Shown: one piece after another, positions 1 through 64,000 of the stretch
Numbering within the stretch: position 1 is the stretch's first letter
Layout of the letters: each line of letters opens with the position of its first letter
Source: Dokdonella sp.
Lineage (GTDB): Bacteria; Pseudomonadota; Gammaproteobacteria; Xanthomonadales; Rhodanobacteraceae
Assembly (NCBI GenBank): GCA_019634795.1
Contig: JAHCAR010000016.1
Span: 1-64,000, forward strand
DNA: 64,000 nucleotides
Direction of reading: 5' to 3'
Made by a program: the position numbers and the translations under genes
The notes under the pieces: generated by a model
What the model was told of the DNA's origin: nothing
Databases searched by the model: none
The model's input: the letters and a program-made list of their open reading frames with translations, nothing else

Positions 1-60
1 GCAGGATCGCTGCATTGCCTTTCCTGATCAGCCTCAACGCTCGGCCAATCGATGACCGGT

Positions 61-152
61 CGCCCTGAGCGTAGGCCCGTAGGGCCGGAGTCGAAGGGTG
101 ATCCTGGTCGGTGCTTCGACTTCGCTTGCTAGCGCAAGCTACGCTCAGCACG
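61..152. repeat. Cruciform-like interspersed inverted repeat
   Basis: Two nested pairs of arms are visible: CTGAGCGTAG (65-74) pairs with CTACGCTCAG (139-148), and AGTCGAAG (89-96) pairs with CTTCGACT (114-121). Each side also carries its own small hairpin: GGCCC-GTA-GGGCC at 74-86 and GCTTG-CTAGCG-CAAGC at 124-139. The folded form would be a long stem with two side hairpins. Sequences of this kind (CTTCGAC...GCTCAG) are scattered through many proteobacterial genomes. The rest of positions 1-258 holds no gene; a small hairpin GGGAC/GTCCC lies at 221-235, just before lysC-lysA. Confidence 0.6.
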
Positions 153-258
153 AACGGTTCTCGGTGGCTGAATGTCAGGGCCAATCAGGTTGCCTTTTGT
201 TGCGTTGCATCGAAGAATGGGGGACTGACGGTCCCTCAACCCTGCGCACAGCCCTGCC

Positions 259-2868
259 GTGAACCGATCCGACCTCCCCCTGCCGGATGACGCCCCCTGG
301 GTCGTCCTCAAATTCGGCGGCACCAGCGTGTCGACGCGTCCGCGCTGGGACAACATCGCGAGCATCGCCGCGACACATCGCGAGGCCGGCAAGCGCGTGC
401 TGATCGTAGTGTCTGCGTTGTCGGGGATCACCGACCTGCTCAAGGGCATTGGCGAGGGTCATGCGGACGAGGCGCGTTGCACCGGCTTGCGCGAAACGAT
501 CGTCGCCCGCCATCACGGCCTGTTCGGCGAGCTCGGCCTGGCCAAGCGCAATGCCATCGATGCCTGGCTGGCGCGGCTCGAGCAGCTGCTCGCGGATCCG
601 CGCCGCCGCACCGGTGACTTGCCGTGGCAGGCCGAACTGCTCGCCCTCGGCGAGCTGTGCTCGAGCACGCTCGGTGCGCTTTACCTCAACAGCCTCGGCC
701 TGACCACGCACTGGCTCGACTCGCGCGACTTCTTCCGCGCCGAGGCCCTGCCCAACCAGGGCGAATGGGCACGCTGGCTGTCGGCATCGGTCGAGGTTCG
801 CCACGATCCGGCGACCGCGGCTGCGCTGGCGGCACGCGGCGATGTGTTCATCGCCCAGGGCTTCATCGCGCGCAGCGGCGAGGGCGCCACCGCCGTTCTC
901 GGTCGTGGTGGGTCGGATACTTCGGCCGCCTATTTCGGGGCCCTGCTCAAGGCCGAGGTGGTCGAGATCTGGACCGACGTGCCCGGCATGTTCAGTGCCA
1001 ACCCGCGCCAGGTGCCCGATGCGCGCCTGCTGTCCCGGCTCGACTATGCCGAGGCGCAGGAAATCGCGACCACCGGCGCCAAGGTCCTGCATCCGCGCTG
1101 CATCCATCCGGTCCGCGAGGGTCGCGTGCCGATCCGCATCAAGGACACCAACCGGCCGGACCTGCCCGGTACCGAAATCGTCTGGAACACCCAGGCCGGC
1201 GCGCCGAGCGTCAAGGCGATCAGCTCGCGCAAGGGCATCACCCTGGTCTCGATGGAATCGATCAGCATGTGGCAGCAGGTCGGCTTCCTCGCCGACGTGT
1301 TCGAGGCCTTCAAGCGGCATGGCCTGTCGGTCGACCTGATCGGTTCGGCCGAGACCAACGTGACCGTCTCGCTCGATCCGTCCGACAACCTGCTCAACTC
1401 CGACGTGCTGGCCCGCCTGTGCACCGACCTCGAGGCGTTCTGCCGGGTCAAGGTGATCGCGCCGTGCGCGGCGATCACCCTGGTCGGCCGCGGCATGCGC
1501 GCGATGCTGCACCGGCTTTCGGCCGTGCTCGCGGAGTTTGGCGCACTTGACGTGCATCTGATTTCGCAGTCCTCGAACAACCTCAACCTGACCTTCGTCA
1601 TCGACGAGGGCCTGGTCGATTCGCTGATTCCGCGCCTGCACGCCTTGCTGATCCGTGCCGAGGTCATGCGCGTCGACGACGCCTCGGTGTTCGGGCCGAG
1701 CTGGAGCGAACTCGCCCACGGTGCCGCGGCCATGCGACCGGCGGCCTGGTGGCGGCGCGAGCGCAAGGCCCTGCTCGAACTCGGCGCAGGCGCGACACCG
1801 TGCTACGTCTACAGCCTCGACCAGGTCCGCGAGCAGGCGCGCGGACTGGCCGCGCTCGGCATGGTCGATCGCTGGCACTACGCGCTGAAGGCCAACCCGC
1901 ACGCGCAGATCCTGCGTACCCTCGACGCCGAAGGCTTCGCCTTCGAGTGCGTGTCGTGGAACGAAGTCGAGGCGGTGCGCTCGACCTTGCCCGGCCTGGC
2001 TCCCGAACGCATCCTGTTTACGCCGAACTTCGCTCCGCGCGAGGAATATCGCGCGGCCCTCGCTGCCGGCGTGCGGGTGACCCTCGATGCACTTCACCCG
2101 ATCGCCGAATGGGGCGCAGATTTCGCCGGCCGGGAGATCTTCCTGCGCGTCGATCTCGGCGCCGGACGCGGCCACCACGACAAGGTCAAGACCGGCGGCG
2201 CGCAATCGAAGTTCGGCGTTTCGCTCGATGAAATCGAGGCCTTCCGCGGCCATGCGCGCCGGCATGGCGCGCGCATCGTCGGCCTGCACGCGCATCTCGG
2301 TTCGGGCATCCTCGACGCGCAGCACTGGCGCACCGTGTATGCGCAGCTGGCCAGCCTGGCCGAGCAGTTCAACCGCATCGAAGTGCTCGACCTCGGCGGC
2401 GGCCTCGGTGTGCCCTCGCGCCCGCAGGACCTGCCGCTCGATCTCGATGCGCTCGGCGCCGCGCTGGCCGAGGTCAAGCAGGCCTATCCGCAATTCCAGC
2501 TCTGGATGGAGCCGGGCAGGTACCTCGTCGCCGAGGCGGGCGTGCTGCTGGCCCGGGTCACCCAGACCAAGCGCAAGGGCGATGCCCACTATGTCGGCAT
2601 CGATGCCGGCATGAACTCGCTGATCCGTCCGGCCCTGTACGAGGCCTGGCACGAGATCGTCAATCTCTCGCGCCTCGACGAGTCGGCCGAGGAGGTCGTC
2701 CAGGTGGTCGGTCCGATCTGCGAGACCGGCGACGTGATCGGCAACAACCGGCGCCTGCCGGGCTGCCGCGAAGGCGATCTGATCCTGATTGCCGAGGCAG
2801 GCGCGTATGGTGCGGTCATGGCATCGCACTACAACCTGCGCAAACCGGCCGTCGAGGTGTGCCTGTGA
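259..2868 (+). CDS. lysC-lysA: Bifunctional aspartate kinase / diaminopimelate decarboxylase
   Basis: This 869-residue fusion catalyses the first step (aspartate phosphorylation) and the last step (meso-DAP to lysine) of lysine biosynthesis in the cytoplasm. The N-terminal half is an aspartokinase, with KFGGTSV near residues 18-24 and ACT-type regulatory sequence around 320-470. The C-terminal half is a PLP-dependent decarboxylase: the PLP lysine is in YALKAN at about residue 544, and the active-site motif CETGD begins at Cys821. The start is GTG at 259. Such fusions are known from Xanthomonadales. The stop overlaps the murL start (GTGA), so the two are probably translationally coupled. Feedback control by lysine through the ACT region is expected from the family but not visible here. 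Confidence 0.95.
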   Translation: MNRSDLPLPDDAPWVVLKFGGTSVSTRPRWDNIASIAATHREAGKRVLIVVSALSGITDLLKGIGEGHADEARCTGLRETIVARHHGLFGELGLAKRNAIDAWLARLEQLLADPRRRTGDLPWQAELLALGELCSSTLGALYLNSLGLTTHWLDSRDFFRAEALPNQGEWARWLSASVEVRHDPATAAALAARGDVFIAQGFIARSGEGATAVLGRGGSDTSAAYFGALLKAEVVEIWTDVPGMFSANPRQVPDARLLSRLDYAEAQEIATTGAKVLHPRCIHPVREGRVPIRIKDTNRPDLPGTEIVWNTQAGAPSVKAISSRKGITLVSMESISMWQQVGFLADVFEAFKRHGLSVDLIGSAETNVTVSLDPSDNLLNSDVLARLCTDLEAFCRVKVIAPCAAITLVGRGMRAMLHRLSAVLAEFGALDVHLISQSSNNLNLTFVIDEGLVDSLIPRLHALLIRAEVMRVDDASVFGPSWSELAHGAAAMRPAAWWRRERKALLELGAGATPCYVYSLDQVREQARGLAALGMVDRWHYALKANPHAQILRTLDAEGFAFECVSWNEVEAVRSTLPGLAPERILFTPNFAPREEYRAALAAGVRVTLDALHPIAEWGADFAGREIFLRVDLGAGRGHHDKVKTGGAQSKFGVSLDEIEAFRGHARRHGARIVGLHAHLGSGILDAQHWRTVYAQLASLAEQFNRIEVLDLGGGLGVPSRPQDLPLDLDALGAALAEVKQAYPQFQLWMEPGRYLVAEAGVLLARVTQTKRKGDAHYVGIDAGMNSLIRPALYEAWHEIVNLSRLDESAEEVVQVVGPICETGDVIGNNRRLPGCREGDLILIAEAGAYGAVMASHYNLRKPAVEVCL

Positions 2869-4247
2869 GCGTCATCGACCCGCGAATGGCAAAGACCTTC
2901 CGCTTCGTGCGCAGCGAATACGACGGCGGCGAAGCGCGTCTCGTCTATGCCTTCGACGAGGGCCCAGAGCTGGTCGAGCGGATAGGCTTTCCCGACGCGC
3001 CGGCCCTGGCGCCGGAACGCGAAGCGGCGTTCAGGGCAGCGCTCGGCCTGCTTCATCTGATTGCCGGGGTCAGCTACTACAAGGCCGGGGTACCGGGCGA
3101 GATCCGCATCGAAGGCTCGACGATCGACCGGGCCACGGCGGCGTTCCTCGATGACTTGTACCTGCATGGCCTCGGTGAGTTCGCCTACACCAACAAGCTC
3201 GACCTGCGCGGGAAGATCCGATTTCCCGCTCATGCCCGTCATCCCGGCCTGCGCCGCGATAACGGTGAGGCAGGAGTGGACTCCTCCAGCGAACGAGGGC
3301 CGGCGATCGGCCTGCCGCGCAGCACCCTGGTGCCGATCGGCGGCGGCAAGGATTCGCTGGTCAGCGTCGAGATCCTCAAGGCCGCGGGCGAGAACGCGAC
3401 CGCGGTCTGGATCGGCAATTCGGCCCTGATCGAGTCGTGCGCAAGACGCACTGGCCTGCCGATGCTGAACATCTCGCGCGCGATCTCGCCGCTGCTGTTT
3501 GACTACAACCGTGCCGGCGCGCTGAACGGACACATCCCGGTAACCGCGATCAATTCGGCGATCCTCGCCGTCGCCGCGATTCTTTACGGCCACGACGCAA
3601 TCGCGTTTTCCAACGAACGTTCGGCATCGAGTGCGACGCTGGAATACGACGGTGTGCCGATCAACCACCAATGGAGCAAGGGCTGGGAATTCGAGCGCGG
3701 ATTCCGCGACCTCGTCCATTCCCGGATCGCCGGCGATCTCGACTACTACTCGCTGCTGCGGCCGCTCTCGGAACTGGCGGTCGCCTCGCGCTTTGCGAAG
3801 GACAATCGCTACGACGACGTGTTCTCGAGCTGCAACCGCAACTTCCGCATCCTCGGCCCGAAACCGTCCGACCGCTGGTGCGGACAGTGCCCGAAATGCC
3901 ATTTCGTGTTTCTCGCCCTCGCCCCGTTCATGCCGAAACCGCGCCTGCTCGGCATCTTCGGGCGCAACCTGCTCGACGACCCGGCCCAGATCGCCGGCTT
4001 CGACGCCTTGCTCGAATACCGAGAGCACAAGCCCTTCGAGTGCGTCGGCGAAGGCCATGAGTCGCGCGCGGCGATGGCCGAACTGGCCCGTCGTGCCGAG
4101 TGGCGCGAGGACGCCATCGTCGAGCGCTTCATCCATGAGATCCAGCCGCAACTCGGCCCCGACGAGCGCTCGCTCGAGGCGCTCTTGCGCATCGAGGGCG
4201 AACGCCACCTGCCAGCCCGCCTCGTCGATGCGCTCGAGCGAAGCTGA
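2865..4247 (+). CDS. murL: UDP-MurNAc-L-Ala-L-Glu epimerase (MurL)
   Basis: About 460 residues. MurL of Xanthomonas oryzae inverts the terminal L-Glu of UDP-MurNAc-L-Ala-L-Glu to D-Glu, using ATP, in place of glutamate racemase plus ordinary MurD. Visible marks are a P-loop-like GGGKDS near residue 159, a cysteine-rich stretch (SSCNRN, then WCGQCPKC near 337) and a following murD2-like gene, the known partner. I chose GTG at 2865 because it gives a GTGA overlap with lysC-lysA; GTG at 2859 is also open. Just before GGGKDS there is an in-frame palindromic insertion-like stretch (3236-3284). Family assignment rests on motif memory plus context. Confidence 0.85.
   Translation: MSVIDPRMAKTFRFVRSEYDGGEARLVYAFDEGPELVERIGFPDAPALAPEREAAFRAALGLLHLIAGVSYYKAGVPGEIRIEGSTIDRATAAFLDDLYLHGLGEFAYTNKLDLRGKIRFPAHARHPGLRRDNGEAGVDSSSERGPAIGLPRSTLVPIGGGKDSLVSVEILKAAGENATAVWIGNSALIESCARRTGLPMLNISRAISPLLFDYNRAGALNGHIPVTAINSAILAVAAILYGHDAIAFSNERSASSATLEYDGVPINHQWSKGWEFERGFRDLVHSRIAGDLDYYSLLRPLSELAVASRFAKDNRYDDVFSSCNRNFRILGPKPSDRWCGQCPKCHFVFLALAPFMPKPRLLGIFGRNLLDDPAQIAGFDALLEYREHKPFECVGEGHESRAAMAELARRAEWREDAIVERFIHEIQPQLGPDERSLEALLRIEGERHLPARLVDALERS
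3236..3284. repeat. Palindromic element inside murL
   Basis: CCGTCATCCCGGC (3236-3248) faces GCCGCGATAACGG (3253-3265) across a 4-base loop; 11 of 13 positions can pair. A second small hairpin GGAGT/ACTCC lies at 3273-3284. The phrase CGTCATCCCGGC is typical of interspersed palindromes in proteobacterial intergenic DNA. Here it is in frame and encodes a low-conservation linker (HARHPGLRRDNGEAG...) upstream of the GGGKDS motif. That it was inserted is inference. Confidence 0.5.
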
Positions 4248-4250
4248 GTG

Positions 4251-5615
4251 ATGCGAATCGCCGACCTCGCAAGCCTGCGCGTGGCGATCTGGGGCCTCGG
4301 CCGCGAAGGCCACGCTGCTCACACCGCGCTGCGCCAGCGCCTGCCCGAGCTGCCGCTGACCGTGTTCTGCAGCGACGCCGAGGCGCATTTCATGGCCACC
4401 GATCATGCGCACGATCGTTACGTGACCGAGGCGCCGAGCGCGGCCGATCTCGCTGCCTTCGATGTCGTCATCAAGTCGCCCGGAATAAGCATGTACCGTC
4501 CCGAGCTGATCGAGGCCCAGCGCAACGGCACGCGCTTCACCTCGGCAACGGCCCTCTGGTTCGCCGAAAATCCCGATGCGCGTGTGATTGCAGTGACCGG
4601 GACCAAGGGCAAGAGCACGACCAGCGCCCTGATTGCGCACCTGCTGCGCGCCCTCGGCCGGCGCACGGCGCTGGCCGGAAACATCGGACTGCCGCTGCTC
4701 GAACTGCTCGATCCGCCGCTGGCGCCGGACTGGTGGGTGGTCGAGCTGTCGAGTTTCCAGACCCGCCATGCCAGCGACGTTCGCCTGGCCGTGATCACCA
4801 ATATCGAGGAAGAGCACCTGGACTGGCACGGCAGCCGCGAGCGCTATGTCGGCGACAAGCTGGCCCTGGCCGACAGTGCGCGCCTGCTGCTGGTCAACGA
4901 CCTGCAGGCCGAACTGCTGCAACGGACCTCGCACCATGCGCAGCGGCTGCGCTATGGCCACGCGGCCGGCTGGCATGTTGCCGAAGGCGCGATCCGGCGC
5001 GGCGATCGCGCCGTGTTCGAGCTGGCCAGTCTGCCGCTGCCGGGTCTGCACAACGCAATGAATGCCTGCGCCGCGCTGGCTGCGGTCGAGGCGGTCGGCG
5101 AGGATGCCCTGTCCGCGGCGGAATCGCTGGGCACGTTCCGCGCCCTTCCACATCGCCTGCAGACGCTCGGCGAACGCGATGCGGTGGGCTGGATCGACGA
5201 CAGCATCGCGACCACGCCGCAAGCCGCGATCGAGGCCCTGCGCAGCCTCGACGGACGCAAGGTCAGCGTGATCGTCGGCGGCTTCGATCGCGGCCTCGAC
5301 TGGCAGGCCTTCGCCGAATACGTGCATGCGCATCCGCCGCACGCCGTCATCGTCAACGGCGCCAACGGCCGCCGCATCGCCGCGCGCCTGCATGCGCAAC
5401 AGGGCGAGTATCGACTGCACTCGGTGGCCAATCTGGCCGAAGCGGTGGCCATTGCCCGCGACGAAACGCCGGCCGGCGGCGTCGTCCTGCTCTCGCCCGG
5501 CGCGCCGAGTTTCGACCAGTTCCACGACTATGCCGAACGCGGGCGCAGCTTCGCCGAACTGGCCGGATTCGATGCCGAAGCGATCGGCCAGATCGAAGGC
5601 CTCGGCATCGCCTGA
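4251..5615 (+). CDS. murD2: UDP-MurNAc-L-alanine--L-glutamate ligase (MurD2)
   Basis: A 454-residue Mur ligase. MurD2 adds L-Glu, rather than D-Glu, to UDP-MurNAc-L-Ala, after which MurL epimerises the product; this is the alternative D-Glu route described in Xanthomonas. The N-terminal nucleotide-binding fold (WGLGREG) is followed by the Mur ATP-binding motif GTKGKST at about residues 116-122, NIGLP, the ELSSFQ motif and NIEEEHLDWHG. ATG at 4251 follows the murL stop by 3 bases; GTG at 4248 is an alternative. The choice of MurD2 over classical MurD rests mainly on the adjacent murL. Confidence 0.85.
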   Translation: MRIADLASLRVAIWGLGREGHAAHTALRQRLPELPLTVFCSDAEAHFMATDHAHDRYVTEAPSAADLAAFDVVIKSPGISMYRPELIEAQRNGTRFTSATALWFAENPDARVIAVTGTKGKSTTSALIAHLLRALGRRTALAGNIGLPLLELLDPPLAPDWWVVELSSFQTRHASDVRLAVITNIEEEHLDWHGSRERYVGDKLALADSARLLLVNDLQAELLQRTSHHAQRLRYGHAAGWHVAEGAIRRGDRAVFELASLPLPGLHNAMNACAALAAVEAVGEDALSAAESLGTFRALPHRLQTLGERDAVGWIDDSIATTPQAAIEALRSLDGRKVSVIVGGFDRGLDWQAFAEYVHAHPPHAVIVNGANGRRIAARLHAQQGEYRLHSVANLAEAVAIARDETPAGGVVLLSPGAPSFDQFHDYAERGRSFAELAGFDAEAIGQIEGLGIA

Positions 5616-5681
5616 GGGTCATGCAAGCGGCCACTCGCCCGCCGGTCTATCATCGGTGGCCCGTCCCTGGAGGAGAGTCCG

Positions 5682-6467
5682 ATGCGCATCCTGTCTGTTT
5701 TCGTATTCCTGTTCCTGCTGGTTCCAGGCGCGTACGCCGCAATGGTGGTCAAGCCGATCAGCTATACCGTCGGCGACACCGTCATGGCCGGGCACCTCGT
5801 CTATGACGACAGTTCCACAGCGCTGCGGCCGGGCCTGGTCATGGTGCCGAACTGGATGGGAGAAAACGAATCCGCGGTGGAAAAGGCAAAGCGGGTTGCC
5901 GCCATCGGCTACGTCATTCTTGTTGCCGACATGTACGGCGAAGGCGTGCGGCCGACCAACACCGACGAGGCGCGCGCCGAGGTCGGCAAGCTCTACGGCG
6001 ACCTCGACACGCTGCGCGCGCGCATCAACGAAGCTGTGGCCACGCTGCGCGCACAGGTCGGCAAACTGCCGCTCAAGCCCGGCAAGGTCGGCGCCTTCGG
6101 ATTCTGTTTCGGTGGCTCGACCGTCCTCGAACTGGCGCGCAGCGGCGCCGACGTGGCCGGCGTGGTCAGCCTGCACGGCGGCCTTTCGACCTCGAAGCCG
6201 GCGGCGCCCGGCGCGGTCAAGGCGCCGGTCCTCGTCCTCAACGGGGCCGACGATCGCAGCAATTCCTGGGAAGACATCGGCAAGTTCAACGCCGAGATGA
6301 ATGCCGCCGGCGCGGACTGGCAGTTCGTCAATTTCAGCGGTGCCGTGCACTGCTTCGCCGAAGCCGATGCGAATCGGCCGCCCGGTTGCGTCTACAACGA
6401 GCGCGCGGCGAAGCGCGCCTATCGCATGATGGAGAACTTCTTCGCGGACGCATTCGCGGACCGCTGA
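5682..6467 (+). CDS. Exported dienelactone hydrolase family protein
   Basis: A 261-residue alpha/beta hydrolase with an N-terminal signal peptide (hydrophobic residues 4-18, cleavage near AYA). The nucleophile elbow GFCFGGS places the catalytic Cys at residue 142; Asp in NGADDRS (about 188) and His in AVHCF (about 222) complete the expected triad. Family members hydrolyse carboxylic esters or lactones; the substrate here cannot be told. A strong Shine-Dalgarno (GGAGGAGAG) precedes ATG 5682. It follows murD2 by 66 bases, but nothing links it functionally to peptidoglycan synthesis. Confidence 0.85.
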   Translation: MRILSVFVFLFLLVPGAYAAMVVKPISYTVGDTVMAGHLVYDDSSTALRPGLVMVPNWMGENESAVEKAKRVAAIGYVILVADMYGEGVRPTNTDEARAEVGKLYGDLDTLRARINEAVATLRAQVGKLPLKPGKVGAFGFCFGGSTVLELARSGADVAGVVSLHGGLSTSKPAAPGAVKAPVLVLNGADDRSNSWEDIGKFNAEMNAAGADWQFVNFSGAVHCFAEADANRPPGCVYNERAAKRAYRMMENFFADAFADR

Positions 6468-6559
6468 AGCCCGGCCCTGCCGCTGCCGGCCGGGCAGCGA
6501 CGACGAGGGAGGTGCGCGCAACCAGCAGTCCTTCTTGGGCAGGAGGCCGGTTGCGCGCG

Positions 6560-6580
6560 ATTCGCCGTGGGGTGGCGAAT
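6560..6580. terminator. Candidate bidirectional terminator hairpin
   Basis: Perfect 7-bp arms ATTCGCC (6560-6566) and GGCGAAT (6574-6580) lie between the convergent hydrolase and TonB-receptor genes. A larger inverted repeat, GCGCGCAACC (6514-6523) with GGTTGCGCGC (6549-6558), lies just upstream. Neither has a strong T tract, so intrinsic termination is not certain. Confidence 0.4.
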
Positions 6581-6615
6581 GAGGTGGCCGCCACCGCAGT
6601 GCCGGCTTCGACGTC

Positions 6616-9408
6616 TCAGCGGAACTTGTATTCGAGGCTCAGGTAATAGGAGCGGCCGCGCGGATCGGTGTAGGTCGGGTCGTAGCTGGCCAGGAAGTAG
6701 TAGGACTGATTCGAGAAAGGCGGCGCGCGGTTGAACAGGTTCAGCACGCCGGCGCGAATACGGAACTTCTCGCTCGCCGTCCAGCTCGTGCTGAGGTCCC
6801 ACAGCGAATACGGTTTGACCTTGTGCTCGGGCAGCAGCGAGTCGGTGACCGGGTCGTAGGTGTTGTTCTGGTCGCGGTAGCCGGACGAATAGGTGTTGGC
6901 CAGGGTCACGCCGAACGGGCCCTTGTCCCAGCTGAAGGCGATGCGGTGCCGCCAGCGCTGGATGACCTGTTCATTGAGGAACACGCCGAGATTGTTGCGG
7001 TACGGCTCGAGCGGTCCGAACTGGCGCTTGTACTCGAGAACATAGGTACTGGTCGCGGTGAAGCCGAAGCGGCCGTAGTCTCCTTCCTCGCTGCGCAGGG
7101 TCGTGCTGAGATCGATGCCCGAGGTCTTCAGGCGACCCTGGTTTTCCTTCTGCAGGAGGATGTTGGTGATGAAGCCATCCTCGTCGCGCTCGATGTAGGT
7201 GCCGTTGTAGCGGTCCGGGTTCTCGACGATGATCTGTTCGCCGAGGGTGCTGATCACGTCCTTCTTGAGGATGTTCCAGTAGTCGACGCCGACGTTCCAG
7301 GCCTGGTTAGGTTCGTAGACCACGCCGAGCGAGAACTGGCGCGACTTCTCCGGCTTCAGGTCCGGGTTGCTGCGCCGTTCGACCGGCCATTGGTCGGTGC
7401 AGTAGTCGATGCTGCCCTCGACATCGACGCATTGCGGGTCAGTGAGGAAGCTCGAGGTCGTTCCGAAGGTGGTCGGCCTGCTCAGGTCGCTGATCGACGG
7501 GGCGCGGAAGCCGGTGCCGGCGGATCCGCGCACGAGCAGGTCCTCGCGCGGCTGCCAGCGCAGGCCGATCTTCGGATTGACCGTGGAACCGACGCCGCTG
7601 TAGCGGTCGTAGCGCAGCGCGGCCTGCATTTCGAGGGTCGAGGTGAACGGCGCATTGAGCTCGACATAGGCCGAAGCAATGTTGCGTCCGTCGCGGGTGG
7701 CGACGAGGTCGGTGGAGGATCCGACGCCGGCGCCGTTGTCGCGATCGCCGGCGATGTTGTTGCTGACCAGCAGGTCCGAGGGCGTGAAGTCCTGGGTCTC
7801 GCGGCGGAACTCGCCGCCAACGGCAATGCCGAGGTCGCCGCCGCCGAGGCTGGCCAGCGAACGGGTCAGGCTGAAGTCGACGCCCTGGGTGATGCCCTTG
7901 GATTTGCGTGCCTCGTCATTGACCCTGATCGAATCGAGCAGGGCCAGGCCTTCGGCCGAGGAGGGTCCGAACGGATTGATGGTGCCATCGCGCACGCCGG
8001 CGTCGAACTGGTCGAACAGCACATAGCCGTCGACGTACTTGTCGACCGCGTCGTTCTGGCTGCGTGAAAGCGCCACTTCGTAGTCCCAGTTGCCGAGCAT
8101 GCCGTTGGCGCCGAAGACCAGGCGCTGGCCGGTACTGGTGACTTCGTTGGTGCGATTGCCGGCTTCGGTCATGCGGTAGCGGATGCCGCTGAAGGTCGAT
8201 GGCAGTCCCTCGGCGCTGAGCGCCGTGCGGTAGGGCTCGGGCAGGATCGAGACCGGCAGGTTGCGGATGCGTTGCGGGTTCGGGCTCAGGCGATAGGTGC
8301 TCTTGGCCTGGGCGTAGCTGACCTCGGCGAACAGGCGATGTTCGTCGTTGATCTTGAAGATGGCGCGGCCAAGGAAGGACACGCGGTCGGAGTCGGGATA
8401 GAGCTCGGTGTCCTCCATATAGTCGTAGCTGCAGGCGGTCGGGCCGCCCGGGCCTTCCGGCGCGTAGACGGTCGCCGGCGGGTTGCAGTCGGGCGAGCTC
8501 GGATTGATGCGGTTGCGGGTCGATCCGGCGGGCAGCAGGCCGGCCGCGATCAAGGCGTTGCGCTGGTCCGAATTGATGTCGATGTTGGCCGGGTAGGTAT
8601 TGCTCGACATCAGCGCCGGCAGGCGCTCGGCCAGCGGTCGCTTGCGGATGAACTCGCGCTGGCTGGAGCGCAAGGCGCCGAGGTGCTGCACGTCGAGCAC
8701 GCCGAACACGTTGTAGTGATCGCTCTCGAGGTTGCCGGTGCCGGCACTGATCGAGAAGGTCTGCTTGTCGGCGCCGCCTTCGTCGGTGTCGGCCGCAGAA
8801 GCAGAGAGATCGATGCCCTGGTAGTCGCTGCGGGTGATGAAGTTGATGACGCCACCGATCGCATCGGTGCCGTAGATCGCCGAGGCACCGTCCTTGAGGA
8901 CTTCGACGCGCTGGATGGCAGCGGCCGGAATGTTGTTGAGGTCGACGCCGGCGTTGTCTCCGGGTGAGGCGAAGTTGGCCAGGCGCCGGCCATTGAGCAG
9001 GATCAGCGTGCTCGAGACGCCGATGCCGCGCAGGTTGGCGCCATTGAAACCGCGCTGGCCCGAGGTGCCGTCGGTGATGCTGGCACCGTCGGTCAGCGGC
9101 GCGGTGTTCGCGCTCAGCGTGCGCACGAGTTCGGCCGCGGTGGTCACGCCGCGCTTGGAAATCTCCTCGCGCGTGATGACCTCGACCGGAAGCGCGGTTT
9201 CGCCATCGACGCGCTTGATGCGCGAGCCGGTCACGACGATCTTGTCCATCGTGGTGACGGCCTTGTCGCCGGCGGCGGCTTCCGTGCCGGATTCGTCCTG
9301 GGCCAGGGCAGGCAGTGCCGCCAGCGCTGCGGCGATGCAGGCGCCGAGCACACTGGCCCGGCGCAGGAGCTGCCGGCGATGTGCGGCGCGCGATTGTCCA
9401 GATTTCAT
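6616..9408 (-). CDS. TonB-dependent outer membrane receptor
   Basis: About 930 residues. A signal peptide with an arginine-rich start (residues 1-36, cleaved near ALA-Q) precedes a plug domain (IVVTGSRI, TLILLNGRRL, VEVLKDGASAIYGTDAIGGVINFIT) and a 22-strand-type barrel ending in aromatic YYLSLEYKFR. ATG 9408 has a purine-rich Shine-Dalgarno (GGGGGGAA) just upstream; an in-frame ATG 30 bases earlier lacks one. Receptors of this kind import iron complexes, sugars, peptides or polymers with TonB energy. It is divergent from the cyanophycinase operon, so uptake of cyanophycin fragments is a reasonable guess, but no substrate can be read from the sequence. Confidence 0.9.
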   Translation of the reverse strand: MKSGQSRAAHRRQLLRRASVLGACIAAALAALPALAQDESGTEAAAGDKAVTTMDKIVVTGSRIKRVDGETALPVEVITREEISKRGVTTAAELVRTLSANTAPLTDGASITDGTSGQRGFNGANLRGIGVSSTLILLNGRRLANFASPGDNAGVDLNNIPAAAIQRVEVLKDGASAIYGTDAIGGVINFITRSDYQGIDLSASAADTDEGGADKQTFSISAGTGNLESDHYNVFGVLDVQHLGALRSSQREFIRKRPLAERLPALMSSNTYPANIDINSDQRNALIAAGLLPAGSTRNRINPSSPDCNPPATVYAPEGPGGPTACSYDYMEDTELYPDSDRVSFLGRAIFKINDEHRLFAEVSYAQAKSTYRLSPNPQRIRNLPVSILPEPYRTALSAEGLPSTFSGIRYRMTEAGNRTNEVTSTGQRLVFGANGMLGNWDYEVALSRSQNDAVDKYVDGYVLFDQFDAGVRDGTINPFGPSSAEGLALLDSIRVNDEARKSKGITQGVDFSLTRSLASLGGGDLGIAVGGEFRRETQDFTPSDLLVSNNIAGDRDNGAGVGSSTDLVATRDGRNIASAYVELNAPFTSTLEMQAALRYDRYSGVGSTVNPKIGLRWQPREDLLVRGSAGTGFRAPSISDLSRPTTFGTTSSFLTDPQCVDVEGSIDYCTDQWPVERRSNPDLKPEKSRQFSLGVVYEPNQAWNVGVDYWNILKKDVISTLGEQIIVENPDRYNGTYIERDEDGFITNILLQKENQGRLKTSGIDLSTTLRSEEGDYGRFGFTATSTYVLEYKRQFGPLEPYRNNLGVFLNEQVIQRWRHRIAFSWDKGPFGVTLANTYSSGYRDQNNTYDPVTDSLLPEHKVKPYSLWDLSTSWTASEKFRIRAGVLNLFNRAPPFSNQSYYFLASYDPTYTDPRGRSYYLSLEYKFR

Positions 9409-9713
9409 TCGATTCCCCCCGAAGATGATGTTTGGCATTGGCTCGGCAGCGCACGCAAGGAGCGCGATGCCCGTGCCGGTGAGCGGCGCCCGGACTCTAC
9501 GTCCCGTGCGCGGCGCCGGGGCCGGTCACGGATGCCTGGGGTCGCCTCGGCACAACTTGCTGTCGCATTACTGAAAACAGGCGGCCGCGCGGGCCTTGCA
9601 GCAATGCGACATGGACTTGCCGGATTGGCGCCGCGCCGACGACGCAGGCGTACGCCTCTTGGCCGGCAGTGGCATGCTCGTCGCCTGTAACGTTCGCGGG
9701 GCTGCCCAAGACG
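9409..9713. other. Divergent intergenic region, TonB receptor / cyanophycinase
   Basis: About 305 bases separate two outward-reading genes and must hold both promoters. I see no convincing sigma-70 pair or open reading frame with coding character. GC-rich inverted stretches occur near 9486-9530. It is the natural place for an ArgR-type regulator to bind, but no operator was recognised. Confidence 0.5.
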
Positions 9714-10979
9714 ATGAATCGCGCGCTTCTCCATCTGGCCGTGTGCCTGCTTGCCCTGCTGCCGGCCTGCGCCGGCGCGACCGGGTCCGTCCCTGCCGCT
9801 GGCCGCGGCTACGTGGTTCCAATCGGGGGTGCGCTCGACTACGACAACCCCGTGGTCTGGTCGCGCCTGGTCGCCCTCGCCGGCGGCAGGTCGGCCCGCT
9901 TCGCGGTGCTGGCGACGGCGTCCGAAGATCCAGAATCGGCCGCGGCGCGAACCATCGCCGCCTTGCGCAAGCAGGGCGCACAGGCCGAGTTCATCGCCGT
10001 AGCGCCGCTGCTCGACGGCAGCGACAGTGCGCGCGAGGCGCGCAATCCGGAGTGGGTGGACAAGGTCGCCGCGGCCACGGCCGTCTACTTCACCGGCGGC
10101 GCCCAGGAGCGCATCGTCGACACCCTGCTGCCGGACGGCAAGCCGACCCCGCTGCTCGATGCGATCCGCGCCTTGTATCGCCGGGGTGGAGTCGTCGCCG
10201 GCACCTCGGCCGGCGCGGCGGTGATGAGCGAGGTGATGTTTCGCGATGCGCAGGACGTGCTCAAGGTCCTGCAGGGATCGATGCGTGTCGGCCACGAGAT
10301 CGATCGCGGCCTCGGCTTCCTCGATGCCGATGTTCTGGTCGACCAGCACTTCCTGCGCCGCGGGCGCATCGGACGCCTGCTGCCGCTGATGCAGGCGCGC
10401 GGGATCCGGTTCGGGCTCGGCGTCGACGAAAACACCGCGGCGATCGTGCATGACGGCTCGGTCGAGGTGGTCGGCGCCAGCAGCGTCCTCATCGTCGACC
10501 TGGCGGGAGCCGCGAGCGACAAGGCGGCCGGTGCCTTCAATATCGAGGGGGCGATGCTCAGCCTGCTCGGCAACGGCGATCGCATGCAGCTGCGCAGCGC
10601 CGAAGTCACGCCGTCGGCAGCCAAGCACGCGGGCACCCGCATCGATCCGAATGGACCGGGCTACAAGCCGTATCATGCGGCCGTGATGTTCTATCCGGAC
10701 TTTCTTGGTGATCGCACCCTGGCCACGGCCATGGGACGCCTGCTCGACAGTCCGCAGCGCGAGCTGCGCGGTCTTGCGTTCGCGCCGGTGAACAATGCCG
10801 GGGATGGCGCCGATGCGCCTGGTTTCGAATTTCGCCTTGCCAAGACCGGCCGCACCGTGGGCTGGCTCAGCACGGCCGCCGGCGGCGAGGACTACACAAT
10901 CACCGGCATGCGCCTGGACGTCGAGCCGGTGCGCATGGCCGCGCCGCTGTACCGGCCTTGGCGACCGTCCACGCCATGA
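9714..10979 (+). CDS. cphE: Exported cyanophycinase (peptidase S51, CphE type)
   Basis: A 421-residue protein that should cut cyanophycin (multi-L-arginyl-poly-L-aspartate) into beta-Asp-Arg dipeptides. The serine nucleophile is Ser165 in GTSAG; TGGAQER and VDQHFLRRGRIGRL match cyanophycinase substrate-site motifs, although the usual GGDQ is GGAQ here. The N-terminus is a secretion signal (hydrophobic residues 4-16). LPAC at 16-19 could be a weak lipobox, or signal peptidase I could cut after AGA at 22, so the enzyme is extracytoplasmic as in secreted CphE. ATG 9714 is chosen because the signal peptide begins there. Its stop overlaps the next gene (ATGA), tying it to arginine/dipeptide uptake. 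Confidence 0.9.
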   Translation: MNRALLHLAVCLLALLPACAGATGSVPAAGRGYVVPIGGALDYDNPVVWSRLVALAGGRSARFAVLATASEDPESAAARTIAALRKQGAQAEFIAVAPLLDGSDSAREARNPEWVDKVAAATAVYFTGGAQERIVDTLLPDGKPTPLLDAIRALYRRGGVVAGTSAGAAVMSEVMFRDAQDVLKVLQGSMRVGHEIDRGLGFLDADVLVDQHFLRRGRIGRLLPLMQARGIRFGLGVDENTAAIVHDGSVEVVGASSVLIVDLAGAASDKAAGAFNIEGAMLSLLGNGDRMQLRSAEVTPSAAKHAGTRIDPNGPGYKPYHAAVMFYPDFLGDRTLATAMGRLLDSPQRELRGLAFAPVNNAGDGADAPGFEFRLAKTGRTVGWLSTAAGGEDYTITGMRLDVEPVRMAAPLYRPWRPSTP

Positions 10980-12505
10980 TCATCCGTGGCTCGCGTCTGG
11001 TCGGGTGGCGCAGGCTGCTGCCTTGCCTGCTTGCCTGCCTGTCCGGGACTGCCATGCCGGTCCTCGCTCGGGCCGCACTGCCGGATCCGGTCCGGATCGG
11101 CGTGGAAGGTGCCTATCCGCCCTTCAGCGAAGTCGGGCCGGACGGCGAATTGAAGGGTTTCGACATCGACATCGCGCGTGCGCTGTGCGCGCAGATGCGC
11201 GTTCGTTGCGTGCTCGTGCAGCAGAATTTCGACGGCATGATCCCGGCGCTCAATGCGAACAAGATCGATGCCGTGATCGCATCGCTTTCGATTACCGAAG
11301 AACGCCGCAAATCGGTCGATTTCACCGACAAGTACTACAAGACGCCCGGACGCCTCGTCGCCCGCCGCGACGCGGCCCTTCGGCCGACACCGGACGGGCT
11401 GGCAGGGCGGCGCATCGGCGTGCAAAGGGCCAGCACCTACGACCGCTACGCGACCGATACCTTCGCGCGCAGCGAGATCGTCCGCTACGCCAAGCTGGAC
11501 GATGTCTTCCTCGACCTTGCCGCGGGTCGCATCGATGCCGCGTTCGCCGATTCGGTGGCCAGCTACGTCGGTTTCCTGCGCCAGCCAGGCGGTGATGCCT
11601 ATGCCTTCGTCGGGCCGGATTTCATCGAGCCGCGCTATTTCGGCAATGGCGCGGGCATCGCCGTGCGCAAGGGCGACACGGCCCTGCGCGATGCGCTGAA
11701 CGCGGCGATCGCGGCGATCCGCGCGAACGGCACCTACGCGGCGATCCAGTCGCGCTACGTCGATTTCGACCTCTACGTCGACGCCAGCCCGGCAGCGGCG
11801 GCTTCGGCCGGGCCCCTGCACGGCTACGCCCGCAGCCTGCTGCAAGGGGCTTGGGTGACCCTGTCGCTGGCCCTGCTTTCGTTGCTGCTCGCGCTGGTCC
11901 TCGCCCTGCTCGGGGCGAGCGCCAAGCTGTCCCGTTCGGCCTGGCTGCGCGCCATCGCCCAGGCCTACACCACCGCGGTCCGCTCGGTGCCCGATCTGGT
12001 CCTGATGCTGCTCGTGTTCTTCGGTGGCCAGGCCCTGGTCAACGCCCTGGCCCTGCGCCTTGGCTACGCTCGGGGGCCGGACATCGACCCGTTCGTCGCC
12101 GGCGTGCTGACGATCGGCTTCATCTACGGCGCCTACCTGACCGAGACCTTCCGCGGCGCCTTCCTCAGCGTGCCGGCCGGCCAGCGCGAGGCCGCATTGG
12201 CCTTCGGCATGAGCCCCTGGCTGAGCTTCCGGCGCATCGTCGGCCCGCAGATGCTGCGCCACGCGCTGCCGCCGCTGCTCAACAACTGGTTGGTTCTGCT
12301 CAAGAGCACGGCGATCGTCTCCGTGATCGGACTGACCGACCTGATGCAGCGCGCCGGTCTCGCTGCCGGCGCGACCCACCAGCCGTTCCTGTTCTACGCC
12401 GCCGTCGGCGGACTCTACCTCGGCTTCACCGCCTGTTCGGAAGCCGCCTTCGGCTGGCTTTCGCGGCGCCTCGACGTCGGCACGCGGCGGGCGGTGTATC
12501 GATGA
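10976..12505 (+). CDS. aotJQ: Arg/Asp-Arg ABC transporter: binding protein fused to permease
   Basis: A 509-residue fusion. After a signal peptide (about 1-35), residues about 40-265 form a family-3 amino-acid binding domain (VRIGVEGAYPPF, GELKGFDIDIARALC, IASLSITEERRKSVDFT). Residues about 285-505 form a HisQ/ArtQ-type permease with the EAA loop (REAALAFGMSPWLSFRRIVGP). In Pseudomonas these are separate AotJ and AotQ. The fusion would fix the binding domain to the outer face of the membrane. The ATG overlaps the cyanophycinase stop (ATGA). Substrate by context: arginine and probably beta-Asp-Arg. Confidence 0.88.
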   Translation: MIIRGSRLVGWRRLLPCLLACLSGTAMPVLARAALPDPVRIGVEGAYPPFSEVGPDGELKGFDIDIARALCAQMRVRCVLVQQNFDGMIPALNANKIDAVIASLSITEERRKSVDFTDKYYKTPGRLVARRDAALRPTPDGLAGRRIGVQRASTYDRYATDTFARSEIVRYAKLDDVFLDLAAGRIDAAFADSVASYVGFLRQPGGDAYAFVGPDFIEPRYFGNGAGIAVRKGDTALRDALNAAIAAIRANGTYAAIQSRYVDFDLYVDASPAAAASAGPLHGYARSLLQGAWVTLSLALLSLLLALVLALLGASAKLSRSAWLRAIAQAYTTAVRSVPDLVLMLLVFFGGQALVNALALRLGYARGPDIDPFVAGVLTIGFIYGAYLTETFRGAFLSVPAGQREAALAFGMSPWLSFRRIVGPQMLRHALPPLLNNWLVLLKSTAIVSVIGLTDLMQRAGLAAGATHQPFLFYAAVGGLYLGFTACSEAAFGWLSRRLDVGTRRAVYR

Positions 12506-13203
12506 ACGCGCAAGCCCTGATCGACAGCCTGCCGCTGTATGCGAGCGGATTGTGGACGACCCTGCGCCTGTTGCTGGCCTCGCTGCTGATCGGCGGCTGC
12601 CTGGCGCTGCCGCTCGCCGTCCTGCGCTGCCTGCCTACGCCCTGGCTGCAGGCGCCGGTGCGCGCATTCACCTATGTGATCCGCGGTACGCCGATGCTGG
12701 TCCAGCTGTTCCTGCTCTACTACGGACTGGCCCAGTTCGAGTTCGTCCGCGACAGCGTGCTCTGGCCGGTCCTCAGTTCGGCCTGGTTCTGCGCGATCGC
12801 CGCGTTTGCGATCAACAGTTGTGCCTACACGACGGAAATGCTGGCCGGAGCGATCCGCGCATTGCCGTTTGGCGAAATCGAGGCGGCGCAGGCCTTCGGC
12901 ATGTCGCGCGCCCAACTGATGCGCCGCATCGTCCTGCCCGCTGCCATGCGCCACTGCCTGCCCGCCTATGGCAACGAGGTCGTCATGATCCTGCATGGCA
13001 CCTCGCTGGCCAGCGTGGTCACCCTGATGGATCTGACCGGGGCGGCGCGCGAAACGAACGCTCGCTACTACCTGCCGTTCGAGGCGTTCATCGCCGCGGC
13101 GGCAATCTATTTCCTGCTCACCTTTATCCTCGTCTCGGCATTTCGCGCCGCGGAGAGGCGATGGCTGGCCCCGCTGCGGCGCGATGCCGTGAACATTGGC
13201 TGA
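12502..13203 (+). CDS. aotM: Arginine/dipeptide ABC transporter permease (AotM-like)
   Basis: A 233-residue HisM/ArtM-type inner membrane permease. The EAA-loop motif (IEAAQAFGMSRAQLMRRIVLP) that docks to the ATPase is clear, as is the family phrase VIRGTPMLVQLFLLYYG. Several hydrophobic helices are visible. The start is fixed by the ATGA overlap with aotJQ; the same frame stays open far upstream, but that part only shadows aotJQ. It pairs with the fused AotQ domain to form the membrane channel. Confidence 0.9.
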   Translation: MNAQALIDSLPLYASGLWTTLRLLLASLLIGGCLALPLAVLRCLPTPWLQAPVRAFTYVIRGTPMLVQLFLLYYGLAQFEFVRDSVLWPVLSSAWFCAIAAFAINSCAYTTEMLAGAIRALPFGEIEAAQAFGMSRAQLMRRIVLPAAMRHCLPAYGNEVVMILHGTSLASVVTLMDLTGAARETNARYYLPFEAFIAAAAIYFLLTFILVSAFRAAERRWLAPLRRDAVNIG

Positions 13204-13213
13204 CGAAGAATCC

Positions 13214-14344
13214 ATGCGAACCGAACGACATCCACTCACCGCCGCGTCTCCCGGCACGCAGCGCGAGCTGCACAGCCTGCATTTCGGCCAGGCAGGGGCA
13301 GGGCGCAAGGCCGTGATCCAGGCCTCGCTGCACGCCGATGAACCGCCGGGGATGCTGGTCGCCCATCACCTGCGCGGCCTGCTCGCCGATCTCGAAGTAA
13401 GCAATCGCATCGATGGCGAAATCGTGCTGGTGCCGATGGCCAACCCGATCGGACTCGGCCAGCGCGTGCTCGGCAGGACGCTTGGCCGCTTCGCCCTTGC
13501 CGACGGCGAAAATTTCAACCGGCACTATGCCGACCTGAGCCGGCGCGCCGCGGAACTTCTCGGCGGCGAAGGATTCCCGACTTCGACCATCGACGTGAGC
13601 AGTGCGCGCCGGGCGTTGCAGCGTGCCTGCCAGGAACTGCCGGCGACCAGCGAGCTTCTGAGCCTGCGCCGGATCCTGCTCGGCCTTGCCATCGATGCCG
13701 ACCTCGTGCTCGACCTGCACTGCGACAACGAAGCGGTGATGCACCTGTATACGGCGACCTCGCTGTGGTCGCGCGTCGAGCCGCTGGCGCGCCTGCTCGG
13801 AGCGCGCGCGAGCTTGCTGGCCGACGAATCGGGCGACGATCCCTACGATGAGGCCTGTTCGACGGTCTGGCGACGCCTGAATGGACACCTGCGCGAGCGG
13901 AGCCCGGACGCCACGCTGCTTCCGGATGCCTGCGTGGCCGTGACCGTCGAATTGCGCGGCGAAGCCGACGTCAGCCATGACCTCGCGGCGTCCGATGCGC
14001 GCGCCCTGGTCGACTATCTGGTCCTTGAGGGATTCATCAACATGCCGGTCCCGGAGCTGCCGCCGCTGCTGGCCGGGGCGACCCCGCTGGCGGGCTCGCT
14101 GCCGGTCGTCGCCTTGGTCAGCGGCGTGCTCGTGTTCGTGCGCGCGCCGGGCGACCTGCTGCGCCGGGGTGAGCACGTCGCCGACGTCATCGATCCGCTG
14201 AGCGGTTCGGTCACTGCGCTGGCCAGTCCCGCCGACGGGCTGATGTACGCGCGCGAGAGCGGTCGCACGGTGCAGGCCGGCATGAGCGTGGCCAAGGTCG
14301 CCGGCAGCGAGGCGGTGCGTGCGGGCAGGCTGTTGTCGGCATGA
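13214..14344 (+). CDS. aotO: Cyanophycin dipeptide hydrolase (CphZ/AotO family)
   Basis: A 376-residue zinc hydrolase of the succinylglutamate desuccinylase/aspartoacylase superfamily. Zinc ligands are visible as H40-x-x-E43 (SLHADEPPG) and H169 (LDLHCDN); the catalytic Glu is probably in TVELRGE near 246. In Pseudomonas the gene at this place in the aot operon, aotO, encodes CphZ, which splits beta-Asp-Arg into Asp and Arg. Position between permease and ATPase genes supports that identity over AstE. I chose ATG 13214, preceded by GAAGAA; TTG 13196 is an in-frame alternative overlapping aotM. The product would act in the cytoplasm on imported dipeptide. Confidence 0.85.
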
Positions 14345-15135
14345 CGATCGCAACGACGGAGAGTGGCGTGGAACCGGTGCTCGCGGTGGAAAACCTGCAC
14401 AAGCATTTCGGCGGTCGCGAGGTGCTGAAGGGCGTCTCGCTGAGTGCGCGTCGCGGCGACGTCATCACCCTGGTCGGTTCGAGCGGTTCGGGAAAGAGCA
14501 CCTTCCTGCGTTGCCTGAACCTGCTCGAACAGCCCGACCAGGGCCGCCTGCGGCTCGGCGGCGAAGAGCTGATGCTACGACCGGACCGGGATGGCAGCCT
14601 GACCGCCGTTGACAAACGGCAGTTGCGTCGCTGGCGTTCGCGCCTGGCCATGGTGTTCCAGTCCTTCAACCTCTGGCAACATCTGAGCGTGCTCGAAAAT
14701 GTCACCGAGGCGCCCATCCATGTCCTCGGCCAGGCGCCGGACCGGGCCAGGGAGCAGGCGTGCAAGCTGCTCGAACGCGTCGGTGTCGGCCATCGCCGCG
14801 ATGTCTATCCGGCGCAACTGTCCGGTGGCGAGCAGCAGCGCGTGGCGATCGCCCGTGCGCTCGCCATCGAGCCCGAAGTCATGCTGTTCGACGAACCGAC
14901 CTCGGCGCTCGACCCCGAGCGCGTCGGCGAAGTGCTGGCGGTCATGCGCGAGCTCGCCGAAGAGGGGCGGACGATGATCCTGGTCACCCATGAAATGGCG
15001 TTTGCCCGCGAGGTTTCGAGCCACGTCATCTTCCTGCACCAGGGCGTGATCGAGGAGCAGGGACCGCCGCGTGAGGTGCTCGATACCCCGCGCAGCGACC
15101 GGCTGCGCCAGTTCCTCGGCAGCGGTCTCAAGTAG
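14341..15135 (+). CDS. aotP: Arginine/dipeptide ABC transporter ATPase (AotP-like)
   Basis: A 264-residue HisP/GlnQ-type ATPase. Walker A is GSSGSGKST at about residues 45-53, the ABC signature [15 protein letters not shown] near 160, and Walker [15 protein letters not shown] near 180. It powers the AotJQ-AotM importer. The start overlaps the aotO stop (ATGA), and argR follows after 14 bases. Confidence 0.92.
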
Positions 15136-15149
15136 GACGGCCCGGTCCG

Positions 15150-16178
15150 ATGGCGCATCTGCCGCAGGTATTCGGATTCATCCTGCAGGATGCGTTCTCA
15201 CCGCTGGCCCTGGCCGGCGCGATCGAGGCGCTGCAGGCGGCCAACCATGTGCTCGGACAGGCCGCCTACCGCATTGCGATCCTTCCTGGGGGCGGCGCCG
15301 ACCTCGCGGCGAATTCGGTCGCAACGCTGTTTCGCCCGATGGCGGCAGAGGAAGCGGACCCGCTGGCTGGTTTGTTCGTGGTTGCCGGGCGGCTGCCGGC
15401 GCCCGGCGATCCATCGCTGGCGTCGACCGTGAAGCTGCTGTCGCGCGTGGCGGCACGCCATGGCACGGTGGGCGGCATCGGCGCCGGTGCCGGCTGGCTG
15501 GCCCATGCCGGATTGCTGCGCGGGCATCGCTGCACGCTGGATTCGAACCAGGCCCAGCTTCTCGCCGAACAGTTTCCGGAATGCATCGTCTCGAGCAATC
15601 TCTACGAGCTCGATCGCACGCGCGCCACCTGCGCCGGGCATACGGCCAGCCTCGACATGATGATCGCCTGGCTCGGGCAGCGCCATGGCGAGCGCATCGT
15701 GCATGATCTGCTGGTCTGCCTCGGCCTCGAGCGCCTGCGTCCCGCGAGCCAGCGCCAGCGCGCCGCGGCCGCAGCACGGCCGAGTATGCCGACCAAGCTG
15801 GGCGAGGCCATGAGCCTGATGGAGAACAATATCGGCGAGCCCCTCTCGACCGAGGAAATCGCGAACCTGGTCGGCGTTTCGCGGCGCCAGCTCGAACGCC
15901 TGTTCAAGCAGCATCTCGATGCGCTGCCCTCGCGCTGGTACCTCGAGAAGCGCCTGCACCGGGCGCGTGGCATGCTCAAGCTCGGCACCCAGTCGATCCT
16001 GCAGGTCGGACTCAGCTGCGGCTTTTCTTCCGGCGCTCATTTTTCCAATGCCTACCGCGCCTATTTCAACCGCACGCCGCGCGACGAACGCAGCGCCCGG
16101 GCCGTCGAATGGCGCGCCTCCCCCGGCGATCGCGCGAGCTCGCTTGCGGACGGAGAAACACCCGAGGACCCATCATGA
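15150..16178 (+). CDS. argR: ArgR-type AraC family transcriptional regulator
   Basis: A 342-residue regulator with an N-terminal DJ-1/PfpI (GATase1-like) sensor domain (residues about 5-190) and a C-terminal double helix-turn-helix of the AraC type (residues about 215-320; LSTEEIANLVGVSRRQLERLFK and GLSCGFSSGAHFSNAYRAYF). In Pseudomonas the last gene of the aot operon is argR, an arginine-responsive activator of aot and aru genes and of this same architecture. Its position here between transport and catabolic genes fits a local activator responding to arginine. No operator was recognised upstream. It is not related to the small hexameric ArgR of E. coli. Confidence 0.85.
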   Translation: MAHLPQVFGFILQDAFSPLALAGAIEALQAANHVLGQAAYRIAILPGGGADLAANSVATLFRPMAAEEADPLAGLFVVAGRLPAPGDPSLASTVKLLSRVAARHGTVGGIGAGAGWLAHAGLLRGHRCTLDSNQAQLLAEQFPECIVSSNLYELDRTRATCAGHTASLDMMIAWLGQRHGERIVHDLLVCLGLERLRPASQRQRAAAAARPSMPTKLGEAMSLMENNIGEPLSTEEIANLVGVSRRQLERLFKQHLDALPSRWYLEKRLHRARGMLKLGTQSILQVGLSCGFSSGAHFSNAYRAYFNRTPRDERSARAVEWRASPGDRASSLADGETPEDPS

Positions 16179-17254
16179 CCGAAACGCCGCGAAAGCCATC
16201 GACACGCTTCCTGCTGAGGCCCTGTCTCGCCGAAGACCTGTCCGTGATGGAAAACTTCGCCGAGGCCAGCGCGCACGGCCTGACCACACTGCCGTGTGAT
16301 CGCGCGGCGCTGGCCGATCGCATCGAACGATCGCTGCAGTCGTTTTCGACGGAAGACGTCAGTGGCGAGGAAATCTATCTTTTCGTGGTCGAGGATTGCG
16401 CGACCGGCGAAGTCGTCGGCACCAGCGGCATTGCCGCCCGAGCCGGATTCTCCGACCGCTTCTACAGCTATCGCAACGAGTTCGTCGTCCATCGCAGCCA
16501 GGCGCTCGGTGCCAGCAACCGCATACACACCCTGCATCTGTGCCACGACCTGACCGGCTTCACCCTGCTGACCTCGTTCTATGTCGATCCGCGCTACGAA
16601 GATTCGCTGGCCGCGCAGTTGCTTTCACGGGCGCGACTGCTCTTCATCGCGGCGCATGCGGATCGCTTTTCCGACCGGATCGCCGCGGAAAGCCCGGGCC
16701 TGGCCGATGCGAGCGGTCGCTGCCCGTTCTGGGATGCCGTCGGGCGACGCTTCTTCGGCATGAACTATCCGGCCGTGGAGCGGCTTTCCGGCGGGCGCAG
16801 CAAGGCCTTCATCGCCGAGTTGATGCCGCCTTCGCCGGTCTACGTGCCCTTGCTGCCCGAGGAAGCGCAGTGGGCGATCGGGCAACTGCACCCGGTCGCC
16901 GAGTTGCCGTTTTCGATCCTGATCGATGAAGGATTCGACGCCGAGACCTATGTCGACATCTTCGATGGCGGCCCGACCGTGCAGGAGCGCGTCGGCATGC
17001 TCAAGACGGTAGGCCGGTCGCGCACGCTGCGGGTCGAGACATCTGCCGCCAGTGCCTCGCTGGCAAATTCGGCGAACGGACTGTACATCGTCGCCGTGCC
17101 GGCCCTGGCGGGCTTTCGTGCCAGCATCCTGTCGGCGGCCGCGAGCGACAGCGCGATCAGGCTCGGTGCGGAAGCGGCACATCAGCTCGGCACAACCAGG
17201 GGCGATCTGGTCCAGGTCGCTGCGTTCGACGGCGTGGGAGGCGGATCACGATGA
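16175..17254 (+). CDS. aruF: Arginine N-succinyltransferase subunit (AruF/AstA family)
   Basis: A 359-residue AstA-family GNAT-like enzyme. It should transfer succinyl from succinyl-CoA to arginine, the first step of the AST arginine degradation route. Family phrases are present: FYSYRNEFVVHRSQ, SNRIHTLHLCHDLTG, GRCPFWDAVGRRFFGMNY, KAFIAELMP and YVDIFDGGPT. ATG 16175 overlaps the argR stop (ATGA). Pseudomonas uses a two-subunit enzyme, AruF/AruG, and a second AstA-like gene follows here. The remaining ast/aru genes are not in the window. Confidence 0.88.
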   Translation: MTETPRKPSTRFLLRPCLAEDLSVMENFAEASAHGLTTLPCDRAALADRIERSLQSFSTEDVSGEEIYLFVVEDCATGEVVGTSGIAARAGFSDRFYSYRNEFVVHRSQALGASNRIHTLHLCHDLTGFTLLTSFYVDPRYEDSLAAQLLSRARLLFIAAHADRFSDRIAAESPGLADASGRCPFWDAVGRRFFGMNYPAVERLSGGRSKAFIAELMPPSPVYVPLLPEEAQWAIGQLHPVAELPFSILIDEGFDAETYVDIFDGGPTVQERVGMLKTVGRSRTLRVETSAASASLANSANGLYIVAVPALAGFRASILSAAASDSAIRLGAEAAHQLGTTRGDLVQVAAFDGVGGGSR

Positions 17255-18210
17255 GCATCTGGCATCTGCATCGAACCAGCGATCCTGGCCGGGCCGGCGA
17301 GGTCGATACGGCCGCGTCCGACCACCTGTTTGCGTTGGATGACCTGTCCGCGCCGGGGGCCGACAGCCTCCGGCTCGGCACGCTGCGCCTGCGCCGGCGC
17401 ATCGGCATGAGCCTGCCGCGCTATTGGTACCACGTCGGCGAGGTCGTGCATTCGGCGCCGACCCTGGACCTGTTCCGGCGCGAAAAGGTCCTGCTGCTCG
17501 GCAACGACTTCACTGCGGCCTCCGAGCTGGCCGACATCCGGGTCGAGGCCGCCGGGTGCCCGCCGGGCAGGCGCATGGAGATACTCGAGGCGCTGATTCG
17601 CGCTGGCCTGCTCCTGCTCGATGCCGTCCCCGGCGCAAGCAACGATTCGAGCGAGGATGACCGGCGCGTGATCGTCGAATTGCCCGGCGTGCGCAGGATC
17701 AATGGCGCATCACCGTTCTGGGAAGGCCTGGGCGGCTTCTTCCACGATGCCGACCCGGACGACGGCGAGCGTGAATACGGGCCGGCCTGGCGCAGCCATG
17801 TGGCTGCGCTGTTGCCGCGACATCCGGTGGTGGTATCGCTGTTGCGATCCTCAGCGCGCGAGGCCGTCGGCGAGGTCGGCGAATCGGCGCTTGCGCTTCG
17901 CGACGCACTGCTGGCGCAGGGCTTCGGGCCGAGCCGCCATGTCGGCATCATCGATGGCGGACCGGTCTATTGCAGCGAGCGGCGCTTCCGCCAGGCGGCG
18001 AGGAACTGCACGCTCGTTGCTGCCACGGCAGGCCGGCAGGCCGAAACCGCGCAATCGTGGCTGCTCAGGCCCGATCATGGTGACGAGGTCTGGTGCCTGC
18101 CTGGTCAAGACCAGGGCGGCAGCATCGCACTCGCTGCGGCTGTCTTCGAGCGCTGCGGGCTGGCCGCCGGCGGTACGGCGGCGGTCCTGCCTTGGAACCG
18201 GTGCCATTAG
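17251..18210 (+). CDS. aruG: Divergent second arginine N-succinyltransferase subunit (AruG-like)
   Basis: A 319-residue protein related to the preceding gene but strongly diverged. The C-terminal AstA signatures remain (INGASPFWEGLGGFFHD, RHVGIIDGGPVY), whereas the N-terminal acyltransferase half is hard to align by eye (it retains PRYWYHVGEVVHSAP). The ATG overlaps aruF (ATGA), consistent with equal production of two subunits of one complex. A purely structural or regulatory role for this subunit is possible. Confidence 0.7.
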   Translation: MSIWHLHRTSDPGRAGEVDTAASDHLFALDDLSAPGADSLRLGTLRLRRRIGMSLPRYWYHVGEVVHSAPTLDLFRREKVLLLGNDFTAASELADIRVEAAGCPPGRRMEILEALIRAGLLLLDAVPGASNDSSEDDRRVIVELPGVRRINGASPFWEGLGGFFHDADPDDGEREYGPAWRSHVAALLPRHPVVVSLLRSSAREAVGEVGESALALRDALLAQGFGPSRHVGIIDGGPVYCSERRFRQAARNCTLVAATAGRQAETAQSWLLRPDHGDEVWCLPGQDQGGSIALAAAVFERCGLAAGGTAAVLPWNRCH

Positions 18211-18281
18211 CACCAAGCGATTTGCAATCAAGGGCTTGCAAGTTCTGACCTGGCCGCTGGGCGGTCCTGCGGCACAGCCCC

Positions 18282-18287
18282 TACAAT
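18282..18287 (+). promoter_or_regulatory. Possible -10 element for the rhamnose operon
   Basis: TACAAT lies 35 bases before the GTG start of rfbA. No good -35 hexamer sits 16-18 bases upstream, so this is only a weak promoter candidate. The GC-rich inverted stretch just before it may terminate the upstream operon. Confidence 0.25.
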
Positions 18288-18321
18288 AGGCGGCCCAGAA
18301 GACTGAGCAGAGGCCCACCGG

Positions 18322-19209
18322 GTGACATCACGACGCGGCATCATTCTCGCCGGCGGCTCCGGCACGCGCCTGTATCCACTGACCCAGTCGGTCAGCAAGC
18401 AGCTGCTGCCGGTCTACGACAAGCCGATGATCTACTACCCGCTCAGCACCCTGATGCTGGCCGGCATCCGCGATGTGCTGGTGATCAACACGCCGCACGA
18501 GCAGGCCCTGTTCGAGCGCCTGCTCGGCGATGGCTCGCAGTGGGGCATCTCGATCCGCTACGCGGTGCAGGCATCGCCGGACGGACTTGCCCAGGCCTAC
18601 CTGATCGGCCGCGATTTCGTCGCCAATGATCCGAGCTGCCTGATCCTCGGCGACAACATCTTCTATGGCGACGGACTGACCCGCCTGCTGCACGCCGCTG
18701 ACGCACGCACGAATGGCGCCACGGTGTTCGGCTACTGGGTGCGCGACCCCGAACGCTATGGCGTCGCCGAATTCGACGGCGCGGGTCGGGTCATCGGCCT
18801 CGAAGAAAAGCCGACCAGGCCAAAGTCGAGCTGGGCCGTGACCGGGCTCTATTTCTACGACGGCCGCGCCGCCGACTTCGCCCGCGAGCTGAAACCATCG
18901 GCGCGCGGCGAACTCGAGATCACCGACCTCAACCGCTGCTATCTGGCCGATCAATCGCTGATGCTCGAGCGCATGGGGCGCGGCTTCGCCTGGCTCGACA
19001 CCGGCACCCATGAGTCGCTGGTCGAGGCGTCGAGCTACGTGCAGACGATCGAGAACCGCCAGGGCCTGAAGATCTGCTGCCCCGAGGAGATCGCGTTCCT
19101 GCAGGGCTGGATCGACGCCGAGCAGGTGCTGCGCCTGGCCGCGCCGCTGGCCAAGAACGCCTATGGCCAGTATCTGAACGAGCTGGTCCGCGAGGGACGC
19201 CGCGGATGA
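18322..19209 (+). CDS. rfbA: Glucose-1-phosphate thymidylyltransferase
   Basis: A 295-residue RmlA enzyme that joins dTTP and glucose-1-phosphate to dTDP-glucose, the first step to dTDP-L-rhamnose. The nucleotide-binding start [16 protein letters not shown], the [12 protein letters not shown] motif and GDNIFYG are clear. GTG 18322 gives the expected length. It begins a tightly packed operon with rfbC, rfbD and manC; rfbB, the 4,6-dehydratase, is absent from this window. Confidence 0.95.
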
Positions 19210-19760
19210 AGCTGATCAAGACCGCACTGGACGGCTGTCTGGTCGTCGAGCCGAAGGTGCATGGCGACGAGCGCGGATTCTTCTACGAGAGTTTCAACGC
19301 CGGCCGTTTCGCCGAGGCCGGGCTCGACCTCGCCTTCGTGCAGACCAACGTATCGCGCTCCGCACAGGGCGTGCTGCGCGGCCTGCACTACCAGTGGCCG
19401 AATCCGCAGGGCAAGCTGGTCAGCGTGCTCGAAGGCGAGGTCTACGACGTCGCCGTCGATATCCGGGTCGGCTCGCCGACCTTCGGCCAATGGGCTGCCG
19501 CGATCCTCTCGGCCGAGAACAAGCGCCATTTCTGGGTGCCGGAAGGCTTCGCCCACGGCTTTGCCGTGCTCGAGGGGCCGGCCACCTTCCTCTACCAGTG
19601 CACCGCCCTCTACGACCACGCCGCCGACGCCGGCATCCGCTGGAACGATGCGGCACTGGCGATCGACTGGCCGCTGGCCCGGCCCTCGCTGTCCGACAAG
19701 GACCAGAAGGCGCCGTTTCTCGCCGACGTGGCACCCGAACGTCTACCGGTCTTCGCATGA
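19206..19760 (+). CDS. rfbC: dTDP-4-dehydrorhamnose 3,5-epimerase
   Basis: A 184-residue RmlC cupin that epimerises C3 and C5 of dTDP-4-keto-6-deoxyglucose. Family motifs include [18 protein letters not shown] (catalytic His) and the region [13 protein letters not shown]. Its ATG overlaps the rfbA stop (ATGA), and its own stop overlaps rfbD. Confidence 0.95.
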
Positions 19761-20701
19761 ACGTGTTGTTGCTCGGCGCCAGCGGCCAGGTCGGCCATGC
19801 CCTGCGTCAGCCGCTCGCGGCGCTCGGAGCGCTGACCTGCGCGACGCGCTCGGGCGTTCTCGACGCGGGTGGCGCCTGCCTCGCCGTCGATCTCGAGGAC
19901 GGCGCGTCGATTGAGCGCGCCCTCGATTCGGTCAGGCCGCAAGTGATCGTCAACGCGGCGGCCTACACGGCAGTCGATCGGGCCGAACAGGAATCGGACC
20001 GGGCCGACCGCATCAACCATCGCGCGGTCGGCGAGATCGGCGCCTGGGCCGCGCGCAACGAGGCCCTGGTCGTCCACTATTCGACCGACTACGTGTTCGC
20101 CGGCACGGATCCGCAGCCGCGGCGCGAATACGACGCGACCGCGCCGCTCGGTGCCTACGGGCGCAGCAAGCTGGCCGGCGAAATCGCCCTGCGCGAGAGC
20201 GGCGCGCGACACCTGATCCTGCGCACGGCATGGGTCTATGCGGCGCGCGGCCACAACTTCCTGCGCACGATGCTGCGCCTGGCCGGCGAGCGCGACGAAC
20301 TGCGCGTCGTCGACGACCAGATCGGCGCACCGACCCCGGCGCACTGGATCGCGCAGGCGACCGCTGCCATCCTTTCCCGACTCACGGCCATGCCGCAGAA
20401 CGAACGCGAAGCGGCCTTCGGTACGTACCATCTCACTGCGAGCGGGCGCTGCAGCTGGTGCGCGTTCGCCGCAGCGATCCTGGTTGCGGCGAAGACCGCC
20501 GGCCTGCTCGAAAAGACACCGCAGCTGGTGCCGATCGCCAGCGCGGACTACCCGACGCCGGCACGGCGTCCGTCCTATTCGGTCCTCGACAACGCCAGGC
20601 TCGCCCTCGCGTTCGGACTACAATTGCGGTCCTGGGAAGAGGGACTACGCGAGGTGATCGGCGAACTCGCCGTCACCGAGACCCCTGGAGAAACTCGATG
20701 A
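19757..20701 (+). CDS. rfbD: dTDP-4-dehydrorhamnose reductase
   Basis: A 314-residue RmlD short-chain reductase making dTDP-L-rhamnose. The Rossmann motif GASGQVG is at residues 7-13; the STDYVF segment and the YGRSKLAGE catalytic Tyr-x3-Lys follow. ATG 19757 overlaps rfbC (ATGA); the same frame is open further upstream, but that part is shadow. The stop overlaps manC. Confidence 0.94.
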   Translation: MNVLLLGASGQVGHALRQPLAALGALTCATRSGVLDAGGACLAVDLEDGASIERALDSVRPQVIVNAAAYTAVDRAEQESDRADRINHRAVGEIGAWAARNEALVVHYSTDYVFAGTDPQPRREYDATAPLGAYGRSKLAGEIALRESGARHLILRTAWVYAARGHNFLRTMLRLAGERDELRVVDDQIGAPTPAHWIAQATAAILSRLTAMPQNEREAAFGTYHLTASGRCSWCAFAAAILVAAKTAGLLEKTPQLVPIASADYPTPARRPSYSVLDNARLALAFGLQLRSWEEGLREVIGELAVTETPGETR

Positions 20702-22137
20702 TCGTTCCGGTGATCCTGTCCGGCGGCGCGGGCACCCGGCTCTGGCCGGTGTCGCGTAGCGCCTACCCGAAGCCCTTCATGCGCATGGGTGACGGCGAGT
20801 CGCTGTTGTACAAGACCCTCGACCGCGCCCTGCGCCTGGCCGACGGCGGCACCGTGCTGACCGTGACCGGGCGCGACTACTACTTCCTGACCCGCGATGA
20901 ATACGCGACCCATCCCGATGCGGATCTCGACAGGCTGCCGTTCCTGCTCGAACCGGTCGGCCGCAACACGGCGCCGGCGGTGGTCCTCGCCGCGCTGCAT
21001 GCGCTCGATCAATGTGGTGCCGATGCGACCCTGCTGGTGTTGCCGGCCGACCACCTGATCCGCGACCTCGATACCTTCGTCGCCGATGCGCAGCGCGCGG
21101 TGGCGCTGGCCGGCGACGGCTGGCTGGTCACCTTCGGCATGCCGCCGAGCGGGCCGGAAACCGGCTTTGGCTATATCCACATGGGCGCCGCGATCGCCGG
21201 CAGCGAAGGCCGCGAAGTCGCCGCGTTCGTCGAGAAGCCCGATCGCGAGACCGCCGAGCGCTATCTGGCCTCGGGTGACCATGTCTGGAATTCGGGCATG
21301 TTCTGTTTCCGCGCCGATGCGCTGATCGCGGCGGCAGAAAAGACCTGCCCCGACGTGCTGGCCGCGGCTCGGGCCTGTCATGCCAGCGAGAGCGGCCAGT
21401 CCAGCCCGGTCGAGTTCGCCCGCGAGGCCTTCCTCGCCCAACCCGACATCTCGATCGACTACGCGATCATGGAGCGCGCCTCGCGCGTGGCCGTGGTCCC
21501 GGCGCGCTTCGACTGGAGCGACATCGGTTCGTGGAAGGCGATCAGCGACATGGATGCCGAGACCGATTCGGCCGGCAACCGCGTGCAGGGCCAGGCGATC
21601 ATCGTCGAGAGCGAGAACTGCTACATCCAGTCCGATTCGCGCATGGTCGCCGCGGTCGGGGTCAGGAACCTGGTCATCGTCGATACCGGCGACGCTGTGC
21701 TGGTCGCCGACCGCGAGCGTTCGCAGCAGGTCAAGATCGTGGTCGACCGGCTGCGCAAGGACAACCATCAGGCCGCCTCGTTCCACAAGACCGTGCATCG
21801 ACCCTGGGGCAGCTACACGATCCTCGAGGACGGCGACGACTGCAAGGTCAAGCGCCTGACCGTCAAGCCGGGCCATGTCCTCTCGCTGCAGCTGCACAAT
21901 CGGCGTAGCGAACACTGGACCGTGGTCAACGGCACAGCCAAGGTGCGCATCGGCGAGCGCGAATTCCTGCTCAACGCGAACGAATCGGCCTACATCCCGA
22001 TGAACACCGTGCACCGCCTCGAGAATCCGACCGCGCAGGACATCCACCTGATCGAAGTGCAGTGCGGCGACTATTTCGGCGAGGACGACATCGTGCGCCT
22101 CGAGGATCGCTATGGACGGGTGCCGCGCAAGGTTTAA
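20698..22137 (+). CDS. manC: Mannose-1-P guanylyltransferase / mannose-6-P isomerase
   Basis: A 479-residue type II bifunctional enzyme (XanB/AlgA type). The N-terminal guanylyltransferase has ILSGGAGTRLWPVSR and FVEKPD; the C-terminal cupin-like isomerase has KRLTVKPGHVLSLQLHNRRSEHW. It supplies GDP-mannose for lipopolysaccharide or exopolysaccharide. The ATGA overlap with rfbD links dTDP-rhamnose and GDP-mannose supply. A run of A follows the TAA, without a strong hairpin. Confidence 0.93.
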   Translation: MIVPVILSGGAGTRLWPVSRSAYPKPFMRMGDGESLLYKTLDRALRLADGGTVLTVTGRDYYFLTRDEYATHPDADLDRLPFLLEPVGRNTAPAVVLAALHALDQCGADATLLVLPADHLIRDLDTFVADAQRAVALAGDGWLVTFGMPPSGPETGFGYIHMGAAIAGSEGREVAAFVEKPDRETAERYLASGDHVWNSGMFCFRADALIAAAEKTCPDVLAAARACHASESGQSSPVEFAREAFLAQPDISIDYAIMERASRVAVVPARFDWSDIGSWKAISDMDAETDSAGNRVQGQAIIVESENCYIQSDSRMVAAVGVRNLVIVDTGDAVLVADRERSQQVKIVVDRLRKDNHQAASFHKTVHRPWGSYTILEDGDDCKVKRLTVKPGHVLSLQLHNRRSEHWTVVNGTAKVRIGEREFLLNANESAYIPMNTVHRLENPTAQDIHLIEVQCGDYFGEDDIVRLEDRYGRVPRKV

Positions 22138-22195
22138 AAAAATTGCGCGTCATGCAATAGTTCACACTCGGGATCCTGACAGGGAGTGAGTCGAG

Positions 22196-24226
22196 ATGAA
22201 ATCCTGCACAGCACTTTTTCTGGCGGCGTTTGGCATCGTCGTTTCCGCGCCGGCGGCTGAACCGGTTCCGCTTGCCGATTTCGCGCGCCACATGCAATTT
22301 CGTGACGCGAAGATCTCGCCGGATGGAGCGCATCTGGCCGTGACTTCGATCATCGACGGCAAATCGGTGCTGTCGATGATCGATCTCAGATCAAATTCGG
22401 GGCTTACCTTGCGTCCGCGTGAGGAAGATGAGGTCGCCCAATTCTGGTGGGTGTCTCCAAAGCGCCTGGTCTATTCCGTGGCGAGGCGCGGGGGCTATTT
22501 CGAGGCGCCCGGCCAGACCGGAGAACTGTTTGCGGTCGATGTGGACGGCAAGAACAAGGACATTCTGTTCGGATACCGCGTCGACCAGAGCATGGCGGGC
22601 TCGACCGGCAGTCACATCACCAAGAAGGAAAGTGAAAACGCCAGCGCGTGGCTGCTCGACGATTTGCGCGATGACGACGACGAGGCCGTGGTCCAGGTCG
22701 AACGCTGGAACTGGAGCCATGTCGGAGTGGCCGGAGGCGAGCGCCTGCATCCGGAAGTCCGTCGAATCAACGTCAACACCGGAAAGAACCGCACGATCGC
22801 CACGGCACCGATGCCTCGCTCGGGGTTCGTCCTCGACCACGCCGGCTCGGTCCGTTTCGCATATGCCCTCGACAATGATCAAAAATTCAAGGTCCACTAT
22901 CGGGAGGGCGAGGGCAAGGACTGGGAGCTGGTCGTCGACGAGGCCATCACGGGTGATCGGGCCTACCCGATATCGTTCAATCGCGCCGGCGATGGTGTTT
23001 ACTTCAACTGCCAAGGCAGCAAGCATCGGGGTGGACTGTGTCTCTGGGACGTGGCCAAGCGCGAGTTCAAGACGCTCTGGAGCGCCAACGATGCGGCACC
23101 CTTCGCTTTCGAGGAGACCTTCGACGGCCAGGATCTGTTCGCGATCCGTTCGATGCCTGGGCGAACCGCAGTCACCTTGCTCGACAAGACATCCGAGGAG
23201 GCCGAGCTGCTGGTTGCCCTGATGAATCAGTTCCCGGGCGAGGACGTCCGCTTCGTCAACGCAAGTCGCGATGGCAGGAAGGTCGTCGTGCTGGTCGAGG
23301 CCGACCGTGATCCCGGCAACTTCTATCTCTATGATGCCGATACCAAGAAGCTCAGCTTCCTGCTGGCGCGAGCGCCCTGGATCAAGCCTGAGGCCATGGC
23401 CGCCAAGAACCCCTTCGAGATCAAGGCACGCGATGGCATGAGCCTGAACGGATTCCTGACCAAACCGGTCGGCAAGGAAGCAGAGAAGAACCTGCCCATG
23501 GTCGTATTCGTCCACGGCGGTCCTTACGGCATCAGTGACAGCTGGAATTACGATCCCTATGTGCAGGTTCTCGCGAGCCGCGGCTATGCGGTGCTTCAGG
23601 TCAACTACCGGGGTTCGGGAGGCTACGGCTATGACTTCATGAAAGCGGGGTATGGCGAATGGGGCGCGAAGATGCAGGACGATGTCACCGACGCGACCCG
23701 CTGGGCCGTGGAACAGGGCACGGCCGACGCCCGGCGCATCTGCATCTTCGGCGGTAGCTATGGCGGCTACGCGGCGCTCCAGGGCGCCGTGCGCGAACCC
23801 GATCTGTACCAGTGCACGATCGGCTACGTGGGGGTCTACGACCTGCGCCTGATGAAGTCGCGCGGCGATATCCCGCAATCCTTCAGCGGTGAAGGCTATC
23901 TCGACCTGGTTCTAGGCAATGACGAAACCGTGCTGGCCCGACGATCGCCGATCAACCAGATCGAGCGCATCAAGGCCGATGTGATGCTGATCGTCGGGGG
24001 ACAGGACAAGCGCGTGCCGCCGGTGCAAGGCGAGAGTTTGCGCAATGCCATGCTCAAGCGCGGAAAGCCGGTCGAATGGGTCTACCAGCCGACCGAAGGA
24101 CACGGTTTCTACAACGAAAAGAACGTCACCGAACTCTACGAGAAGATTCTCGGCTTCCTCGATCGCAACATTGGCCCGCATGCCGACAAGGTCGCCGCGA
24201 ACGATTCGGCGAAGGCGGACGAGTAG
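22196..24226 (+). CDS. Exported S9 family prolyl oligopeptidase-like peptidase
   Basis: A 676-residue serine peptidase with a signal peptide (residues 1-20). An N-terminal beta-propeller (about 25-400) is followed by an alpha/beta-hydrolase domain: Ser521 in GGSYGGY, Asp604 in GGQDKRV and His636 in EGHGF form the catalytic triad. It probably trims peptides in the periplasm; the exact specificity is unknown. The Shine-Dalgarno (AGGGAGTGAG) precedes ATG 22196. It stands alone, convergent with pgi. Confidence 0.9.
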   Translation: MKSCTALFLAAFGIVVSAPAAEPVPLADFARHMQFRDAKISPDGAHLAVTSIIDGKSVLSMIDLRSNSGLTLRPREEDEVAQFWWVSPKRLVYSVARRGGYFEAPGQTGELFAVDVDGKNKDILFGYRVDQSMAGSTGSHITKKESENASAWLLDDLRDDDDEAVVQVERWNWSHVGVAGGERLHPEVRRINVNTGKNRTIATAPMPRSGFVLDHAGSVRFAYALDNDQKFKVHYREGEGKDWELVVDEAITGDRAYPISFNRAGDGVYFNCQGSKHRGGLCLWDVAKREFKTLWSANDAAPFAFEETFDGQDLFAIRSMPGRTAVTLLDKTSEEAELLVALMNQFPGEDVRFVNASRDGRKVVVLVEADRDPGNFYLYDADTKKLSFLLARAPWIKPEAMAAKNPFEIKARDGMSLNGFLTKPVGKEAEKNLPMVVFVHGGPYGISDSWNYDPYVQVLASRGYAVLQVNYRGSGGYGYDFMKAGYGEWGAKMQDDVTDATRWAVEQGTADARRICIFGGSYGGYAALQGAVREPDLYQCTIGYVGVYDLRLMKSRGDIPQSFSGEGYLDLVLGNDETVLARRSPINQIERIKADVMLIVGGQDKRVPPVQGESLRNAMLKRGKPVEWVYQPTEGHGFYNEKNVTELYEKILGFLDRNIGPHADKVAANDSAKADE

Positions 24227-24306
24227 TTGCCGGCCCGCCCCGGAGCCTCGGTCATTGGATAAACGCCAAATGGCCGGACATGCGCCGATCGGCTCCGTGT
24301 TCCGGC

Positions 24307-24325
24307 GGCGGCCGGTGGCCGCCGA
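24307..24325. terminator. Candidate terminator hairpin between S9 peptidase and pgi
   Basis: CGGCGGCC (24307-24314) and GGCCGCCG (24318-24325) form a perfect 8-bp stem with a GGT loop between two convergent genes. There is no T run, so it could work through Rho or simply be a structured barrier. Confidence 0.4.
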
Positions 24326-24335
24326 TGATGGTTCG

Positions 24336-25934
24336 CTAATCGCGCAACCGGCGCAGCAGGCCGGCGGTGGAGTCATCCAGGCCTTCGGTGTCACCGCTGG
24401 CCAGACGCGGCAGCAGGTCGCTGCACAGCGCCTTGCCGAGTTCGACGCCCCATTGGTCGAAACTGTTGATGTTCCAGAGCGCGCCGCTGACGAAGACCCT
24501 GTGTTCGTGCAGGGCGATCAGGCTGCCGAGTGCGCGCGGCGTGAGTTTCTCGAGAACGAGGGTGGTGCTCGGGCGGTTGCCAGGAAACGTGCGATGGTGG
24601 GCCAGTACGCCCGGATCGATCGCGTTGCTGGCGGTCGGCGTGCGCTCGCCGGCAGCCTGCTGCGTGCTCTTGCCGAGCATCAGGGCCTGCGACTGGGCGA
24701 GGCCGTTGGCCAGCAGCTTGGCATGCAATTCGGGATGCCCGTGGGTCGGCGTGCGCACGAGGATGAACTCGACCGGGATCACGTCGGTACCCTGGTGCAA
24801 CATCTGGAAATAGGCGTGCTGGCCGTTGGTGCCCGGTTCGCCCCAGACCACCGGGCTGGTCGAGAAGGGCAGCGACTCGCCGGCCAGGTCGACGCGCTTG
24901 CCGTTGCTCTCCATCTCGAGCTGTTGCAGATAAGCGGGAAAGCGTTTCAGACCCTGGTGGTAGGGCGCGACGCTGCGACTGCCGAAACCGTGGAAATTGC
25001 GATACCAGACATCGAGCAGGCCGAGAAGCATCGGCAGGTTGCGTTCGATCGGCGTGATCGCGAAATGGACATCCATGGCATGCGCGCCATCGAGCAGGGC
25101 GCGGAAATTGTCTGCACCGATGGCCAACGCGATCGGCAGTCCGATCGCCGACCACAGCGAATAGCGACCACCGACCCAGTCCCAGAATCCGAACGTGGTG
25201 TCGATGCCGAACTCGGCGGCCGCCTGCACGTTCGTCGTGGTCGCCACGAAGTGCTTGCGCGTGTCGGTGCCGCCGTTGGCGAGGAACCACTCGCGGGCGA
25301 CGCCGGCATTGGCCATGGTTTCCTGCGTGGTGAAGGTCTTCGAGGCGATCACGAACAGGGTTTCGGACGGATCCAGCTCGCGCAGGACCGGGGTGATGTC
25401 GTGGCCATCGACGTTCGAGACGAAGTGAAACCTGAGGTCGCGATGCGCGTATGCATCGAGCGCCGGCACCGCCATTTGCGGGCCGAGATCGGATCCGCCG
25501 ATGCCGATGTTGACGACATGGCGGATGCCGCTTGCTGCGGTGTCGCGAATGCGCTCAGCCCAGGCCAGCATGCGATCGAGTACGTCGTGCACCTGCTCGC
25601 TGAACGGACCTTGGCCGCGAGGCGCCCGCAGCGCCGTGTGCAGCGCCGGGCGACCCTCGGTGACGTTGACAGGGTTACCTGTCAACATTGAGTCGCGACG
25701 CTGCTCGACGGCGCACTCGCGAGCCAACTCGGCGAGCAGGGACAGAACGCTCGCGTCGATCAGGTTTTTGGACAGATCGGCAAACACCTCCGGCGATTCG
25801 AACGAAAGCGACTCGAATCGCTGTGGGTCCTTGGCGAAGGCCGAGCGCAGGTCGAATGTCGAGCCGTGGAGGCGATGAAACTCCATCAGGCGTGACCACG
25901 CCCGGGTCCGGTCACAACGGATGGCAGGATTCAT
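24336..25934 (-). CDS. pgi: Glucose-6-phosphate isomerase
   Basis: A 532-residue cytoplasmic glycolytic enzyme interconverting glucose-6-P and fructose-6-P. Signatures include NIGIGGSDLGPQM, SNVDGHD, DWVGGRYSLWSAIGLP and the C-terminal SFDQWGVELGK. ATG 25934 is preferred, with AGG placed 6-7 bases before it; ATG 25886 has no visible ribosome site, and the frame extends further upstream only as non-homologous sequence. Confidence 0.93.
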   Translation of the reverse strand: MNPAIRCDRTRAWSRLMEFHRLHGSTFDLRSAFAKDPQRFESLSFESPEVFADLSKNLIDASVLSLLAELARECAVEQRRDSMLTGNPVNVTEGRPALHTALRAPRGQGPFSEQVHDVLDRMLAWAERIRDTAASGIRHVVNIGIGGSDLGPQMAVPALDAYAHRDLRFHFVSNVDGHDITPVLRELDPSETLFVIASKTFTTQETMANAGVAREWFLANGGTDTRKHFVATTTNVQAAAEFGIDTTFGFWDWVGGRYSLWSAIGLPIALAIGADNFRALLDGAHAMDVHFAITPIERNLPMLLGLLDVWYRNFHGFGSRSVAPYHQGLKRFPAYLQQLEMESNGKRVDLAGESLPFSTSPVVWGEPGTNGQHAYFQMLHQGTDVIPVEFILVRTPTHGHPELHAKLLANGLAQSQALMLGKSTQQAAGERTPTASNAIDPGVLAHHRTFPGNRPSTTLVLEKLTPRALGSLIALHEHRVFVSGALWNINSFDQWGVELGKALCSDLLPRLASGDTEGLDDSTAGLLRRLRD

Positions 25935-26161
25935 GAGCACCTGGGTCGGCAATGGGTGGAGTGCAAAGCATAACCATTCGGCGTAGACAGCTGGGTCCCC
26001 TCGAGCACATCGCGACGTAGTGCAGCGCGCGATGCAAGATGGCAAGTGATCACGCTCGCGTCGCCACCCTGCGCGCCGCCCCTTCGTGCCGGACCATCGC
26101 GCTACGGCAAGCTTGTATGATGGGGACTCGGACGAAGCCAGCCTGCAGGAGGGAGCCTTTC

Positions 26162-27292
26162 ATGTGGCTCAGAGCAAGATTGAGGGTACTGTTCGGATTC
26201 CTCGCGTTGATTCCCGCCGTTGCCGGAGCGGCCCCGTTCGGCGTGCGATTCTTCGTGAATACGCCGAGCGTGGCCAGTACGGCGTCCCGCTTTCCGCTCG
26301 GCGCCGAGTTGTACGACCTCGCGACGGGTCTGCGCGTTACCACCAATGGCGTGAGCATCAGTCTCAACCTGCTTCGCTGCCCGGGCTACCCGTCGTCCTG
26401 CAGCGTCACCGTCGTGACCTCGGGATTTGCGTCGGGAAATACATCCGCCGGCGTCGTCAACTTCAGCAACGTCAGGATCGCAACCGGCAATACGGACTAT
26501 TACTTCTCCGCCACTGCATCGGGCTACAACACCGGCACGTCGAACGTGTTCGATGTCGATCAGGCTGTCGTCCGTTTTGGTGCGATCCCGGCAACCCCTG
26601 TTTCAACGGCATCACGTTTCGGCCTGGTAGCGTCGATCCGACGCGGCACCCAGCCGGCCGATCCGATCGATAGCCTGGCCAGCGGAATCCCGATCCGCCT
26701 CAGCCTGCTGTCCTGCCTAGGTTATCCGGGCAGCTGTTCGGTTTCCGTACTTGATTCGAACTTTGCCAATGCAGTCACGAGCAGCGGCAGCGCCACGTTC
26801 AGTTCGTTGGCCGTGACGCCTTCCGGAGAAGATCGCTATTTCTCATCTGCCACGCCCGGCTATTCCGGTATCAATACGGGGACGTCCGATGTGTTCGACG
26901 TCGCCCAGGGCACGGTCCGCATCGTCACACCGCTATCGTATGTGTTCGCAGGCGTTCCGTTCGTGGTCAATGCCAGCATCCGCGCAGGCAGTCTGCTTTC
27001 GGATCCGGTCGATGTGCTGGCCGACGGAATTCCGCTCAGGTTGAGCCTGGTGACGTGTCCCGGCTATCCGATGGGTTGCTCGCCCAGCGTGCTCAACTCC
27101 AACTTCGCCAACGGCGTCAGCAGCAATGGCCTCGTGCCTCTCGCCGGACTGGTGATTCCGACCATCGGATCGGACCGCTACTTCACGACCAGCACGCCTG
27201 GTGTTTCGAGCATTTCGTTCACCACTTCGCAAGTTTTTGAGGTGGTCGATCAGGCCGATTTCATCTTCGCCAACGGCTTCGAAGGACCATAA
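26162..27292 (+). CDS. Exported triple-repeat protein with IFANGFE tail
   Basis: A 376-residue protein of unknown function. A signal peptide (residues 1-25, ending VAGA-A) is followed by three related units of about 110-115 residues, each with the pair C-x-GYP-x-x-C (RCPGYPSSC, SCLGYPGSC, TCPGYPMGC) and a closing VFDV/VFEV. The units look like beta-rich immunoglobulin-type folds with one disulfide each. The last residues, DFIFANGFEGP, resemble a C-terminal tail seen on many exported proteins of Lysobacterales. A strong Shine-Dalgarno (GGAGGG) fixes ATG 26162. A role in surface or matrix is inference. Confidence 0.75.
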   Translation: MWLRARLRVLFGFLALIPAVAGAAPFGVRFFVNTPSVASTASRFPLGAELYDLATGLRVTTNGVSISLNLLRCPGYPSSCSVTVVTSGFASGNTSAGVVNFSNVRIATGNTDYYFSATASGYNTGTSNVFDVDQAVVRFGAIPATPVSTASRFGLVASIRRGTQPADPIDSLASGIPIRLSLLSCLGYPGSCSVSVLDSNFANAVTSSGSATFSSLAVTPSGEDRYFSSATPGYSGINTGTSDVFDVAQGTVRIVTPLSYVFAGVPFVVNASIRAGSLLSDPVDVLADGIPLRLSLVTCPGYPMGCSPSVLNSNFANGVSSNGLVPLAGLVIPTIGSDRYFTTSTPGVSSISFTTSQVFEVVDQADFIFANGFEGP

Positions 27293-27329
27293 CCGCGCGA
27301 TTCGCTGCATCTTCTTGCCGGTCGGCACG

Positions 27330-27357
27330 ATGCGCTGCTCCACATGGAACAGCGCAT
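27330..27357. terminator. Bidirectional terminator hairpin
   Basis: ATGCGCTGCTCC (27330-27341) and GGAACAGCGCAT (27346-27357) form a 12-bp stem with one wobble, between the convergent triple-repeat gene and M28 peptidase. There is no clear T tract on either side. Confidence 0.5.
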
Positions 27358-27382
27358 GCTGTGACCGCCTCCGAATGTGGGG

Positions 27383-29035
27383 TTACTTGCGCTCGGCCGC
27401 ACTCGCTTCGCGAATGGCGCGGAACTCCGAATCCTTGCCCCATTCCGGCCAGCGCCGGGAATTGGCCAGATCGTTGCCGAGCTGGTAGAGCAGGGGAAGG
27501 TCGTGGACCATGCCGGCGAAGCTCCAGTCGGCCTGCCACTCGTCTGCCGGCTGGTGGTAACGCTTGCTGACGTAGTCCTTGCCGGCCGCCTCGCCGGCCT
27601 CGATGCCGCCTTCTACCCAGTCGTTGCCCGAGCCATAGGACAGCGACGGCACGCCGCGCTTGGCAAACGGGAAGTGATCGGAACGGAAGAAATGGCCGGC
27701 CTCCGGGTGCGGGTCGGTTACGTAAGCCATGCCGGCCGCCTTGCCGTCGGCGATCAGGGCATCGAGCAGGTCGGACTGGGCGCTGCCCGAAGTCGTGAAG
27801 TTGCGTGCGACGCCGGTCGGGTCGAGCGCATCCATGTTGATCACGGCAACGGTTTTCGCGAGCGGATACAGCGGCCTGGACGAATAGTACTCGGAGCCGA
27901 GCAGGCCCTTTTCCTCGGCGGTCACGTTGAGGAAGACCACGGTGCGTTCGGGCTTCGGCGCGTGGGCGAAGGCGCGGCCGAGTTCGATCAGCGCGGCGGT
28001 GCCGGTCGCGTTGTCGACCGCGCCGTTGTAGATGGTGTCGCCATTGGCGTCGGGCTGGCCGATACCGAGATGGTCCCAGTGCGCGCTGTAGATGACGAAT
28101 TCGTCGGAATGCTTGCCGCCGTCGACGCGGCCGACGATGTTCTGCGAGGTGATGACCTCCGAATCGACCGCGTAGTCGGCGGAGAAGCTCGCTCCCTTCA
28201 GCACGACCGGCTTGAATGCGCGGGTCTGTGCCTGCTTCTTCAGCGCATCGAAATCGAGACCGGCCTGCTTGAACAGGGCCTTCGTCGTGTCGAGCTGCAG
28301 CCAGCCTTCGACCGGGGTATGCACCGACTTGGGGTCGTCACGGACGACATCGAACATCGTGTTGGTGTTCGAGTTCTTCACGGTCGGCCAGCCATACGAA
28401 GCCGGCTCGGTCTCGTGCACGACGAGCAGGCCGAGCGCGCCCTGGCGAGCGGCCTCCTCGTACTTGTAGGTCCAGCGCCCGTAGTAGGTCATGGCCTTGC
28501 CGCCGAAATCGCCCTGTCCGGATTCGAAATCGGGATCATTGACCAGGGCGATCGCGATCTTGCCCTTGAGGTCGACGCCCTTGAAGTCATCCCATTTGCG
28601 CTCCGGGGCGAGGGTGCCGTAGCCGACGAAGACCAGCGGCGCATTCTCGATCGCGACCTTCTTCGAACCGTCCATGGCCGCGCGGATCGCGATCTGCTCA
28701 CCCTGCTTGAGGGCCTCGGTCTTGCCGTCAACCTTGAATGACAGGGTCGGGTCGCCAACGATTTCGGCGCGCAGCAGCGGCACGGCCTGGGTCCAGAGGC
28801 GCTGGCCGTCCTTGAGGTCGCCACCGGGCTCGAGTCCGGCCTCCTTCATCTGGGCGACCACGTAGTCGATGGTCTTCTTCTCGCCCGCGGTCGCCGGCCC
28901 GCGACCCTCGAAGGCATCCGAGGAAAGCTCCTTGACCTCGTTCGAAAGGCGTTTCGCATCGAATTTTGGCGTGTCGGCCGCGAATGCGATGAGGGGTAGG
29001 GTCAGCGCGATCGCGCCGGCGAAAAATTGTTTCAT
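27383..29035 (-). CDS. Exported M28 family aminopeptidase
   Basis: A 550-residue zinc peptidase with a signal peptide (residues 1-20, ending AFA-A). The di-zinc ligand set of M28 is visible in order: AHWDHLG, NGAVDNATG, TAEEKGLLGSE (catalytic and ligand Glu), INMDALD and RSDHFPF. A protease-associated domain insertion lies around residues 120-290. ATG 29035 is chosen for its Shine-Dalgarno (GGAGAG) 8 bases upstream and for the signal peptide. It is divergent from blaI and shares a 215-bp upstream region that holds the BlaI-type operator, so co-control is possible. Confidence 0.9.
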   Translation of the reverse strand: MKQFFAGAIALTLPLIAFAADTPKFDAKRLSNEVKELSSDAFEGRGPATAGEKKTIDYVVAQMKEAGLEPGGDLKDGQRLWTQAVPLLRAEIVGDPTLSFKVDGKTEALKQGEQIAIRAAMDGSKKVAIENAPLVFVGYGTLAPERKWDDFKGVDLKGKIAIALVNDPDFESGQGDFGGKAMTYYGRWTYKYEEAARQGALGLLVVHETEPASYGWPTVKNSNTNTMFDVVRDDPKSVHTPVEGWLQLDTTKALFKQAGLDFDALKKQAQTRAFKPVVLKGASFSADYAVDSEVITSQNIVGRVDGGKHSDEFVIYSAHWDHLGIGQPDANGDTIYNGAVDNATGTAALIELGRAFAHAPKPERTVVFLNVTAEEKGLLGSEYYSSRPLYPLAKTVAVINMDALDPTGVARNFTTSGSAQSDLLDALIADGKAAGMAYVTDPHPEAGHFFRSDHFPFAKRGVPSLSYGSGNDWVEGGIEAGEAAGKDYVSKRYHQPADEWQADWSFAGMVHDLPLLYQLGNDLANSRRWPEWGKDSEFRAIREASAAERK

Positions 29036-29212
29036 TGCGGGCTCTCCGGTTGGACAACCTTTCAATGTTATCAGGCTGCGGCTGATCCGCTGGTGAAGGC
29101 CGGGACTGGTGCCCGGGGCGCATTTGCCGGATGGATCGTTGCCCGCAACAGGTGACGGACGGGCATTCCCGGGTGGCGTGACTTCTGGCCTGTTGCGCGC
29201 GCTGGAGCGATC

Positions 29213-29228
29213 TACTACAGTCGTAGTA
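29213..29228. promoter_or_regulatory. BlaI/MecI-type operator
   Basis: TACTACAGTCGTAGTA is a perfect inverted repeat (TACTAC-4-GTAGTA). It lies 22 bases before the BlaI-family start; a further half-like CGTAG lies at 29236-29240. BlaI-family repressors bind TACA/TGTA-centred dyads of this kind and usually repress their own operon. The site probably overlaps the core promoter. Confidence 0.6.
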
Positions 29229-29250
29229 CGACAGCCGTAGAAGAATCACG

Positions 29251-29640
29251 ATGGGTGAATCCCCCAATATCAGCCTCAGTGAACTGCAGATCGCCCTGAT
29301 GCGCGTGCTGTGGGCGCGCGGCGAGACCAGCACGGCCGAGGTGGCCAGCATCATGGCGCAGGATCGCGGCCTCGCGCATACCACGGTCGCGACGCTGCTG
29401 ACCCGCCTCGAAAAGCGCGGCGTGGTCGCCCAGCGACGCGACGGCCGACAGCTGCTGTATCGGGCCTTGGTCGAGGAGTCCGCCGTTCGCCGATCGATGG
29501 TGGCCGACCTGATCGGCTCGCTGTTCTCGGGCGACGCCAATGCCCTCGTCGCGCATCTGGTCGAGGAGTCCGAGATCGCACCGGATGATCTGGCCCGGAT
29601 CAGGCACCGCCTCGCGCAGGGAGATGGCGATGAACGCTGA
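29251..29640 (+). CDS. BlaI/MecI/CopY family transcriptional repressor
   Basis: A 129-residue winged-helix repressor. The family core is clear: LSELQIALMRVLWARGE, then TVATLLTRLEKRGVVAQRRDGRQLLYRALV. Such repressors dimerise on operators and are inactivated by proteolysis after a partner M56 membrane protease senses a signal. That partner gene overlaps its 3' end. The operator dyad just upstream points to autoregulation. No beta-lactamase gene is nearby, so the regulated process is unknown. Confidence 0.9.
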   Translation: MGESPNISLSELQIALMRVLWARGETSTAEVASIMAQDRGLAHTTVATLLTRLEKRGVVAQRRDGRQLLYRALVEESAVRRSMVADLIGSLFSGDANALVAHLVEESEIAPDDLARIRHRLAQGDGDER

Positions 29641-32017
29641 ATTCTTCGCGGCCTGGCTGCTGACCCTCGCCATGCATGCGGGTGTGTTGCTGGTTCTCGC
29701 ATGGGCGTTCGACCGGAGCAGGCTGCGAGTCCATCTCGGCTGGCGTGAATGGCTTTGGCGCCTGGCCCTGTTCGGCGGATTCCTGACGTCGACTGCCCAG
29801 CTCGTCCTCGAGACTCCGGGACCCGCGCGATTTTCGCTCGCGGTCCAATCGGGTCAGTCCGCTATGACCGAGGACAGATCCGATCCTGCCGCGCAGGCGA
29901 CGACCGCGTCCGTGGCTCCTGCGCGTGCCGATGCCGGGCCGGGACGCACTCCCGCGCCGGAGCTTGCCGCGCGTTCCTATCAATCGGGCTCGGTCCGCGC
30001 CGATGCTCCGCCTGTGTTCCTGGAAGCTCCCCTGGATTTGCCAGCCTGGCACCAGATACTGGTCGCCGCCTGGCTGGCCGGGTTCCTGATTTTACTTGCC
30101 AGGCTCTGTGGCGCCTGGGTGCGCTTGCATGGTGCGCTGCGCCTGGCACGGCCGATATCGCGCGGCCGCCTGCATGCCGATGCGGCCGAACTCGCGGCCC
30201 GGGCCGGGCTTGCCTGCCCTTGGCTGGCCCGGCTCGACACCCTGGCCAGTCCGATCGCCGCGACCGGTGGCCGAATCATCCTGCCCGGCTGGGTATTCGA
30301 ACGCTTCGATGCGAACCAGATGCGGGCAGTGCTTGCTCATGAGATTGCGCATCTGGCGCGCCGTGATCCGCAGCGGCGGCTTGTCGTGGCTTTCGCCTGT
30401 GCGCTGCTCTGGTTCATGCCGCTTGTTTCGATGGCCAGGCGCCGGCTCGACGCGATCGCCGAACAGAGCTGCGATGCCTGGGCAGCGCAACAGCCCGGCG
30501 ATCGCCGCGCTCTGGCCGAATGCCTGACCGATTGCGCCGAGCGTCGCCTGTCCGGGCGGGCATTCGCGCTCGCCCCGGGAATGGCCGGACGCGAGTCGCC
30601 GCTGCTGCAGCGAATCAATCACCTGCTGGAAGGAACGATCATGAAGACACGTCTGTCCGCGCCCTGGGCCCTGCTGGCCAGCACCACCCTGCTGCTCGCC
30701 GCCATGATCCTGTTGCCTGGCGTCGGTATCCGCTCCGTTCACGCCGACATGAACCGGCCATCGCCGCCGGCGGTTCCGCCGCCCCCGGCAGCGCCGAGGC
30801 CGCCCCAACCGCCTGCGCCAGGCGATGCCGGAAATGGCATCCATCTGCATGTCTCGAGCGAAACCGACGCATTCGGAAGCAAGCATCAATCCACGTTCAT
30901 GCAGACCGATGTGGGCAACCGCAGCTACCGAGCCAGGATCGACGGGGAGGCGACCTTTACCCCGCAATACGACGGCATTGCCAGCCTCGGCAAGGGCGCC
31001 AGCGCGAGCTTCGCCGAAACCCGCGACGGGGTCAGTCGCCGCATCGAGTACGCCAGCAAGGGCGGCAAGCTCGAACGCCGCTACTTCGTCGATGACGTCG
31101 AGCAGCCCATCGACGGCCCAGTCGAAGCCTGGATCGCGGCGATCATTCCGGAGATGGTCCGGGAGACGGCCATCGACGTCGGCAAGCGGGTCCGACAAAT
31201 CCATGCGGCGGGTGGGACCGCAGCCGTATTCGACGAAATCGGACGCATCCACTCGGACTACGCACGCGGCGAATACCTCGGCCAGCTTGCATCGGCAGTC
31301 CGATTCACGCCCGCCGAAACGACCCGCGCGCTGGGCCTGGTCGATGGGTTCGAATCCGATTACGAGCGCCGCAGGGCGCTGACCGCAATCGGCGCCGCCG
31401 GCGAGTTCGACGCCGACCAGCAGGCGCTGGTGATCGGCCAGGCGAAAAAGATCGAGTCCGATTACGAACGCGCGGAACTGCTGCTCGGCCTGTTGCCGAA
31501 ACTGGCCGACAGTGCCCAGGTCCGCCGCGCATGGCTCGACGCCGCCAACGGCATCGAATCGGACTACGAACATCGTCGCTGCCTCAGTGCACTGATCGAG
31601 GCTGGTGGCAGTGACGACGCGACACTGGCGACCGTGATCGACGCGGCGAGGACGATCGAGTCGGACTATGAGCGCCGCGAGCTGCTGTCCACGGCCATCG
31701 CCGCGGTCAGCAATGCGGAGAACGTCGCCGATGCCTATGCCGCTGCAGTCGAGGGAATGGGTGGCGATTACGAAAGGCGCGAGGCGCTGCTTGCCCTGAT
31801 CCACGCGCGTGGATTCGGCGCGAAGGCTTCGCGCCAGGTGCTGGCGTCGCTCGGTGGCGTCGATTCCGACCACGAAAGCAGCGAAGTGCTGGTCCAGCTT
31901 GCCCAGGTCATGCCGAATGATCCGGCACTGATCGAACGCTATCGCGCTGTAGCGCGCACGCTTTCCGACTTCGAGCGCGCCGAAGCCGAACGCGCACTGG
32001 ACCGGTTTTCGCTGTAG
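29630..32017 (+). CDS. M56 (BlaR1-like) membrane protease with 34-residue repeat sensor
   Basis: A 795-residue protein. The N-terminal part has several membrane helices and the gluzincin motif HEIAH (residues 237-241) with a downstream EQSCD. A further membrane helix near 345-365 is followed by a proline-rich linker (about 380-400) and a large external domain. Its last 255 residues carry eight repeats of exactly or almost exactly 34 residues centred on ESDYERR. In BlaR1 the external part is a penicillin-binding domain; none is seen here. ATG 29630 has GGGAGA 7 bases upstream and overlaps blaI by 11 bases. It probably cleaves the BlaI-type repressor when its repeat domain senses an envelope signal. 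Confidence 0.85.
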   Translation: MNAEFFAAWLLTLAMHAGVLLVLAWAFDRSRLRVHLGWREWLWRLALFGGFLTSTAQLVLETPGPARFSLAVQSGQSAMTEDRSDPAAQATTASVAPARADAGPGRTPAPELAARSYQSGSVRADAPPVFLEAPLDLPAWHQILVAAWLAGFLILLARLCGAWVRLHGALRLARPISRGRLHADAAELAARAGLACPWLARLDTLASPIAATGGRIILPGWVFERFDANQMRAVLAHEIAHLARRDPQRRLVVAFACALLWFMPLVSMARRRLDAIAEQSCDAWAAQQPGDRRALAECLTDCAERRLSGRAFALAPGMAGRESPLLQRINHLLEGTIMKTRLSAPWALLASTTLLLAAMILLPGVGIRSVHADMNRPSPPAVPPPPAAPRPPQPPAPGDAGNGIHLHVSSETDAFGSKHQSTFMQTDVGNRSYRARIDGEATFTPQYDGIASLGKGASASFAETRDGVSRRIEYASKGGKLERRYFVDDVEQPIDGPVEAWIAAIIPEMVRETAIDVGKRVRQIHAAGGTAAVFDEIGRIHSDYARGEYLGQLASAVRFTPAETTRALGLVDGFESDYERRRALTAIGAAGEFDADQQALVIGQAKKIESDYERAELLLGLLPKLADSAQVRRAWLDAANGIESDYEHRRCLSALIEAGGSDDATLATVIDAARTIESDYERRELLSTAIAAVSNAENVADAYAAAVEGMGGDYERREALLALIHARGFGAKASRQVLASLGGVDSDHESSEVLVQLAQVMPNDPALIERYRAVARTLSDFERAEAERALDRFSL
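31250..32014 (+). repeat. Eight-copy 102-bp coding repeat (SDYER repeats)
   Basis: The Glu position of the motif E-S-D-Y-E-R-R recurs at 31250 (as His), 31352, 31454, 31556, 31658, 31760, 31862 and 31961. The spacing is 102 bases every time except the last (99). The copies are diverged at DNA level (different codons), so this is an old protein repeat held in register by selection, not a recent DNA expansion. The 34-residue helical period is TPR-like in length. Confidence 0.8.
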
Positions 32018-32205
32018 CTCGGATCGCGGCGCCGGAAAGGCTCGGCAAAGGCCGGAAATTCGCATCGATGGATTCGCCGCGCCAGCCCTGTCCGCGGCGA
32101 TGCCCGGCTGACGGGCGGAGCCAGGCGGGCAATCCAGGGCGACAAGCCTTCCCGCAGGAGGTCAGTCGCCTTACCATCGACGGCTCACGCACGAGGTCGA
32201 TGCCC

Positions 32206-34269
32206 ATGAAACGCCTGATTGCCGCATTCTTGCTGATTCTCACCGCTTCCGTTTCCGCCGCACCGCACCCATTCGATGCCAGGGACCTGGTCATGATGGA
32301 CCGGGTCGGCGACCAGGTACTCTCGCCGGACGGTCGCACGGTTGCCCTGCAGCTGCGCGAAACCGACTATGCCGCGAACAAGGGCCGCAACAGCATCTGG
32401 ACCGTGCCGATGGCCGGCGGCAAGCCGACCCGATTGACCGATGCCGCGCTCAATGCGACCACCCCGCGCTGGTCGACGGACGGCTCGAGCGTCTATTTCC
32501 TCGCCGCAAAGGACGGCGTCAACCAGCTCTGGCGGGTGCCGGCCAAGGGTGGCGATGCCGAGGCGGTCGGTTCGTTTTCGCTCGATATCGGCAGCTACAA
32601 GCTGGCCCCGGACGGTCGTTCGGTGCTGATTACGGTCGATCTCTTCGTCGCCTGCGCCGACGATCCGGCGCCGATCGCCTGCAGCAAGAAGCGGCTCGAC
32701 AAGCCGGCCGACGACAAGAGCACGGGCATGCTGTTCACCCAGGGCTTCGTGCGCCACTGGGACACCTGGTCGGATGGTCGTCGCTCGCAGTTGCTGATCG
32801 CCGAACTGGGCGAGAACGGAAAGCTCGGCGAACCGCGGCTGCTGAGCGGCTCGATCGACGGCGACGTTCCCTCGAAGCCGTTCGGCGACGACAGCGAATA
32901 CGCCTTCTCGCCCGATTCGCGGACCGTCTATTTCGACGTGCGCAACCTCAACGCCGGCGAGCCGTGGTCGACCAATTTCGACGTCTATTCGGTGCCCGCC
33001 GACAGCTCCGCCGCGCCGACCAACCTGACCGCCGACAATCCGGCCTGGGATTCCAATCCCTTGCCCTCCCGCGATGGCAAGACGCTCTACTACCTGGCCA
33101 TGCGCCGGCCCGGTTTCGAAGCGGACCGCTTCGCGATCATGGCCCTGGACCTGGCCAGCGGCGCGAAGCGCGAGGTGGCGCCGGACTGGGACCGCTCGGC
33201 CAGCGCGCTGAAAGAGTCGGTCGACGGCAAGACCCTGTACACGACCACCGACGACCTTGGCCAGCATCCGCTGTTCGGCATCGACGTGGCCAGCGGCAAG
33301 GTATCGAAGCTGGTTGGCGACGGCCAGGTCGCCGGCTTCGACGTAGGTGCCAGGTCGCTGCTGATCTCGCGCAACGACCTTCGCCACCCGGCCGATCTCT
33401 ACACGGCCGACCTGCGCGGCCGGAACCTCAAGCAGATCACGCGCTTCAACGCGGCGAGGCTGAAGGACATCCGCACCGGCGAGTTCGAATTCTTCACCTT
33501 CAAGGGCGCCGATGACGCCACCGTGCAGGGCTACGTGGTCAAGCCGGTCGGCTTCAAGGCCGGCAGGAAATATCCGGTCGCCTTCATCATCCACGGCGGC
33601 CCGCAGGGCTCGATGACCAACGATTTCCACTATCGCTGGAACCCGCAGACCTACGCCGGACAGGGCTTCGCCGTGGTCACGATCAATTTCCACGGTTCCA
33701 CCGGCTACGGCCAGGCCTTCACCGATGCGATCTCCCAGGACTGGGGCGGCAAGCCGCTCGAGGACCTCAAGCTCGGCTGGGCAGCAGCGCTGAAGAAGTA
33801 CAAGTTCCTCGACGGCGATCGCGCCTGCGCGCTCGGCGCTTCCTACGGCGGCTACATGATCAATTGGATCGCCGGCAACTGGAACGAACCGTGGAAGTGC
33901 CTGGTCACCCACGATGGCGTCTTCGATACGCGGGCCATGGGTTACGAGACCGAGGAGCTCTGGTTCACCGAATGGGAGAACGGCGGTACCGTCTACGACA
34001 ACCCGGAAGGCTACGAGAAGTTCAATCCGCTCAACCACGTCAAGGACTGGAAGGTGCCGATGCTGGTCGTCCAGGGCGACCACGATTTCCGCATTCCGAC
34101 CACCCAGGGTCTGGCCGTGTTCAACGCCCTGCAGCGGCGCGGCATCCCGAGCGAACTGCTGATATTCCCGGACGAGAACCACTGGGTCCTGAAGCCGCAC
34201 AACAGCGTGCTCTGGCACGACACGGTCAATGATTGGCTGAAGCGCTGGACCTCGGTCGACGCAAAGTAA
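32206..34269 (+). CDS. Exported S9 family dipeptidyl/acylaminoacyl peptidase
   Basis: A 687-residue serine peptidase with a signal peptide (residues 1-20, ending VSA-A). A beta-propeller region (about 30-410) precedes the hydrolase domain: Ser546 in GASYGGY, Asp627 in GDHDFRIP and His659 in ENHWV. ATG 32206 lies 9 bases after GAGG; ATG 32200 is an in-frame alternative. It is only distantly like the S9 peptidase at 22 kb, so the two are not a recent duplication. Probably periplasmic peptide degradation. Confidence 0.9.
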   Translation: MKRLIAAFLLILTASVSAAPHPFDARDLVMMDRVGDQVLSPDGRTVALQLRETDYAANKGRNSIWTVPMAGGKPTRLTDAALNATTPRWSTDGSSVYFLAAKDGVNQLWRVPAKGGDAEAVGSFSLDIGSYKLAPDGRSVLITVDLFVACADDPAPIACSKKRLDKPADDKSTGMLFTQGFVRHWDTWSDGRRSQLLIAELGENGKLGEPRLLSGSIDGDVPSKPFGDDSEYAFSPDSRTVYFDVRNLNAGEPWSTNFDVYSVPADSSAAPTNLTADNPAWDSNPLPSRDGKTLYYLAMRRPGFEADRFAIMALDLASGAKREVAPDWDRSASALKESVDGKTLYTTTDDLGQHPLFGIDVASGKVSKLVGDGQVAGFDVGARSLLISRNDLRHPADLYTADLRGRNLKQITRFNAARLKDIRTGEFEFFTFKGADDATVQGYVVKPVGFKAGRKYPVAFIIHGGPQGSMTNDFHYRWNPQTYAGQGFAVVTINFHGSTGYGQAFTDAISQDWGGKPLEDLKLGWAAALKKYKFLDGDRACALGASYGGYMINWIAGNWNEPWKCLVTHDGVFDTRAMGYETEELWFTEWENGGTVYDNPEGYEKFNPLNHVKDWKVPMLVVQGDHDFRIPTTQGLAVFNALQRRGIPSELLIFPDENHWVLKPHNSVLWHDTVNDWLKRWTSVDAK

Positions 34270-34479
34270 CCGCGGCGCGCCTGAAGTCGATCCGCCGACG
34301 CGCCAGGGCAATCCTGGCGCCGGACGGCGGCTTCCGCAGCGGGCCGCCGCCAGCCGCGTAGCCGGGCCGGCAGGCCGGGGCAGGGCGTGAAGCGCCTGAG
34401 CGGAAGCGCGCTCGAAGGCCTGACCGACCCGCTGCGCGCGCTTGCTAACCAGACGCGTTCGGCCATCATCCAAGCGACG

Positions 34480-35040
34480 ATGGATGACGCCGAGCAAGAT
34501 TCGCTGGCCCGTGCCCGTGCAGGGGATGCTGCCGCCTTCAAGCGGCTGGTGCAGCCGCATGCACGTCCGCTTTACAGCCTGTGTGCCCGAATCACGCGGG
34601 ACGCTGCGCTCGCCGAGGACGCCGTGCAGGAGGCGCTGTTCAATGCCTGGCGGCACCTGCAGTCGTTCGACGGTCGTGCCGGGTTCAGGACTTGGCTGCA
34701 CCGCATTGCGGTCAATGCCGCGCTCGAACAGCTGCGCCGACGCGGGCGCCATGAGACGACTACCGAATGTGCCGATGCGGACGAGGATTTCCTCGGCAGC
34801 ACAGCCGAAGAGTTGCCCGGTCCCGATCGTCGCGCAGAGGGCGCCGAAGTGCATCGTCAGGCAGAGATCCATCTTCAGCGCATGAGCCTGATCGAACGCA
34901 CGGCCTTCGTCATGCGCCATCACGAAGGCCATTCGCTCGAAGAAATCGCACAGACCCTCGCCATTAATACCAATGCCTGCAAGCAGGCGATATTTCGCGC
35001 CGTGCGCAAGCTGCGCATGGCCCTGGAGCCACTGAGGTGA
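34480..35040 (+). CDS. ECF-type RNA polymerase sigma factor
   Basis: A 186-residue sigma-70 family factor of ECF layout. Region 2 (RPLYSLCARITRDAALAEDAVQEALFNAWRHL) binds core polymerase and the -10 element; region 4 (IERTAFVMRHHEGHSLEEIAQTLAINTNACKQ) is the -35 helix-turn-helix. I chose ATG 34480, which starts just before the conserved part; the frame is open upstream from 34387. The stop overlaps the next gene (GTGA), a membrane protein that probably holds it inactive. No matching promoter was identified. Confidence 0.88.
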   Translation: MDDAEQDSLARARAGDAAAFKRLVQPHARPLYSLCARITRDAALAEDAVQEALFNAWRHLQSFDGRAGFRTWLHRIAVNAALEQLRRRGRHETTTECADADEDFLGSTAEELPGPDRRAEGAEVHRQAEIHLQRMSLIERTAFVMRHHEGHSLEEIAQTLAINTNACKQAIFRAVRKLRMALEPLR

Positions 35041-35825
35041 CCGCCATGTCTCCGATCAACGACAACGAACTCGTGCTCTTCCACTATCGCGACGGCCTCG
35101 AGGAATCGCGCCTCGGCGAAATCGCCGCTGCATTGCAGGCCTCGGAACCGCTGCGCATCCGCTACGCGCGACTGTGCGAACTGCTCGACCGCGCCGATGC
35201 TTCAGCGCCGGAGCCGGCGGAGGGGTTCGAGCGCCGCCTCTGGGCAGGCCTCGACAGGCGCATGGCCGAAGCGCGCCCGCGAGCGCTCAGGTCGGGGCCG
35301 ATGGCCTGGCTTCGCGATCGTTTCAGTGTCGTGAGTTCGCCACGGTTGGTCTGGGCGGGCGGCTTCGCCATGGCCCTGGTCATCGCACTCGCGAGCGGAT
35401 ACCTGGTCGGCCGCAATGGTGCACAGCAGACGTTGACGGCCGGCTCTTCCAGTCCGCCTTCGACGATGGCCGATCGCATCCTCGATGGCTACGTGGCCGG
35501 GCATCTTCGCGCCGCCGAGGGCGTGCTGATGACCGCAGCCAATGGCGAAGGCGGCGATCTGCTCGCCGGCAACCGCGAACTGGCCCAGTCGCTGGTCGAA
35601 TCGAACCGGCTGTATGCCGCTGCCGCGGCGCGTTCGGGCAACCTGCGGCTCGCCGATTTCCTGCGCCAGCTCGAGCCCGTCTTGCTCGAAGTGGCTAACC
35701 GGCCCGCAGCGTCGACCATCGAAGACAGGCAAGGACTGCGCGACTACCTGCGCAACACCGATCTGCTGTTCCAGGTGCGTGCTACCGAATCGCGCATCGA
35801 TGTCGCCAGCAAGCGCAGCCTGTAA
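35037..35825 (+). CDS. Membrane anti-sigma factor candidate
   Basis: A 262-residue protein coupled to the sigma gene by GTGA overlap. It has an acidic cytoplasmic N-terminus (LFHYRDGLEESRLGEIAAAL), one membrane helix at about 102-122 (LVWAGGFAMALVIALASGYLVG) and an external helical C-terminus of about 135 residues. That layout and position are those of anti-sigma factors, but the zinc motif of ZAS-type anti-sigma proteins is absent and I do not recognise the family. ATG 35046 is an alternative start. Confidence 0.65.
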   Translation: MTAMSPINDNELVLFHYRDGLEESRLGEIAAALQASEPLRIRYARLCELLDRADASAPEPAEGFERRLWAGLDRRMAEARPRALRSGPMAWLRDRFSVVSSPRLVWAGGFAMALVIALASGYLVGRNGAQQTLTAGSSSPPSTMADRILDGYVAGHLRAAEGVLMTAANGEGGDLLAGNRELAQSLVESNRLYAAAAARSGNLRLADFLRQLEPVLLEVANRPAASTIEDRQGLRDYLRNTDLLFQVRATESRIDVASKRSL

Positions 35826-35848
35826 ATCCCTACCGGAGCCATATCCCG

Positions 35849-37090
35849 ATGATCAAGAAACTTGCCACCTGGACCCTCAGTGTCTGCCTGCTCGCCACGA
35901 CGTCCGCCTGGGCCACCCCGGCCGACGCCGACATGGCGCCGAGCGACCGCCAGCTTGCAGCGATGTACTGGCAGGGCCATGAACTGCTCAAGAAGTCCGA
36001 CTGGAACGGCGCGCTCGAGCGATTCCGCCAACTCGAAACCTCGTTGCGTCAGAAGGAACCGGCCAGTGCGGACGCGGCCATCTACTGGCAGGCCTATGCC
36101 TTGCTGCAGGCCAGGCGCACGGCCGAGGCCAGGGCGACCCTCGAAAAACTTCGTCGCGACTATCCCGACAGCCGCTGGAGCAAGGATGCCGACAGTTTGC
36201 TGCGCCAGGTCGAATCCGGACCGAACGCCACTGCGCCGATGAAGGGTGCCGACGAGGACCTGGCCGAGGTGGCGGTCACCGGCTTGATGCAGGCGCCACC
36301 CGAGCGCGCCATTCCGATCCTGCGCAAGGTGCTGAACGGTTCGCACTCCCTCGACGTGAAGAAGCGCGCCTTGTTCGTGCTCAGCCAGCTCGACGACACG
36401 GCCGCCCTCGAGACGCTCGGCGAGGTTGCCTCCGGCTCATCGGATCCTGAACTGCGCGAAGAAGCCATCCGCATGCTCGGCGTCAGCGGCGAGGACAATG
36501 CCATCGAGCGCCTGCAGGCCATCTACGCATCGAGCCGCAGCAACGAGGACAAGCGCAGCATCATCCAGGCCTGGCTGATTGCCGATCGACCCAAGCTGGT
36601 CATGCAGGCCGCGCGCAACGAGACCGACGAAGACCTGCGTCGGGCCGCGATCCAGGCGCTCGGGGCGATGGAGGCGACCGGCGAGCTCAAGGAGTTGTTC
36701 GACAACGAGAAATCGTCCGAAAACCGCAAGGCCATCCTGCAATCGCTCGGCGTTGCCGGCGATGCGAAGACGCTGACCGCGATCGCTGAATCCGCCCAGC
36801 CCGACGAGATCCGCATCGAGGCCATTCGCGCGCTCGGAATCGCCGACAACGATGGCTCCGGCCCGGCCCTGGTGCGCATCTACGGCGCGGCGAAATCCAG
36901 CGAAATCCGCGACGCTGCGCTGCAGGGAATGATGATCGCCGGCGACAGCGAATCGATGCTGAAGCTGTATCGACAAGCCAGGAGCAGCGAGGAAAAGCAG
37001 GCGCTGCTGCGCATGCTGACGCTGACCGACAGCGACAAGACGCTGGACCTGATCGAATCCGAACTCGACAACGGGAGCAAGCAGCCATGA
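35849..37090 (+). CDS. Exported TPR/HEAT-repeat protein
   Basis: A 413-residue protein with a signal peptide (residues 1-22, ending AWA-T). Residues about 35-115 look like a TPR pair (YWQGHELLKKSDWNGALERFRQLE); residues about 130-410 form roughly eight HEAT-like helical repeats (for example LREEAIRMLGVSGEDNAIERL, LRRAAIQALGAMEATGELKELF). Such solenoids bind partner proteins. It belongs to the sigma/anti-sigma operon and overlaps the next HEAT gene by ATGA. Function unknown. Confidence 0.8.
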   Translation: MIKKLATWTLSVCLLATTSAWATPADADMAPSDRQLAAMYWQGHELLKKSDWNGALERFRQLETSLRQKEPASADAAIYWQAYALLQARRTAEARATLEKLRRDYPDSRWSKDADSLLRQVESGPNATAPMKGADEDLAEVAVTGLMQAPPERAIPILRKVLNGSHSLDVKKRALFVLSQLDDTAALETLGEVASGSSDPELREEAIRMLGVSGEDNAIERLQAIYASSRSNEDKRSIIQAWLIADRPKLVMQAARNETDEDLRRAAIQALGAMEATGELKELFDNEKSSENRKAILQSLGVAGDAKTLTAIAESAQPDEIRIEAIRALGIADNDGSGPALVRIYGAAKSSEIRDAALQGMMIAGDSESMLKLYRQARSSEEKQALLRMLTLTDSDKTLDLIESELDNGSKQP

Positions 37091-38076
37091 TGCGCTTGCA
37101 CGCACTGATGCTTGGCATCGCCATCGTTTCCGGTTCGGCCGCCGTGGCTGCAGAAGTGGACCTCGGCCAGCAGCTTGCAGCCGCAGACGGCTGGGTCGGC
37201 TATCACGTGCCAATGATCGACAAGGCCGGGGCGCCGTGCTGCTACGCGGGCAGCACCGGCGCAGACCTGCACAAGACGCCTTGCAATCTCGATTCGCGAA
37301 GCGGGACCTTTGTCTCGAACCGGTCGGATCCGGCGGCATCCGCACAGCTCAGCGTCTATTGGCACGTGGCCGATGGCCAGCCCGACCGCGTTCGCGCATT
37401 TGCGGCGGATTGTCCGGTGACCAGCCGCCAGCCCGTGCGCTGGATAGATCCGGTCGACCCGACGGACAGCGTCGGCTTTCTGCAGGGCTGGATCAGCGGT
37501 GTCCATCGCGGCCGCGATTCCTTCGACCTGGCGGGACTCGCATTGCACGCCGATGCGGGGGCGACCGCGGCGCTGATCGATCTCTCCGCCGCCAGCCAAG
37601 CGACCGACCTGCGCAAGGACGCGATCTTCTGGCTCGGCCACGCGCGCGGCGCCGCTGGCGCGGATTTCGTCGAGCGGGTGGCGACTGCGGACCCGAATGC
37701 CGATCTGCGTGAGCATGCCGTTTTCGCCTTGTCCCAGTCCAGTGAGCCCAATGCCTACGAGCGCGTCAGGGCCATCTCGAAACGCGACGCCGCGGGCGAG
37801 GTGCGTGGCAAGGCGCTGTTCTGGATGGCGCAGATGCATGATCCGCGCGCGCAAGCCGATATTCTTGCCGCCCTCGGCAGCGAGTCGTCCAACCCGGTCC
37901 GCGAGGAAGCCGTCTTCGCCCTGTCGCAGCTCGACGAGGCGATAGCGACGAAGGCGCTGATCGCCGTCATCCGCGGCGACTTCCCGCGACCGGTCAAGGA
38001 AAAAGCCCTGTTCTGGCTCGGTCAGGCCGGCACTGACGAGGCCATGGCCTTCATCGACAGCGTTTTGACCCGTTGA
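37087..38076 (+). CDS. Exported HEAT-repeat protein
   Basis: A 329-residue protein with a signal peptide (residues 1-21). The first 150 residues are unrecognised and contain four or more cysteines (GAPCCYAGS, KTPCNLD, AADCPV). Residues about 165-325 are HEAT repeats with a KDAIFWLGHARG / REHAVFALSQS / RGKALFWMAQM rhythm. It is coupled to the preceding gene (ATGA). Likely a periplasmic partner in the same envelope-sensing module; function unknown. Confidence 0.78.
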   Translation: MMRLHALMLGIAIVSGSAAVAAEVDLGQQLAAADGWVGYHVPMIDKAGAPCCYAGSTGADLHKTPCNLDSRSGTFVSNRSDPAASAQLSVYWHVADGQPDRVRAFAADCPVTSRQPVRWIDPVDPTDSVGFLQGWISGVHRGRDSFDLAGLALHADAGATAALIDLSAASQATDLRKDAIFWLGHARGAAGADFVERVATADPNADLREHAVFALSQSSEPNAYERVRAISKRDAAGEVRGKALFWMAQMHDPRAQADILAALGSESSNPVREEAVFALSQLDEAIATKALIAVIRGDFPRPVKEKALFWLGQAGTDEAMAFIDSVLTR

Positions 38077-38225
38077 CGAGGGCGGACTGTCGGTAGTGGC
38101 AAGCGGACCGCCGAACCGATTCGCGGCCAGGGCGACCGCCGTGGTCCATCTTGGTCACTACACACGAATCCGGCGTTTGCCTGAAACCCTGCGTCGTCGG
38201 CACTGCGCCCTGATCGGGTTTCAGG

Positions 38226-39308
38226 TCAATGCTGTCCGGCGAGCAGTTGCAACTGGTCGGTCTGGTCTTCGCGGGTCAGGGTGTCGATCAGTTCATCGAG
38301 GTCGCCCTGCATGATTTCGGGCAGGCGATAGAGGGTCAGGTTGACGCGGTGGTCGGTGACCCGACCCTGCGGGAAGTTGTAGGTGCGGATGCGCTGGCTG
38401 CGGTCGCCCGAGCCGACCTGCAGGCGGCGTGATTCGGCCTGTTCGGCAGTCTGCTTGCTGCGCTGCTCGTCGAGCAGCTTCGCCTTGAGCAAGGAGAGCG
38501 CGCGCGCGCGGTTCTTGTGCTGCGAGCGCTCGTCCTGGCATTCGACGATGAGGCCGGTCGGCAGGTGGGTGATGCGAATCGCCGAGTCGGTCTTGTTGAC
38601 GTGCTGGCCGCCCGCGCCCGAGGCGCGGAAGGTGTCGGTCTTCAGATCTGCCGGATTGATCTCGATGTCGTCGATCTCGGCCAGCTCCGGAAGGATCGCG
38701 ACGGTGGCGGCCGAGGTATGAATGCGGCCCTGCGATTCGGTTTCCGGAACGCGTTGCACGCGGTGCGTGCCCGATTCGAACTTGAGTTTCGAGTAGGCGC
38801 CCTTGCCCTCGATGCGAGCGATCACCTCCTTGTAGCCGCCGTGTTCGCCGTCGCTTTCGCTGAGGATCTCGACCTGCCAGCGGCGCTGTTCGGCGTAGCG
38901 CAGGTACATGCGCAGCAGGTCGCCGGCGAAGATCGCGGCTTCGTCGCCACCGGTGCCGGCGCGGATTTCGAGGAACAGGTTTCCCTCGTCACGTGGGTCG
39001 CTCGGCAGCAGGAGCAGGTTCAGCTGCTCGTCGAGTTCGGCCTCGCGGGCCTCGAGGCTGGCGATCTCCTCGGCGGCCAGCTCGCCGAGTTCGGCGTCGT
39101 CGAGCATGGCCCGCGCCGAGGCCAGCGCGCGTGCGTTGGCATCGAATTCGGCCAAGGCCTCGGTCAGTGGACCCAGGTGTGCATGCTCGCGGGACACTTC
39201 GCGCAGACGATTGGCGTCGCCGAGCACCTCCTCGCTCGAGAGCAGGCGTTCGAGTTCCTGGTGGCGTTCGGCCAGTTGTTCGAGCTTGCGACGGATCGAG
39301 GGGGTCAT
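38226..39308 (-). CDS. prfA: Peptide chain release factor 1
   Basis: A 360-residue RF1 that reads UAA and UAG. The GGQ peptidyl-hydrolysis motif is in GAGGQHVNK with Gln235, matching E. coli numbering. The stop-codon recognition loop reads VPETES where RF1 carries the PxT tripeptide. ATG 39308 gives the standard length; the longer frame upstream is not homologous. It follows hemA by 89 bases on the same strand, the usual hemA-prfA order. Confidence 0.96.
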
Positions 39309-39397
39309 GGATTTCCTGGGCCGAGCGGACTGGCGGCGGCGCGCATGATACGTGATGCCGGCGAGAACCCGGCGCCAGCGATTGCACGCCGCTGCGG

Positions 39398-40687
39398 CTA
39401 GTCCGGTTTCGGGTCCGCCGGCTGCCTGGGGAATACTGCCGGCGCATCGAACAGCTTTTCTGCCGCCTGCAGCAGTTCGGCATCGCCGCGTAGCGCGGCC
39501 GCGCGCAGGTTGGCGCTCGGCGCGTGCAGCAGCTTGTTGGTCAGCGTGTGGGCAAGGAACTCGAGGGCCTCTTCGGGGCTTCGGCCGCGCTCGAGCAGGG
39601 TCCGTGCCTTGGCCAGGATCTCGTCCCGATTGGCCTCGGCGCCGCGGCGCACGCTGGCGATCGGATTGTGCAGTTCGAGGGCGCGCCACCAGGCCATGAA
39701 ATGTTCGACCGACAGCTCGATCATCGCTTCGGCTTCCTCGGCGGCCTGCTGGCGTGAACGCAGGTTTTCGTCGATGACCTCGCGCAGGTCGTCGATCGTG
39801 TAGAGGAAAACATCCGGAAGCCGGGCCACCTCGGCCTCGATGTCGCGGGGCACGGCGATGTCGACCAGGAACATCGGCTTGCGCCGGCGCGTGGCAATGG
39901 CGGTGGCGACCATCGAACGGCTCAACACCGGCTCGCGTGAAGCGGTTGATGAAATGACGATGTCGGCCTCGGCCAGGTGCTTGTCGAGGTCGGTGAGGGC
40001 GATCGCGTAGCCGCCGAAGCGCCCGGCCAGGGCCTGCGCATTGTCGAGCGTGCGATTGGCCACGATCAGGCGTCGAACCTTCGCCTCGGTCAGGTGCCGT
40101 GCCGCCAGCTCGATCGTTTCACCGGCGCCGATCAACAACACGCAGGCCTCGGCAAGGTCGGTGAAGACGCGTTCGGCCAGGCGCACCGCGGTGAATGCGA
40201 CCGAAACCGTGTTGGCGCCGATGCGCGTGTCCGAGCGCACGCGCTTGGCCACGGCGAAGGTGTTCTGGAACAGCCGCTCGAGCGGAGCATCGAGCGCCCG
40301 GGCATTGCGCGCGAGGGTATAGGCATCCTTGACCTGGCCGAGGATCTGCGGTTCGCCGAGGACCATCGATTCGAGGCCCGTGGCCACGCGAAACAGGTGG
40401 CGAACGGCGTCGGAATCGTGGTGGCGGTAGAGGAATTCCTCGATGTTCGCGCCGTGCAGCTGACGGTGCCGGTGCAGCCAGTCGAACGGCGAGCCTTCGG
40501 CACCGGATTCGACATTGCAGTAAAGCTCGGTGCGATTACAGGTGGAAAGGATGGCGGCCTCGCGCACCCCCGGCTGGGCGATCAGATCGGCCAACGCGCC
40601 GGCGGTGGCGTCGGGCGTGAATGCGGCGCGCTCGCGCAGGGCAACCGGTGCGCAGAGATGGTTGAGGCCGAGTGCAATCAATGCCAT
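39398..40687 (-). CDS. hemA: Glutamyl-tRNA reductase
   Basis: A 429-residue NADPH enzyme turning glutamyl-tRNA into glutamate-1-semialdehyde, the first step of tetrapyrrole synthesis. The catalytic Cys50 is in STCNRTELY; the NADPH-binding GAGET motif and the family phrase VFLYTIDDL are present. ATG 40687 begins [10 protein letters not shown] as in the family; ATG 40699 is an alternative. It is divergent from the TPR lipoprotein gene across about 250 bases that must hold both promoters; no clear pair of hexamers was seen. Confidence 0.95.
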
Positions 40688-40934
40688 GCGTGCAACCATT
40701 GGCGCTGGCGCGGGTCGAAGGACCTGCGCGCAGACAGGTCGCTCGGTGTCTGCGTAGAATGACTCATGGCTTGCCCAAGCGTGCCCGTGAACAGTCGGCG
40801 ACCCGTCCGGACCGAACGATTTGACTTCCTGACCGCTGCAGCATCTTTCAACCGGTAGTTCCGAGCGCACGGAATTGTGCGGGCGAGATGGGGCAAGTTC
40901 AAGCAAGTACAGGACTTTTGAGGGTTTTTGGAGC

Positions 40935-42680
40935 GTGCAAATCGAATTGTTCGGCCATCGCGTCAAATTGTCGACAAGCCGCTGGCGGGCCCTGGCAGGC
41001 ACGGCGCTGGCCACTGGCCTGATGCTCCTTTCGGCTTGCGCATCGTCGCCACAACGACCACGCGCAGCACAGGTCCAGCGGCAAAGCGTGGCCCCGGTGC
41101 CGCGTGAGAAGGATCTGCCCTTGATGCTGATCGGGGCGGAATACGCCCTGCAAAAGAACGACCTGGCCACGGCTGCGACGGGTTATGCCGATGCGGCGGG
41201 ACTGTCGCCGGATCCGGCCATCGCCGAGCAGGCGACCCGGCTCGCCCTTGCGGTCAAGCAATGGCTTTTGGCGAAAACCGCCCTGGCGCGCTGGCAGGCG
41301 CTCGATCCGAAAGCCGCTGGCGTGCTCCAGGCCAGCGCCTGGATCGCCCTCGCCGAAGGTCAGGACGAGCGCGCCTATGACGACCTAGCTGCACTGGCCG
41401 AACGGCCCGGCAAGGGCCGCTGGCGACCGGTCGCCCAGGTCCTGCTCGGCGCCACGGACAAGGTCCAGGCCGCCAGCTTGCTTGCGCGCCTCGCCACGCC
41501 GGAGCGTTTGGGCGATCAGGATCTCGACTGGGTCGCCATGAGCCAGCTCGCCTTCAAGCTCGACGAAAAGGCCCTGGCCGAGCGCCTGTCGTCGGAGACG
41601 CTGAAGCGCTTCAAATCGGCCGACGACTATGCCTGGAGCGCGCAGCTCGCCCTCGATCGCGGTGAAAAGGAAGCGGCCCGCGCCCGCTATGCCGAGGCGC
41701 TCAAGCGCGATCCGGAAAGCCTGCGCTTGCGCACCGGCTACGCCGCCCTGCTCGCCGAAGCCGGCGACAATGCCGCCGCTGCGCGCGCACTCGATGCCGG
41801 CAAGCAGACTGACGTCGTCTATGGCGCCCGCGCAGCCTATGCGGCACGGGCCGATGACAAGACCCTGCTCGGCAAGCTCTACCGGGACATGCAGTCCGAC
41901 TCCACGCCGCGCAGCGGCAAGCGCCTGTACCTGCTCGGACAGGTCGCCGAGCTGATCGGCAAGGACAAGCAGGCCGCCGACTGGTACCGCCAGGTTCCGG
42001 AGGACGACGAGCGCTGGTTCGATGCCGGCATACGCAGCGTGGTGCTGATCGACAAGCAGGGCGACAGCGCGGCGGCCTTGCGCAAGATCAACGAGTTGCG
42101 CCTGGCGGTCGGCACCGATACGCGCGAAACGGTCGACCTCTACCTGCTCGAAGCCGATCTGCTCTCGCGCAAGGCGAAAAAGCGCGAGGCCATCGCCGTC
42201 TACACGCGCGGCCTCGATCAGCTGCACGACGAGCCGCGGCTGCTGTACGCCCGTGCCATGCTGCATATCGATCTCGACGACATCGATGCCGGCGAACGCG
42301 ACCTGCGCGCGCTGCTGGCCACGGATCCGGACAGCGCCGATGCGCTGAACGCGCTGGGCTACACCCTGGCCGACCGCACCGACCGCTACGCCGAAGCGAA
42401 CGCGTTGATCGAGAAGGCGATCAAGATCAAGCCCGATGAACCGGCCATCATCGACAGCTACGGCTGGGTCCAATACCGCCTTGGCAATCTCGACGAAGCG
42501 GTGCGCTTGTTGCGCAAGGCTTTCGAAAAGCAGCCCGACAGCGAAGTGGCCGCGCACCTCGGCGAAGTGCTCTGGGTCCGCGGAGATCGCGAGGAGGCGC
42601 GCCAGGTCTGGGAGCAGGGCCGCAAGAAGGATGCCAAGAACAAGGTGCTGATCGAAACAATGAAGCGGCTGGCTTCGTGA
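40935..42680 (+). CDS. TPR-repeat lipoprotein
   Basis: About 580 residues. A lipoprotein signal (GLMLLSAC) precedes many TPR units, clearest near the end ([29 protein letters not shown], then [26 protein letters not shown]). The protein should be anchored in the outer membrane, facing the periplasm. GTG 40935 is the most upstream plausible start, but GGAG lies only 1 base before it; TTG 40947 or TTG 40968 would give a more ordinary signal length. It sits before lolB, as in many gammaproteobacteria. Confidence 0.8.
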
Positions 42681-43285
42681 AACGGCGGCAAGGATTGCCG
42701 GCCTGGCTGGCTGTCGCGCTGACAGCGATGCTGCTGGCCTCGTGCGCGGCACCGCGCCTGAAACCCGACAGCACCTTGCTGGCCGCCCAGGCGCAACGCG
42801 AACGCGAGCTCTCGGCCCATTCGCGCTGGTCGCTGGCTGCCCGCCTGGCGATTTCCGGACCGCAGGATGGCGGCAGCGGCTCGCTGGCCTGGGCCCAGGA
42901 CGGCAGCGAGTACCGGTTTGCCGTGAGTGCCCCGGTGACCGGCAAGACCTGGACCCTGAGTGGCGACGGCGAACGCGCCGAGCTCAGCGGATTGCATGCC
43001 GAACCGGTCGCCGGCGACGACGCGGCCACCCTGCTGCAACGCGAGCTCGGCTGGAACGTACCGGTGCTCGAACTGGCTTCCTGGGTACGCGGGTTGCGCG
43101 CCGCCGGCCCCGCCCGCATCGTGTTCCGCAAGGATGGACTGCCCGCCGAGTTCGCGCAGGCTGGTTGGAAAATCGAATACCGCGACTACGACACCAGCGT
43201 CGAACCGGCTCTGCCGAGGCGCATTTTCGCCAGCAATGGCGTCTACAAGGTGCGGCTTGCCGTCCAGCGATGGGACATGCCGTGA
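42677..43285 (+). CDS. lolB: Outer membrane lipoprotein receptor LolB
   Basis: A 202-residue lipoprotein that takes lipoproteins from LolA and inserts them in the outer membrane. The lipobox LASC places the lipidated Cys at residue 23. Domain phrases [13 protein letters not shown] and LASWVRGL fit LolB. GTG 42677 overlaps the TPR gene stop (GTGA), and its own stop overlaps ispE. Confidence 0.88.
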
Positions 43286-44151
43286 CATCGGGTGCTGCCG
43301 ACGCCGCCTGGAGTGCCTGGCCGGCGCCGGCCAAGCTCAACCTGTTCCTCACTATCACCGGCCGCCGGCCCGACGGGCTGCACCTTCTGCAGACCGTGTT
43401 CCAGCTGCTCGACTGGGGTGACACCGTGCATGTTCGTCTGCGCACGGATGGCCTCATCGCGCGCGACGGCGACAATGCCGGCATCGCCGCGCAGGATGAT
43501 CTGGTGGTGGGTGCCGCACGCCTCCTGCAGGCGGCAGCGCCGACCGCCCTTGGTGCCGACATCCGGGTCGACAAGCGCGTGCCGATCGGTGGCGGCCTCG
43601 GCGGCGGCAGCTCCGACGCGGCGACCACCCTGCATGCCCTGAACCGGCTCTGGGGATGCGGTCTCGACGTGGATGCGCTGGCCGCGCTCGGGCTGCAACT
43701 GGGCGCCGACGTGCCGGTCTTCGTGCGCGGCCGCAGTGCCTTTGCCGAGGGCGTCGGCGAGTTGCTCGTGCCGATCGAGCTGCCGAGGCGAACCTACGTG
43801 ATCGTCGACCCCGGGGTCAGCATTCCGACCCGGGCGTTGTTCCAGGCCGCGGAATTGACACGCGATGGCGCAGCCACGACAATTGAGGGCTTCATTTCCG
43901 GGGCTGCGACGCAAAATGCGTTCGAACCGGTCGTGCGCGCCCGCTATCCGGCCGTGGCCAGGGCTCTGGACTGGCTTGGCGAGTCGGGCCGCGCATGCCT
44001 GAGCGGTACCGGAAGCGCGGTCTTTGTCGCGGTGGATGGCGACAAGGCGCGCGGGATCGCCGATCGTTGCCCGCCGGGAATGCGGGCCTGGGTAGCGAAT
44101 GGAATCAATGTTTCACCGTTGCTGACACCTGCGGGCGACCAGCAGCGGTAG
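43282..44151 (+). CDS. ispE: 4-diphosphocytidyl-2-C-methyl-D-erythritol kinase
   Basis: A 289-residue GHMP kinase of the MEP isoprenoid pathway. The N-terminal [10 protein letters not shown] and the ATP loop [14 protein letters not shown] are diagnostic, with SGTGSAVF near the C-terminus. GTG 43282 gives a GTGA overlap with lolB; ATG 43270 is an alternative. The lolB-ispE-tRNA-Gln-prs order is standard in gammaproteobacteria. Confidence 0.94.
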
Positions 44152-44211
44152 TGGCCCGGGCGGGGTTCGCTCCACCGGGTCGTCTGGTCAGCCGGATCCT
44201 GTTTTTCCTGA

Positions 44212-44286
44212 TGGGGCGTCGCCAAGTGGTAAGGCACCAGGTTTTGATCCTGGCATTCGCAGGTTCGAATCCTGCCGCCCCAGCCA
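44212..44286 (+). tRNA. tRNA-Gln (TTG)
   Basis: A 75-nt cloverleaf with encoded CCA. The acceptor TGGGGCG pairs with CGCCCCA in the bacterial tRNA-Gln manner; the anticodon TTG is at 44244-44246 and the T-loop reads GGTTCGAATCC. It lies between ispE and prs, as in many relatives. Confidence 0.97.
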
Positions 44287-44362
44287 TGTCCGCAGTCGCG
44301 GGCAGGGCGTTCGGTCCACGCTGCCGTGCAGGCAGCCACAAGCATCTGTACGGAGTGGCTCT

Positions 44363-45331
44363 GTGAACACGGCGGCGAATTCGGCAAGCATCCTGGTGTT
44401 CAGCGGCAACGCCAACAGGCCGTTGACCCAGGCCATCTGCACGGAGCTGGGCGTACCGCTGGGCAAGGCCCAGGTCGGGCGCTTCAGCGACGGTGAAGTG
44501 CAGATCGAGATCGAGGAAAACGTGCGGCGCCAGGAAGTGTTCGTGGTCCAGCCGACCTGTGCGCCGACTGCGGACAATTTCATGGAGCTCCTGGTTCTGG
44601 TCGACGCGCTGAAGCGCGCTTCCGCCGCCAGCGTGACCGCGGTGCTGCCCTATTTCGGCTATGCGCGGCAGGATCGTCGCCCGCGCTCGGCGCGCGTGGC
44701 GATCACGGCCAAGGTGGCGGCCAAGATGATCGGCGCGGTGGGTACGGACCGTGTCCTGACCGTCGATCTGCATGCCGACCAGATTCAGGGATTTTTCGAT
44801 GTGCCGCTGGACAACGTGTACGCGTCACCGGTGTTGCTGGCCGACATCTGGCGCTACTACGCCAAGGACGACCTGATCGTGGTCAGCCCCGATGTCGGTG
44901 GCGTGGTCCGCGCCCGCGCCATCGCCAAGCGCCTCGACGATGCCGACCTGGCCATCATCGACAAGCGCCGCCCGCGTCCGAACGAAGCGACCGTGATGAA
45001 CATCATCGGCGAGGTCAGGGACAAGGTCTGCGTGCTGGTCGACGACATCGTCGATACCGCAGGCACCCTGTGCGCGGCGGCCGCTGCGCTGAAGCGTCAG
45101 GGCGCTCGCAAGGTGGTCGCCTATTGCACGCACGCCGTCCTTTCGGGGCCGGCCATCCGAAACCTGGAAGGTTCGCAGCTCGACGAGCTGGTGGTCACCG
45201 ATTCGATACCGCTGTCGGCAGAAGCCGCGGCCTGCAGCACCATCCGCCAGCTTTCGGTCGCCGAGCTGCTGGCGGAGACGATTCGCCGGATCGCCTTCGG
45301 CGAGTCGGTGAGCTCGTTGTACGTGGATTAG
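44363..45331 (+). CDS. prs: Ribose-phosphate pyrophosphokinase
   Basis: A 322-residue PRPP synthase, feeding nucleotide, histidine and tryptophan synthesis. The metal/ribose-P motif [17 protein letters not shown] and the PRPP loop [10 protein letters not shown] are intact. GTG 44363 gives the expected N-terminus ([11 protein letters not shown]). A heptad-armed hairpin follows the stop. Confidence 0.96.
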
Positions 45332-45334
45332 GGG

Positions 45335-45419
45335 CCGGGATTCGGGATTCGGGATTGGGGATTCGAAAGAAGCGGGAAACCGCCTTGCCGAATCCCCAAT
45401 CTCGAATCTCGAATCCCGG
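45335..45419. repeat. Heptad-armed intergenic hairpin, copy 1
   Basis: The left arm is tandem GGGATTC-type heptads starting CCGGGATTC; the right arm is the reverse complement, ending GAATCCCGG. The loop is about 25 nt and carries AGCGG/CCGCT-like pairing. It lies between prs and rplY, starting 3 bases after the prs stop. Confidence 0.85.
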
Positions 45420-45497
45420 TTCCAGCAACTCCCCTGGTCGCGGGGGAGTACTCAAGTCGCCGCGAGGCGAATCAACACTAGAAAAGGCAACACGAAA

Positions 45498-46172
45498 ATG
45501 GCAAAGACACATGAACTTTCGGTAGCTCTGCGCAAGGACGAGGGGAAGGGTGCGAGCCGCCGCCTGCGTCGTGCGGGCAGCGTACCGGCCATCGTCTATG
45601 GCGGCGGCAAGCTCGAACCGGTCAGCATCCAGCTGGCGCACAAGGATGTCTACCTGGCATCGCAGAACGAGTGGTTCTACTCGTCGATCCTCGACCTGAA
45701 CCTCGGCGGCGACGTGCAGAAGGTCCTTCTGCGCGACATGCAGCGCCATCCGTTCAAGGCGCAGATCCTGCATCTGGACTTCCTGCGCATCAACGAAAAC
45801 GAGGAAATCCGCGTCCGCGTGCCGCTGCACTTCCTCAACCAGGACACCTCTCCGGCCGGCAAGGCTGCCAGCGTGATCATCATGCACGAGGTGACGGAGG
45901 TCGAAGTGGCCTGCTTGCCGAAAGATCTTCCCGAGTACATCGAAGTCGATCTGGCCGACCTCAAGGTCGACGACATCATCCATCTCTCGCAGCTCAAACT
46001 GCCGGCCGGTGTCCAGATCCCCGAGCTCAAGCTCGGCAAGGAGCATGACATCACCGTGGTCAGCGCCAAGCTGGGCCGCGAGGAAGTCGATGTCCAGCCG
46101 GGTGAAGGCGAAGAGGGCGGCGTCGCGGCTTCCGGCGACAAGAAGGACGAAGCGGGCGACAGCGACAAGTGA
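45498..46172 (+). CDS. rplY: 50S ribosomal protein L25/general stress protein Ctc
   Basis: A 224-residue two-domain L25 (Ctc form): the 5S rRNA-binding domain at residues 1-95 (KDEGKGASRRLRRAGSVPAIVYGG) and a C-terminal beta domain, with an acidic tail (EEGGVAASGDKKDEAGDSDK). It binds 5S rRNA in the large subunit. Next to pth, as is usual. Confidence 0.94.
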   Translation: MAKTHELSVALRKDEGKGASRRLRRAGSVPAIVYGGGKLEPVSIQLAHKDVYLASQNEWFYSSILDLNLGGDVQKVLLRDMQRHPFKAQILHLDFLRINENEEIRVRVPLHFLNQDTSPAGKAASVIIMHEVTEVEVACLPKDLPEYIEVDLADLKVDDIIHLSQLKLPAGVQIPELKLGKEHDITVVSAKLGREEVDVQPGEGEEGGVAASGDKKDEAGDSDK

Positions 46173-46216
46173 GTCGCTGCGTTCCGTCATTGGCCTGACG
46201 AGGCGACCGCCTCGGC

Positions 46217-46798
46217 ATGAACCGATTGCGCTTGATCGTCGGCCTCGGCAACCCCGGGGCCGAACATCTCAGAACCCGGCACAATGCCGGGTTCTGGTTT
46301 GTCGATGCCCTCGCCCAGCGCGAACGGGCGCGCTTCGGCATCGAATCGAAGCTGCATGCGGAAACCGCGAAGATGGCATTCGAAGGCGATTCGCTGCTGT
46401 TGCTGAAGCCGATCACCTTCATGAACAAGAGCGGCATCGCAGTCGTCTCGGCATTGCGCTACTACAAGATCGAGCCCGAGCAGATGCTCGTGGTCCACGA
46501 CGATCTCGATCTGCCGCCCGGCGCCGCGAGACTCAAGTTCGATGGCGGACACGGGGGCCAGAACGGGCTGCGCGACATCTTCGCCCACCTCGGTCACGGC
46601 CGCTTCCATCGCCTGCGCATCGGCATCGGCCACCCCGGCCACAAGGATCGGGTCACCTCATGGGTGCTGGGCCGCCCCGGGTCGAATGACGAGCAGTCCA
46701 TCCTCGGCGCCGTCGGTGCCGCACTCGATGTGCTGCCACTGGCCGTCAACGGACAGATGAACGAAGCGATGAAGCGGTTGCATACGGACAGGGATTAG
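46217..46798 (+). CDS. pth: Peptidyl-tRNA hydrolase
   Basis: A 193-residue enzyme recycling peptidyl-tRNA. VGLGNPG starts the protein, catalytic His22 is in TRHNAGFW, and [13 protein letters not shown] and [12 protein letters not shown] follow. The last codons and the TAG stop lie inside the first heptad of the downstream hairpin, so that element also shapes the C-terminus (DRD). Confidence 0.96.
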
Positions 46799-46881
46799 AG
46801 ATTGGGGATTCGGGATTCGCAAGGCGGCGTCCGGCACGCATCGGCCTTTTCGAATCCCGAATCCCGAATCCCGAATCCCGG
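46791..46881. repeat. Heptad-armed intergenic hairpin, copy 2
   Basis: The left arm runs GGGATTAGAGATTGGGGATTC... and the right arm ends with four CGAATCC-type heptads. It begins inside the pth coding end and includes its TAG stop, then fills the gap to ychF. Confidence 0.85.
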
Positions 46882-46890
46882 ACACACATA

Positions 46891-47982
46891 ATGGGTATCA
46901 AATGCGGCATCGTCGGCCTGCCCAATGTCGGCAAGTCGACCCTTTTCAATGCGTTGACCAAGGCGGGCATCGCCGCGGCCAACTTTCCGTTCTGCACGAT
47001 CGACCCCAACGTCGGCGTGGTGCCGGTTCCCGATCCGCGCCTCAACGCGCTGGCCGAAATCGTCAAGCCGCAGAAGACCATTCCGACCTCGATGGAATTC
47101 GTCGACATCGCCGGCCTCGTCGCGGGCGCCTCGAAAGGCGAGGGCCTCGGCAACAAGTTCCTCGCCCATATCCGCGAGGTCGATGCGATCGCCCATGTGG
47201 TGCGCTGCTTCGAGCACCCGGACATCGTCCATGTCGCCAACAAGGTCGACCCGATTTCGGACATCGAAACGATCGACACGGAACTCGCCCTGGCCGACCT
47301 GGAGTCGGTCGAGAAGGCGCTGAACAAGGCCGAACGCGCGGCCAAGGCCAACGACAAGGAGGCGCTGGCCAGGCGTCCGGTCCTGCAGAAGCTATCCGCC
47401 TGCCTCAACGAGGGCCGTCCGGCGCGCGCCGCCGGCCTTGACGCCGAGGAACAGGCGTTGGTTCGCGACCTCTTCCTGTTGACGCTCAAGCCATTGATGT
47501 ATATCGCAAATGTGCTCGAGGATGGGTTCCGGGACAATCCTTTGCTCGAAAAGGTGCGCGAACGCGCCGCGATCGAGGGCGCCGAAGTCGTTCCGGTCTG
47601 CGCGGCCATCGAGGAAGAGTTGTCCCAGCTCGAGGACAGCGACCGTGACGCCTTCCTCGCCGACATGGGCTTCGACGAGCCGGGCCTGAATCGCGTGATC
47701 CGGGCCGGCTATCGCCTGCTCGGGCTGCAGACCTATTTCACCGCGGGGGTCAAGGAGGTGCGCGCCTGGCAGGTCAGGATCGGCGCAACCGCTCCACAGG
47801 CCGCTGCGGTCATCCACACCGATTTCGAGCGCGGCTTCATTCGCGCCGAAACGATCGCCTACGACGACTTCATCAAGTACCGTGGCGAGGCCGGGGCGAA
47901 AGAAGCCGGTCGCTTGCGCCTTGAGGGCAAGGACTACATCGTCAAGGAGGGCGATGTCCTGCATTTCCGCTTCAACGTCTGA
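46891..47982 (+). CDS. ychF: Ribosome-binding ATPase YchF
   Basis: A 363-residue Obg-family protein. The P-loop GLPNVGKST is at about residues 8-16, the switch DIAGLV near 70, and the C-terminal TGS domain ([32 protein letters not shown]) is complete. It binds ribosomes and affects oxidative stress control in E. coli. pth-ychF pairing is common. Confidence 0.95.
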
Positions 47983-48000
47983 ACCTGGGAGGCCCTGCCA

Positions 48001-48495
48001 ATGTCTGGACAGCAGCACATCCTCGAATTCCGCTTCCTGGCCGAACCGACCGACGTGAATTTCGGCGGCAAGGTGCACGGTGGAGCGGTCCTCAAGTGGA
48101 TAGACCAGGCCGCCTACGCCTGCGCGGTCGCCTGGAGCGGCAAGTACTGCGTGACGGCAGCCATGGGCGGCATCCAGTTCGTGGCGCCGATCCTGATCGG
48201 CGATTTCGTTCAGGTTCGCTGTCGCCTCGTCCACACCGGGACCTCGAGCATGAACCTGATCGTCGACGTCCGGGCCCGCGACCTGAAAACCGTCCAGGAC
48301 CGGCTGGCGACCCAGTGCGTGCTGACCTTCGTGGCCCTGGATGCCCCCGACGGCAAGCCGACCCCGGTGCCGAAATGGACTCCGGAAAGCGAGGAAGACG
48401 TCGCCCTGGCGCGCTATGCCGAGAAGGTCATGGAGGTCCACCGGCGCATCGACCAGGAGGTCTCGGACCTGCGCCCGCCTGGCCAGGAGCGCTGA
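48001..48495 (+). CDS. Acyl-CoA thioesterase, hotdog fold
   Basis: A 164-residue single hotdog domain of the YciA/BACH type. The phrase NFGGKVHGGAVLKWIDQAAYACA holds the catalytic Asp; VQFVAP-like and DRLATQCVLTFVALD segments follow. It hydrolyses acyl-CoA to free acid; chain preference is unknown. It starts 18 bases after ychF, so it is probably co-transcribed. Confidence 0.88.
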   Translation: MSGQQHILEFRFLAEPTDVNFGGKVHGGAVLKWIDQAAYACAVAWSGKYCVTAAMGGIQFVAPILIGDFVQVRCRLVHTGTSSMNLIVDVRARDLKTVQDRLATQCVLTFVALDAPDGKPTPVPKWTPESEEDVALARYAEKVMEVHRRIDQEVSDLRPPGQER

Positions 48496-48545
48496 TCCGC
48501 CCGGCCTGATCCCCGCTTGCGGCCAGATCCGGTCCGGTCCGGGTG

Positions 48546-48562
48546 CCGGATGCGGCATCCGG
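48546..48562 (+). terminator. Candidate terminator after the thioesterase
   Basis: CCGGATG (48546-48552) and CATCCGG (48556-48562) form a perfect 7-bp stem with a CGG loop. It precedes the tRNA-operon promoter by about 25 bases. There is no T run. Confidence 0.35.
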
Positions 48563-48587
48563 GCGCATGATGGCACCACTTTTGCTG

Positions 48588-48616
48588 TTGACACTCCGGG
48601 CCCGCTCCGCGAAAAT
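48588..48616 (+). promoter_or_regulatory. Promoter of the tRNA-tufB operon
   Basis: TTGACA (48588-48593) is a perfect -35; 17 bases later GAAAAT (48611-48616) is a fair -10. The GC-rich bases just after (GCGCGG) make the kind of discriminator found in stringently controlled stable-RNA promoters. It precedes the tRNA-Tyr/Gly/Thr-tufB cluster by about 220 bases. Between 48617 and 48724 I see no gene. Confidence 0.6.
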
Positions 48617-48835
48617 GCGCGGCTCCGTGTGAGGATGCATCTCGACCTGATTCCCCCAACCGACCGATGGCCGGTTGGTTTGCGCGTCCGGCGACCAGAG
48701 CGACTTGCAGGAAACGGACAATTCGCGACGCGAAAGCGGCGCGGCCCCGGAGGGGCGGAGGGCAGGAAGCCCGACGTAATCCACCTCCCGGACGACAAGA
48801 GACGAGGTTGCTGCAACGAAATAGGAAAGAAAGCT

Positions 48836-48903
48836 GGAGGGATACCCAAGCGGCCAACGGGGGCAGACTGTAAATCTGCTGGCTTACGCCTTCGGTGGTT
48901 CGA
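48836..48903 (+). pseudogene. Truncated tRNA-Tyr (first copy)
   Basis: The 68 bases are identical to the first 68 of the intact tRNA-Tyr at 49042, with the 5' acceptor strand, D-arm, GTA anticodon arm and long variable arm. Identity stops inside the T-loop (GGTTCGA, then CTAAG instead of ATCC), so the 3' T-stem, acceptor strand and CCA are missing. It cannot be charged. It lies after the operon promoter and would be transcribed. Confidence 0.9.
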
Positions 48904-48905
48904 CT

Positions 48906-48926
48906 AAGTTCGCTGGGAGCGAACTT
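48906..48926. repeat. Perfect hairpin at the tRNA-Tyr break
   Basis: AAGTTCGCT (48906-48914) and AGCGAACTT (48918-48926) form a 9-bp stem with a GGG loop, starting 2 bases after homology to tRNA-Tyr ends. It could serve as a transcript end or protect the 3' end of the truncated tRNA. Confidence 0.75.
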
Positions 48927-49041
48927 GAACGCGACGCGAAAGCGGCGCGGCCCCGGAGGGGCGGAGGGCAGGAGGCCCGACGTAATCCACCTCCCGGACG
49001 ACAAGATGAGAGGTTGCTGCAACGAAACAGGAAAGAAAGCT

Positions 49042-49127
49042 GGAGGGATACCCAAGCGGCCAACGGGGGCAGACTGTAAATCTGCTGGCTTACGCCTTCG
49101 GTGGTTCGAATCCACCTCCCTCCACCA
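49042..49127 (+). tRNA. tRNA-Tyr (GTA)
   Basis: An 86-nt class II tRNA with long variable arm and encoded CCA. Acceptor GGAGGGA pairs with TCCCTCC; the anticodon GTA is at 49076-49078; the T-arm is GGTGG-TTCGAAT-CCACC. It is the intact copy of the duplication. Downstream, a 14-base sequence CACCAGATTCAGCG is repeated in tandem at 49139 and 49154. Confidence 0.97.
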
Positions 49128-49183
49128 GTTCCAAGCCTCACCAGATTCAGCGACACCAGATTCAGCGTCACTAGACAAACAAA

Positions 49184-49250
49184 GGAATTCGGGATTCGAG
49201 ATTCAAGATTCGAAAAGCGGCCACCCAGGACTTTCCGAATCCCGAATCCC
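49184..49250. repeat. Heptad-armed intergenic hairpin, copy 3
   Basis: The left arm is GGAATTC/GGGATTC/GAGATTC/AAGATTC; the right arm is CCGAATCCCGAATCCC. The inner part carries AAAGC...GACTTT. It lies between tRNA-Tyr and tRNA-Gly inside one transcription unit. Confidence 0.8.
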
Positions 49251-49258
49251 AGCTCCAG

Positions 49259-49332
49259 GCGGGAGTAGTTCAATGGTAGAACATCAGTTTTCCAAACTGA
49301 TTACGAGGGTTCGATTCCCTTCTCCCGCTCCA
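49259..49332 (+). tRNA. tRNA-Gly (TCC)
   Basis: A 74-nt tRNA with encoded CCA. GCGGGAG pairs with CTCCCGC; anticodon TCC at 49291-49293. The following 115 bases to tRNA-Thr hold small hairpins (for example around CCAGCATGGATGCTGG) but no gene. Confidence 0.97.
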
Positions 49333-49447
49333 ACACGCCGATGTGTCATGGCGGCGTTGAAATAGTAGAGAGCAAGCTCTTAGTCGAAGAGTCCAGCATG
49401 GATGCTGGTCTGAAGTTCCGCCGACGGGAAGCCGGCGAAAGTACAAC

Positions 49448-49523
<76 letters not shown>

Positions 49524-49566
49524 TTTCAATTCCAATCACACACGATCTCCCGAGAAGAAGACTGCC

Positions 49567-50757
49567 ATGTCGAAAGAGAAGTTCGAGCGCAAGAAGCCAC
49601 ACGTGAACGTGGGCACGATCGGTCACGTTGACCACGGCAAGACGACCTTGACGGCGGCGCTGACGAAGATCGGCGCGGAGCGTTTTGGCGGCGAATTCAA
49701 GGCCTATGACGCGATCGACGCGGCGCCGGAAGAGAAGGCGCGCGGCATCACGATTTCGACGGCGCACGTGGAATACGAATCACCGCTGCGCCACTACGCG
49801 CACGTGGACTGCCCGGGCCATGCCGACTACGTGAAGAACATGATCACGGGTGCGGCGCAGATGGACGGCGCGATCCTGGTGTGCTCGGCCGCTGACGGCC
49901 CGATGCCGCAGACGCGCGAGCACATCCTGCTGGCGCGCCAGGTCGGCGTGCCGTACGTGGTGGTGTTCCTGAACAAGGCGGACATGGTCGACGACGCCGA
50001 GCTGCTCGAGCTGGTCGAGATGGAAGTTCGCGAGCTGCTCTCGAAGTACGAGTTCCCGGGCGACGACACGCCGATCATCAAGGGATCGGCGCTGAAGGCG
50101 CTGGAAGGCGACCAGTCCGAGATTGGCGTGCCGGCGATCATCAAGCTGGTGGATGCGCTGGACAGCTGGATCCCGGAGCCGCAGCGCGACGTGGAGAAGG
50201 CGTTCCTGATGCCGGTCGAGGACGTGTTCTCGATCTCGGGTCGCGGCACGGTGGTGACGGGTCGTATCGAGCGCGGCGTGATCAAGGTCGGTGACGAAAT
50301 CGAGATCGTGGGCATCCGCCCGACGGTGAAGACGACGGTGACCGGCGTGGAGATGTTCCGCAAGCTGCTGGATCAGGGCCAGGCGGGCGACAACGCGGGC
50401 CTGCTGCTGCGCGGCACCAAGCGCGACGACGTGGAGCGCGGCCAGGTGCTGGCGAAGCCGGGTTCGATCACGCCGCACACGAAGTTCGAGGCGGAAGTGT
50501 ACGTGCTGTCGAAGGAAGAGGGCGGTCGTCATACGCCGTTCTTCAAGGGCTACCGCCCGCAGTTCTACTTCCGCACGACCGACGTGACCGGTGCCTGCGA
50601 GCTGCCGGAAGGCGTCGAGATGGTGATGCCGGGCGACAACGTGAAGATGGTGGTGAGCCTGATCGCGCCGATCGCGATGGACGAAGGCCTGCGCTTCGCG
50701 ATCCGCGAAGGTGGCCGCACCGTCGGCGCCGGCGTCGTTGCCAAGATTCTCGAGTAA
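49567..50757 (+). CDS. tufB: Elongation factor Tu
   Basis: A 396-residue GTPase delivering aminoacyl-tRNA to the ribosome. GTP motifs [16 protein letters not shown] and NKADM are intact, and the C-terminus ends [11 protein letters not shown]. Codon use is strongly biased, as expected for a very highly expressed gene. The upstream tRNA genes are in the same transcript; a second tuf gene after fusA, usual in relatives, would lie beyond the window. Confidence 0.98.
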
Positions 50758-50763
50758 ACAGCC

Positions 50764-50850
50764 GGGAGTAGGGAATAGGGAATAGGGAATAGTAAGAGCA
50801 GATCTTCGCTTTACCCATTCTCGATTCTCCATTCTCGATTCCCAGCTCCC
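50764..50850. repeat. Heptad-armed intergenic hairpin, copy 4 (diverged)
   Basis: The left arm is GGGAGTA then GGGAATA repeated three times; the right arm is CATTCTCGATTCTCCATTC... ending CTCCC. Outer GGGAG (50764-50768) pairs with CTCCC (50846-50850), but the heptad sequence itself differs from the other copies, and internal pairing is imperfect. It lies between tufB and tRNA-Trp. Confidence 0.7.
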
Positions 50851-50853
50851 GTT

Positions 50854-50929
<76 letters not shown>

Positions 50930-50985
50930 GCTTCGCGAGTCGAGCCGGCACTCATGGCGTCAAACAGGTCAAATCGGCAGGACGA

Positions 50986-51375
50986 ATGAACGCAAAGGTT
51001 GAACAATCCGAGAGCAATAGCGGCGCCGACATCGCGAAGCTCAGTCTGGCCGTGCTGCTGATCGTCGCCGGGCTGGTTGGTTTCTACTATTTCGTCGGCC
51101 AGTGGAACACGGCGTTGCGCGTCGTCGCGCTGATCGGCGCGTTCGTCGCTGCCGGTCTGATCGGCGCCACCACGCATACCGGTCGCAGCTTGCGCAGCTT
51201 CATCGCCGAGTCGCAGTTCGAACTGCGCAAGGTGGTCTGGCCGACGCGCGAGGAAACCGTACGCACGACGGGCGTCATCATTGTCGTCGTCATCATCATC
51301 AGCCTGATCCTGGGCCTGATCGACCTGATACTGAAATGGGTCGTGATGGACTGGCTCCTGACGATCGGGCATTGA
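50986..51375 (+). CDS. secE: Preprotein translocase subunit SecE
   Basis: A 129-residue inner membrane protein of the E. coli three-helix type: helices near 20-40, 44-62 and 97-120, with the conserved cytoplasmic stretch [16 protein letters not shown]. It clamps SecY in the translocon. ATG 50986 is preceded by AGGA; the frame upstream runs through tRNA-Trp and is not coding. nusG starts 7 bases later. Confidence 0.94.
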
Positions 51376-51382
51376 GGTAGAC

Positions 51383-51943
51383 ATGGCAAAGCGCTGGTAC
51401 GTCGTCCACGCCTACTCCGGTTTCGAGAACCAGGTTGCGCGCGCCCTCAATGAGCGCATCGCACGGGAGTCGATGCAGGAGAAGTTCGGCGACATTCTCG
51501 TGCCGACCGAAGAAGTGATCGAAATGCGCGGTGGCCAGAAGCGCCGCAGCGAGCGCAAGTTCTTTCCGGGTTACGTCCTCGTGCAGATCGAGACGCACGA
51601 CGAAAACCGCACCCTGCGCATCGACGACGAATCCTGGCATCTGGTCAAGGAGACGCCGAAGGTCATGGGTTTCATCGGCGGCACCGCCGATCGCCCGATG
51701 CCGATCAAGGATTCCGAGGCCGATGCGATCCTGCGTCGCGTCCAGGACGGTGTCGACAAGCCCAAGCCGAAGGTGCTTTTCGAACCGGGCGAAATGGTCC
51801 GTGTCACCGAAGGCCCGTTCAACGACTTCAACGGCGTCGTCGAGGAAGTCAACTACGAAAAGAGCCGCCTGCGCGTGGCGGTGCTGATTTTTGGTCGATC
51901 CACACCGGTCGAACTCGAGTTCGGCCAGGTGGAGAAGGCCTGA
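51383..51943 (+). CDS. nusG: Transcription termination/antitermination protein NusG
   Basis: A 186-residue factor that binds RNA polymerase through its N-terminal NGN domain ([19 protein letters not shown]) and Rho or ribosomal S10 through its C-terminal KOW domain ([23 protein letters not shown]). Its size is that of standard NusG. It is paired with secE as usual. Confidence 0.97.
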
Positions 51944-51947
51944 AGGG

Positions 51948-52040
51948 CCGGGATTCGAGATTCGGGATTCGGGATTCGAAAAAGCTGATGCGTGCGACAC
52001 GTCGCTTTACGAATCCCGAATCCCGAATCCCGAATCCCGG
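51948..52040. repeat. Heptad-armed intergenic hairpin, copy 5
   Basis: CCGGGATTC, GAGATTC, GGGATTC, GGGATTC on the left mirror four CGAATCC-type heptads ending CCCGG on the right. The loop carries AAAGC...GCTTT. It starts 4 bases after the nusG stop, inside the secE-nusG-rplK interval. Confidence 0.87.
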
Positions 52041-52098
52041 AATCTGAAAACAGCGAGGAGCCTGACAACAGGCGTTTGCACTCGCAGGAGTAAAGACA

Positions 52099-52527
52099 AT
52101 GGCAAAGAAAGTCGTCGGTTACATCAAGCTTCAGGTCAAGGCCGGTCAGGCCAATCCGTCGCCGCCCGTGGGTCCTGCCCTCGGCCAGCGTGGCCTGAAC
52201 ATCATGGAGTTCTGCAAGGCGTTCAATGCCGCCACGCAGAAGCTCGAGCCGGGCCTGCCGATTCCGTGCGTGATCACCGCGTACTCGGATCGCAGCTTCA
52301 CCTTCATCACGAAGACACCCCCTGCATCCATCCTTCTGAAGAAGGCTGTCGGCATCACCTCGGGCTCCAAGCGCCCGAATACGGAGAAGGTCGGCAAGGT
52401 CACGCGCAAGCAGCTCGAGGATATCGCCAAGGCGAAGGAACCCGATCTGACTGCAGCGGATCTGGACGCCGCCGTGCGAACCATCGCCGGCAGCGCGCGC
52501 AGCATGGGCCTGGTGGTGGAGGGATAA
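52099..52527 (+). CDS. rplK: 50S ribosomal protein L11
   Basis: A 142-residue protein of the GTPase-associated centre, binding 23S r[34 protein letters not shown] is the hallmark N-terminus (here a little longer than a short motif); the C-terminal RNA-binding domain ends [13 protein letters not shown]. It starts the rplKA pair, 3 bases before rplA. Confidence 0.97.
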
Positions 52528-52530
52528 GAC

Positions 52531-53232
52531 ATGGCTAACAACAGCAAACGCTACAAGGCAATCCGCGAGAAGGTCGTCCCGGGCAAGGCCTATGTCCTCG
52601 CCGACGCGCTCAAGCTCGTCCAGGATGGCGCCAAGACCAAGTTCGTCGAATCCGTCGACGTTGCGATCCGCCTCGGCATCGACGCCAAGAAGTCCGACCA
52701 GGGCGTGCGCGGTTCGTCCGTGCTGCCGCATGGTACCGGCAAGTCGGTCCGCGTCGCGGTGTTCTGCCCGGCCGGCGAAAAGGCCGACGCAGCTCGCGCC
52801 GCCGGCGCCGACATCGTCGGCATGGATGACCTTGCCGAGAAGATGCAGGCCGGCGATCTGAACTACGATCGCGTCATCGCCACCCCGGACGCGATGCGCG
52901 TTGTCGGCAAGCTCGGCCAGGTGCTCGGCCCGCGCGGCCTGATGCCGAACCCGAAGGACGGCTCAGTCTCGGCCGATGTCGTCACCGCGGTGAAGAATGC
53001 CAAGGCCGGTCAGGTGCGTTTCCGCAATGACAAGGCCGGCATCATTCATTGCACGATCGGCAAGGTGAATTTCGAGACCAGCGCGCTGAGCGAAAACCTC
53101 GGCCACCTGCTGAGCGACCTGATCAAGGCCAAGCCGGCCGCAGCGAAGGGCATCTTCGTGCAGAAGGTTTCGGTGTCGAGCACGATGGGTGTCGGCGTCG
53201 TCGTCGACCCGTCGAGCCTGCCGCTGAAGTAA
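52531..53232 (+). CDS. rplA: 50S ribosomal protein L1
   Basis: A 233-residue protein of the L1 stalk. The signatures [29 protein letters not shown] and [13 protein letters not shown] are present. In relatives L1 also represses its own rplKA message. The next gene follows only after a long leader. Confidence 0.97.
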
Positions 53233-53570
53233 TCGGTTTCATGGCGGTCGCAGATGCGATCGCCAGGGTTTTGAGGGCATGCGGAGTTCCGGAAACGGAA
53301 TGACGCCAGCCGTCAAAGACCGCAGGCGGCCTCGAAGTCGCGATCGGGATGCACGGAAGCGCGCTCACAGCAACGGATCACCCCGATCCCGCCGGACAGG
53401 TCTCAAACTCCCAGCCTGCGTAGATGGTGCAGCCCGACAGGTTTACCTGAAACGGCCACCGGACATGGCATCGAAAGATGCCGGCGGATACGCGAAGGAC
53501 CCCGCGATCCGCGTCGTTTTCGGGAATCGGAATGCGCAGGAGCGCAGACGATACCCAATCGGAGAAAGCA
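53233..53570 (+). promoter_or_regulatory. Long gap before rplJ, probable L10 leader
   Basis: The 338 bases between rplA and rplJ hold no convincing gene. In gammaproteobacteria this interval carries the rplJ promoter and the L10 leader RNA, which binds the L10-L12 complex to repress translation. GC-rich pairing stretches and the strong site GGAGAAAGCA just before rplJ fit that, but I could not fold the leader or name a promoter with confidence. Confidence 0.4.
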
Positions 53571-54095
53571 ATGGCGCTCAATCTTGCGCAAAAGAAAGAG
53601 GTCGTTGCCGAACTGGCGAACGTGGCTGCCACGGCACATTCACTGGTCGCGTCCGAGTACGTCGGTCTTACCGTCGAGCAGCTGACATCGCTGCGAAAGA
53701 AGGCCCGCCAGGACGGGGTGTTCATCCGGGTTGCGAAAAATACCCTGGTGTCCCGCGCGGTGGAAGGAACGGACTATGCGTGTGTCAAGGACACGCTCAC
53801 GGGCCCGTTGCTGTACGCCTTCTCGAAGGAAGATCCCGGCGCTGCCGGTCGTCTGATCAAGGAATTTGCCAAGGCCAACGACAAGCTGAAGCCCATGCTG
53901 GTTGCGGTGGGCGGCAAGGCATACCCGGGGACGCACGTCGACGTGCTGGCCTCGCTGCCGACCCGCGAACAGGCCCTGACCATGCTGGTCAGCCTGCTTG
54001 CACAGCCTGCCACCATGCTGGTCCGTGTTCTGGCTGAGCCCGCCTCGCAAGTGGCGCGCGTCATCAACCAGGTCGGACAGAAGCAGGCCGCCTAG
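53571..54095 (+). CDS. rplJ: 50S ribosomal protein L10
   Basis: A 174-residue stalk-base protein that holds L7/L12 dimers. [19 protein letters not shown] is a typical start; [16 protein letters not shown] is conserved. ATG 53571 is fixed by GGAGAAAGCA upstream. It is probably autoregulated through the leader before it. Confidence 0.96.
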
Positions 54096-54147
54096 GCGTT
54101 CGTTTTTTCGGTACCCAATCAAATAGCCGTTTTTCAGGAGTCAAATC

Positions 54148-54528
54148 ATGTCCCTTAGCAATGAACAGATCATCGACGCGATCGCCGGCAAGTCCCTCGT
54201 TGAGGTGATGGAGCTGGTCAAGGCGCTGGAAGAGAAGTTTGGTGTTTCCGCCGCTGCTCCGGTCGCCATGGCCGCTGCCCCGGCTGCCGGTGGCGCTGCT
54301 GCCGCTGCCGAAGAGCAGACCGAGTTCTCGGTCGGCCTCAAGGCCGCCGGCGAGAAGAAGGTCGAAGTCATCAAGGTCGTCCGCGCCATCACCGGTCTTG
54401 GCCTCAAGGAAGCCAAGGACCTGGTCGAGTCCGCTCCAGCCGTCGTCAAGGATGGCGTGAGCAAGGATGACGCCGCCAAGCTCAAGAAGGATCTTGAGGC
54501 TGCCGGTGCCACCGTCGAGATCAAGTAA
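54148..54528 (+). CDS. rplL: 50S ribosomal protein L7/L12
   Basis: A 126-residue stalk protein: N-terminal dimerisation helix ([18 protein letters not shown]), Ala-rich hinge (about 35-55) and C-terminal factor-binding domain ([25 protein letters not shown]). Downstream lies an attenuator-like hairpin before rpoB. Confidence 0.97.
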
Positions 54529-54567
54529 TCGACACATTGGGTCGTTCAACTGACCAGTTCCAGGCAT

Positions 54568-54606
54568 GCCTGGGGGTGCAAACCCCCGGGCTTTGTCCGT
54601 TTTCTC
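54568..54606 (+). terminator. rplL-rpoB attenuator
   Basis: GCCTGGGGG (54568-54576) and CCCCCGGGC (54583-54591) form a 9-bp stem with one wobble and a TGCAAA loop, followed by TTTGTCCGTTTTCT. Partial termination between rplL and rpoB is known in E. coli and sets the ratio of ribosomal proteins to RNA polymerase; this hairpin is placed for the same job. Confidence 0.65.
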
Positions 54607-54609
54607 TCG

Positions 54610-54690
54610 TGATTGGGGATTAGGGATTCGGGATTCGACATGGCGCGACCAGGCGCCCGGCGAATCCCGAATCCCAAATCTCGAATCCCG
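54610..54690. repeat. Heptad-armed intergenic hairpin, copy 6
   Basis: The left arm is GATTGGGGATTAGGGATTC...; the right arm is CGAATCC-type heptads ending CGAATCCCG, followed by TTTT. The loop is about 25 nt and GC-rich. It comes right after the rplL attenuator, 60 bases before rpoB. Confidence 0.85.
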
Positions 54691-54749
54691 TTTTCTTCAC
54701 CCCCGTCGGCCTCCCCACGCCGACCAAGCTCCGAGGCGGTACCCCCACC

Positions 54750-58910
<4,161 letters not shown>

Positions 58911-58936
58911 TCGGCCGCTGAGCTCAGGAGAACCCC

Positions 58937-63145
<4,209 letters not shown>

Positions 63146-63231
63146 CGGGCGCGATCAACCTTACATCGAAATGAGGCGCAGGAAGTGCCTCGTGTTCGAG
63201 CGAATGGATGCGAGCGTAGGGCGGCAAGGCG

Positions 63232-63260
63232 TTGACAGTCTTGTTGCCCGAACGTTAAAC
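63232..63260 (+). promoter_or_regulatory. Promoter of the rpsL (str) operon
   Basis: TTGACA (63232-63237) and TTAAAC (63255-63260) are separated by 17 bases, a near-ideal sigma-70 promoter 63 bases before rpsL. It would let the str operon be expressed apart from rpoBC. Confidence 0.7.
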
Positions 63261-63322
63261 TCCCGCTTCTGGGCAGGTCGAGTTCACTCGGCCTGTCTTT
63301 TGTTTCTTAGGGCTCAAAACGC

Positions 63323-63697
<375 letters not shown>

Positions 63698-63724
63698 GCA
63701 AGTTCACCTGGAAAGGTTTGATCC

Positions 63725-64000
63725 ATGTCGCGTAAAGGTTCCAATCCATCCCGCACCACGCTGCCCGACCCGAAGCACGGCAGTGACGTCATTGCTCGCT
63801 TCATCAATATGGTGATGCAGAGCGGCAAGAAGTCGGTGGCAGAAAAGATCGTCTATGGCGCTCTCGACCAGATCGGCGAGAAGCATGCCGAGCCGGTCGG
63901 TGTCGTCGAGAAGGCGCTTGGCAACGTGGCTCCCGCGGTCGAGGTAAAGTCCCGCCGTGTCGGTGGCGCGACCTACCAGGTGCCGGTCGAAGTGCGTTCG
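63725..64000 (+). CDS. rpsG: 30S ribosomal protein S7 (partial, cut by window end)
   Basis: The first 92 codons of S7, which binds 16S rRNA and nucleates the 30S head. The start [20 protein letters not shown] and the block [17 protein letters not shown] are typical. The gene runs past position 64000; fusA and tuf usually follow. Confidence 0.96.

Follow-up and report, generated by a model that had tools for sequence, protein, structure and literature searches.

A locus in the genome of Dokdonella sp. probably serves as a scavenging system for cyanophycin or beta-Asp-Arg released by other cells, controlled by ArgR and assisted by TonB. It is a variant of already known cyanophycin/aot loci. Cyanophycin is a large arginine-aspartate nitrogen store of bacteria that is released upon cyanobacterial lysis; we know of no route by which it passes the outer membrane of Gram-negative scavengers. 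The window, i.e., the whole stretch of DNA analyzed, spans 64,000 nt (GCA_019634795.1, contig JAHCAR010000016.1, positions 1-64,000, forward strand) and stems from a genome that is 85% complete.

Eight tightly coupled plus-strand genes (9714-18210) encode a probably exported cyanophycinase and an ABC importer for basic amino acids, along with a dipeptidase of the CphZ/AotO type, a regulator of the ArgR type, and two subunits of the AstA family (Table 1). Five of the seven gene junctions overlap as ATGA and the other two are gaps of 10 and 14 bp, so a single transcript is likely. A sequence-only reading of this DNA had named these genes, each of which we recovered at its position and strand, and had coupled the cyanophycinase directly to an Aot importer, an AotO hydrolase, ArgR, and two AstA subunits—an arrangement with which profile matches and gene overlaps agree. 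The full aot set (binding protein, two permeases, ATPase, AotO, ArgR) is thus present in one operon. The Aot-type importer genes were correctly called, but the fusion of binding protein and permease had been missed; likewise, the eight genes are real, but the operon had been taken for the whole system, leaving out the divergent TonB-dependent receptor.

Table 1. Features of the locus, with positions in the window
Feature	Position	Strand	Evidence
TonB-dependent receptor, 940 aa, divergent from operon	6616..9438	-	PF07715 + PF00593
Tandem ARG box, half boxes of 16 bp each (1 and 0 mismatches), 5-bp spacer	9540..9576	+	shared intergenic region
Single ARG box, operon side	9596..9611	-	motif scan
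cphE, probably exported cyanophycinase, 421 aa	9714..10979	+	TIGR02069 + active-site residues
aotJ-aotQ fusion, binding protein + HisQ-type permease, one frame, ATG 10976	10976..12505	+	PF00497 + PF00528
aotM, HisM-type permease	12502..13203	+	family-model matches
cphZ/aotO, putative zinc beta-Asp-Arg dipeptidase, ATG by likeness to L003	13214..14344	+	8ein/8eip match
aotP, HisP-type ATPase	14341..15135	+	NCBIfam match
argR, AraC-family regulator, ArgR/GbdR type	15150..16178	+	PF12833
astA1, AOST alpha-like subunit	16175..17254	+	PF04958, 360.7 bits
astA2, divergent AstA-family partner subunit	17251..18210	+	PF04958, 116.3 bits

CphE belongs to the S51 family (PF03575, 45.5 bits, cut-off 23.9; TIGR02069, 154.6 bits, cut-off 126.6) and has an intact active site: Ser165 in GTSAGA and the Asp210-Gln211-His212 stretch, both pointed out by the sequence-only reading, as well as Glu239 and Gln131. 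Judged by eye, it has a hydrophobic signal-like stretch at its N-terminus and also a lipobox-like LPAC; the exported protein may be free or lipid-anchored. Checked against the residue list for CphEal and CphB in the available part of PMC3235067, the substrate-pocket arginines (Arg216/218/221) are present as well. As far as that part and its residue list go, CphEal of Pseudomonas alcaligenes DIP1 resembles CphE in gene length (1260 bp versus 1266 bp here) and shares the Ser-His-Glu triad, the Gln, and the three pocket Arg; its signal sequence has a putative counterpart in the signal-like N-terminus of CphE; preceding the catalytic His is Gln211 here, as in CphB, but Thr in CphEal (PMC3235067).

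A second cyanophycinase-like gene of the Dokdonella genome (L061, 8204-9016; TIGR02069, 148.5 bits) was rejected as a working CphB, having GIGAGA for GTSAGA, DQGG for DQHF, and Ala at the Glu position. A wide search with cphE returned matches at E ≤ 1e-20 in 110 of 398 genomes of the order; because the best match outside the Dokdonella genome was 2.6e-35 and identities were 32-42%, we took these for other S51 types and not for orthologues. A scan of genome contigs with cphE as the query, by a procedure that detects close relatives only, confirmed one of 30 candidate stretches.

With respect to the dipeptidase, near full-length PDB matches were obtained to 8ein and 8eip (E 2e-70 and 1.3e-69; residues 12-374 of 382), which we take to be CphZ and whose PDB title is succinylglutamate desuccinylase. 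This bears out the earlier assignment to the AotO-family zinc hydrolases. H40, E43, H169, and E246—presumably the zinc ligands and the catalytic Glu—were unchanged in 18 of 18 homologues, and the gene grouped in one clade with L003 and L067-L069 (support 97/95). Its AstE/AspA fold family (PF24827) and the operon it shares with AstA would also fit a desuccinylase acting on the AstA product instead of a beta-Asp-Arg dipeptidase. We consider this highly improbable: the next structure, 3fmc, matched at 1e-16, the AstE model gave no match (nor did any other NCBIfam model), and in one related locus, L070, the place of CphZ is taken by IadA, located behind the receptor (TIGR01975, 382.8 bits, cut-off 331.25), with cphZ not found in that stretch. 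By its sequence, this IadA is a predicted unrelated enzyme for the same reaction as CphZ. The structure matches and the IadA swap led us to discard the desuccinylase identity. Together, the CphE active site and the CphZ match support the earlier claim of cyanophycin or beta-Asp-Arg use.

CphZ occurred in 14 of 369 genomes of the class. The 13 loci outside Dokdonella (stretches of 13-20 kb, some ended by contig ends) gave no tblastn match at 1e-8 with either cphE or the receptor and none at 1e-5 with the S51 proteins of L067/L068, so CphZ alone is no predictor of a cyanophycinase or receptor. An ABC set lay close to cphZ in four of the 13 (L048, L050, L054, L056), and a binding protein alone in L049. 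A second binding-protein/permease fusion, suspected in L050, was dismissed because stops separate the two.

The CphA N-domain (PF18921) found no match in the 85%-complete Dokdonella genome (G000), nor in G762 and G363. For Dokdonella, scavenging is therefore the likely job, as the sequence-only reading had held while suggesting the genome search for cphA; the second cyanophycinase-like gene, moreover, is without Ser, His, and Glu. CphA is present in three of the six genomes with the locus, where the substrate could thus partly be the cell’s own polymer. According to the available part of PMC10206079, citing Ben Hania et al. 2017, genes for cyanophycinase, isoaspartyl dipeptidase, and a transporter form clusters typically in genomes that lack CphA. 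The present locus shares this clustering with that utilization locus, but has CphZ for IadA and includes ArgR with ARG boxes, the AstA pair, and the TonB receptor (PMC10206079). A literature search of titles and abstract openings did not find the gene combination of the locus.

Sharon et al. reportedly described, in PNAS in 2023, the Pseudomonas aot operon with AotO/CphZ. Its genes are ordered binding protein, permeases, CphZ/AotO, ATPase, and ArgR. The operon here has the same order and the same dipeptidase family, but begins with a probably exported cyanophycinase, fuses the binding protein to a permease, and faces a divergent TonB receptor; AstB and AstD were not found.

The annotated start of the receptor gene may be too early, the downstream ATG at 9408 being a possible true start. 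Five other genomes (L003, L067-L070) have an orthologue (69-73%) that likewise faces argR-astA. Within the order, the receptor was found in five of 398 genomes, including that of Dokdonella; adding L003, argR-astA is faced in 6/6 cases. A class-wide search recovered it in one of 239 genomes, Dokdonella itself, and a search in the family of G066 in three of nine, the same three as already counted. Going by these relatives, the receptor beside the operon appears to be a core part of the locus. From its gene neighborhood, we propose that the receptor takes up pieces of cyanophycin, or beta-Asp-Arg, through the outer membrane. In Citromicrobium sp. JLT1363, a TBDT likewise adjoins a cyanophycinase, a neighborhood that prompted its authors to list cyanophycin among TBDT substrates; the link to ArgR, CphZ, and AstA is present here, whereas the available part of that paper gives none for the Citromicrobium TBDT (PMC3400609).

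The argR product scored 233 bits against NF052371 (GbdR), below the cut-off of 480. For Pseudomonas ArgR, the available part of PMC10963909 gives the ARG box consensus TGTCGCN6GNAA and a tandem spacing of 5 bp; we scanned for TGTCGCN8AA. The tandem box between receptor and operon is the only one in the window, and tandem boxes with ≤3 mismatches and the 5-bp spacing occurred in all six receptor/operon gaps (chance level from Markov shuffles: mean 0.03, max 1 of 500). These predicted boxes support ArgR control of the locus and back the earlier call of an ArgR-type regulator. Consensus and spacing are those of the Pseudomonas ArgR regulon; the position, flanked on one side by a TonB receptor and on the other by a cyanophycin operon, is unlike that regulon, as far as described in this part of PMC10963909.

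Comparing the six loci—by family models run on part of the reading frames in those fetched, and with counts that are not independent because the loci are related—revealed receptor, argR, and astA1 to be kept in all six and astA2 in five, while cphE exceeded the cyanophycinase cut-off in two. In L067 and L068, YfcC is adjoined by S51 proteins that carry the GTSAG, D-T-H, and Arg motifs and score 69.1 and 82.1 bits versus the cut-off of 126.6; the stretches of L069 and L070 yielded no S51 gene. The inner-membrane carrier differs among the five other loci (OPT, YfcC, or none seen), and the ABC importer, to which the sequence-only reading had given a central role, had no match in them (~20 kb each). 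The fused binding protein matches Lys/Arg/Orn-binding (LAO) proteins and, in an alignment, keeps their putative amino-acid site; the importer’s cargo may be the dipeptide or free arginine. The constancy of receptor, argR, and astA1, the rarity of a cphE above the cyanophycinase cut-off, and the LAO-type binding protein are what would be expected of a general uptake and modification locus for arginine, basic amino acids, or Arg-peptides, in which the receptor takes Arg-containing peptides, arginine is both the signal for ArgR and the substrate of AstA, and the cyanophycinase is a late passenger. This is unlikely, given that 6/6 loci have an isoaspartyl dipeptidase, either CphZ or IadA, and 4/6 an S51 enzyme, neither of which a plain arginine locus needs.

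As for the AstA pair, astA1 stayed below the cut-off of TIGR03245 (389.9 versus 458.8 bits) and passed that of the TIGR03243 subfamily (369.3 versus 284.35), and astA2, 38-44% to its counterparts in L067-L070, fell below every NCBIfam AstA cut-off. Both PF04958 matches of the Dokdonella genome lie within the operon, and in the order the AstA family is confined to five of 398 genomes, exactly those carrying the receptor. The sequence-only reading had seen a complete outside-to-inside route ending in AST arginine degradation, in line with the gene content, the tight coupling, and the order J-Q-M-O-P-argR-F-G of Pseudomonas aot/aru. We give this only a slim chance: it omits the receptor, none of the six genomes gave a match to AstB (controls from E. 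coli and Caulobacter positive), and AstD was over the cut-off in none (best 265 versus 579 bits; two of 14 controls over). Of the remaining ast genes it had suggested searching for, those for AstB and AstD were accordingly not recovered in Dokdonella; the whole AST pathway was rejected after these searches, and AstA does not appear to be the start of an ordinary one.

In the scavenging reading, the receptor would concentrate cyanophycin pieces or beta-Asp-Arg across the outer membrane, exported CphE would cut the polymer to beta-Asp-Arg, and the ABC importer (OPT or YfcC in some relatives) would bring the dipeptide, or else arginine, through the inner membrane. CphZ would split beta-Asp-Arg inside the cell, and the AstA pair may succinylate arginine or an arginine product for use outside standard AST. 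ArgR would switch receptor and operon jointly from the ARG boxes of the shared promoter. The intact CphE active site, the CphZ structure match, the co-occurrence of receptor and AstA, the tandem ARG boxes, and the IadA swap argue for this reading; CphA in half of the genomes, the S51 proteins missing from or below cut-off in four loci, a binding protein with a free-amino-acid site, and AstA without AstB/AstD to feed argue against it. With slightly more doubt than belief, we also entertain a broader picture: a dedicated TonB importer for cyanophycin oligomers or beta-Asp-Arg, ArgR-switched with the breakdown genes, in a patchily inherited module that exchanges enzymes and inner-membrane carriers between lineages, combined with an AstA pair that acts outside AST in an undescribed step of arginine metabolism.

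The arginine succinyltransferase pair is puzzling, as the usual consumers of its product, AstB and AstD, were not recovered in the six genomes. The locus points to one testable receptor, its regulator, and its operator sites, and the comparison of loci reveals which parts were kept and which were swapped in evolution.

Eight genes follow one another on the plus strand of the window with almost no intergenic space. Five junctions (cphE/aotJQ, aotJQ/aotM, cphZ/aotP, argR/astA1, and astA1/astA2) are ATGA stop/start overlaps and, as read from the sequence, the aotM/cphZ and aotP/argR gaps measure 10 and 14 bp, respectively, suggesting that the genes are likely co-transcribed. Family scans identified a cyanophycinase of family S51, a solute-binding protein encoded in one reading frame with a HisQ-type permease, a HisM-type permease, a HisP-type ATPase, an AstE/AspA-fold hydrolase, an AraC-type regulator, and two AstA proteins, one AOST-alpha-like and the other divergent. 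The operon description of an earlier, sequence-only reading was correct; it had not noted the fusion.

That fusion joins the binding protein of a Gram-negative basic-amino-acid importer to its own permease; in L050, a stretch around another CphZ gene, the relatives are separate genes. The binding domain is nearest to Lys/Arg/Orn-binding proteins and, when aligned, retains most of their ligand contacts (one Asp is replaced by Glu, another residue, Ser, by Ala), implying that its ligand may be free arginine and not the dipeptide. Residues 12-374 of the 382-residue AstE-fold protein matched PDB entries 8ein and 8eip (E = 2e-70 and 1.3e-69), the next structure reaching only 1e-16. These two entries are structures of CphZ, deposited under the name succinylglutamate desuccinylase.

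A CphE query against one-genome-per-species contigs returned one close relative, L003, from a Steroidobacteraceae MAG. Here, an OPT carrier and a TonB-dependent receptor (both minus strand) precede cphE, cphZ, argR, and astA1 (plus strand), with no match to the window's ABC genes in this stretch. The receptor was the best conserved protein relative to the window (69% identity, as compared to 55% for CphE, 56% for CphZ, 52% for ArgR, and 66% for AstA1), which places the divergent receptor, omitted from the earlier reading, within the locus. Receptor orthologues occurred in five of 398 genomes of the order, namely the own genome and four others (71-73%), in all of which it faces argR-astA1-astA2 (L067-L070). 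While cphZ comes first in L067, L068, and L069, none was found in the L070 stretch, where IadA—an isoaspartyl dipeptidase unrelated to CphZ—immediately follows the receptor gene (382.8 bits against TIGR01975, whose cut-off is 331.25). In a tree with open inner forks and long branches for L049 and L054, the window CphZ clustered with those of L003 and L067-L069 (97/95), followed by L049 and the aot-type L048.

Downstream and in the same direction, L068 encodes an S51 protein with a signal-like N-terminus, plus YfcC; both genes are also present, mutually divergent, in L067. The L069 and L070 stretches yielded no S51 protein in a six-frame profile search, no YfcC or OPT homologue, and no carrier among the subset of reading frames scanned with Pfam. 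Across the six loci, receptor, argR, astA1, and an isoaspartyl dipeptidase are each present in all, astA2 in five (not found in L003), and an S51 enzyme in four. Inner-membrane carriers of three unrelated kinds were seen in four loci, the ABC importer in the window only. astA2 evolves faster than astA1, and the L068 and L069 versions are shorter at the C-terminus than those of the window, L067, and L070.

Coordinates of features in the window and in related loci
Feature	Position	Size or score	Remark
TonB-dependent receptor	window, 6616-9438		divergent from operon
Tandem ARG box	window, 9540-9576		sole one in 64 kb
Eight-gene operon	window, 9714-18210		plus strand
Binding protein/permease fusion	window, 10976-12505		single reading frame
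astA2	L068:16384-17154		shorter C-terminus
astA2	L069:15222-15974		shorter C-terminus
S51 protein	L068:17154-18821	555 aa	complete CphE-type motifs
S51 protein	L067:16437-18269	up to 610 aa	complete CphE-type motifs
CphB-like S51 protein	L061:8204-9016 (own genome, contig 12)	148.5 bits	above cyanophycinase cut-off

Window CphE carries Ser165 in GTSAGA, Asp210-Gln211-His212, Gln131, Glu239, and Arg216/218/221, the residue set described for CphB and CphEal (PMC3235067). As in CphB, Gln precedes the histidine, whereas CphEal has Thr there. By eye, the N-terminus is hydrophobic and a lipobox-like LPAC is present, compatible with either a free or a lipid-anchored protein. L003 CphE scored above the TIGR02069 cut-off (136.2 vs 126.6 bits); the L067 and L068 S51 proteins scored below it (69.1 and 82.1 bits), the former without a Pfam match at 0.001. 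They share 59-61% identity and retain GTSAG, D-T-H-F, the Arg residues, Gln, and Glu, perhaps representing a separate cyanophycinase subfamily. The second S51 protein of the own genome (42% identity to the CphB of stretch L072) has GIGAGA for GTSAGA, DQGG for DQHF, and Ala for Glu, and is likely an inactive relative.

The Pseudomonas ArgR box reads TGTCGCN6GNAA, in tandem copies 5 bp apart, with variable spacing in P. alloputida (PMC10963909). A pattern looser than this Pseudomonas consensus, TGTCGCN8AA, had 18 matches in the six loci, ten of them inside the six receptor/operon gaps (2.4 of 164.9 kb; binomial p = 1.7e-14, the loci being related and the matches non-independent). Tandem boxes with a 5-bp spacer numbered nine in gaps and six elsewhere in the six loci at ≤3 total mismatches, and five and one, respectively, at ≤2. 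Every gap holds at least one at ≤3 mismatches, and a pair in L070 is perfect; over 500 Markov shuffles of the gaps, the mean was 0.03 and the maximum 1. Six other CphZ loci scanned, of 13, had none. A further exact box, on the minus strand and nearer the operon, occurs in all six gaps. It is therefore likely that ArgR controls receptor and operon jointly.

AstA-family genes (E ≤ 1e-30) were found in five of 398 order genomes, exactly those with the receptor. The six locus-bearing genomes (completeness: G021, 99%; G363, 100%; G066, 100% with 7% contamination; own, 85%; G059, 77%) gave no match to AstB, with E. coli and Caulobacter controls positive, and none to AstD over the cut-off (best, 265 vs 579 bits), the weaker matches being taken as other aldehyde dehydrogenases. 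By this gene content, the AstA pairs do not feed the standard AST pathway, and the complete route into arginine degradation previously read from the operon is not supported.

In the cphA check proposed in that reading, the own genome (85% complete) showed no match to the CphA N-domain. Its second S51 gene no longer encodes the serine, histidine, or glutamate at their expected positions, as would fit the loss of a storage system. CphA is also absent from the L003 genome and G363. It is present in G066, G059, and G021, and the locus is therefore not confined to cyanophycin non-producers. All five other same-genus genomes searched lacked the receptor, pointing to a patchy distribution and a locus probably transferred horizontally. 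CphZ is linked to the aot operon of Pseudomonas. The window's gene order equals that of Pseudomonas (aotJQMOP-argR, with aruFG further on), suggesting that this version may have kept an ABC importer that the others exchanged.

Cyanophycin-utilisation loci and the CphZ family were already known (PMC10206079 and works cited there), and a single gene neighbourhood had led Tang et al. 2012 (PMC3400609) to propose that TBDTs take up cyanophycin. As guesses on the product of the AstA pair and its tie to dipeptide uptake, the pair could use ornithine as acceptor, act with an unknown hydrolase, or trap imported arginine. As far as our literature searches show, two things are new: a conserved module that combines the receptor and ArgR boxes with CphZ or IadA and with AstA but lacks AstB/AstD, and the swapping of parts within it.
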